DNA of 64,000 nt, taken from NCBI RefSeq assembly GCF_949628265.1, contig NC_088788.1, positions 30,738,335-30,802,334 on the forward strand, given 5' to 3'. Numbering within the stretch: the stretch's first letter is position 1; every line of letters starts with the position of its first letter. Under the pieces are notes generated by a model, which saw only the letters and a list, made by a program, of their open reading frames with translations, was not told where the DNA came from and searched no databases. Both the position numbers and the translations under genes were made by a program. The DNA is from Cloeon dipterum (lineage: Eukaryota > Arthropoda > Insecta > Ephemeroptera > Baetidae). This document shows, in pieces, positions 1 through 64,000 of this stretch.

Positions 1-1317
1 GGTTTTGGTATTCAACTTTAACATAATTCTTTACTTTAAAAACCTCCAAAACTTCAGAGCTGAATCTAAGGGAGTGATATTAAATGATTGAATTATTTTC
101 CTTAACTTTTAAATGTGTACCCTGTACTATTGGCATTCATTAATTTTCTAACCCCTGATATAATTTCCACATTGTACAATTATTTTAGATGTTTGTTCCA
201 AGATGTAATGCCGACCAATTAGTTTGCAGTCGACCTTTCCGTGAGCGAAAAAAATATCTGTTTGGATACATACCTACATTCTTAAAAAACAATTACAATC
301 TAAAATTCAAACACACAACAGTCTCATCACATGACACGATTTCAGATTGATCAGAAATTCTGCAAGACCCCACAGATCAATAAATAATTATGATTTCCGT
401 CTTATGTGAGTCAAATCTGGGTAAAAGACTGATTTCATGCAAAATGTTCCGCGTATATAGCTGGTTTAGATGATTTTGGCATTTTTAAACAGTTTTGAGT
501 ATAGGCTTTGGCTTCAAAATTTCAATATTCGTGCTTATTTAATGGTCTCTCAAAAAAGTCCTACGTTTTAACTTCACAGCCGTAACGATTCAATTTAGTT
601 CAAATTTAACTTTTACTTGTTGTTTGTTTCAACGCGAGTACCTTTTCATATAATTAATCAATATGCCCACCACCAAAATAACCACGGAGTAGGCAGTGCC
701 GAAATACCAACACCACATCATCAAAGACACAAAAGTTTTCATCCGTGCCCAAATCATAATGTAAATTGGTATTTTCTGGCTGCGTGCCGCCGGCCGTGTT
801 CGAAAAGTATCCCTCTCGCCGACCATGAAATAACACACACACATCTAACAGCAGCAAACCCATTACAGAGGCGGACAGCTTCCAATTCGAGTGTCGCGCT
901 GTCCGAGCAGCCCTCTCATCCCCGTTTATAATTGAATGGCAAGATGAATTCTCGTGTTGGTTAATGGCCGGACGTAAGGTCGGCAGCAAATCCAAGAGTC
1001 TGGGGCCCGCTCTCGGGGTCTGAAAGGGCTCACAGTAGATCACAATAGGGGCTGCCGGTGGTCTCATTAAAGAATCGGCCCGCCTCCATTCACAGGGAAC
1101 GGCTCTTCCTAATGAGTTGAAAGCGGCGGTGGTGGAGGCGGGAAGCTTTGCGAGGCCGACAGAAAAAAAGGAGCAGGAAGTTCGAGATGGCTCTCGTGGG
1201 GACGTGCATATAAACCCTGTCATGTTGGCGGCGAAAGTAATTAATAAAACCGACCGGGATTATCCTCTCGTCATCATCAAAAAGCAGCCGACTATTTACT
1301 TTATGCCTGGCCCAACG

Positions 1318-1464
<147 letters not shown>

Positions 1465-4400
1465 CCACTGTGTGCGGATCGATCTGCGGCGTTTTCTTGC
1501 CTCCGCAGCACCATCATCCACCACCACCACCACGTGTGGATGCGGCGAAGCCAGTCAGCTCTTCGCTTATTAATGCTCCGATTTCGCAGGCTGCGTGCCT
1601 GTTGTGCCAAGTGCTTTTCCTCGGGCGCGCCACCCAGCCAGCGACGGAGCGAATTTTATTGTGCAGAAAGCTGCCGGCTTTTTTGATTGGAAAGGAAATG
1701 ATGCTGCTGGAGAAGAAGTTTCGTCGCTCATTGCTTCGTCCGCTCGCCGGAATACATCGCGTTGAATTTCCCGAACAATAGATCGAGTTGATCGGTAAAA
1801 GTGGAGTTTGCACGTCGTCCTTGCCGCTTTTTGCCGACTGCTGCACGTTTCCAACTTTCCGCTCCGAGTCGAGCTCTTGTGGAATGCAAAAAACTGCTCC
1901 CTGGAGTCTAAGCCAAGCGCGGAATACGAACACGAACTCGGCGAATGATCAAAACTATTTGCTCAACATACAACTACTATACTTGTATGCTCATAACGCG
2001 TCAATTTTTTTTAATAAAAATGAATTTCAATGTGTGGTTGCAGTAGTAAAAACAAGGCCGGGAAAGCTATTGATATATGATTATCCTGATCTCTGTTAAT
2101 TAATTGGTAGAGGTGTTGCTCTGAAAGAATGATGTTGAACCTTAACATATATCAAGGCGAAATTCCAAGAATCACCCATTTTACAGAGGCTCATGATTTA
2201 TTTTAAAAATGGGATTTTTTCAGACGGTTGTTTGAGTTAAATTACAAAGTTTGGAGTCTTAAATTAAATTTAAGATATGCTTAACAACTTTCTCGCGTTG
2301 ATATGGAGAATTCAAAGTCTAGACATTTCTCTTGAAGCGACCAGAAATTATCTTTATTGCTTTGACCCTTTGAAAGATCTTCGATCTCCTTTTTTAAAAT
2401 GTTAAAAATTAAAAAATTTATAGAGTTAAAATATGCCTCGTTTAATATAGACTAGCATATTATAAAATTTTGTTATCATTTTCCTTTTTATACTTATAGT
2501 CGTCAAAACATCGCTTTTGTTATCTGAAAAACGAGGCGTCTTCAAATTTCAATTTGATTTATATGATTACATGTGGCTCGTACCCCTATCCCCGGTGGAG
2601 TTTTTATCCGATTTACGCATTACCGCAAAAAATAACTGGTCATTCACAAATCGTTTGTTACTTTTGCGCCCATCGCAAACCTAGCTTCGCGAGAGTAGCT
2701 TTCCTTCTTATTTTTCCCAAACAGGCAAAATAATATTCCTTATTCTCTGTGTCCTTCTACAAGAATTTTTTTAACAATGAAAAACAAATCCAACCCTTTG
2801 TCAAAGGCTACTGAGAAAAGGCGCTGTCACAGTATTATTCTGCTCACTAAATTTTTGGTTTATACGAAAATTTTCAAAACGGTGCTCACATGACTCGTGG
2901 AAATATATTTGCTTAGTTTCCTCCCATACAAGCATTAAAACACTACTCGTTGTGGTTGTTGGGTGCTTTCCCATGAATGAGAGGCCGAGTGCGTTCAACT
3001 CGAGCAGCAGTCTCAATTACAACACGCCATTTTCCGTCGGACGCCCGTGGCGGCGAGATAAATGCGTTCGCCAGCCCGCAGCAGCTCGACAATCTGTGAA
3101 AAATCGGAGAGCGAGCGCGCGAGAAAGGAAGGTGCTCCAGAGGGGAGCTGACAGCTTCATGGAGAGAAAAAACTTTCGCACATACTTGATTAACGCTGTC
3201 GCGCGCGCGCACGCCTGCCAGCGATTGTAACTGGAATGCAGCGCGTCTTTGTGCGGGCGTTTGATTTATGACGCCTCGGGCCCACCAGCAAATTCGATTT
3301 CCCGCCGGGGACGCTCGCATTGTTAAATCTCTCGTGAAATCCCCGGCGCTAATTTATGCCCTTGTTTTCGTTCAAACTCGCGCACAATTCAATTTCGCAG
3401 TTATCCAATCCGCCACTTTTTCGCTTCCTGCACGAATCGCCTCAGCAGAGCAGGAAGAAGATATTCGCCAGAAATAAACTGCAGAATGAATAGTCGAATT
3501 CAATTACCGAGCCAATAACCCGAGTTCTAGCTCCAATAGAGAAAATGACGGGGGCGGCGCGGTTGAGTAGACGCGAAATCATCGTTCGAGAGGAATTCCT
3601 GGGGGCAGGCCCGCTTGCATTCCGATAATTGCTCAAGGAGAGCGATAAATTCATCACCGGCCCGATTTCTAATCTGGCTCTCGAATTTCTCAGCGCTGCT
3701 CATTTCCATGCATGTATTCCGACTGACTTGCTGAGGCAGAGCAGCGAATTTGAATAACCACTTGCGCGCCGGCTATGGCCCTCGAGGATGAAAGTCGATA
3801 AGCGCGCTGCTGGCACACGCAGATGGCTTAATTTGAATTTATGGACTGCGATGCTTCATGCAAATTTCGCGCAGATTGAAAGAAGTGGCGAGTGATGAGA
3901 TTTACGGCAACCAGTTGATGAATTGAGAGCAGGTGATGCCCTTTCGATGAAAACATGACAAGAAAGTTTAAGACTGCTACATAGAGCGTGAAATTCGAAT
4001 TTTTTACCCAGGAAATCAGATGAGTTTGCTCGGACTTGAAATTGAGGAGAAAATAAATTCTTACACTCTTCGTGGACAGACAGCACAGATAGCCTCACTG
4101 AGAAGTCTTTACGTTTTAGTTATTTACTTTACTTTTTATGTCAATCTTTAATGACATCATTGATGCGGGACGTGAGTTGTCCATGGGTTGATGCTTGTTA
4201 ATGATTTTTTGAGCGGTGATACAAATAATTTGATATCATTTTGGGAAACGGGACCATCTTTAAAGAAGGGCTGTTTTCACAATTGAAGCTGCTTTCGGGA
4301 AATTGTTTACTTTAATAAGGTATGCCAATTTTTAAGAAATAGGAAAACTGGGTTACCTACATCCAAAACCACATGCATGGATTTTTTTTTGCTTTCTATG

Positions 4401-7400
4401 TATAAAAAATGCACCTCATGAAGTGAAAAATAATATTTGTTTAAAACTATTCAAATATTACCGTTTTGTTCTAATTAATAATCAAGAGTGAGACTTGTGA
4501 GTTTATTTTTTACACACTTTTTTTAAGCTAATAACCAACTCACCCGCGAAGAGAGAAAGTAAATGAATTATGATCCTCACAATTCAATTTTGCTTTCTTT
4601 TCAACTTAACAAAAGCCTTAATTTTTGAAGCTTGGCAGCCTTTCAAGAAGATTAAAAACTGAAAAAACGTCCACAGGTTGTAAACTGTCTTAAACATTCT
4701 TGTCTTATATTTCATAATTATGCAACCGGGAAGGCAGAACTGCCGAGCGTGGTGCATATCTTCTACCCGGCTGCCCCATTATGCTCACTGCCTCGCCTTT
4801 ACGTGAAAACTATACGCATACAGCTTCCAAGCGTGCCACTTTGGAGAAAATTACCAACACAAAAAGCTATTCAGCCAAATAAACTGAAACTGGAAACCAT
4901 TGCTGTGCTCAGCTGCGTGGTAATTGGTGCAGAATAACGGCTTGATAATGGCCGGCAGGGAAAGAAACAGCGCGTACGTGCCTTAATTAGAATTTACCGG
5001 CACACCTGCTCTGCTCACGCCGCGAGCAGTTCGTTTGCACTCGTTTTCAGCAGCAAAACAGAACCGTGCGTTCAAGGCAAGACGCATTTTTCATTTGTCC
5101 TTTGGCCCCGCTGGCCGGCCGCCGGGTGATAGATGGCAGTTTCGCCTCGCCGGCGCTGATTTTGATCGATGCCTCCTGCGGTCGCCGTTGAATTAATGAA
5201 TTCGCGCCACGGGGAAAGCTCCTTTTGCAAACTTTCAGCTCGGACGGTCCAGCTGAGCCAGAGGAATTCTGAGAACGCGGCTCAATTTTTTATGTTGACG
5301 GTGCCTGGAAAAACGATTTGAAAAACGCTTACTCCTATGACGGCAATGAATGTTCAATAAAAAGACCTCAAATGCGAATCATTAGCGGGCGAACTAATTC
5401 GCCAGGCCTCGTTTCCCTCGAAAGCCTTTAAACCGATTAGCAGCTTTTCAATTTAATTAATGCCTCTGGCTGAGCGTTCTTTCTTTCCGGCGGCGCTGCT
5501 GAAAAATGACGAGGCCTGTTTTATGACAAGGGATATAAGTATTACCGTTTTATCGCAGTGAATTTACGGCCGGCCGTTAAGTTTGACACTCGTCGACGAG
5601 TGTAAAAGTCCCTGGAATTCCATTTCGCCGCGCCACAAACGACTCCCTCTGTCCGCCTGCCCTCTGAGAACAATATCCACGCACCCTCAACCAGCTAGCA
5701 TCCATAATTGATTTTCCAATTTTCAAACTTGCCACCGAATAATTATTTGCGAGCGACCCGAGTGTGAAATTGGCACCAAACTGAAATTTCCCAGAAGCGC
5801 CGTCCTGGATTTTCCGCTCGGTGAAGCCAAATTCAGCTCAAGTTGCCCGCACAGCGAAAAAACAGCCGGCCCGACTAATTAAGCTCCATTGTGTCTGCCG
5901 ACGGCGCTGCTGACAACAACCGGACAGATGCCGCTCCGAATGCGCTCACTTGTTCTGCCGCCGCCGATTATTTTTGCCATTGTCACCGCTGTATTGATTT
6001 CGACTGATTTAGCCGCAGCCTGTCAGAGATACGCGGCCGCAGAGGTGGCGATATGGTCAAAGCAACGACACTCTCAAGCTTTCAAACGCCTTGCGTATAT
6101 ATGTGTTTACGCTGTTGATTGAATTAGAAAAAAGATGCAAACATGCCTGCGGAAGGGTGGCTGCAGCGACAACTGATTAAACGTCCACTGCATTCATTGT
6201 GTGAATGTAAGCTCATGGCTATTGTGTTTATGTGCGCAGTCAAAAATTAAAACCCTGTTATTTTTAAGCTCGAGCCAAAAGGTTCAATATTTTGTACCCA
6301 AAAATCGAAGTATTGTTGTAGCAAAACCTCAAATACTGGATATTTTTTATAATAAAATAGGTCCTTTAGATTTTTAAATATACAAGTACACTAAATTTTA
6401 GCTTATACCCAATTTAAAAATATTATTTTTGCAAAGAGAATTTTTTTTTCCTGGATTGTTCAGTACAGTTTTAGTTCACGCTGTCTCTAGGCAATCAGGC
6501 TTACTTTTAAATTCATATAACAATTTGAGCGCTATGTTTCAACATTATTTGGAGTGGAAATTTTGCCACAGTGGTGTGATTAAATTTAATTTACTGATTT
6601 TTACAGTAACAAAAATTTTTACTAGCATTAATTTCTATTTTCATCCCTCAAAATCAAAGTATTTATGTTTGCGGACCCCATAAAAATCTGATATATCGAT
6701 CTACAATGGCTGGAACGGTACAAATCAGCAAGCTGTAAATCGGAGAGAATGCTTGTTATTACGTTCTAAGGTTTTGTTTCAAGTTCAAACTGTTTCCAAT
6801 CGATCAAGTTTTGGTTTTCTTCAAAATAAATGTATGGAAAAAATATTTATTTCCCATTATTTGCTCATTTTTATGTGGGAGCAGATAACTTTGTGTATTT
6901 TCCTTGTAAAATTCAATCTGCCTGTTAAACCGCCACAATCAGAAATTTGAGATAGTCAATAAACGCGTAGAGTTCCATTTTGTCAAGCATATAGTTTAAG
7001 TGCCTCGGTAGATAATATCATTTCTGCACGAGCGAATCGTGCAGTACACACAATGCCGAAAGATATCAGTGAGGAAGAAAAGGCCGATTCGCAGACACGG
7101 GCGGCTTCGGCGCAGAGAGCATTTTCATTTCCATAACGAGCTGGCGCGCTCTGCTCCAAATGTACCGAACTAAACGTGCGCGCGATCTCGTCCCGAGGCA
7201 GCGCCGCTTTTTAAGTTTGTTGAATAAAATCGAGTGGTGCTGATGGTGAGTGTGTTCGCAACCACAGCCAGTCTGTCGCTGGATAGATAGATGATCGGCC
7301 GGCGCTGCTGCTCGCGAGTGTCTGCGTCCACTCACTGCCCACCAGCACCGCAGGTGTTCATTTGTACCCAGGTAAAAAAATCACGCCCGACTCAGTCACG

Positions 7401-8380
7401 ATCGACAATTGGCACTGCCGATCGTATGAAATCCTTCAAAGAGCTCCATGCTATTATTGCGCCTTGAGGAATCAGCTGGCACGGAAATCATGCCGGTGAC
7501 CACATTTTTTCATAATTGAGCTTGAATATGAGACAATCTATACGAAAATGCTTGTTTTCCTCTTGTAAAAAAACTGGTATTTGTTAAGATTTAAATTAAA
7601 CCGGCGATGTTGCTATTTTCCTCTATTTTTTTTCGAGGGAAAGTTAAAATCGTGGTTTGTTTATCCGCATTTCTACATAAATATCCCGTTCTAATTAAAA
7701 TTTCTGCTTTTTGTTTCCTAAAGAAAAACATTATTTTTATCTTCTTAATGAGCTGCACGTGCAATATTTCTTGCAACAAAGGTACGCAAAGGTGAAATAA
7801 CTTATTATGCACTTACTTGTTTCATTTTTTTACCAGTTTCCGACTTTTCTATGAGATAATAAACGGGCCAAGGCCCTTTTTCAATGATATAATCCTGCTG
7901 CTATGCGTTTACAATGGAGCTCGAGTTGTAAGTTCATTATCTATTCTCACTCGGTTAACGAGTGAACCAGCCAACTTTCAATTTAAATTCTAGCAAGTTG
8001 TTAAGCCTCTTTACAAAGTGCACCCTCACTTCTCACAACACCAGGCAACACACAACAACAATGCTCGCGCCTTATTAAGTGGTGCTGAATAGAATTATTT
8101 GCAATTTATCATCGAGAGCTTTTGTCGTCTAATGCACCATTTATGCCGCGCGCAATTGTCGGCAAACCGGATTGGATTCTTTCGCGCGGACTACTCATTC
8201 CTTGGCGTTGGCGAGCACAAGACAAGTACAGAAGTAGCGTTGCGTCGGCCACATCCTCTGCTGCGTTTCGTGCGCGTGCAGCTTTTACACGGAATGAGCC
8301 CACCGCACTCCGCGTCTGTCCTTATCAGAAAAAGAATACAAGCGCGGCCAGCATCATTAAACAAGCGTTTTATGCAAGGG

Positions 8381-8403
8381 GTGTGTGTGTGTGTGTGTGT
8401 GTG
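8381..8403. repeat. (GT)n microsatellite
   Basis: A short GT dinucleotide run with one interruption, in a CpG-richer non-coding block. Confidence 0.9.
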
Positions 8404-10532
8404 CGTGTTTTTATTTATTCTCCCGGCACAACAACGGCGCCGCCGCTCACGCCTCGCTCACAATGCAGTTACCCCGGTCTGGTGCGATAACTCGTGCTCG
8501 CGTGCCAACATGGAGCCACTCCAGCTAATTTTAGGGTTGCCGCCGTCGCGAGATATTGAGCAGAGAGCGGAATTTCGCGCGCGCGTCCACCGGTGTCACT
8601 CCACTCACTCAAAATAGACGCGCTGTGCCGCTCTGGGCTCGATTATCGGTCATTTCGTCGCGGCTAATAGAATATTAAGTTTGTGGCACTTTCTCATTAA
8701 ATTGGTCGACGTCAAGCTGAATTCGTGTGCATATTAAGGCGGACAAGGTTAGCCGCATTTATATCCTCAAGTCGTGGGAGTTAGATAGTTACGTTATCTC
8801 TTTGTTTCCTGCGAAGAGTAGGCCGGAGATGAGTAATAAGTAAGATTAGGCCTTTGTATATAGTTTAACAAACTAATTTATTTACTTTTGCTTCATTCAA
8901 GTTACAAAAATTAGTCAAAAATATTAATTTAAGCAAACAGGAAATCAATTCATTAGCAGACAAGCCCACGAAAGTACCGCAACCCCCTCGGAAGGGTGTG
9001 ATGCCCAGTTGAGTCATTGTCTGGGGAGGGGAAAACATCACAGATTACACATAATGACTCTGTTTTAAGATCACTTCACACACCTACGGGAAATGTGCGG
9101 GCACACAGTCCTTTAACGCGGCTGTGATATTATCCCATCGACTAGTAGTCACGCGGTGCGAAAAGGCATCGCGGCTGATCTTTGTCCTCACTGGCAGTCA
9201 AACCAAACGGGACGGGCCTGAAAAAGAATAAGTCATTGTAGGCAAGCTGCATTTCATATTTTAGTCCGAGTCCTAGACGGGTGGGAGGTGCTTGCCGTAA
9301 ATAAAATGGGCTCTTATTTTCAACCTGTGCACTGGTACCACGCCAGTGTGCCATAAAACAAGATTGGCTTCACCGATGCAAGGTTAAATTTATGCGATCC
9401 TTTTCACCCTTGGAGTGCACCCACGCAAACTGCACGAAATAAAACCCCAAATTAGCAGCAGCCTTCTATTCCACCTTAAAACTCTTGGACAGGTGTGTAC
9501 CGTACACCCAGAAGCCTCTCAGAGTAAAAAAATCACAGCACACCGTGTACTGATAGTATTTTGCATTTGCGAGCATTCACCTGTGGACTTAAGAACCGTA
9601 AAAAAATAATACAAAAATATAGTTATTGTTTTCTACTTATTTCAAGAAGGGGTTTATTTCTGTTGATTGACTCATCCTCTGTTGTTTTTATTTTAATAAA
9701 ATACTCAGAGATATAGAACTAGGGGTGCGTTATTTTACCTGATCATTTGAAAATCTCATGGACAAATTTAGATTTTATATTTAAAGAAATAAATTAATTG
9801 TAATTGTTTTAAATCCACTCTTAAGCTCAAAGTGTGTTTATTCTTACGGGCTGACTTTGCCCCATACCTGCATACATCCTAAAATGAAAGATGATATAAA
9901 TCAAATTATTAAAGAGATTGTTCAGTTCAGCAATTTTCACTCCGGGGCACTACAAATTAAGAAATGAAAATTAGAAGCTCTGGTGTTTGTAAATTCCCTA
10001 AATTTGGATTTTTGGCAATCCTAATTAGACCACAAAAGAGTAGCCAACCCTAAGTGAAAATTTCAGATACTTGTTGTCTTTTATTGCTCTGTTTGAAGTC
10101 GAGTGATTAGCTCTTAGCTAAGAGGAGAAATTCATACGATGATGTCAGCCCAACTTGTTGCGCCTTTTACGCGCTGTTTTTCCGACGCTTCCGTTTTATT
10201 AATCCCCCGGAAGCTAATTCCAGACTGAGGAGCGTGCCATTATTCAGGCGGGAAGCTGCTCTCGCCGGGTGGTTTTGTCCGCCGCAATTCCCCGATCGGC
10301 ACTACTTTTCTTGCTTTCCGCCCGCCGGGCTGACTCGACAACCCGCTCTTTGATTCTCGGAGAGAGATGCCTCGACGACGCATTGTGCGTACGCGGAATC
10401 GCCGCACAAGGATGCTGCGAGCGACGGCAGGGCCGGACGGAGAACAAAATGTTTCGCAATAGGCCTCGCCGTGTGTGTGTACCTTTCGACTCAGGCGAGA
10501 GCCAAACGAAATGACTGCAAAACGGAGAAGCG

Positions 10533-10750
10533 TGACGTCACCCAAGGTGAAACAACCGGCTTCATCTGCCGCGCATTCACAATAACGATGGTCTGCGTGA
10601 AGCGAAATTATTCGGTGGCTGCGGTCGCCAACGTAATCCACCGGCGCTTTCTCGTAAAATTCATCCCTCCTGTTGAGAGTAGCGTAATTTCGCAGCCGCA
10701 GCTGAGATTAAGATCGAAATTCATTCGCCTCCGCAGTCCTGGTGACGTCA
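10533..10750. promoter_or_regulatory. Two full CRE palindromes 210 bp apart in a CpG-rich block
   Basis: TGACGTCA occurs at 10,533-10,540 and again at 10,743-10,750 inside a locally GC-rich stretch (about 10.14-10.87 kb) flanked by AT-rich DNA. The 8-bp palindrome is the consensus site for CREB/ATF bZIP factors. This could be an internal promoter or enhancer of the PDZ gene downstream. No TATA box or clear first exon was identified. Confidence 0.4.
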
Positions 10751-11629
10751 CAAGCGTGGTTTCCATGGTTTATGAGAGTGTCTTGTTTTCGCGGCTTATG
10801 TTAGGTTTGGTGAATGATAACCTTTAACACGCCGCTCGCAAGGCGGAGAATTTGTTTGGCAAAGTGAGGCCGCTGCGCTTTTCAAAGATAAACATTTAGC
10901 CCGTTGAATAGCGTTCAATTTTGTGACACATCAACAACATTTAACTAATTTTGGAATGTTGGTTTCGTTAGCTATTTTTTTTATTCACTGTGGATTATAG
11001 AGCATTAGGTACTCTCTAGAGCACCACGTACTAAAAATCGATTTATTGAAGAGAATACAAAATGTTTAAATGGGTCCCAAACACTTTGGAATATATTCAC
11101 AGTAATATGCCAAAATTTAATTTATCTCTGATTTAAACAGGGCTAAAATACCTCTTTTCTAAATTGAATGCTGGGGTTTTAACAAAAATTTATGAGTCCA
11201 ACTGTCAATAAGAGAAAAAAATAGGGTGAAATGACGAGATTTGGAGAAGCATCCCAAAGGCTAAATAATTCCCCGAAAATAGGATATTTCTATCGATTTT
11301 TTTATCTTGGTTATTAACATGAATAAATTTAAATTTATAAACCCTAAAAAATTGCATTTGTAAACTTGAAAACGTAAAGCTTGTATTTATTTTCATAGCT
11401 ATTAATCCTCCCTCAAAGGCAATAATTTTCAGTTGATTTACTTGCAAGCGGAATTAATTCAGCAACATTGAATCTGAGTTTTTGCACAGGGAAAGTTTCC
11501 CACGAGCAAAGTTGATGGAAATCCAAAGTCACCTTGCATGCCGTGCAATCTTATCAGTCCAGTCCGCCTCCGCTTTGCGTGCTCTCCTTTCGCCCGCCTT
11601 GTTTCACCGTGCAAATTTCTATGTTTCAG

Positions 11630-12941
11630 ACGAGATTCAGCGCTTGGAGAGCTGGCCGTAAAACCAATCACTCAGTTCCCGGTTACCTTGGATGATGAGG
11701 TGAGTTTGGCCAACACCTTCGGCACACAAATTCTCGCCAATACGCAAATGCAGAAGTACCGGCGCAAGCTGTGCATATCATTCGGGGATTAGCGCTGTAA
11801 CGTTGATCCGCGCGGTGTTGATTTTAAACGCGCGGATCAGTTGATTCGTTTGAATACACTGCTGGTTACGCAATCTCGCTGACTGTTTGTCGATTGCACT
11901 TGCCGTGCGTGGCGTATTTGTTTCATGCGGGTAGTGTGAAGCATCACGTTGAATTATTAAGTAGGGTGTTTGATTATGCATGGTAAATAAGTAAACAGAA
12001 ACACAATTGCAGCTGCCGAACAGAAAGAGCGGGTTGAATAATACATCGCGCAGTACTAATTGCCTCATTGACGTGCCAACTTTGTTGTTTCTCTTTTACA
12101 GACCATCGAGGAGAGGTATGCCAAATTCAAAAACCTCAAAACTGTGACCATCAAGAAGGTAAATTGTCTTTTCTACCTTGGCTGATTTTTCGCATGTCCG
12201 ACACGATATTTCTGTGCGTCGAGAATGATGTATAATTTTCTTTTCAAACCTGTTTCTCGTTTTGCTGTACATTTGATGTCATCGGAAATTCCGTAAATGC
12301 AGGACTCATAAAATTGGAATAAATTTATCCCATTTTTCTTTTTTTAATTTTTTATTCTCTTTTCAAATGACGGGCCTGCTTTTACGTCAGAAAAAAGACG
12401 AGCTTCCTCAGCCAGCCCTCGAATTTCCTGCCTTAATTACGCGTTTTCACTCGGCCGAACGGCTACTCTATCTCTCTCTTTGTTCCTTCCTCGGAGCGGG
12501 GTGCTAATTAATTAGGGGCGTAGGTCAAGGTGGGCAAAGCTGCACTACTTCATTGCGACCTCATTTTCACCGCTCGCGCAGACTCGGATGGATCTCTTTA
12601 ATAACGATAATGACACGACAGCGAGCGAGTGCGACTTTCGCTTTCGGCTTGCCCTGGGGTGGGTGGCTTGTGATAAGGAGGAAAATGCGCTGGATGGCTG
12701 ATAAGGACGCGCGGGCACTGGGAGCAGCAGCTGCGGGTGCATAGTAATGAGACGATGCGTCGTTTTTGCAGGGCCCCCAAGGCCTGGGCATCATGATCAT
12801 TGAAGGAAAACATGCCGAAGTCGGGCAGGGTATTTTTATCTCTGACCTCCAGGAGGGAAGTGCAGCTGAACAGGTAACTCGATCGCTTTTTTTAATTTTT
12901 CAGGCAACAACATTTTTTATCAGTCTGTGCCAGAAACGGCT

Positions 12942-12972
<31 letters not shown>

Positions 12973-15900
12973 GTGTTCTCGTCAAAGAGCTCTCCTTTGT
13001 AAATATTTAATTTGAAAACTTTCAAAAGACAAGATGATTCAACTGGTTTCAAATTCTGAGAACAAGTGCTTGTTGATATACGCTAAATTACATATACACA
13101 AAACTCTGTTAAAGCTTCATTTTCTCTGTGAATGCTGTGTTGGGTTTAAGGTTCTCTGTCTCAAGATTTTCAGTTCTCTCATTTCGTTTCCAAACTTTTA
13201 TTTCTTGTGTTGAAGCAGCGGTGTTTCTTTTCAGGGCGGAATCACCGTCGGAGACATGATTCTCCAGGTCAACAAAGACACGCTCGTGGGTTACAATTAC
13301 GATTCTGTAAGTTTATTTGCTGTCGCCTGCTGGCTGATTTGATTACTGCCTTTCGGAAAACTCGATTGAAAAGCAGTGTGCTGATCGGAAAACCCGACTT
13401 TGCGTTTCAGGCCGCTGCCTTGCTGAAGAGAACCGAAGGTGTCGTCACCCTGGTTGTGTGCAGCCCCAACAAAAAAGAAACCAAACCAGGTCTGTGTCTC
13501 CAAAGATTTGAATGATCTATTTTGAATCCCCTTTTTGCAAATCTCGGTGTCATTTGGAAGAATTTGAAAGTACCTTTTTGGGATCTGGGCATGTACTTTC
13601 TCTGGATTGTCTTGTTCAAAGCCATCTGCATGGGAAACCTTTTTCAGATTTCAAATTTTATCGATGCTGCCACGCCTATTTAGATAAGATTTGGAGCAAA
13701 TCGATTCAATCTACATACCATAACTGTGTAGTTAAATTATACTATATATTCGAGTAGTAAAATTGAATTAATTGCGAAAACTGGTCCCATTTTGTGGCAG
13801 GGTTCAGAGACTGGAGCAATCGCAGCAGGTAATCTCGAGTGCATCTTGTAATTTTGAAGAAAGGTTTTTTTCGCCACGTGTGAGATTTGTTGCACAGTCT
13901 GGAGTTGCGCTTGAGCAAAAATTTTGATCACGCGAGATGGGACGATGAGCAGCTTTTATGTTTGATCGCTTTTGTCACTTCTCTGTCGCGCGCGCCGCTC
14001 CATTTTCGCCGAGTTCTCGAGGGCTCGCGCCGATTAAAATTCAGCCACTGCAGTTCGTGCTCCACTCGTCTGAAAACTGCCACTCTCTTGCTCCGTTGTG
14101 TCTGGACTGCAAACCCAGTCAGACCAATTTGCCTTTGCATTTTCATTTATACGTGAACTTTTCTCTTTCTGTTTTTTTATTTGTTGCCTCGTGTGTTATC
14201 TGGTTTGTTGCGCTTTGCAAAACAAACAACCAATCTGCCGACGCTCGCTGCGCGCCTTGCATGAAATTGACGTGAGTATTGTTATTTTATTTTAACTCTT
14301 AAATTATCAGATTTTTCTCCACTCCTTTGGGAGAATCCTTTCTGACTGCAGATAAAAAGCAAATTTATGAATAGGTTATTTGCACCAATTCGGCTGTCAT
14401 GTTTTGCATTCATATCGCTGTAAACCTTATATGCGATAGAAAATTTTTACTGCTTTATGCCTTTCTACTTAAATTTTTATTTGCTTAGAATCAATATTGA
14501 TTTTGATCAGAAATTAACGCGAAATGCACGTGATAGGTTCTAAATCGTCGTCCGTCTACTTCTCAACGAATTCCGCATCCTTGCCGTCGAAACCGTCGCA
14601 CCTACCTGTCACGACGTCACGCTCACCTTCGACTCCGTCGGCGTCGCCGCTGCGCGGATCCATCTCGCCTGCAATGGCAACCATGAACTCGCGCCCGAAA
14701 TCGCCGCATTTGCGCAATACAGAGGAACCACCTGAGCCCCCAGCGGACCCCGCCACCTGTCCTATTAAGCCCGGCAAGGAAACCACTATCGAGGTCAACA
14801 AGGACAAAATGGGTCTCGGCCTTAGCATTGTCGGCGGTTCGGACACCCTTTTGGTAAAATGACGGTTGATACCATCGGCATTGTTTTATTTGAAACGTGT
14901 TTTCTTCAACAGTCGGCAATCATCATCCACGAAGTTTACCCTGACGGTGCTGCTGCCAAGGACGGACGCCTTCGACCTGGTGATCAAATTTTGGAGGTGA
15001 ACACAGAAGACTTTAGGAGTATCACACATACCAAAGCGTTAACCGTTCTCAGACAAACTCCAGCTAAGGTGAATTATCCGGGAAAATACAGGACAAATTG
15101 ACAAAAATATTAATCCTTCCTCTTGTAGGTAAAAATGGTGGTGCTACGTGAAGAAGCTGCCAAGGAGGAAGACCGGTACGATGCATTGGACGTTGAATTG
15201 GTCAAGAAGCCCGGCAAGGGATTGGGTCTCAGCATAGTTGGCCGCAAGAACGGCACTGGTGTGTTCATTTCCGACGTGGTAAGGCTCTTGAGCGTTTGTT
15301 GAAAAAAAATACAGACATTGAATGATCGGCTGCAGGTGCACGGCGGTACTGCGGAAGCTGACGGTCGCTTGATGAAGGGCGACCAGATCCTGGCAGTCAA
15401 CGGTCAAGACCTAAAGAGTGCCTCACAAGAAGAAGCTGCCGCCGTCTTGAAAACGGTGGCCGGCAAAGTTAACATGAAGCTCGGCCGCTTGAAACCCGCG
15501 CGGAAAGGTGGTGCTGCCAACGGCACTGACAAGTGAGTACATTTGCTTTTTAGCGCGTTGAGCCTGGTTAGAATTTTGCTCTGGTTGGTGTAAACAAGCC
15601 GCTCTCAGGCTTTGGTTTGGGATTGCCTATGAAATTCTCTGCACTCTGATTGCGAGGAAAGCTGAACGCGTTGAAGCCTTCAGTTTTCCTCCTGCCTGCT
15701 CTCAACTGACATTATTTAATCGATCACTGTATTAAAAAGCACGGAGATGACTGTGGTGGACCCCGACCCTGTCTTCTTGCCCCCTTCTAACCCTGTAGCA
15801 CCGCAACCGCCAGCGCCAACCCGCTCCGCTTCGGGGCTCGGCAAGACTCCAAGCTTCCTTAGGTCGCTTGCCCGCACCCTGTCAATGAGACGGCGCAAGC

Positions 15901-17334
15901 AAAGTCGGTTCCACAGCACCTGACCCTCCATCAGTGCAGCTAAAGAACTTTTTCTCACGTTTTTATCATTGCTATCTATTACTGCATTTATACACACGCT
16001 GCGCGTACACACAAATAGGCGGTATTATCAAATAAAATTGATATATAAATAGTATATATTATATTATACACCCCCGCACATCCTTTTTGATTCTTGAATG
16101 GTTAAATGTGTTAGAAGTGGTTAAAGAAATGCAAATAAAAATGATACGCCAATGTTCTCACTGAATAAGAATTAAAAGAGTAATTTATTGTGTGTATTAG
16201 ATCTGATTAAAAAGTGCGACGCAATATTGTGCATGTATATGTGTCTCTCTCGAGTTCTCTTTCTATATCTATCTCTATCTAGTTAAAGAACCAGTAGTTT
16301 TGTATATGTAGGCTAATTGTAAAGGAGTTCAGTATTTTTGGAACCATTCCGTCGATTAAAAAGTGCATTTTTTAAAACATAAAAACGTCCGTTTCTTAAT
16401 TCCACTCCCCGTCACGTCCACGCTCTCTCACAGCCTTTTGAAAATGGCTTTGAGAGGGATACAATAATGGCCAAATTATCCACATTCAGCATGCCTCCCT
16501 CCTCGACTGCAATGTATTAAAAAAAAAACTGGTGCGCCCTTTCGTCTTGAAAAGAGATACTAAAAAGGATGATGGTCTCTCTTTGTTTCATGCTAACAAC
16601 AGGAAATAAACATAGAGGTGAGTTTGATTTTTCGCTGACAATGAACCAGCAAGGCGCTCTGCCTTTTCTTCCCTTTCTTTTCAGCAGTATTGATCACGTC
16701 CGTCTTTTTTCCCTTTTTTTTCTCTATCTCCGTGGTGGCAGCCCTTTTTGTATTCCCGCCCTCCTTGCTCAGAATGCGCAGGAGAGTGCTGTTTTTGCTT
16801 TGTCATCGGGGTTAACGTGACTGTCTGGGGTATTTCCAGTGGCAACTGAAAAATCGCATGACCTAACAAGCTCATTAACCCCCTAATGCCCCGCGCGCGC
16901 ATCCCCAAGCCGGCACAATCGACAGCCGTATTAATCAGGATTTTGACCCTAGGTTGGAGCCTGAAGAGCCTCCGCTGGACAGACTAACGCCCCCTCCCAT
17001 TCCGCCCCTGCCGACCGCCTCGTCCATCGCTGCCGCCGCTTCCGTTGCCACCCCTCCGCCCCCGCTAGCGTGCCGCGAGGTGCGGCTGGCCCGCGGGCCG
17101 GACGGCCTCGGCTTCAGCATCGTCGGCGGGCACGGCTCTCCGCACGGCGACTTGCCCATCTTCGTCAAGACCGTGTTTGAGAGCGGCGCCGCCGCCACCT
17201 CCGGCGCCATTCGGCGCGGCGACCAAATCGTCGCCGTGGACAACGTCTCGCTGGAGGGGCTGACGCACCACGAGGCCGTCGCCATCCTCAAACACGCCAC
17301 CGGCTCCGTCGTCACGCTCACCATTAAGCCGTGA
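11630..17334 (+). CDS. Patj: Patj/INADL/MPDZ-like multi-PDZ scaffold, 3' part of gene
   Basis: Exons: 11630-11699, 12102-12158, 12772-12873, 13235-13306, 13411-13489, 14537-14853, 14913-15068, 15129-15278, 15336-15532, 16953-17334 (stop TGA). All junctions keep phase and give about 527 residues. The first exon starts mid-codon, so the N-terminus lies upstream. Four PDZ domains are visible, with carboxylate-binding loops GLGI (exon at 12.77 kb), GLGL (14.8 kb), GLGL (15.2 kb) and GLGF (17.1 kb). The last three resemble the final PDZ domains of vertebrate INADL/PATJ; key strings are [22 protein letters not shown] and [13 protein letters not shown] Ser/Pro-rich linker precedes the second domain. 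The family scaffolds the Crumbs-Pals1 polarity complex at cell junctions. The acceptor at 14,537 is the least certain; 14,723 is also phase-compatible. The Patj versus MPDZ assignment is an inference. Confidence 0.9.
11804..11839. repeat. 11-bp perfect inverted repeat in an intron
   Basis: TGATCCGCGCG (11,804-11,814) and its exact complement CGCGCGGATCA (11,829-11,839) flank a 14-nt loop, 105 bp after a PDZ-gene exon. The CpG-rich arms stand out from the surrounding intron. Confidence 0.7.
12942..12968. repeat. (TC)n microsatellite in PDZ-gene intron
   Basis: A TC dinucleotide run just after the exon ending at 12,873. It may act as a long pyrimidine tract but is not adjacent to the next acceptor at 13,235. 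Confidence 0.9.
15740..15923 (+). CDS. Patj: Alternative 3' terminal exon of the PDZ gene
   Basis: The exon ending at 15,532 leaves two bases of a codon. The AG at 15,738-15,739 followed by one base restores the frame and opens about 60 codons ending in TGA at 15,921-15,923. The peptide runs [18 protein letters not shown], then a Pro/Ala stretch, then a Ser/Arg-rich basic tail ([19 protein letters not shown]). AATAAA signals follow at 16,031 and 16,134. Use of this exon would end the protein after the third visible PDZ and omit the last PDZ domain (16,953-17,334). Phase, length, strong coding bias and nearby poly(A) signals support it. I know of no homologue of this tail, and no transcript evidence is available. 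Confidence 0.6.
16031..16139 (+). terminator. Poly(A) signals for the alternative PDZ-gene 3' end
   Basis: AATAAA at 16,031-16,036 and 16,134-16,139, 108 and 211 bases after the alternative stop codon, in an AT-rich segment. Confidence 0.5.
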
Positions 17335-18680
17335 ACAGTTTCAATTCGAAAATTCTTCCATCGCTCCACTCTTGTCGGCTGACAAAGATGCCTCAAAGTG
17401 CCATTTTTCCACTCCTCAATTTCGCAACCCCTTCACTTTCCTTGAAAGATCCGTTTAAAGGGAATAATCGGCTCCGTCATTATTTCCAGATCTCATCTCT
17501 CTGTCTCAATCTCATCCTATCCTCTCATCCCGACCAAAAGTGAACCGGGGGGGAAATGGCATTTTGACAAATCAAGCTGAACCATCACTTTGATTCGAGA
17601 TCTCGGTATTTTTTAATGTGCAGTGCTCGGCAATGAAAAAGAACGCTCGGATTATTTTAGCAAAATGGGACCATAGGAGTGATGTGACACAAATAGTTTT
17701 CTCTGCTACTTTGTACATAATTGACACGGATACTTAATTGCTAAATTAAGGATCGAGCTCGGTTGTGTTGTTATATTTTACGCCCCTTTCCCCCTTTTTA
17801 AGCCGCTGAAATTGATATAAATGACACCTGTCCGCTCTCGTTACACGAAATTGTTGTATGAAAACCCCCTCGACTCTGCGATATTTATATACACTGGAAA
17901 AGACTCCTGACTAACTAAAAGAATGTTCGCCTCAACGAGATGTAATTGTCATTTAACTAAGTTGTAAAAGGCAATAATGAATGTTCTTGTATGCAAGAGG
18001 AAAGCTTTTTATTACTGTAGAGTGAATCTCTTTTTATTATTGACTACTACTCAAAAGAGAGGAAAACAAAGCGGTAGACTTCTTAAATTATCCAATGGTT
18101 ACTAAGATGTAGCAGCTCTATTGTTATGAAGTTTAATATAAATTCAAAGTGGTTAAAAATATACTTAATTATAATTTAAAAAGCAAACATCAAGTTGAAA
18201 ACCTGCGGCCATATCAAACTACAAATTACTTATTGAGAATGCTTATTAATTGTTTTTAATGTGGAAAAAGAAAGAGGTTATATATTATATGAGAGATTAA
18301 ACTCTGTTCAAGTTGTATCTTCTGCCATTGTGTGTGCCGTACTCTTAGGAAATGATAGAACTCTTTATTTACTCAGTTGCAAAGACTCTTATGTTAATGT
18401 TGGTACGATGTTTAAACTACTTTTTTCCCTAGCGGAAAAGAGAATTCAACAAATTTTAAATGTGAATGAAAATTAATAAAAATACCAAACACCCTAAATC
18501 ATCATATTTATGTTGGATCATGATTTTGAGAGAAAAGTGTAAATATTAAAATGCTGATGTATTTTTAATCACTACAGTTAATAAAGCTATACTGTAATAA
18601 ATTTCAGACATTGTCTTTGTGTATCATTAACAAATTAACAACTTATCCAGCAGTTTTGGACTCTGACCAAATAAGCTTAA
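17335..18680 (+). other. 3' UTR and convergent gap between PDZ gene and MSH5
   Basis: AT-rich non-coding DNA after the PDZ stop codon. AATAAA hexamers occur at 18,580-18,585 and 18,596-18,601 on the + strand. A minus-strand AATAAA (TTTATT at 18,364-18,369) could serve MSH5, in which case the two 3' UTRs overlap. Confidence 0.6.
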
Positions 18681-21600
18681 TCAAATGTTTTTCACCAAAC
18701 TAAAATACTCATCTGGATTCATTTGCGATAGGTCGTCGTCAGGGGTGGTCATGTACCTCATGAAATTTTGGCGCTGTCTGAAAACAAAACACTTTTCATA
18801 GTAGAACAAAGTAGTAAATGCGATAAAACCACCTTTCAACTTCCTCGCGACTTTTGCCGTGGCCAAAATCAGGAGGCGCCATATCCATCTCTTTTGGCAG
18901 TGTATTCTGGCGCATTGCTTCCAACACCTGCAATGATGCAAAGGAAACTAACTCAATAAGTCTGCACTTTATTTGCTCCACTTCTTACGTCAACAGCTCG
19001 TCTGATGATTGACGAATTAATTCCTGCAGCTTTAGCAACCTGGTGTGCAAAGCTGCTGTTCACACCTCCCTCTTTCAATTTATGCAAGTAAATCACTTCT
19101 CTGTCATTGCACAAATGGTCTAAAGTCTGAAAAGATAATTTTTATGGTTACAAATACTTTTCCTGATTAGATCTAAATAAAGAATTCGTTCATTCTACTG
19201 CTTTTATTTGCGTAAAATCTTTACCAGCTTTTGAAAAATGGGAGTGCTTTGATCTGTAAGAAGATCAGCAACGCTGTGGAAGTGCGTGGAGATCAGGACC
19301 AATGGGCACTTTTCCTTCCTCTTCAGCAAATTATTGAGACTCGCAGCGAGTAATGCCAATCCATCTAGCTCAGACGTTCCTTTCCCGAACTCATCAATGA
19401 CAATCAATGAGTTTGGTGATGAGCATTGAAGCGCAAGGGCCATCTATATTAAAGTGTATTTATTTGGAAATTCTCAAGTGGTGATAATAATAGCTTTTTT
19501 CTAATAATCACATCCATAGAGATAATCACGCATAAATATCTTTGTTTTTTTTTTGCAAGAAATCTTACCTGGCGCAAGTCAATCATAAAAGCGGAGAGGG
19601 TGGAGGACACAGACTCAACAGTTTTAATTCTGGTGAAAATCTCGCTGAATAAGCTTATTTTAGCACTGGTTGCTGGGACGAAGCTTCCAATATGAGCCAT
19701 GTAGGAGATCAGAGCAACCTCAAAAATATATATTAGTAAAGTGTGACGAATGTTACTTAAAAAAAACTTGCAATATCACGTGATAAAAGCCTTTATAAAT
19801 ACTGTCAACTGTCATTAATACTGCTGTTTATAGATATTTGTGATGTCATAGTTCATGCATTTATTAGTGCAGCGCTTGACTGACAAAATAATTAAAGACT
19901 TTTAATTCTAAATCAGGTACCTGTTTCAGGTACACACTTTTCCCACTGGCATTGGGTCCAGTCAGAATCTTCATTCTTGCAACTTTCTCGCTAGCTTCGA
20001 TATCATTTGGAACGTAATCAGACACACAGAGCTCTTGCAGAGGGTGCCTCCCGTCTTTTACATCCATCACACGGTCTTTGGTCAAGACAGGCCGGACATA
20101 ATTGTTTTCCTGAGCAACAGCAGCCATTGCTGTCAGACTGAAATGAGAGATGGATTAAATTTGAAGCATTTTTACTAGCGTTGTGAAAACATACCAATCA
20201 AATTCCGCCAACAAATCCATGATTTCTGTGATCGAATGGATTTTCTTCTCGACAAACTGAATCAGCCTCACCATGATCTCAGTTTCTTTTTCCATGATGT
20301 GCGTCAATACATCTCCAAGAACTCGATCCAATTCTAATGGCTTTTTGAATAGTTTTAGTTTTTAAAAATTAAAAATACTCACCTTTGCAACGCGCTGTTT
20401 TGTAATGAGCAACCATATCAGAAATGAACTGTGTGGTAAACAAACGATTAATTAATTTATAAAAGTTATCAAATAATTTCTATATTAAATTTACAAGAAA
20501 GTGCAAGTCAGGAATCTCAAGATCCTTTTCCTCTAAGTTGGGGGACCAGAGTGGGATTGCCAGCATGAAGCCCATTTCTGGGATATAGTTGACAGTGCAC
20601 TCTGAAATGTAGGCTGGCAAATTGGCCAGTTCATGCTCTGCGACACTGGACAGCAAATCTTGCATGTTGCTGTACTCCTGTTTTTCTGACAATTGATATT
20701 GCTCGGTCTACAAAATTGCCAATGGTTCATTTCACCCATACTTTTGTCCAAGTACGCATCAACGCCAGCACGGACGACAAACCGCTTCGTCTTCTCTGAT
20801 TCATTCATATCCATGATGGTATTGATGGACTGTCCAACTCTGTACAAATCATCACTCAGGCAGTCAGAAATCTGCTTGAAAAGTTGAGAAAACTGTTGCA
20901 TTTGCCTAATGATTAATTTAATTTGACCATGCCTTCTGGAAAATGGCGCAATCGTCCGCTCTTGAGCCACAGAGCTCGCCAATGGCAACAACGTGATACA
21001 CAGTCTGATTCAAAATAAAAATCAAGTCCAAATTATTTACATGTTACCTTGACAAGGCTTTTCCAGTCTTTCACAGTTGGCTGAGCTGCCTTCAGTTTAG
21101 TCAGGATTCTCTAAAAATCATCAAAGATAAAACCTACTGTATTGCATTTATAAATCACGTGCAATAATTACCAGCACTCCCTTCACGTTTCTCATGTGAT
21201 CCAAGATTTGCGTCACAAAGCTCTTGTTATTTGTTTGGTTGCAGAATTCAATGACGTCCTGCCTTTCATTCAAAACTGTAAAGTTGTTTGTGGGTTTCAG
21301 CATCATCATCCTACAATTAAAATGGTTTTACTGAAATTATTTAAAAAGAAGAACCAAACCTTACCTCATTGCTCTGCAACCCAATGTTGATTTGCACCTG
21401 TTGAACAATGCGAATAAGCTGAGGCCTTCAGATACCACAGTAGATTTTCCTCTTCCAACTCCATGAACGCTATGGTTGGAAAAAATCTGCAGCGCAGTGA
21501 ACGTGTCGAGGTCGATGCAAACGTTGTCTACTCTGTTTAGAATATTCACATGAAAATATAACTATTGTGAAGACTAATCAAAATTTTTTTACAGAGAGAT

Positions 21601-22819
21601 TTTTTTCACAGCAACAATCGGTGCTACCTGGTCCCTAGCCTCTAGGTTCAAGTTAGCCCAGCTTTTGTCAAGGAACTTCAAAAGGGCGCCGAAGGCGTAC
21701 ACAGAGCAGTCGTTGTTCAGGTCGATCAGCGAGTGGATGTAATGCAAGTGAGACTCGTCGTTTTGCTTGCTGGCCTCAGGTTCTGAAGGCAGTCGCATTG
21801 CCAGAATTCTGCTTTTAATAAATTCATGCTCTGCATAAAATAAGTGTATAAATTTCCTAAAAACTTTATGTGAAAATATGACACACTGTATTCGCTGCTG
21901 GAGAGCAGATTCAAGTAGCAACGCTTTGGAGCTGCGTCCAGATCTGGGCCACAGTATTCTTTCAAGATGGTGACAAATGTCTCAGAAAGGCGAGCACAAG
22001 TAACAAGTTGGCTGAAAATTTTTAATTTTGAAACTCGTCTCTTACAGCACCATCACTCAAACCAAATATTACCTGGGGTTGGTCTGCAGAAGTAACGATT
22101 TAGTGATAGTAAATTGTGGAGCCAAATCCAGCAAGTCGGCTAAAATAGACACCTGCAATGAAAATGACAGCAAACGTCTTTTAAATCAGAAAGTTGCGCT
22201 CAAAATAATTGAGAAGTAAATGATAATAGAACAAATTTTAAAAGATCAAATACCTCAGATGTCTCAGCGTTGTAAACTGCTGCACCTAACTTGCTACCTT
22301 TCCAAAAAATACTTGTCACAACCTAAAATATTTACCAATCGTTTTTTTTTATTTTGTAATTACTCAAAATATTGTTCAAACCTCATGGGAATCTACATCC
22401 ATCTGTTCGTCACTGTCATCATCATCGTCATCATCAGATTCTTGACGGTCTCGAGGGTTTCGGACAGGGGCTGCTCTATTTGGCACCATGATGTGAATAT
22501 CATCAATAGAAATGTTGCTGCTGCCTTCCTCCTCATCAACATCACTGTACAAAAATTTGAAACATTATTATTTTCTGTTACTTCGATTGATCAAAATGTA
22601 GTGGATTATTGTGTTAAAAAAATCTTGCCTGTTATCAGCATTGCTAGGATGAAAGTTTAGAATATTGGAGGCGTTGAAATATTGGGGAGCTGTCCCAAAA
22701 GTAACTCTATTCCTTGGTTGAGGGGGTGGCGGTGCCATGAAAAAGCTGCTAGACGAGTTAGTTGGTGAATCATTTCGTCTAACAGGAAAATCTGAATCAT
22801 CGGTGTCCATAGTGTTCAT
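18681..22819 (-). CDS. Msh5: MutS homologue 5 (meiotic crossover MutSgamma subunit)
   Basis: Exons, 5' to 3': 22819-22629, 22544-22382, 22322-22254, 22152-22073, 22011-21887, 21830-21593, 21532-21365, 21310-21172, 21110-21048, 21004-about 20971, 20905-20742, 20685-20495, 20428-20383, 20333-20195, 20137-19921, 19718-19569, 19443-19225, 19126-18989, 18927-18833, 18777-18681; about 905 residues. The Walker A GPNASGKSVYLKQ and following ISYMAHIGSFVPA match MSH5 rather than other MutS members. Walker B/signature is VIDEFGKGTSELDGLALLAA. The MutS clamp/lever part contains VDAYLDK and ELANL. The N-terminus is long and acidic (seven consecutive Asp near residue 100), as in animal MSH5. MSH5 pairs with MSH4 to stabilise meiotic recombination intermediates. 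The exon 10-11 junction does not resolve to a clean phase. Intron 1 uses a GC donor. A 5' UTR acceptor lies at 22,829. Confidence 0.95.
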
Positions 22820-24033
22820 AGTTGGAAGCTAAGACAAAAATTGCTTTTGTATTCATAAAACTTGTGGATACAAATAAATCAATGTGAAATATTGCACGTA
22901 TATGTAAATAATTATTTTGCTCACTTCAATACATTATTTTTTACTTTTATATCTTGCTAAAGTGACTATGATAAATTATTCTTATAATACATATTCGTAG
23001 CCATTTATAATGTATATTCAGATAATAATAAATAATTATTGACAACTGCAATTTTAGGAAAAATGTAAATACTCCAAAATTTATTTATTATTTGGTAAAA
23101 TTCGTCATTACATACATATTGAGCATAAATTATGAAATCTTTGAGTTTTTTCCATCGATTCTTGATTTCTTACCGTAACATAATACGTTATTAATTAATT
23201 TCCCCCTAGGCAGCTTGTATAAATTTTAGAATCAAACGAAAATATAAAATGAAACGAAAGTATCTACATTCTTCATAGAATGCGTAAAATTTTACACAGT
23301 GGCTGTTTATATGTATGATGTAGAAGCTCTCCCCTCGGTGCGAAATATGATGCCTAAAATCTGACCGCAAGCGCTCAGTTACCTCTGCACCCTGTCCAGT
23401 CGCCGCGGTCTGTCTTGTCTGTGTTTGTGTTCCCGAATATCCTTTCCCGCCACTGCAACTGAGCCGGCTGGGACCCACCTGCAAATTCTTGACGTCAGTG
23501 ACGTCATTTGGTGCTCTCTCCCCTGGTTTCCCCTTGGACTGGCGCCTCCCTCCCCCGCTAGCCTGTCCTACCAGCGCCATCTGTACAACACCGCTAAAGA
23601 ACAAGTGTGGCCATTTTTATTCTGCGGGCGCCCGTAATAAACAAGAGCGTAATTCTACACTCGATTCCGGCCGAGAGTCCCGTCCGGCCGAGCTGCAGCG
23701 TCCCCGGAATCGAGCCAAACCACTCGTAGGCCGAATCCCGCGGTCCGCTCGGTCGAATTGGAGACGCACGCGCCGAAAAGCAGCCCGCTCGACGGCCCCA
23801 CCGCATCTCGCGAGCACTCGACCTGCTCCCGAGTGCCCCGCACGACCCTTGGGCTGCAGCTCAGGTGAACGTCCTCTCGCTCAACATCCCCGGTGGCCGC
23901 GGTTGGTGGTCGCAGCCTTCAAGGTCGGCGACACAGCCCCGAGCGGCCCGATGCTGGCCTGAGCCGACACCAGAACCACACCCACTCGAAATCCTGCAGG
24001 TTGCTGTCACCGTGATTGTTTTTGTTGCCACAG
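22820..24033. promoter_or_regulatory. Divergent MSH5/Ras promoter region with CpG-rich core
   Basis: The two start codons are 1.23 kb apart on opposite strands. The half nearest Ras (about 23.35-23.98 kb) is strongly GC/CpG-rich and the half nearest MSH5 is AT-rich. MSH5 has a 5' UTR acceptor (TTTTTGTCTTAG, exon from 22,828). Ras has one ending at 24,033 (TTTTTGTTGCCACAG), with a candidate non-coding-exon donor CTCAG/GTGAAC at 23,865. Both genes therefore probably start with untranslated exons in the CpG-rich core. Confidence 0.6.
23490..23506. promoter_or_regulatory. Tandem perfect CRE sites (TGACGTCA x2)
   Basis: TGACGTCA at 23,490-23,497 and 23,499-23,506, separated by one base, in the CpG-rich core between MSH5 and Ras. 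The centre-to-centre distance is 9 bp. This is the CREB/ATF consensus. Confidence 0.65.
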
Positions 24034-24051
24034 GAATATAGCAGGTTCAAG

Positions 24052-26364
<2,313 letters not shown>

Positions 26365-27666
26365 TGCAGTGGCCGTTTCACTAGCTGGCTCCAATAATTA
26401 CAATTAGTTAAGCATATATTTAATTACAAAAGACTTCGATTCAACTTTGTAGTAGTGCGCTCACTGGTTTAGCACTCGGTAACTACTTTTTGAAATCGAA
26501 TATATTTCCAAGGTGGAAAGAAAGCAATTATTGAAAAGAATCAACAGTTTACATTGAGCAATGTCTAATTGTCATGTTTTGTCACATTCGGTGCATGTCA
26601 CGAAAGCGCACGGTGAGCAAGCCAAATTTTTTACTGATCCACTCGTGAAACTAAAGCAGATGGAGATATCAAACTTGTTCAATCGATCCCCAAGTGCGAG
26701 TGGATTGCTTCTTCGTGGATCGGTTTTATTTCTCCGACTGACAGAAAAAGAGAAAATTGTCAGTGCTGGGGGCGATGTGGCTGGTAAAGATGGAATAAGA
26801 GTGCTGTTGTGTAATTGGTTTTTATAATTTGACAGTTACGGTGGACCAATTTGAATAACTTGTATTTTAAAGTCGCCGCCCGTGGTTGCCGCCGAGGACA
26901 GACCCTTTGTGAAAACTTTGCCTCGCCAGGCGATAGTAAAAAATTTGACACGTCTGTCTCGAGCCGGTGATGTTTGTACGGCAACTGCGCGGCGGGTTTA
27001 AAAGCTTTGTAACGTATTATTAACCTAGCAAGCAGAACTTTTTGTCTGGCATTTGATCTGTCATTCCCACTCACTTCTGATGGGGAAGCACAGAGCGTTT
27101 TACGTTTAAACCGAATTCTTCAAAATTTGCTCGATATGGATGTTTGTTCAAGTGTTCGATTTGGTTAAGAGCTATAATATCAAATAACTCTCAACGAACA
27201 GCCCTGGCCGACCGCTCGGCAGGGCTAACAGCTGGATTGGGAACAGTTAAATTAAAAACGGCTGCTGAATAGCAAAGTTTGTGGTCCAATTGCCTAGCGA
27301 TTGATTCTTGTATGAATGTGTGGTTTGCCTGTTGCAACTCCCGACAACCCCCCAGCACTCTTAAATACGCGGACTTGGAATTGAAAATCGGCTGCGCGCG
27401 GATATGTCAGTATTTGCTGAGAGGTCTCTCGACTCCAATTAGGATTAAATTTGTTGCTTTCCATTGGCTTTACAAATTATTTTTTACCTGACGTCAATGA
27501 ACATTGTCAACAATGGAGAAAAATAATGTAGTTTTTAATCTTTTAATACGTTCAGATTTATTTTTATTAGGCGAGACGCATTAGAGATATTGCTTGTTAT
27601 TTTTCTATCGTGTTCTTAACGCGGCGACGGACAAGTTCTCTGTCGCTCCTCTCTTCTCTCTCTTTT

Positions 27667-27691
27667 TCTCTCTCTCTCTCTCTCTCTCTCT
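27667..27691. repeat. (CT)n microsatellite
   Basis: A CT dinucleotide run downstream of Ras. Confidence 0.9.
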
Positions 27692-29228
27692 AAATACTAA
27701 AACAGAATTTGTTGACCTGTGCAGTGGATTTCTATTGACCGACAAGTTTGTTAATAATAAAGGTGGAGTATGGTGGAGATAAATTCATATTTAAATGCGA
27801 GATTATAAAAATCTTTATACGGACGTTGATCCCTCTCGGATTTTAGATTGGGTGTCCATGCAACCACAGCTAAAGAATTCAATTTTGAAAGTATGTCCCG
27901 CCAGTGGTGTATTGGCATCAGATTGTCCTCAAATCCCATTTATCTACCTGAAGTTTATCACAAAATATTGATTAGCTAGTAGTAGTTGTAAGTTCAAAAT
28001 GAGCAAAGCAAATGATGCAAATTGTTAAAATCTTCTTCATTAAAAAAGGATCCTGTGAGTGCTTAAAACTAACTAGTATTTTCAACGCACATTATCAGCA
28101 CGAGGGAAATAAACCCGCATTGTGAGTTTTCCAGCGGTGATTTAACTGAATTGTAATTGATTGATCGCATACCAAATAATGTTAACTTATGACACTGATA
28201 TTGGAAGGTTTTGTTCTTTGGCGTGGCTATGCTACGCCAAGGATTTGTATAGCGGGAAAGTGAAACAAAAGTCATTAAGTGAAAGCCAGAGTTGTGAATT
28301 TTCATTGAAATGAAATTAACGTCATTCTTTTGTGAATCTTTTTGTGCTCTTTTATGATGGACGACAATATACATTAGTTGGAAGAAATTCTGGACAAATG
28401 CTTCGCTCTTAATTTGCAAACTCTGGTAACTTCTGTGACAAAAATTAGCTACAAAGATTTTGTTGAGAAGCGCATAGGAACGACGCACTATTTTATTTTC
28501 AAGTGCCAAAATGCAACAATTCTTAATAAAATTCAAATGTATTTTCCTTTATTATAAAATAAATTAAAAGTTACAAATGAGTTATCTCGAGTTTTACTTT
28601 CTAACCACCACTGTGGATTTGTTTGGGTCTATCGAGGAATAAAAGTTGTGTCGTTTTCACATAATATGCACTTTAATGCTCTTCATTTTCATGATGCAAT
28701 TAAAAGACTGAAGCACTATACAAAAGCAATCAAAGACTAAGCACATCATATCATTATTCATAGTCAAATAGGGCAATGTAACGTCAATAACAAAGGAAGC
28801 AAATGATACAGAAGCATCTCGTCATTACGTAATAATCATATGTCGCAAGAAAATGATTATAATATGGGATAGAATATCAATATTGTTGCTGCAAAGGGTA
28901 TGTATTTATATCTCCACGAAATAGTAACAAATGTAAAATTCATAAAATTGCTATCAATCGCGCGAGTCTTTAAGGCCAATTGTGTGGACAAATTAGTTTA
29001 GATCAGCAAATTCTAGAACTACTACAAAGCCGCTTGTCTCTCTTACACATTTAATCCTTTTTCATTTTGATTGAAATAGTGCCGCATCTCGTGCTACCTC
29101 CTCTTGCATTTCCGTTGCCGCTGGATGAACCAAACAAATGAATCAAATTAAATAGAGAGCAGCAATACAGATATTACAAAAATAACTGTTGTGTACGTGT
29201 GAGAGGACACTTAAACCTTTCAGTCTTG

Positions 29229-29270
29229 AATTAATGAGGCACACGTACCGATACGCGTGCCTCATTAATT
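29229..29270. repeat. 14-bp perfect hairpin
   Basis: AATTAATGAGGCAC (29,229-29,242) pairs exactly with GTGCCTCATTAATT (29,257-29,270) around a 14-nt loop. The stem is too short for a pre-miRNA. It could be a solo foldback remnant or a structured 3' UTR element. Confidence 0.7.
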
Positions 29271-30560
29271 AATCATTCACAAATTTGCTTAATGTTAAAT
29301 CACCCCTTTGAATTATTTCTACCTTGTAAATTAAAATTATTACGATCTGCTGATTGGAAGCAACAGCAAATTATCGAAAAAAGCCTTCATTATGCTGATG
29401 TGATGTAACGATTGATAAAAAAGAATCTGCTTAATCAATATCATCGTTTCTCTCGCCCTGCAATGTGAATAATTAGTCCGACCATCATTTGACAGTGAGG
29501 GAAAGGTTAGATTTTGAAAGATTTTAAGGGTTTTCAGACAAGAACTTCCGGAATTCTTCAATTTTAATAATTGATAGCTGAGATCAAAGCACCGCAAGTA
29601 ATAATCTGTAACCGTACAAAAAATTTAACTATACGCTTTTACATTCCAAATATTACATTTTTGTGTTTCGCCTCATGAAAAGCAGCTTTATTTTCTTTAT
29701 ACCAAGATCATGGAATGATATCTTTTCGTTAAAGGAATATTATATCCAGTTCTCATTTTGGGCATCACGAGTAAAATCTATCTTATTTTTGTCACTAAAT
29801 CGAACACTTGAGAAATGAAGTCGTTTTTCTTTCAACCGAGAGTTGTTGCAATTATTGCGTCCAATACATTCACTGTTTTATGAAATTTAGCAGAATTATT
29901 ACTAAAACTTAATCATGACGTAAATTTAATATAGCACTTTAGACGTTTCTCAACATAACATAATTTTAGAAAGACTAGCTACAAAGTGATAACTTTATTC
30001 TGGCAATTGAAAACCTTTAATCTGTTGATGAAAATCTTCAAATCTTGTTCTACGCGTGTGAAAATTGCGTAATTTTCCATTGTTTTTACATGGGGAGAAA
30101 GAGAAGGGGAAGAAATATCGCAATGGAAACCGTGTTAAATGGAAGGCCTGAGAGCGTGGACGTTTTGCTTAAACCATGTAAATAGATTCATCTTACATTA
30201 CTCCCGTAGCTTGGATAACATAATGAAATAACATCGATTAGGGCGTACATGTATTTTGCGTGGACCAAATTCATAAGTAAGTTGTTTCACTGAGAAAATT
30301 GGCCCAAAACTGTGCTCATTGCTCTTTACGTTTAACATAAAAACTTAGCCTGGTATTAAACTATTTTTCACGTGTGTATGTGTGGGTTTGTTTTATAATG
30401 CAAAGTTATTTTCCAATATCCGAGTGTTGCCATTTTGCTACTATTTTATATTCATTTTAATGTGTGTCCGTGAGAGTGTTAGAAGACGAATATTGTTTCT
30501 TTGCGGCTATTGTGGAAATATACACGATGCAACAGAACTTAAGTCTTGCGTTGCAGCTTT

Positions 30561-30590
<30 letters not shown>
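30561..30590. repeat. (GT)n microsatellite
   Basis: A GT run with one interruption in intergenic DNA between Ras and wit. Confidence 0.9.
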
Positions 30591-30591
<1 letters not shown>

Positions 30592-31549
30592 ACTGTGTGT
30601 ATGTGTGATGCACTATTTCTTATGTTCCAGAGTAGTATTGTAGTAATGTCAAAACTAAGTCTCCCATGGTTACGCCTAATATGAGTGAGAACCTTCATGA
30701 TTGCATTTCTAGTGTGAGGATAGCTGCTGAATTTCTAGCCCAACCAGCGTTTCGCTTGTGTTGGTGAGTGAAAAATTTCTTTAAGAGGGGTCTGCTTGCT
30801 ATTAACCAGTTTTACATGCTTCAAACATGGCAGGAACATAAAATTTGTAAATGTATTTAATACACCTCCACTCTCTGCTACATTTCTTAAAAAAAAAACG
30901 GTACGTTCATCAGATCGCAAAATTTGCACAATCATGCTGTACGAGGCGTGTGGTAAATAATAAATTTGGTAAGAGCGTTTCAATTAACGGATTGCCTGAA
31001 TGTGCAATTCATTTATACACGGATGTCCACATTGTTCACGACTTAGTCAAACCGGTCGATTTTTGTAATCATCTCGCTCCCTATCACAGTTGGCCATTGT
31101 TCTCTATTCTGTACTTTTTGTAATGTCTCAAGTTTAAGAACAACAAAGACTTCTGTTATCTGGGAAAGTCCGCTTGCTATCCATTATTGCTAGCTGCTTA
31201 TTGACTTTGGGTATCTCCTGTTACAGAGAACCAAACCTCGATCTGAACGAAATAACCGCATGATTGAAATCTCAAGAGTAGACAGTGCAAGACTAACAAT
31301 GAAGTAAAGAGGATTACCAATTAACCATTCAAGTGTCGATCATCATAAGTTTATCTTATTCACTTTAGAATCGCCCGAAAATCCCAGATAACTTGGCTGT
31401 TTTGCTGTCACAAACATTTGAGCAAGCAAAGAACAGCTCTTTGTGTATATTTGCAATTATGAAATGCAATCTGAAGTGGTGAACGCTACAAAACTCTCGG
31501 CCCACACATCCCTCATCACATGAGATTACGCTTTTGTAACACCTTGTTC

Positions 31550-34500
31550 CTAGCAGTTCAGATCCGGCACTGACGTGGCCCTCTCGGCGCTGCTCGTTCC
31601 ACTCAAATTGTTCTCATACAGCGAGAAGCGGCCGGGGTTTTCCACAGCGGGCTTCGGGGTCTTGATGTAAGCGCTCGGTGGCACAAGCCAATTGGAAGCT
31701 GAGCTGAGGTTCAAGGATGATGGTCTCGGGGGCGAGGGGCTACCATCCTTGCAGCATACAGTGGTTCCTTGCTGCAGACTCACTCTGGTGGCCACCTTGG
31801 ACAGATTCGATGTCTTTTCTTCCACGGTGTTTGGACCAGCTGGCAGGTCCCTCAGCAGCAGTGGGCCGCCTTTCAGACTATTTTGCTGCTTGCGTGCAAT
31901 CTCGGCTGGGCCTGATGAGAACAGTCTGCCACGCAGCCCCCCACTGAAGAGCCTGCTCCAAGGGGAAGGTGCTGTACTCCGTCCTGGCAGATTTAAAATA
32001 ACAAGTTTGTTAAAAGGTTCAAGAAGTTGTGTGCCAGACCCGCATTAAAACAACTGTGCTTGTAAATGGTTTCACTTACAATTAGAGGTCTCATGTCAGC
32101 CGGCTAATTTCGGTTAGCATGGTCAGCCGCAAGCCGCCGTGACTTTGGCTAAGCTGCGCCAGCTGCCAGTTGAAAATTAAAAAAAAAATGGTATCCAGCC
32201 CTTCAGGCCGTTTAGCACAATCAAACTTCACTTTGATGTGTCTTGTAAGATTTTGTCAGCCGCGGCAGCCACTGCTGGACTGAAATTAAGCTTCAGCAGG
32301 TGTAGCCAGACACCGCCTCAAAACTGCGAGGCTGAGACCTCTACTTATATTGAGTAAAAACATGGTGAAGCACTTGTTAGAATACTTTTAATATTTAAAT
32401 GTAGGGAACAATGCTTAGATCTTCTTTGCTTAAGTCAAAAAGGTCTAGTTTTTTAAGTACGATTTCCTGAAACCTGCTTTTTGCGTAAATCGTCAGAGTC
32501 CTAGTCAGCGCCTATGTCCTTTACTTTCCGCAAGCCATAGGCACTGATTATAGGTGCATGCCAGATAATAAAATATATAATATGCAAAATTTGGTTAAGC
32601 AGACCTCAGTGAAAACGAGTAACATTAGTTAAAAAAATAACGCGGTTGGCCAAAAGGTTTTTTCTTTCAATTTTGCTACTTTTACTTTATCGCCTAGAAT
32701 AAACAATATTGATTAAAAACTCCAGGATATAACTATTTCCTAAAGGTAGCAATTTGCGATTTAGGCAAAAAGCAAGTTAAAAAGTCTGTTTAAAAAAACC
32801 ACGCACCAGTTATAGGCACATTTGGCTGTTTTGGGCAGCCTCTCTCGCCCCCACTGCCCGTTTCAAACACGGCGTTCTGCAAATAAGGAATTGGAGTTGC
32901 GGGGCGAACTGCGGCAACTGGGGTTTGTTGCTGAAGAGAGTCGTGCGATAAGAGAGCGTGCGACTCATTGGCCGAATCGTCAGCCGCGGTTGAGTCCAAA
33001 TCTGTCACTTTTATGCCGTTCTGAAGCAGCTGAGGAGCTGGCTCCATCACCATTAAATTGCGTTCAAGACATGGATTGCGGCCCTGGTACGGCTGAAGAG
33101 CAGATGCTCGCACAGTTTGTATGTTGGCCATCAGAGCATTTTTGCCTGAAGAAATGATTCATTTAATAAGTAGTGACAAGATGTCAGTAGCAGTACTCAC
33201 AAGTTGGGTCAGGGAGCACTGGTGGTGGATCCGAGGGTGACAAAGTGACAATAGTCTCAACTGTTCCTTCTGAACCAGTCGAACCAGGCACATCCTTTTC
33301 CAATGTATTTCTCCTAGCGTGGCGCATTTCTATGGTATAAAAATTGTCAGTTACCCAGCAAACACCAAACACAATAATAACAAACCTTCTATATCTGTAC
33401 ATGTGAGATTCAATCTGTTATCAAGCAGAATATGGTTACTATTATTATTTTCCAAGTTGAAGTTGTTGTTGTTATTATTATTGATTGTAGCTGTTTGTGT
33501 TGGTAGATTTACGGTAGGGCTGACCCCAGTGTGAAGCAGATTGCCACCTGCGATTTAAAGAGTTTTTATTAGCATTGCATGACATCAGCTGTAATGCTGA
33601 TTTCAAACCTTTAAGTCGCTCCCAGATGATTGGCAATTCTTTGAGCCTTTCTTCGACGCATAGGGCTGTGAGTCTTGCCTCAGCATCCTGGTCCCAACAG
33701 TCCTCAATAGTCTCACGCAGGAGATGCACGCACTGATTTTCCCGCCATTTGTCAGGAAGTAGTGGTCTTGATTTCCTCCTCGACACCAAAACTTGCATGT
33801 CTTCAAACGAGGGTCTCAAACCTAAGGATAATTTTGGATTAATAATCTTACATTGGTTCAATTTCACCAAATTCTTACCAATCTCCAACTCAAAGGGAAG
33901 TTTGTATTGTGGCGTTTCTACCCCTGTCAAGTACAGATCAGAACACCTTGAACCTAGTTCCCAAAGGACAAGTCCAAGTGCGTAAACATCAATTTGCTTC
34001 AGGGAGCTTTCACAGTCACGCAAATTCACCGCTCCTTCAAGAACTTCTGGAGCCATGTACCTCAGAGTTCCAACCTGAAAATTAGTGTTTTAGACATTTA
34101 ATGTATTAGTAATTAAATTAACAAGCTTCAGAGAAAATTGAACTCACATCATTGAGTGACTTGGTTCCAGTTTTTTCATTTCCTCCAGCGGAGCTACAAA
34201 TTTTCATTGCCAGACCCAAATCACAGATACAACAACTCAAGTCCGGCTTGACAAGAATGTTCCGTGTATTGAGATCTCTGTGACTCACACAAGGTTTGCT
34301 TCTCCCTTTCTCTGTAGCATAGCAAACCATCAGCACGTGATACGTGTTTTAGAAAAATGCTGCACATACCAGATTTGCTGAACTCAGTGTGCAAATGTGC
34401 TAAGCCGCTGGCAATCGCAGAACTCATTCGGCAGAAAGTTGACCAATCAACAGTGGATTTGCGCAAATAGTCTTGCAGGCAACCAAGGGGGGCGTATGAT

Positions 34501-37500
34501 AACACAAGTATCAGTTCCGTGCCTCCTTCAGGGCCTGGTCTCTCATCACAGCCTAAAAATCCGCATGAGTTAGCCACGCTTGTAATTTTCGCTCCTCTTG
34601 TGAGAGTAACGAACCAAAATATGTGAGAAGTGCAGGGTGATCCATGAAAGGTAAAGAATAAATGTCTCTTTCGTTGATGAAAAAGTTGCGATAGTGGTTT
34701 GGAAATATTTTCACGGCAACTTCTCTCTCCCTCAGAGTAGCGTGCCAAACAGATCCGTACCGTCCTTGACCTGCGCAAAATAATATAATATAGGAGCAGG
34801 CTTCGACTTGTAAGGTGCACTTACCAATCACTTCAATCAGTTTTAAATGTTCAGCACTATACCCAATAAACGAAGAAGTTTCGCTGCCATTCTCCATGGC
34901 GCTTGGGTCATCAGGCAAACCAGACAATCCCGTCTTCTTACGAATAACGTGGATAAGGTATACCAAGCCCAATATCACAACAACTATCAATCCTAAACCA
35001 ATAGCTGCGTAAATAACCATTTCATTCCGTCGCACATCCAGGTCCTCTACGCTGGGAACAGGGGGACCTACAAAAGAGCATACGGTCATTGTAATCTCTG
35101 CTTGATAACTAGGAATATGTCAAATATTTAATTTGAAACAATCCACACAATATACCCCGAGAACGTGAGGTTTTAGTTGGATATGGAACGTAGACACTGG
35201 TTACATTCACATTGCAGAAGTCCCCACTGCAGCAGCAGAACAGATTTAGAGCACTGTTGTAGGCAGTACAGTCGGTTGTCTCGCATTCATGTCCTGACGT
35301 TTTCCAACAACCTGCAACATTTATTTCAGTCTGATTAGCTTTCCAGATCAGATGCATAGTAGGCGCACCGCACGCTTGGATGCCGCATTAAATATTCATT
35401 GCGTATCCCTCAACAGGCCGGATTTAGCGGCTCTCGCGTTCTCGTTCGGACGCCTATTTAAAATTCAATCGCTTCGCAAGTTTTACAAATAAGTGCTCCA
35501 CTATTAGAATGTTACGAGTGCGAAAAGTTTTGCCTATTCGATTCCAAATCGCAAATTATTAGCAGCAATGCAAATATGGCCGCCGCCCAGACTCTTTTTT
35601 TGCGAATCGCACGACGGCGGTGCTTCTTGTGTCGTGCGAGTGATTTTGACGATGCATGCTCTGCTATTGGCGAGCGCTCTCTTTCTCTCCACCTGGCTGG
35701 TGAGCTACTTCAATTTCGCAATACATGCACGCAAGGCACCGAGGCGGCAATGAAAGGAAGAACCCCCTTATTAAGCCCTCCTGTCAAACGCACTGGACTA
35801 TGTAATTGCGACAATTACTATACATACAGCCAATGTGTAGCGGTTGCAAAGGAGGTCAAATAGGGCAAAGTACTGGTACGCGAAGAGTTGGCAGTAAATC
35901 GACTAATCGGGGCCCTACACTCGGCAAGGCTGTTTTTATTAGAAGGGTTAAAAACATTTAACATCACACCAAACAAATTCTTTAAGTGAAAAAAGCAAGT
36001 TGGCAAAAGGAAATAGCCTGCAATCACCACACATCTATAATAACGAGTCTTTTTATTTTTGATAACGATAAGATTCAGTTTCTGTGCAGCAATTAGAAAT
36101 TTATGTTGGCGACCGAGTCTGTCAACTGAACACGCATAAATGATAATTCATCAAATAGGTAGTAATTTTTAACATTTTCCTCTTGTTTATTACGCGGTTG
36201 CCTGGGCCAATTTTAAACTAAAAGTATTACCAAATTAAATCCTTCATATGGTTATAAAGCACAGCAGCATAGATAAATCCAAATGCATGGTTTACTGAAG
36301 TAACTGAAACTGAACAATGTTGCAGCGCACCTTTGTGATTTCCCCTAACCGTGCGTTGCAATGTTTTAAGCGCCAATAGTAGGCGGCAACAAACGACCTA
36401 TCGTTCGTGCCGCGGAAATTTGATCGAAACCTCTACGTCGCCGCTGGACACTTTGATTGATAGTCAAAATTTCCAATGGAAAATTTGACTGATCCCTATT
36501 TCCGACATAACTTTTTTTATTTCAGCCACTTACTTAAGACACGCCTATCGATCAGCTGACATCACAGTTAGTTCCATATAGTGCCGTGAAATATTTAAAA
36601 ACACCAAAAATTAAAGACTCGACTCCTGCTTGATGCTGTTCCGCCATGGCAAGGAGCATGCGCACTGCGTATCGCGTCGCAACATCGCATGCGAATGAAG
36701 AGAAACCAACAGAGAGCTACTAAAATCATAGTTTTAAGCCGTTTTGAATACAGTAAAGTTCTATTTTGGTTTTTAAATGTGCCAGCAGATAAATTTTAAA
36801 ATCACATTACTTTCAGGGTTATAAGTTTTTGAGCAAAAATCTCTGAAAGCAACAAATTGTTGTCCAGTGGTCGATGGATTTTGACGAAAGTTTTTTTTGG
36901 TCAACTTTGCCCTAATTTACCGACAAAACAGTAGAGAAAACTACGATTCCCCAATATTGGCGGGTTTTCCGGGCGTTAAAATTTCAAAATCTGGGAATTT
37001 TGAGTACTTTGCAACTTTGCTAAGGGTGGTCCTTAAACAAAAATTAAAAAACAACTAACTAACTCCTCTCAACAAGGCAAACAACTTTAATGTTGACCTC
37101 TTAAGTGGTAGGTCAAAGGTCAAGGTCATAAAAATTTTTAAATTTTAAACTCAAATTTGAAAATGAACAAACATATCGGAATTTTTTTATTTTTTTCATT
37201 GCCATTTTGTAGAGCATAAAAAATAAAGTGAAAAACATTTAAATTATGAATGGAGTTTTTCCTTATTCTGTAATAAAAAATGAAAACTTCGAAAATCCTT
37301 GTTCTTCGAGGTTGGTGAAAAACGACGATCGACTAAATCTCGGCTTCTAATCATCAGATTTTGAAAAACCGAATACCGTTAGACTCATCTTGACATCCTC
37401 AAGTACATTAAAGGGGTATGAGAGCCACCAACCCCCTACTCCCTTTTAACCCCCTCAATAACGGGAAATTAATTTATTTTACTGCATCTATCTCGATAAA

Positions 37501-40500
37501 AAAACTTTGTGCACCCGAATCTTGGGTTGTGGGGGTCCTATTTACAAAAAAATAAGTACTGATAGACTCATCTTTGAGTGAACTAAGTAACTGAATTGGT
37601 TTGAAGAAGACAATTACTCGTCAACGTCGTGCCAATGGGTTGAAACGGACGAAAAAAATTATAAATTCACGTTATTGAGGGGGTTAAAAGGGGTTTGGGG
37701 GTTGGTGGGTTTCTTACCCCTCTAGTACACTTGAGGACGTCGAGACAAGTCTAACGGCATGTGATTTATTAAAATTTGATGATTAGAAGCCGAGATTTAG
37801 TCGATCGTCGTTTTTCACCAACCTCGAAAAACAAGGATTTTCGAAGTTTTCATTTTTTATTACAGAATAAGGAAAAACTCCATTCCAAATTTAAATGTTT
37901 TTTACTTTATTTTTTATGCTCTACAAAATGGCTATAGTAAAAATAAAAAATTCCGATATGTTCATTTTCAAATTTGAGTTTAAATTTCAAAAATCAATTT
38001 TTATGACCTTGACCTTTGACCTACCACTTTGAGGTCAACATAAAAGTTTTTTGCCTTGTTGAGAGGAGTTAGTTGGATTTTTAATTTTTGTTTTAGGACC
38101 ATTCTGAGCAAAGTTGCAAAGTAAATACTTGAAACTGACTAGAATCTGCAATCGAAAGACAACATGCGGTTATTATAAAATGAAGAAACACACTATTAAT
38201 TGTTGGAAATGCCTAAAGGTGATATATTTTGGTTTAATTTGTTCCTTTTCACCAATGAGGTCCATGAAAATCAATTTTTTGTTGCCCCTGTAAAATTTGC
38301 TACCATAGGGATCAGTCAAATTTTCCATTGGAAATTTTGACTGTCAATCAAAGTGTCCAGCGGCGACGTAGAGGTTTCGATCAAATTTCCGCGGCACGAA
38401 CGCTATGCAAGTGGCCAAAGAAATAATATAATCATACATCTTGCCAAGAACTGTAATTAAATTACGAATACGTTAGGCAGGGAAGGGAAAGTTATAAATT
38501 AATAATTGACTAAGAAAAATCGCCTCCATCTCCATCTTAAACAAATTTGTCGATTTCAATCAAATGTGCACTGGAATCTGAGGGCAGCGGAAAAAGCAAA
38601 CTACCTCTACCTCTATGTACTCACTTTGATTTATATTTAATTTATAGCTTAATTAGTTATTTATATGTAAAACGTATCTTCCTTTTGTGAAAGCGCGGAC
38701 TAACGTTCTGCTCTCGACTTTTACCTCTATGCAAGGGGTAAAATTTAAGAATAAATCGAAGAATTTCTTCTCTGAAACCGTTAACAATAAAATTTACAGA
38801 AGTCTTGAGGGGTCTTGGCAGAGGGATCGGGTCGGGCATCTCTCCTTACTGCCACGACTACTTTTTATGCTCATAAATACACACCGGGTGTATGTACTTT
38901 CACAGCAGTAAAACAGCAGCGTCGGGACCTCAATTTCGAGACCAACCTGATGCCGCCGCCTCCTTTGCTGGTTGATCGTTTCGCCATTATTTCCGATATA
39001 TAGTCGCAGCACGACAGACGGGATGAGAGAAAAAACGACAGAGATGCACAGCTCTTTTGATCAATCAGCGGCGGGCCGAAAATAATCAGAGTCTGATGAC
39101 GACCGAGAGCAGCAACATGCGCCGTACTGTCCCTCTTTTCCATCAACTTTAATTGTCTCTAGACCGATGTGCCGACAAATCGATTATCTGCTCGTGCTCG
39201 CTTGATAGTCTATAATGCACCTGTGGGGAGGTCAGCCGGCGGCACTAGACGCTGCGCAGACACCGAATAAATTTCCTCTCCCGCTCTCTCACACTACATT
39301 GTATGTGCTTGGTGGCTGGCTGGCTGGCTGGCTTGCTTGCATGTGTGTGCGATAGGGACAAGCCTTTGTCATCAAATGGCTTTAAAAAAGGGAGCATTGT
39401 GCGAAAATAACTGAGTAAGAGCACGTCTGTCTGTCTGTCTCGCCCTCAACGCCTGTCGGCCCGACCCGCGTGCGTGTGCAGGGCAACATACAAACTCGTG
39501 GCTAAGCGCGGAATTCGTAAAGTTAGCAGGCGCTAATTAAACTGCCCAGAATTACGGCCAGATTTAAGGCAACACGCTGGTAACAAGCAACATTGTTAGT
39601 AGACCGGCACAGCACAATGCGAGCCTTCCCTTTGCTCGCGGCGGTGGTGCGACGAAAAAAAAATCAATCATGGGTATTTCAGCGAAGGAAGACGTTAGCT
39701 CACAGAAAATGCTTTTTCTTCGCCTGAAAATAATTTTTTTTTCTCGCGCGACTCGCGGCACGTGTGCGAATGCGTAAAGCCAAATCCGCCTAAGAAAAAC
39801 TCATGTGAGCGGAAGTAAAAAATATGAATATTTGCAAATACTGCGTCGCGTTTCCAGCAGTAAATTTTTATTGAAAACATAAAATGTGATATTATCCGAA
39901 AACTGAGGGTGTTAACCTATTGTAAAAATTTCTAAATAGGTTTACCGTGATTTTCAAGCATTAAAAAATGCCCAGGATGTGCGATATATTAATTAAGTTT
40001 CTTAATTTGAAGATTAATGGTAAAATAATGTCAACTTTAGTGTCTTCATGAGAAGTAACAAATTTTATTTTTTAAGAAGAAACAGCAGCTATAGCCTACA
40101 ATTTTGAAGGTCAGGATTTTACAACTTAATTCACAGTTACAGGGATATAATAATGAGATGCAATTTAACAAAATTTATTCATACCACCGTGATGGCTTTT
40201 CGGGATTATATTATAATTTTTTGCACATCATTGCGACGTCTGTGCAATTATTTAAATCCAGAGATAGTCTGTGTGGCTGCGCACGGGTCGACCTTCCTGG
40301 CAAAATCATATCCCTGGAACTCATTACTAATGCAATACATTTGCAACTTTTGGACGCTGGCAAAAAAGGGACCAGAGGCGACCTGCCCGCGCTGAACAGC
40401 GAGACACACAACACACTGCGTGCTGTGTAAAATCAATAGCTAGTCTGGTGGGCAACTTGTGGAACAGGTTAAGTGCAAATTTAAGTGACTGACTCACATT

Positions 40501-43500
40501 TCCAACTCGCACGCTTATTATGTTGCCGCATGGCTCGCCGCACAAAGAAAAATAACGACTTGCGCGGCAACCAAGTCACGGAAAATCCCTCCCTGCCGCC
40601 CGCCAGTGGTTGGCCGACCAAGTCTCGAAATAGCTACTTTTGAAACCACGCCGCACATTGTAATTGCTGCTCGCGGAATTAATATACACCGTGTCCATAG
40701 TTCGATTGTTGGCGGCGTGCCGTTAGATATGGTGCGCGATAGACACGTGTGGAATCTGTAAAGAGCAGGGGGCGAGAAAGATCACGTCGGCGAGCAGGCT
40801 AGCACCTTTCCTGGGCATACAAAGTCGTTATCTAACTACATAACTAGCAAGGCTCTTCAGGCAGTTCAGGCTGTAGGTTTGATTAGAAGCTGAGGTCCCT
40901 GACACTAAATTTTAATATTTATGTATATTTAAAATTAGCTTGTCGTTGATAACGAAACGTGCAAACTATGGATCTCTCAAATATATTTAATTGAATACAT
41001 CTAAAAGAAATCAAGAACTGCGAGGCTTGATTTTAAAATCCAATTCAGTTTATTTCTCCAAAATAAATAATTAAACTATTTAAATTATAAAAAAATTAGC
41101 AATCTTATTTTGGAGAAATTAGGCTTTGTAGTGTTAGCGAACAACTCGCCGAAACTCATAGTTAAAACAGTAGAAATGTTTACCACTATAATATACTCTA
41201 ATCGTTCGCCATTCGCCACATTACATCCTTTACTACATAACTACATAATAAATGTTTACTGTTTTACTTTAAATTATTATGCTTTTAGAGTTATCATTCC
41301 TAAATTAACTCCCCGAATTCCATGGTTCAAATGTGAATATTTCTAGCTTTTGCTCTTTCAACGCATCTTTGAACTGTTTTAGCTACGGCCTTCCAGATAA
41401 TGTTTATTAAATGTACAAGATGCTCGAAACCCAAAATGCAGATAAAAGTTAAAGAGCATAATTTCAACGAAATTGAGCATATGTGGAAGAGAAGAAATGA
41501 GCTGGAATGGAACATCAACAATTGAATGTGTCTTGGATTTGACAGCACCAATAAAGACCCCTCTGGCTGCGCAAGTGGTGCCCAGAGATAAAGAGCAAAT
41601 AATGAGCTTCTGGCCATTAGTCCTTTGGGCCGGCGGGTTCTGTGCCGCTGCGGCGCTCGAATTGGCGCAGCATATTTCACTCTGTGAGTCGCACAAGGCC
41701 CAAGTGGCTGAAAGCGTGCTGCCTCGTGCGAGAGGGCGCACATTTGAAAGGCCTAATCGCTTCCACGTAAGTGCTCAATTAGCCGACAGAACAAATCGCG
41801 CTCCCGCACACTAATTGTTTCGCAGAAACGGCAGCCAATTCCACGGATACTGGCTAAACTATAATTCTGTTCGCGCGACGGCGCGAACGCACTTTCGCAA
41901 CAAGGACGGAAACCATACAGACACCGGATGGGAGTAAATAAAACAATTTCAATATGATGCTATGCAGGTGAAGTGCACCGAGCGGTAGACGCGAAAAGCT
42001 GTCGTCTTTTATTAATCTGACGGCACCAATCTGCCGGTGCCTGCGGTCGAATGTGCGCTTCCTCTTTGCATAAATCGCTGTCTGCTTGCGTGCACCTTTC
42101 AAACGACTTCGGGCTAAAATTGCCCAGCTGATAAGGGCGCGGCTTTTGTTAATTTTCTTGATGGATTCATCCAACTTAACGGTGTCAATCACAATATAAT
42201 GGTTCCGAATCACGCTTTCAACTAAATGTCTGGCACTGCGCTGCGTGATCTCCAAACGTTTGATTTTTTTTAGCTGCAAGAAGAACAATGATTTCTTAAG
42301 CCGGCAAAAAAAAATTGCAGCAAAAATTCAAAGGCGTTGATTAAATTGAAGGTCACGACGTATTTACGGCAGACTGAATTTCAGATGATAACAGGGAAAT
42401 AAATGTAGTATGCGTTGAAATCATGCTCGATTCCACAATCTCATTTGATTAAGAACTCGAAACATTTGTTGTGCGGTATTTTTGAAAGTCAGGAGATAAG
42501 TTACATGGATACCAATATTCCTCTTTTATAAATAGCCATATTCTGTTTTACAATGAGGAGCCCAAGTTGCTTGACATCACGACTAACTGTCACAATATTT
42601 ATGAAATAACTGCAAAGATTTACAATCTTTGAATTATATCAACGTATACTCGGCCAAGGATTATTTAAATTTCTCAATCGTGAGGACTTCCCAAAAAACC
42701 TTTTGCTAAAATTTTTTTTGGATATAATGGATGGGACATTTTCAAAAGGCAAAATTTTCAGACCACTCATTTCACTTCGTCAGCACTTGATATACAAGGG
42801 GCGCTTTTTCTCATTCACTCGCTCGGTGCGGAAAAGCATTCATATTCAAGACGCGAAATAGGAGGCTACGCCGCGTGGCGTAAATTATGCAGTGTTTGTT
42901 CGCGAAAGCCTTAAAATGAAAGAGGAGTAATGAAAAACCAAAGAACTGCTGCTACACGCACCAGGAGCACGAGACGGTGCAGACGGAAAATAAAGCTTCT
43001 GTTGCACACGAAATTCGTTGACGCGAAAAAAGCCGAGAAAAAGGAAAAGAGGTAGCGGTCACCGCCTGGCGACTGCAGACGCATTGACGCTAGCAACCAC
43101 CAACCCTGTTTTGTTTATATTACGGTCGAGTCTCATGGGAGAAATTCACACCTGAAGTGCGAGAGAGAGAGAGAGAGAGAGACCAACTGAAGAGAAGCTT
43201 CACTTGTAATTCTATCAACTGAAATAGGCGCGAGCGAGTGCGAAATTATAATGTTTCATTGTACGTTCTCGTTCCCGGCTCTTTACTGGGTGTCAGTTTA
43301 AAGTAGATGTGCAAAGCTTGCAAATTATTTAAAGCAAACACCCCATTGTCTGCAGATGTTTCCACAGCAATACAAAAAGGACCGACTGACTTGCGAAGGA
43401 ACACTTTATGATGCTACAATGAAAACCCCTGATCAACACAAGACCAAATGCAACAACTCGAAGAGATTCGGCGTGGCATCAAACTCCCAGTAGTTCGATG

Positions 43501-46500
43501 ATTATTTCGTTCGCTTTTTTTGTCAAGATTTACCACTATTAAAGTATACATTCAACTTCTAAATTATACAAAACCCCTGTAGCTGTTGCATTTGCGGTTA
43601 CTATCTACTTAAATTAAGATGGTGAACACCCGATTCTCTCACCCGACTGTCGTCTTGAGGCTCAGCGCAATTGGAAACAATGGTCAATTAATTATTCTCA
43701 GCTTCAAGTGCGAGTACAAGAGAGCATAATGATGACAATATTCACCAGTGACATCATCCGATATATACAAAGTTAGGTCGCTAACCTTGTAGCCACCGCA
43801 ACGCCCGCCGAGCCTCTTTTACGCTTTTACGATTCGGGAAAGTGAGCCGTCTGGTCAAGAAAGCCTTAAAAGTCTCAAATATTTCAAGTCGCTTTGCCAC
43901 ATAGGTCGGGAATGTTTCGAAAATTTTGGCCTGTCTGAGAATTTGCTTAAAGATTTAAATCGGGTGTTAAACATTTCAACGCATTTTTCTTTTTCAGGCA
44001 CTAGCATTGTATGCTCGCCTCGCGAGAGCGAAATTCATTTCAATTGTTCCACGCAGGCATAACAGTAATCGTGGCAATTGTCAGCTTCAAGGAGTACACT
44101 GGAGGTAAGTTGCGGTCCACAATGGAAAAATCAACCGCCGAATTGTGCAAGAAGTGGTTGAGAAATGCGCGGCTGGCTCGAAAATAGAAATAAAAAAGGG
44201 CGTCAGCGGATTTTGCATCGGCGAGCGAGCGATAGGTGCAAAGTCAAGAGCGAAGTGAAGAACGAGCGAACGAACGTACGAATGAACAAATGAGCCAGCC
44301 AACGAACAGCCGACTCCTCCCGGTTTGCATTGCAGCCGCCTGATTAATTTTTACAGCCGCAGCGAAGGGCATTCGCACATATAAAAATGATTGCGTTCCT
44401 ACACTAGAGCTCTTTATTCGGGATTAATGGTCCAGTTAGTTGCTCGAGAGTATTTCGTTGCCGCCGAGCTGCGTTTTTTTATCTTGGTTTTCTCTCCAGA
44501 GACTTTGCCCGGCGTCATCGCACTATGCACTCGCCGACCGATTATTTCGCAAGAGCGCTCTGACCGCTTCTTGCGAGCCTCCAATTTTGGAACAATCGAG
44601 TATGTGAGCTATGCAAAAGTAAAGCAAGGTAATTTCTCTCGCAGACTCTGCGTCAGCAGACCTCGCTGTTGAAATGTATTTTTGAGACGGAATGAGAATC
44701 GAAAAATGCATTATATTAAATGGGGTGTGCCGTGTTTTTGTTGCTAGGGACGATTACCTTTTATTTCTTGTACATCGTTTTTTATAAAGAACTGAAAAGA
44801 ACGAGCTAAAAATAATTCTGCCTCCGATAAAGTCTAGCTGCAATTGATGCGGACCTGCTCACAGCCCTTACAATTAAGGGGGTTGCTGCCTGGAGACAGG
44901 ATAGCGTAGTGGACCGGTCGAGGTCTGCGCTACGGAGACTTGTGACCAGCCTTTTGTAATTCTCCTTTGTACACGCACTTCAAAATTGTCATTGTCTTTC
45001 TCAATATTTCACACGGAAAAATGCTTCTCATGAATTAAGTTAACATACTAAATATGGTGCTGTGCTAGTTACTTTGCTCTCTAAATGACCTATCTGAATA
45101 GTTTGTACTACGGAAGTGTAAATGGTAGTATTTTTGTTATAAATTAACGATATAACCGAAACGCTATTCCAACAAATTTTTTTTAACTTATCAGCAGTAC
45201 TTACTTATTTTGCTTTGTACTTTCAACGATACTTTTAAAGGAGCAAAAATGCACTTGGATAGCCGGCGTAAGTTCATGCTCTAAATATAGCTTTAATTAA
45301 TCCAGACAGACGTCATTTATTTCTCGCTAGAAGTCTGCTCTTGTACGCACGCATCAAGAATCTCTCCAGCCGGCGCCGAGTGGACGCGGCGTGTTTTAAT
45401 GCAATCAACATTCAAGACTGTCATCACATGCACACGCCGAGAAATTTATTTTTAAGAGCTTTTCTCGCACAGCATATTAAGCACCGAGCTCAAGGGACTT
45501 GCATTCTTATCGTTGGGGAGGCTGCTTCTGAATTTATTGCTCGCCTATCAAACAGCCGGCGTCAAAACCATTCACAAGTGCTTCTTTCCGCTGCACTTCT
45601 TTAGCTGCTATAATTGCCGACGCAATAATTACTCAACAAATCCGGCTAGCGAAATGGCAGTTTTAAAATAAATTAGCTACTCACCCTGTTTCAAGATGGT
45701 TTGATTAAAGTCATTTTCAGTCCAAACTGTGAAGCAGTGTTCATGCTCATCAGCACAAATGACCGTGTTGTTGTTTGCTACCTCCTGTGATATAGGATTT
45801 TTACAAATATTAGCAAAACTTAAATAATAACTTTGGTGTTGTTGGAATTATGCTCTGCGAAATGTAAAAGATCCACAATGAAGATTAATTAATCATCAAG
45901 TAGGATTGGTAGAAATCTCCCTAATTTATAGTTATAACATTAACGTAGCGATTTATACTAATGAAAAAATTAAGTGACAGGTGCCAGACATTGAGTCAAA
46001 ACACGTTGGGTGAATTAAGTCTTGCAGCGTCCATCAGCAATAAAAAAATGTATCCTAATTATTGTAAGAATATTTCGTGAATATTTGAATCATAATCACC
46101 TCAGCAATTGTGGACATGTCAGTGAACCCATTCGAGATTACAGAGTATGCACACTGTCGGGGCTTAGCATGGCCAGGAGCAGCTGAAACAAAAGAAAGTA
46201 CAAATTGATCACAAACGAAAACAAATTGAAGTGCAAATTTTAACCTTCAACAGTTTTATAATAGCTAATAGTATTTCTTTTGACCTCTTTAAAGGAAGAG
46301 CAAATATATCGCACTGTCGATTAAAAACAAACAAACTTTCCAATTCTATCTTAACGAACATTATTTGAGAATTTTAAGTAGATACCTTTCACTTCAATCA
46401 TTTGCATTTTATTTATAATTTACATGACAGCGACGAGTTACATAAATTAGAGCTCGTTTTAAAAGGAAATAAGATAAAATTGATCATGATTTTATGTAAT

Positions 46501-46730
46501 TTTTATGAAGTGAAAACGAAAGAGACAGCCTTGGGTGAAACGTTGACTTCGCCGTCTGGTCAAAATTTACTGAATAACATACATTCATCTTCCCGTGGAA
46601 TCAAAGTGATATTAGCACAAAGCAAGGTGAATTTGAAAGCATGCCCCAAAAAATTAAGCTATCATGCATGCTCACCTTTGGCGATGATCAGGGCCAGGAG
46701 AAACACGGTGGTGGTGACCATTGTTGCCAT
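31550..46730 (-). CDS. wit: BMP type II receptor Ser/Thr kinase, wishful thinking
   Basis: Exons, 5' to 3': 46730-46676, 46182-46100, 45784-45685, 35311-35156, 35067-34825, 34770-34615, 34552-34370, 34311-34148, 34074-33879, 33821-33609, 33547-33386, 33329-33201, 33145-32807, 31983-31550; all in phase, about 870 residues. Order: signal peptide ([17 protein letters not shown]), cysteine-rich ligand-binding domain ([15 protein letters not shown]), transmembrane helix ([17 protein letters not shown]), kinase, and a long Ser/Pro/Asn-rich tail as in BMPR2/Wit. Kinase motifs: glycine loop [13 protein letters not shown] lysine, HRDLNTRN catalytic loop, DLG in place of [38 protein letters not shown]. 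The kinase end is nearly identical to BMPR2, which separates it from activin and TGF-beta type II receptors. In flies Wit binds BMP ligands such as Gbb and phosphorylates type I receptors at neuromuscular synapses. Intron 3 is 10.4 kb. Confidence 0.95.
31984..32806 (-). other. wit intron 13 containing a MITE-like insertion
   Basis: An 823-bp intron between the last two coding exons. Its middle third is GC-richer and holds the 261-bp TA-flanked inverted-repeat element described separately. Confidence 0.7.
32083..32343. mobile_element. MITE-like element with 9-bp TIRs and TA duplication
   Basis: GAGGTCTCA at 32,085-32,093 and its exact complement TGAGACCTC at 32,333-32,341 are each flanked externally by TA, giving a 261-bp unit including the TA. 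The interior is non-coding and rich in CAGCCG-type motifs, unlike the AT-rich intron around it. A TA duplication with short TIRs is typical of Tc1/mariner-type non-autonomous elements. The TIRs are short, so chance is not excluded without other copies. Confidence 0.45.
37110..37128. promoter_or_regulatory. Triple AGGTCA nuclear-receptor half-site (left arm)
   Basis: AGGTCAAAGGTCAAGGTCA combines a DR1 (AGGTCA-A-AGGTCA) with an abutting third half-site that also forms TCAAGGTCA, the extended monomer site used by FTZ-F1/ERR-type receptors. It lies within the foldback element. Confidence 0.5.
38004..38022. promoter_or_regulatory. Triple AGGTCA nuclear-receptor half-site (right arm)
   Basis: The exact inverted copy of the 37,110-37,128 motif (TGACCTTGACCTTTGACCT) in the other arm. 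It is preserved although neighbouring positions of the two arms have diverged. Confidence 0.5.
39313..39440. repeat. Short GGCT and GTCT tetranucleotide repeats
   Basis: (GGCT)n at 39,313-39,336 with a degenerate tail, and (GTCT)n at 39,425-39,440, in wit intron 3. Confidence 0.8.
43161..43182. repeat. (GA)n microsatellite
   Basis: A GA dinucleotide run of 11 units in wit intron 3. Confidence 0.9.
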
Positions 46731-47801
46731 GACTCGGATATTCAGAGGAAAACGGCCATTGTCAGCAGCTTGCTAATCCGGTGTGTTTACAGATACTGCG
46801 GATTCGAGGTGGAATCTACAGTCGAAAGGGTTAATTGATTAATAAGCGGTATCTTACATGACCATCCGAACGGGCGGCAACATTACACAGCGGCGGCAGA
46901 CACAGCAGCAAGGCCGTCCACTGTCTGGGCCTCGAGCCCGAGATCACGACTGAGAATTTCGCTTGCGTGAGCCTCGTTCAGCATTAAACGGGAATCGGCG
47001 CACCGTTCGGCCCGAAAGCTGAATGAGAATGATACACACACACGCCAAAGAGACGACGACGCGGAGCCGAATGCGGCGGCCTAGACAGCTTAACTGGATC
47101 TAAAAAACTAACGAGACCCATAAAAAGTTGACAATTCTCCCCCTTCTGTCTGGAAAGTGAAAATGAACTCGTCCACCGTCATGTCCACCGTCTGCCCGTT
47201 CAAGGTCACTTGAGACGTAGCGCAGCTCGATGCTCGCTTGTTTTCTCGAGGCGCCATTCGTCTGGGTCACGGACCCCAAGCCGATTGTTTCCTACCATTA
47301 TCCTCTTTTAACATAGCGGATATGTAAAGATATACATATCTCTGTTACAATGAAAGGAATTAAATTTTAAGCCATAACCCTAAAACGCTTTAATCAAGTA
47401 GATACTCAGAATGTGTGCAGTCTTTTGGTTCAAAACGATTAATGAAAGAGAAGTAGTGAGAATGTTCAAATAAATGTTTTATTTCCTTCTCAAATCATAT
47501 GTCAAGGATTAATTAGTTGATATTCTTAAATTAATATATTACACCCTACGTTGACAGAAAAACGGTCGCATCCAATGAGTTTGTTTAAGAAATCATGATT
47601 CAAACTTTTCTTATGAATAAAAACGGCATCAAGAATCTTTAATTTCTAAATAGGTAAAAAGAACGTCCCTACAATGCATAATCACAGGCACTATGATTTT
47701 ATTTTTTATTTCAGCTTGAATTTTGCCGCGAAGTCTTTTGAGAAATTTGAAGCCACACCACTGTTTTCTTTTTTGTCTGCTCCAGGATGCGTTTGATGTG
47801 G
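46731..47801 (-). other. wit 5' region and YME1L 3' UTR
   Basis: The two genes lie in tandem on the minus strand. The 46.8-47.28 kb part is GC/CpG-rich and is the likely wit promoter and 5' UTR. The 47.3-47.8 kb part is AT-rich, with minus-strand AATAAA (TTTATT) at 47,698-47,710 and 47,478-47,483 as candidate YME1L poly(A) signals. Confidence 0.55.
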
Positions 47802-51492
<3,691 letters not shown>

Positions 51493-51803
51493 TTTGCCGC
51501 TTTTGAAGGAGATTTCGTCGGAGGGTTCTTTAGTATCAGTGGCTTAAGTACAGGTCTCGGAGAAGTCTGCAAAAAGTGACAACAGTCGCACTAAAGTTAA
51601 AGTTGACTTCCAAATGCATCCATGTTACTTCTGAACCAATAAAAAGAAGAGAAGCGCAACGCGCCTGCTGATGCTTGATCAAAGCACATGTTGATAGACA
51701 CGCCCACCTATTTGGCTGCGACCCGTGCTCTCCGACGACTAAAGTTAGTGAATTCACTCCAATTCTAGCTCTATTTGGAGTTTTAGGTCAAAATTTTGAA
51801 AAT
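51493..51803. promoter_or_regulatory. Compact bidirectional promoter of YME1L and TIMM13
   Basis: Only 311 bp separate the two start codons on opposite strands, so both transcripts must start here unless their 5' UTRs overlap. No TATA box is evident. Confidence 0.8.
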
Positions 51804-52949
51804 ATGGATGCAGCCGGTACAAATAAACTCACTTCAGCTCAGAAGGAGGAGCTTATGGACCAAGTGAAACAGCAGATGGCCATAATGTCAGCACAGGAAC
51901 TGCTTTCTGTGAGTTGATTAATCGCTATTTGAAAAGCACAAACAAATTTGTTAAATTTACACAAATTACATAATATTTTGAACTCTATTTTGTTTTTTCC
52001 AGAAAATGACAGAAAAGTGTTTCAAAAAATGTGTAACGAAACCTGGCACATCACTTGATAGCTCAGAACAGGTGAGATTTGAATTATCTATATTTATGAT
52101 AAATAAAACATCATTATTTCATCACCAAATAACCCCTCAAAAGTTAAATATTATGTATAATTTAAATTTTTTAATGCCAAGAATTAATAGGATATAGTTC
52201 TGATAGTTTTCATGCAATTAATTATTATGAGAGTGGCAATTTTGCGAATCCATATTATGGAGCTGGAATTTTTTTATTTGCTATGGTACATACAGTCAAG
52301 GAAGTTAAAAATTAAAAAAATTGTTCAGATAATATGAACAGAATCAATTAAAGTATTGGTTTGCATTGCAATTTTGAGCTAAGTTGAAGCTGAAATTTCC
52401 AGGTCCATCCAGGAATTTTCCCGATTTTTTATTTATATTTTATCTATCTTAATTATTGCATAACTTCCCACGGGATTGGGTAATATTGCAATTATCAAAT
52501 TAACATCTTTAACTATATATTTTACATTTTTTTAATTTTCAAGTACATAGTAGTACATAATATATAACACACTATAAGCTCAAGATACTCACAGATCTAT
52601 TTTTGTCAGAAAACCCATTATGGATGTATGAAATTGACAATTTTAGTATTATTATACTTTTTACTTCATATTAGTCCAATGCTGTATTGCATGATATTTG
52701 TAGCCTTTTTTTAAAAAAATATTTTTTATAATTCTTTTCTGACACAATCTAAAAATTTCCTGTTGATACTGAAAATTTATTAATTTATGGAATCAATATA
52801 CATTAAAACAATCATTAATTTCGATGTGTTATTGTTTCTATTATTTCCAGAAATGCGTCGCCATGTGTATGGATAGGTTCATGGACAGCTTTAATTTGGT
52901 ATCGCGGTCCTACAGCAACAGGCTACTGCAAGAAAGAAACAAAATGTAA
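51804..52949 (+). CDS. Tim13: Mitochondrial small Tim chaperone TIMM13
   Basis: Exons 51804-51908, 52003-52071 and 52851-52949, all phase 0; 90 residues. Twin CX3C motifs are present (CFKKC and CVAMC), with the family strings [13 protein letters not shown] before, [11 protein letters not shown] between and [15 protein letters not shown] after. These identify Tim13 rather than Tim8, 9 or 10. Tim13 forms a hexamer with Tim8 in the intermembrane space that escorts hydrophobic precursors to the inner membrane. The ATG at 51,804 is chosen because it gives the usual length; the frame is open upstream, but that would add an unrelated extension across the promoter. AATAAA at 53,210 is the likely poly(A) signal. 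Confidence 0.97.
52072..52850 (+). other. TIMM13 intron 2, very AT-rich
   Basis: 779-bp GT-AG intron with no recognised features. Confidence 0.85.
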
Positions 52950-54782
52950 AAACTCAGTGAAAGACTAGTGAAGTTTTCATCTTATGTTAAAAGGTGAACA
53001 TTTAATTCTAATGAGCTTCAAGCAAGTTTACAAAAAAACCCTTTAAAAATGATTAGATTATGTCTGCATTTCACTACCTACCTGGGCATTCTGATATTAC
53101 TTTTAAAGGTTATGCCATAGTGAAATTTGCTTGAAGTTCTCAAGAAAATAATGAAATTGACTTATTCAGATACATTGTCAAAAGTAGTTGATTCTAAGTT
53201 TCATTGATGAATAAATTATCATTGTTAAAAAAACCTTTTGGGTTTGAGTCTGATAAAAAGAAAGCAATTTCATAAGATTTAATCTTTTCATGCTGGAGAT
53301 TTCGGGAGGGTGTGATAGAGTTGTCATGGAAGTATAGTGCATGTTTTTACAAAAACAAAATTTTGTAGAAATATTATATAATCCTATATGAATAAGTTTT
53401 CACTTCCCATCATCCAAGAATTAAATTACTCGTCATTTTTAAACATGGATCAGCTTTTAGTTCAATTTGGCTTTTTATTATCACTGCATCATTTTATTTC
53501 CGGCCTCTCTGCAGGACAAAAATCTTTTACAAACTAATAAAAATTACAAAATCACCAATTGACTGTAGGAAATACTAGACTATAGTATAGAGTTTAGGCA
53601 CTGGTCTCATAGAAGGAATCGCAGAAATTTTCGTCTGCTCATGACGTTTATGAAAAATTTGGCGGCCGCGCGGTCGTCGATTTTCTCTCAATTTCATTAA
53701 GGCCCATGTTAATTAAAAACCAGCCAGATGGCATTGTTAAGGTTTTCTTCGCATTATCAATACTGGCTGCCCAATGTCGGAGATGGCAAGAGGTGGTTAA
53801 TTAAAGAACGAAATACTCAGCTCAACAGGCTAGGAGGTTCACTCGCCACTTGCACTAATGTCTGGCGTTTCAATCAAAGACCTTGGTGCGGGGGCAAGAT
53901 GGCCACATTGGGCCCAGGCTCCTCTGCGGCCGCTCGAGCCCCATGTTATCCGCTCGGCGGTGTTTTTAGGACCCAGGATGTACTGAATAGAGGTTCTAAA
54001 AAATATAGTACTGAAATTTCTGTTTTGAAAAATTGTATTAAACCAAATGTATTTCTAGGGTTCATCGCATTCTTCGCGGCCCGTCAGTGACCTTTTATGC
54101 GTGAATTATCTACGTAAATTTCATGCTTAGTGATGCCTATACTATAAAAGGTTGAACACAATGAGCACAATCTATCAATCGCTTCTCTCAAATCTTGGGA
54201 GTAAGGAATGAGCGATCAAAGCGCTGTCGCATCATTTCAGTTTATTGTTGTGTGCGCGCTATCAAAAGCGAAGAAAAATGCATTGAATCGATTCAAGAAA
54301 ATGACAGAAGCTCTCCCTCTGATATTACAACAATTGGTAGCTTAACTCGCGAGATTGCGTCCAAAGCTGGTGCTTATTATATTTTGTGATGCAGCAGGGA
54401 AATATTCCCTGGGGAGATGCCCAAGTGTGGAAAGATGGGAGCATAATACAGAGAAACGATAATAAACACTATGAAAAAAGTGAAACAGGTTTTTTGTTGG
54501 CAGCGGGAGGGCCACGAAAGAGAAGCACGCACAAAAAGCGAGCGGAGAGCGAAGAAAAGAATGAGCAGAGGAGACCGCGACTGGTCCACGGACAGGCAAG
54601 GGAAGGGAGGCCAAGCTCAGATTATACCTGGCCGCAAGGTGAAGGAGAGGTGCCTGCCTGCCTGCGCATTCCTCAGTTTAAGCGAGAGAAAGATCAGAGA
54701 CGAAACAAACCAGCGCGCGCGTGTGAGTGTGTGTGTCCAAAATGGAGTGGTCCCGTCGGACAGCCAGCGAGCGTCCGAAGGC
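52950..54782 (+). other. TIMM13 3' flank and putative promoter of a rightward gene
   Basis: TIMM13 3' UTR to about 53.23 kb (AATAAA at 53,210-53,215), then AT-rich DNA. CpG-rich DNA begins at about 53.65 kb. A TATA-like site lies at 54,143. A weak candidate short exon (53,899-53,959) is discussed in findings. Confidence 0.5.
54143..54177 (+). promoter_or_regulatory. Candidate core promoter: TATAAAAG with Inr-like TCAATC
   Basis: TATAAAAG at 54,143-54,150 and an initiator-like TCAATC with its A at 54,177 are 34 bp apart, close to the usual TATA-to-start spacing. It would place a 5' UTR of about 600 nt before the candidate first coding exon at 54,783. Confidence 0.35.
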
Positions 54783-54996
54783 ATGCACCAGCTAGTGAGT
54801 GTAGTGAGGGAGCCGGGGGCACGCGACCCCTCGTCGCTGCCCCCCGCCCTGCCCCCGAGGCCCCCACCGAGACCGGTGGGCATGGGCACCGTGGCTCTGC
54901 TGCACATCGAGCCGACTGTGACCGTAGTTACCACTTCGCCACCCACTCCCGGACATTACGAACCGGCTCCAGACCATGTCCATCAAAGCCCTGACG
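54783..54996 (+). CDS. Candidate alternative first coding exon A, unknown gene
   Basis: ATG at 54,783 opens 71 codons plus one base, ending at a good donor (GACG/GTAAGA). The peptide is Pro-rich and low-complexity at first (SSLPPALPPRPPPRP), then VGMGTVALLHIEPTVTVV and GHYEPAPDHVHQSPD. GC at third positions is high in this frame. It ends in phase 1, the same as candidate exon B at 59.3 kb, so both could splice to one shared downstream exon outside the window. I do not recognise the protein. Two other frames are also open here, so the coding frame is an inference. Confidence 0.45.
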
Positions 54997-57900
54997 GTAA
55001 GAGACGCAGTTCAGTCGCTGCTTTTTACAAATCGTTCGTCCTGACCCGTACAGCCACGCTCACGAAAAATAGTTGCCTCCGGCTAGCAAAATTGGAGCAT
55101 AATGAAAATGATAAGGGAATTTTGATTCCAAACACAGATAAGCTGAAATTAGTTCGAGACGCGATGATTTCCAATGTGAATTAACTGTTTAAAAAAATTA
55201 GCAAAGAATATAACGATAGAAATAGCCAATATGTTAATTATTTCTGAATAAATTTGAAGCCAAAAATACCTCTGCTGCGTTTTTGGAACCGAATTCACCT
55301 AAAAGACAGAAATTGGAACAGTGAATTTATTTCCTTGCTGTGCATCGGAAGCAGATATAGCTTCCAAATTATTTTATAAGTCGTTAGTCGTTACATTTCA
55401 AATAGACTTAAAAGCCTTTTTTGCCTAATATGTTCGTATATCGTAAAAGGTTTTGCCTCCACCTAAAAAGGGTTGACGTGCTTCCAGAATAATATAATCT
55501 TTTAGTGTTAATTTATTATTGGGCCACTATTATTTGCAATTTTTTAATGTTATTTGATGCATGAAATTAAATAAATAAAATATAGTTGACAGAATATAAA
55601 TTTTTATTAAATCCGTTTTTTGCATTTATATTTCATTTTACATCATAAATAATATATTGGGACAAACAATTTTAGCTATTTTTTTATTTTCAATGCGTAA
55701 AAACATTAAAAATTGATCCGTATTTTTAGAATGATTTTATCAATGACTTTTATTGACCTTTATAAATTATGTCGCACAAGTATAGTTATAAAAAATACAC
55801 ATCTTGCTAAGGTAAAGTCCACGGCTTCTCGCAACTTGATCAGCCCAATTTACAAGAAATAGACATACAAACGGAACGTTGAATCGAATATGATCTTGTT
55901 TCATCTCATATTTCACCAACTCATAGAAAGAAAAGAAAGCTCTAGCCTCCTTATTCACGCCTACCCATCATCATATCATCGATATCATAGATATGGAATA
56001 GAGAGCATCGATCCTGCAGCCTTGCAGCCAGTTAAAGACAAGACATTCAGCCATTGGTCTTTGGTGTTTGTGCCATTAACCCGAGAAGTGAACGTTTATA
56101 GCGCATTATTCAAAGTTTGAGCGCGGAGCTAGGATAGAATGTGTGTGACCTACATTACCACATCTCGACGCGATGTGTTTTCACAATAGGAAGGATTTTT
56201 GAAAGGCAATAATATGCGATCGTGGGCGTAGAGAAGATTTTAATTGCTGGCTGCTGAGTTGTGAGGTTTTTTTTTGCTTGCCAGATTTAACGTTTTAAAA
56301 CAAAAATTAAATATTTCCACATTCAGACCGCTCTGTAGATTCTTCAAATTGACTTAACTGAATTAAAAGTTATCAAAAAATTATTAAAAAGGTTAAATTA
56401 TTTTCGGTGTAAACTTGAGAAGAAAACGAGTTTTATAGACTGACAAAAATAAAATTGTATCTCGCCTTTTATTACGAGCAAAAGAGGAAATGAAAAAATA
56501 ACTCTTGGGCCCTGTCCCTACAGTAGTTCCCTAAGTGTAGACAAGCCTCCCTGCAACCGCCCATTAGCAAAGAAACGTCAGCATTAAATTAAAGGGAACA
56601 GACTGAAATCATATCTTTCACATCTACTTCGTACGTTAAAGCGCCTTGAAAAAGAAGGGAAACTGTGCCGCTGAGCAGTTGGTTAGGGCGGGTGGCATAA
56701 TTATCATTCTGCATCTCGCCGAGATTAAGATCGGTGCGTGCTGGCGGCACAGCGTCTGTTGGGGATGTATAGCGTCGATCACCACCTCTACTTACACAAT
56801 TACCAGAATCTGCATCATTATGGTAAAAAGCGAGGTGTATTCAATTTGGACCATGACATAAATTTGTCTTCAAGAGCTAGCTACTTTGAAATTTTCTAGA
56901 TTAATATAGGGCCCGTTATGTCTTTTAAGTCGTTCCATAAGGAAATTCCGTGTGATGGGCTAATAAAATGGTCCAATACCTCCAGGATTTAATTTTTTTA
57001 AAAACCGTACATGTTTCATAGTTGGCTTATTCCAATGAATATCCTTAATGATACCTTCCTTCGTTAAAATAAATATAGAATATGGACGCCCACCTTTTAA
57101 AAAATGTCAGCGACGCGGGGCAGGGGCCGCCGAATTGGTGCAATCGGCCCTGCCGGCGCGCCTTCTCTCTATCACGAGGTCGGAGCCTGTTCTTCTAGCC
57201 ATGGTAGACTTAAAAGGGTGCAGGGTGGACAAGAAGGGAAAATGCCCGGTTACTATACCATACCAGCGTTTATTGTTGATAGCGGCTACAGTACACAGCG
57301 TGGCTACCCAGAGGGACGAGCGGGGGAGCGAGAGAGCTAACCTCGTGCTCGCGTGCCGTCAGAGGAGAGCGAATGTGTGTGTGTGTGAGCAGGTCGTGTG
57401 CTCGCGAGAGGGAGGCTCTTGCGTTGCCTTTATTGATACCTGAGTTTCTCCCTCCGCTCTCCCCTGTGGGCGCCCGAACGTTCACGTCATTACATATTGG
57501 TGCACAACAATTATTAATGCGATCGTGATATCGTCAGGTAAAACCCTGACAAAAAATAGTAGCTTATATTCTTGTCATTTATTTCCGTGTACCGTATGAA
57601 AATCATTGGTGTATAACTCTCCATTCACGCATTCAATAAAGCGTTCTTTACTCGAAATAAATCTGAATTGTATACCTAAGACCGTATTCGATTTTGGTCA
57701 ATTAAGCACGGATAATACATAAATATGTTTTCAAAGTATCATATGAAATCAAATGCATTATTTATTTTCAACAAAAGCTCCTTTTGAACTGATAATGGAA
57801 GCTGCGATGCGAGTCTGCAGGAATGTTGCATGGATGAAGGGTTCGAATAAAGACAGGGAGCTCTCTTATATAGGGGAGATGAACATTCCGAGATAAGGGC

Positions 57901-59298
57901 TACAATTATTAAACAACTTGAATTGGAACTCCACCGACTGCTCAATCCTAAAGAATGTGATTTTGATTTGTGTTTGAATCAAATAACACGCAGAGAGCAA
58001 GTTGAGTGCATATGTTAAAACTAATTTTTTTTTAAATCCAATTTCATTAGAAGTTCTTCATGTTGAGAATATATGTTGGATATTAGTTATATATATATAT
58101 ATATATATATAAAATTCCAAGCTATTATAATTATAGCGCTATTAAAAGAGGCTCAAAAGGTAGAAGAACAAAAACATTGGAATCGGAGAAGGGATGAAAA
58201 ACTAATAAATCATAAGAGATGTCGTCCGCAGGTCATGTGGTCCATTCTGAAATGGAGTTGGGAGTTAGTCTATGGGGAAGCCACGCAGTGCGATTAAGAC
58301 TTACTAGGAGAGAACACAACCACCAGAGGGCTATCAATTTTCTTCTCTATTATTTCAAAATCTAGTTTACTCTCTTGTGTAGGAATTGAATTGTGCCTGG
58401 TCATAAATTTCCCGATCTTGGATTTACTCATATAAACTATATTAGCTAATTCCTTTAGCGGTACCCTTTTTAGTTCGCGTATTCATTCATGTCAAAATAA
58501 ATAACTGCCGATGGAGTGTAATAGGAAAAAAGGTGTCTATGTGGATAGAACAGGACCTAGGAAAAACAATGCACAAAACTAAAGAATTGCAGATACTGCG
58601 GTGAGCACTTCACTAAATGACAAATAAAAATGTTAGATTTATTGCCTTCGGTTGTTCTTCTCGTAAAATGAAGATAAAAATTACTTCAATTCACTTGAAT
58701 CTTAATATGCCACAACTCAAATGAGTATGAAGAGATGGCTTAGATTTATCCTGGAGAAAACGCTCTAGCTAACAATGTTTCCTCACATTTCCCAGCATGT
58801 CACATAAATTTTTATCGCTCTCGCGGTGCGAAAGGCATTGTCAAAGGTGAATTTATGGTGCTTGCTTGATGCAGCCTGGCCCTTCCGGCCGAGCGAAAAC
58901 CGTGACAGAAGAAAGAGTTACCGCAGCAAAAAGGCGAAACCTCGGCGTTCAGCAGTTCACGTTGCAAGGAACCCTTTTCTTGGAAGAAAATAACGGTGCG
59001 CTGGGCGAGCGGGCGGCCGGGCGCGTGCGGTTTGGCCGGCCGTGCCGCAAGATCAAAATGCAGAGGGTACAAAGGCCTGATTTGCCGACACCAGCAGCAG
59101 ACCTCTGTCGGCCGGCTCGTCAACAAAGTTGCCCGAGGGCGAGTGCGCACAGGCAGCGCCGAGTCGCTCGCACCCTCGGCAAGAGGGGTTGCTGCGGGAA
59201 GGCGCGCGCCGTTCGTTCTCCACTCGAACAGTCACAATTTGCGTCTCGCTGCAAGAACAGCAGCCTGCCTGTCGTCGACGGGTGTTGCATGCGGCGCG
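54997..59298 (+). other. Probable first intron between candidate exons A and B
   Basis: Mostly AT-rich, with a CpG-richer island at about 57.1-57.5 kb and a (TA)n run at 58,088-58,111. No further exon with convincing splice sites was found. Confidence 0.4.
58088..58111. repeat. (TA)n microsatellite
   Basis: About 12 TA units in intergenic or intronic DNA. Confidence 0.9.
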
Positions 59299-59413
59299 AT
59301 GATGATGCAAAGCATACCCTTCATGCAGGTGCTCGAGTACAGGGTGCCCAGCGGGATGCACCCTCTGGTCGAGGACCCGTCGCTGCAGCACCTCCATCAA
59401 CTGGCAGCAGCAG
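59299..59413 (+). CDS. Candidate alternative first coding exon B, unknown gene
   Basis: ATG at 59,299 (three consecutive ATG codons) opens 38 codons plus one base up to the donor GCAGCAG/GTACAC. The peptide begins MMMQSIPFMQVLEYRVPSG and ends in a His/Leu/Ala-rich stretch. It lies in a CpG-rich island (about 58.85-59.45 kb) typical of a promoter. Phase 1 at the donor equals that of exon A. An overlapping + frame is open upstream but lacks a comparable start. The product is not recognised. Confidence 0.45.
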
Positions 59414-62400
59414 GTACACACATCATTGGAATTTGCACAAACACACACAGCACCGCTCGCTCACTCGCTTCGTTTGATGATCGATATTTTTATTGTTTGT
59501 GACACGCAACGGTAATCGCTCTTGATGGGATTGGGTCGAGGCTCGGTTCACTGCGAATAATTCATCGCGCGCGCGTCGAGAGAGAGAGAGAATTTTTGTG
59601 ATAAGTTAGTCCATCGGACACCCGTCTCTGTAAATGTGTTTGCACGCGCGCCAATTGATGGCCTGCAATTAGTTTTGATTAATTGATCCGATGGAGCCGC
59701 GCCACCGCTGTCTAATTGATGTTGACACTCAGAATTCCGATCCAACCGATTTCAATTTTAGCCAATGTGACGCTTTTTACCGCGAGCGCGTCGATCATTG
59801 TTTTTATTCGCGCACTCTGCTCAATTTCGGCGGCGCGTAGTGCGCGATGTGCATAATTGCGGTTCGCGTTACAATTAGCTGGCGTATTATTTCACCGCAA
59901 CGACCTGCCTGTAAAATTTAATTGGCCTAATTGATTCGCCGCGCCTAACAAGGAGAGAGTGCCGACCGAAACGCCAACCGCAGATTACTTAAGTGAGTTA
60001 ATTAATTGACTCTAATTGGGAGCACCATTTAAAACAACACGCGGTCCCTACGGGCAGATGACGATGCTGTAGCGGCGCATTAACTAAATTTGATTCGCCC
60101 TATGATGCTCATGCATTAGATACACATATAAATTCAGATCAAAATTCGGAAAAATAACAGGTTTAACAGGATATCCAGAAAAAATGTAACAAATATTCAT
60201 ATTTTGTATTATTAAAAAGGAAGATTAAAATGAGATATGCTAAAAATAAACAGTGTGTTCCTTTTTACGTCGTAAAAATTGAATGTCTAATAATGGTTGT
60301 GAAAGATTACCTTTTCCTTTGGCCTGCTGCTTTTCTTTTTATTGTATTAAAACGATGTTTAGGAATAGTACAATTTAAGTTGGATGGTGCAATTTTTAAG
60401 ACGATGATATTATCAAAAGTACAGTTATTTTTTTCATCAATATATAGACCTAGAGTTTTTGAGTACTTCTTATTTTGAGTAACTTTTGCGGTCTCATTCT
60501 TGGAATATCTAAGTACTTAAAGTAAATTAAAATTTCGCTTTGAAATAAAAACAAATTGACTGTCAAAATCTACTGTGCTGTTGAAAATTTCTTTATATTT
60601 CGCACCAGTTCTGGTTTTTTAACGCTTTGTGTCTTTATCTTCTGACTTTTATTTGCATTTGAAGTTTTATCAAAATTCTCTAATTACTAATAAAAGTTAA
60701 AATAGGTGTATGCTTGTGGGGTAAAATGAAGATGTACATTTATTGCAAAGATAAATATCGCCATATCGCAAAGATGTTTGTTTCGTTGCAGAGGCATTAA
60801 ATTGACAAGAAAATATCAGATAAGAACACAGAACAGGCAATCTAAAGTCAAACTGACAGCTGAGTCGAAGGAAGCATACTAACAACTGCTACACTGTCAA
60901 AGCCTTGCCGCAGATGACTTTTCAGAGGAAATGTCAAAAGTATTCAGTGTAGCAATCTTTAAGTGCAGGTGCGGTGCTCGAAGCTCATTCCAAGGTTTGT
61001 TGACCTTTTTACAATCTGAAAAAGGTATTGTAGATGTTTTCAATCGACCTTTTTTACGTTAAAATGGAAGTTTCATGTGTTAGTTGTTGAGTAAAGACTG
61101 GAGGGGTTTGGCTTATTTCTTCAACACAGCTCTTTTTCCACCGTTCCCTGCGTCTGTTTATTTCGCAGAAAGGAGCAGCTCTTATGTCGGTGATGCTTAA
61201 ATAGTTTACCTTAGTTAAACAAAGTTGGCACCGGCTGATTAGCAAAGCCTTGTCTTCTCGGGCGGTGTATTAAATTTAAGCAAACTTACACGGCGCGTGG
61301 TGATGATGTTTTGCTCTTGCTGCAGCCTGCCGCGGCGTGCGCAATTTGCACATTTGCCGCACGCAGCCAAATTTTTGGCCCAAATCTAATTTGCCGCGGA
61401 GCAGGTCGCTGCTCTCTGCTCGCGTGCGCTCCGGCTTGATGATTTGCAAACAAAACGCGCGGAGCTTTGCATGTGTATTAATTCATCATCCCCGGGCCGG
61501 GCGGGTATTCAGTGTCAGCGGCACACTTCATCATAATAGCGAAGACAAATGGTTCTAATTTGTATTCGGCGCGCACAATCCGTATTACTCGTCGTCGTCG
61601 TGCGTGTGAGTGCTATTTGTGCACAAACACGCGCTGTTCACGAGAGAGCGAGCGAGCGAGCGGTTGCTTGCTCGGCGGCACGGCAAAAATTGTTGCCACC
61701 GTCGTCGTAGTCGTCGCCGTCGTGATTGCCCGCGCTGAATAGGAACATTGAATTAATCACGCCGGGAAACTCTCGCAGAATCAGTCTGAGAATGGTAGAA
61801 AAGATTACTCAACGCCTGAGCGTAATTAAATTCTCGCTCTCATTTCTCGTCTTGATCGAAAAGTAATATATTTCCGCAGCTGGGCTTTTGATCGCCAGCA
61901 TTTTTGCTCGGCGCCGGCATTCGTAATTTAATTTATGGAAAATTCATCACGAGCAGCAGAGCTGCGGCTCGCCCGCCAGCCCGCTCGCAGGGCTTTTCTT
62001 CCTTTTGCAACAAAGTTTTCCCTTGTAACTTTTTTCCTTTCTCATTCATTTTCTGTACAGCAGTCGCGCTGCCCCGCAGGGAGTTAAGTCGGGCTTATTT
62101 GGGCTTCCGCGTTACTCTCTTTTGCCTGCCCGGAATTATTAGTGATTGGTGGGCCAACTTTCGTCTCGCCTCCGACTTGGCTGCTGGGAATCATGTGCAG
62201 GCACAAGGCCCTCCGGCTGGAATTGTCCTGTCAGACTCTGCGCGAGAAAAGTGAAAACACAAATTGCTCAGTTTAATAGCTTTTTATGTACACCCCAGAT
62301 GGAAAAGTCGAGAGCAGCGTGCCGTTTAAAGATAGACGGAGGAATTTCTCACGATATCCTCCCAAAATGCGTGTTCTTTTAAATTACGGCAGCGGCAGCA

Positions 62401-64000
62401 GCGGGTCGAATAACACGCATTCCATGTCAGTGGCAGACAACCCTGCTTTGAGCTCGTGAACGCGCGCTCGTCTCGTATTCCAGCAAGCCGTCTAAATTAA
62501 AATGCTCCCTTTTCCGCTCTGCTGTGGACGTGAAATCTGCAAACAAATATAAAAAATGAGTGACGCTGGCTCGCTTCTGTGAAATGCCACACGCGAGAGC
62601 CTGCAATATTTCAACTTTTTCATCTGGGACAAAAAGTGGGAAAATCCGCTGGCGGAGATTTCTTATTTCAATATTCCATTTTGCGAACGAAAATCCCATC
62701 AAAAAAGAGCTGGCAGGAAGACTCAATTTGGGCGTGCTGTGCGCACACGTTCGTTCATATACATGGAAGCGGCGCCCGCTTACTCGCTTGTTATGCGAAA
62801 ACGTGCCTGCGAAAAGCGTCAAAACATTAGGGCCGGCCGGCATTATTTTCGCCAACGAGCCTAGCTAGCATACCCTGGACGCCGACCCAATTTTATTTTT
62901 TCATCAGCACTAATTGCGAATTAAGTCGTAAATACATCCACACATGTTTGCAGCTCACACGCTCCTGGACCTGAACATTTTCATCTGGCAATGGCGTGAA
63001 AAATATTGTGAAAAATTGCGTTTAGAGTAGAAAAACCCATCTGTCGCGAGTTCTGGAACAAAATTTTTCACATGAATTACAATTTGCTTCTTTCCATATT
63101 CTTTTCAGCAGCAGTAAAAATGTATGTCTGTTTTCCATGTTATTCACAATCACGTCAAAAACTTCTCATTGAATTGATCAAAATGAAAAACTCCCGGGGA
63201 CTGCAGGCATAACGTGACCCTTTCCGAGAATTTGCATGTCTTGGAAAATTGAAACTTGACAGACATAAAAGGCTCAATTTTTCACGGGCGTGAGCAGGAA
63301 ACGAGCCTTCCGCGCTCTTTCATTTCTCCTGCTCCTGTTCCTCTGCTGGGGAAATTTTAATTCCATTTATCTCACGCGCGGCGTGTCGTGTGCCGTGCAC
63401 ACAGCCGAAAGTTAATTACCAGCGTGAATAAATGTTGTGCCCAAGGACGCACTTTCTTTATCTCTCTTTTTTCTGTCTCTCCACTCACGCGGGGGCGAGG
63501 TGGTCAGAATAAACACCATCGGCGCAGACCGGCGCGCGCGGTTATTGTGCTGAAGGTCCCATCTCTCACTCCCAACACTTGAACATGACTTTGCGATCAA
63601 TAATTCCTCTCTCGCTCTTCTCCCCTTGTCTAAACTTACTTTTCCTCGGGAAAGCAGTCGTCGTCGTCGCTGCCGGCTCTCTCTGTTCCGCAGCACAAAC
63701 ACACACATTCATACGAAACACGGCATACACACGTGAATGTGTACGGGGTGTAATAATGCCTGCCGCTTCCCCCGACCAGCCAGCCAGCCTCCCGGGACAT
63801 TGGAGGGCAAACACCCCACTTGAAAAATTATACCGAAATACCACGGCCGTGCAAATACAAACAATGGTGTCTCTCGCACACCGGGCTGGCTGACACACGC
63901 CGACTTTTGCGGCTAGGTGTACATTCCAATTTAAGGCTGGCGGTCGTAAACTTGCAAGTTTTACACGTACTCCCAGGCAATTCGGGCACACTGTACTTAT
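59414..64000 (+). other. Non-coding region, likely long intron with CpG-rich patches
   Basis: A (GA)n run at 59,579-59,592. CpG-richer segments at 59.5-60.1, 61.3-62.5 and 63.3-63.9 kb alternate with AT-rich DNA. No exon was recognised. The GC-rich patches resemble regulatory DNA around developmental genes. Confidence 0.4.

Follow-up and report, generated by a model that had tools for sequence, protein, structure and literature searches.

A composite mobile element of 2,001 bp occupies positions 36,402-38,402 of the window (the whole 64,000-nucleotide stretch of Cloeon dipterum DNA that was analysed). It is most readily explained as a non-autonomous cut-and-paste transposon, H, in which a foldback element, F, had landed before the combined H+F unit spread, a reading to which we give a probability of about 0.88. 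H and F are two families with separate ends and separate duplications, one relative of H that lacks F is joined precisely at F's first base, and eight copies of the composite are near-identical. From these observations we infer the order of events, and also that H was moved by the product of a transposase-like gene, of which a broken copy lies in the F-less relative, L018. H, with its 98-bp inverted ends (beginning CGTTCGTGCC) and 4-bp AT-rich duplication, would have been hit by F, with its GAGCC ends and 337-bp repeats. The F copy inside H would then have aged and turned into a passenger, having lost its right end, some H DNA with it, and a piece of its centre. Finally, a transposase supplied in trans and acting on the H ends would recently have carried the 2-kb unit as a whole to eight or more sites.

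On this reading, the case shows a palindromic transposon outliving the loss of its own end by riding in another transposon, and it tells apart two families that repeat annotation would lump together as a single "foldback". An earlier note, made from the sequence alone, had described the same structure as one foldback element with later internal insertion or deletion. Its observation was confirmed and its interpretation partly supported: the palindrome itself appears to be the insertion, a member of a separate foldback family in a host with unrelated ends.

Boundaries and copies of the composite

The composite is a non-autonomous DNA transposon flanked by the target-site duplication CTAT on the left (36,398-36,401) and on the right (38,403-38,406), exactly where the earlier note had placed its limits. 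(Element positions, el, are counted from el 1 at window position 36,402.) The left terminal inverted repeat of H (36,402-36,499, plus strand, starting with CGTTCGTGCC) pairs with the right one (38,305-38,402, minus strand) at 97 of 98 bp; the ends had been put down as exact 20-bp complements, and they do pair, but over a much longer distance. Inside the left repeat lies left-specific H DNA (36,500-36,830, plus strand), at whose end a TTTTT marks the insertion point of F. F itself (36,831-38,123, plus strand) has an intact left end (GAGC...), has lost its right end and has a shortened tandem-repeat centre, and it is followed by 181 bp of right-specific H DNA (38,124-38,304, plus strand). Within F, arm A (37,005-37,470, el 604-1069, plus strand) and arm B (37,652-38,123, el 1251-1722, minus strand) are separated by a spacer (37,471-37,651, el 1070-1250). 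The arms are about 470 bp each and about 88% complementary; with el 604-1070 set against el 1251-1722, 172-180 bp lie between them, in agreement with the several hundred bases of arm and the spacer of about 180 bp reported earlier. "Near-palindrome of 2 kb" is thus apt for the 98-bp ends and for some 470 bp of each inner arm, but the remainder is unpaired. The unpaired parts amount to 505 bp on the left (el 99-603) and 181 bp on the right (el 1723-1903), a difference of 324 bp where about 300 bp of extra, non-matching left DNA had been estimated. Insertion of F, together with the loss of its right end, would account for this inequality. The longest stop-to-stop frame on either strand is 66 aa, and the earlier note was right to call the element a complete non-autonomous transposon flanked by 4-bp duplications.

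The whole H+F unit is present in at least eight copies, that of the window included, in a genome search of 190 Mb in 10 contigs (all genome copy counts are lower bounds). Copies with coinciding ends had been named as the test of the earlier reading, and in all eight the ends coincide. The copies are 1,993-2,002 bp long and differ pairwise by 0-0.85% substitutions (mean 0.47%, 28 pairs), with 24 indel columns in the eight-copy alignment. Every one is flanked by an exact 4-bp duplication (CTAT, AAAA, AAGT, AAAT and, four times, ATAT). Two composites at separate sites show no substitution over 2,002 bp and carry different duplications, AAAA in one and ATAT in the other, which argues for recent mobility of the composite. 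That the palindrome arose by chance is ruled out by the seven further copies with both ends the same. None of the 31 substitution columns falls within the 196 end columns of the H terminal repeats in the eight copies (P 0.04), a value too weak to be used as a sign of selection on the ends. In the genome search, the left-hand DNA between 36,578 and about 36,819 found no match outside the eight composites, and the right-specific part of H was found at nine places, namely the eight composites and L018 (89%). With their exact ends, the composites should be usable for dating and for transposition tests.

The window's copy sits in a coding intron of 10,373 bp (35,312-45,684, minus strand), as indicated by the GTGAGT donor and TTGCAG acceptor at its borders and by the open frame of the joined exons. 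On the minus strand, an ectodomain exon with its last base at 45,685 joins in frame to the following exon, which starts at 35,311. The closest solved relative of the receptor kinase exon is BMPR2 (E 2.3e-52), and the ectodomain likewise matches BMPR2 (E 4.6e-10). The fly gene of this receptor kind is wit, and the placement of the element in a wit intron was thereby upheld.

F as a foldback family and its junction with H

F occurs widely without H. A query with the F arm gave at least 69 matches when 40 of the 496 first-look candidates were scored, of which 16 are the composites' own arms. The stretch that adjoins the left arm on its outer side (el 430-589) found 33 further stretches with 81-87% identity, each of which begins in or close to el 419-450. 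The four F copies that were fetched (L070-L073) resemble the composite over el 416-1722 only, with no part of H. F's own end, GAGCCAYATTCCGTCAAAGC (beginning GAGCC), is present at 89 genome places with no more than 3 mismatches in 35 bases (a reversed-pattern control gave 0), and these ends make up 33 facing pairs, the remaining 23 being unpaired at the 3-mismatch limit. Among ten fetched pairs, the 4-bp duplications are exact in eight and have one mismatch in the other two; they are also exact in L071 and L073, giving 10 of 12 overall, a count that omits L070 (right end cut) and L072 (flanks themselves palindromic). L071 and L073, which are complete, have arms 95.8% and 96.7% alike, respectively, over about 1,190 bp, and F arms contain tandem repeats with a period of 337-341 bp in 2.1-2.8 copies per arm. 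F thus has the features of a foldback (FB-like) element: its inverted arms are long, nearly identical and internally repeated in tandem, and it makes a target-site duplication.

The lengths of the F pairs form a ladder. Steps of 337 bp counted from 2,637 bp place 25 of the 33 pairs within 0.06 unit of a whole step: thirteen at 2,626-2,642 bp, seven at 2,284-2,303, three at 1,942-1,962 and one each at 1,623 and 3,646. When the reference rung is left out, 12 of 20 fit. Eight pairs are off the ladder (362, 647, 1,411, 1,412, 1,511, 1,564, 1,843 and 1,860 bp). The ladder is a sign of the gain and loss of whole repeats inside foldback arms, and as such offers a natural record of changes in repeat number. 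In one F copy, L072 (G000:C3:13652550-13655500), about 314 bp of flank is mirrored on both sides and had no other match in the genome search; this is either a true inverted duplication or an assembly hairpin.

Could the composite nevertheless be a single foldback family, its arms formed in situ by hairpin-templated duplication and altered by later internal indels, as the earlier note proposed? It does resemble one foldback unit whose outer inverted repeats are short and whose inner ones are long, and one-family foldbacks of such a build are known, for example Tetris (PMC4079207). However, the inner palindrome occurs without H, with its own ends and duplications, and in a one-family element the outer ends should be the ends of the palindrome arms; here the outer ends belong to H and the palindrome to F. 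A common origin of all the arms also does not fit their divergence, since the H ends are 99% alike and the composite's F arms 88% (those of the complete copies L071 and L073 being about 96-97% alike). A single-family origin is therefore very improbable. For the preferred reading, F landing in H, the same gradient is informative about age. The window's F is 83-86% identical to the complete copy L071; compared with the latter, its right end is short of the final 173 bp and its repeat centre of about 1.2 kb. With arms at 88% rather than 96-97%, it is probably an old F copy that had already become a passenger when the recent spread began.

The junction can be examined by way of L018, which looks like a relative of H without F. 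Its left match to the composite covers el 362-429 (36,763-36,830, 79% identity) and stops one base before F's GAGC, which in the window begins at 36,831, immediately after TTTTT. This limit at el 429 was found with the whole composite as query. The right match covers el 1725-2001 (about 90%), and 135 bp of other DNA separates the two. The bases at the join read TTTTTATCG in L018 and TTTTTGAGC in the window. It is because similarity stops at F's first base and resumes 135 bp further on that L018 resembles H without F; it is only a partial empty site, since there is no likeness to the left of el 347. Alignments of F copies extend up to 14 bp to the left of the F start, an overrun taken as chance in AT-rich DNA.

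Some points count against F having transposed into H and spread with it. L018 is the only F-less relative of H that was found, a partial empty site at about 90% on the right and 79% on the left, and the H sequence that bordered F on the right has been lost, which leaves no pair of flanks in which to recognise a duplication made by F. The missing right end of F and a right junction without a clean duplication would also suit a different course, in which H, while transposing, picked up F DNA through template switching or gap repair. The left junction speaks against such a capture: it lies at the first base of F's end, right after a TTTTT that is also present in the F-less L018, and a random capture would rarely be expected to start there. 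We consider capture during repair unlikely, and prefer insertion of F by transposition.

A candidate mover of H

What moved H? L018 contains transposase-like frames, interrupted by a stop, that run in the direction to be expected if they belonged to H. With Pfam, one piece gave a DUF7869 match below the cut-off (E 1.1e-4, 22.3 of 26 bits); the pieces gave no NCBIfam and no PDB match, no THAP domain was detected in those scanned, and an AlphaFold model of the transposase piece was too poor for use (pLDDT 42). Relatives of the frame lie at two other sites on the same chromosome, C2:36,315,687-36,316,908 (66-75% identity) and C2:11,809,437-11,810,354 (46-55%). The 3' flank of the L018 frame is 71% identical to the nearer of these (66-75%) up to L018 position 4,463, and similarity to H begins at 4,405, which makes the frame and the H end close neighbours, with an unaligned gap of 58 bp. 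Because the two adjoin, the broken L018 frame is the best candidate for a copy of H's transposase gene, though adjacency in sequence is not proof. The more distant relative (G000:C2:11809437-11810354) has an open 326-aa frame, 46-55% like the L018 pieces and above the DUF7869 cut-off; it is taken as an intact relative, either an autonomous element or a domesticated gene. One further place in the genome also scores above that cut-off.

No intact transposase bearing both H ends was found in the genome, nor was the other H end of L018 within 8 kb at up to 7 mismatches. Among 70 end matches (17 of them exact), there were no facing pairs of H ends 3-10 kb apart beyond separate short elements. One locus considered as a 6-kb autonomous H, L050, turned out to be two elements of 200-219 bp. 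Ten of the open reading frames near other H ends had zinc-finger and SRI domains or nothing, and no transposase; the mover of F was not found either. H's end (about 20 bases) is also carried by short elements of 136-420 bp (L065-L069 and L050), with exact 4-bp duplications in three of seven end pairs checked. In all probability these are older elements that a transposase of the same type mobilised.

The hairpin and known systems

Would the element matter to the gene that holds it? The wit-sense strand of the composite has a predicted fold of -986 kcal/mol, compared with -430 to -551 kcal/mol for five further stretches of 2,001 bases taken from the window, whose composition was not matched to the composite, and its longest unbroken predicted helix is 109 pairs. 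A dsRNA hairpin formed from the wit pre-mRNA is thus structurally plausible. Hairpin RNAs reportedly feed the endo-siRNA pathway in Drosophila, and the earlier note's idea that the composite hairpin might be a source of endo-siRNA or a target of ADAR would be a reasonable one. The strong fold and the 109-pair helix could even mean that the composite functions now, its hairpin giving rise to siRNAs or altering wit splicing or editing. On the other hand, introns are usually spliced out and degraded, Rfam has no match anywhere in the window, and the seven other composites sit at other places; a present function is accordingly quite unlikely. A long shot is that the composite acts as a mobile RNAi trap, H spreading F hairpins into transcribed introns such as that of wit, from which siRNAs would act in trans on the F family. 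If so, the passenger would restrain its own F relatives and might favour its carrier, and F arm length, in steps of 337 bp, could tune the source of siRNA.

How do H and F relate to described elements? No description of either was found in the literature searched, outside of which lie subscription papers and Repbase, and searches of paper texts for the terminal sequences of H and F gave a single match, a short string from a mouse paper on an unrelated subject. FB elements make 9-bp duplications and Galileo elements 7-bp ones. They share the foldback architecture, but their duplication lengths differ from those of F and H, and they are set apart by description. Galileo and the P superfamily, with a 7- or 8-bp duplication and a THAP transposase, were rejected, given the 4-bp duplications here and the lack of a THAP match in the scanned L018 pieces. 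A Sola-like origin of H is a guess, based on the 4-bp AT-rich duplications. Sola2 elements are described as having 4-bp AT-rich duplications of the form AWWT, or ATAT, AAAT and ATTT (PMC3627910). H has 4-bp duplications in eight of eight copies, five of which fit AWWT; this likeness is weak, since other superfamilies have such duplications too. The H ends are 98 bp long, compared with 12-21 bp in the elements treated in that paper (PMC3627910).

The Tetris/DAIBAM foldbacks, from Drosophila virilis and D. americana, resemble F in build. They too are non-autonomous, with long inverted arms and variable numbers of tandem repeats, and have short, deletion-derived relatives with only the ends in common and no intact autonomous partner found (PMC4079207). 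However, Tetris has 8-10-bp duplications and repeats of about 220 bp (PMC4079207), as against 4 bp and 337 bp in F, and Tetris is one family rather than a passenger in another. The four published Tetris primers had, at best, 6-10 mismatches in their 20-23 bases in the composite, L070-L073 and L018, and these mismatches, together with the duplication length, led us to reject identity with Tetris. A nested element that hitchhikes on a DNA transposon is already a known kind, as exemplified by MER6/MER6A, a mariner-type MITE with V-SINE DNA, in which a foreign mobile element was likewise copied by its carrier's burst of transposition (PMC6887750). The passenger in MER6 is the body of a SINE; here, by contrast, it is a foldback DNA transposon, of which this genome still contains numerous independent copies.
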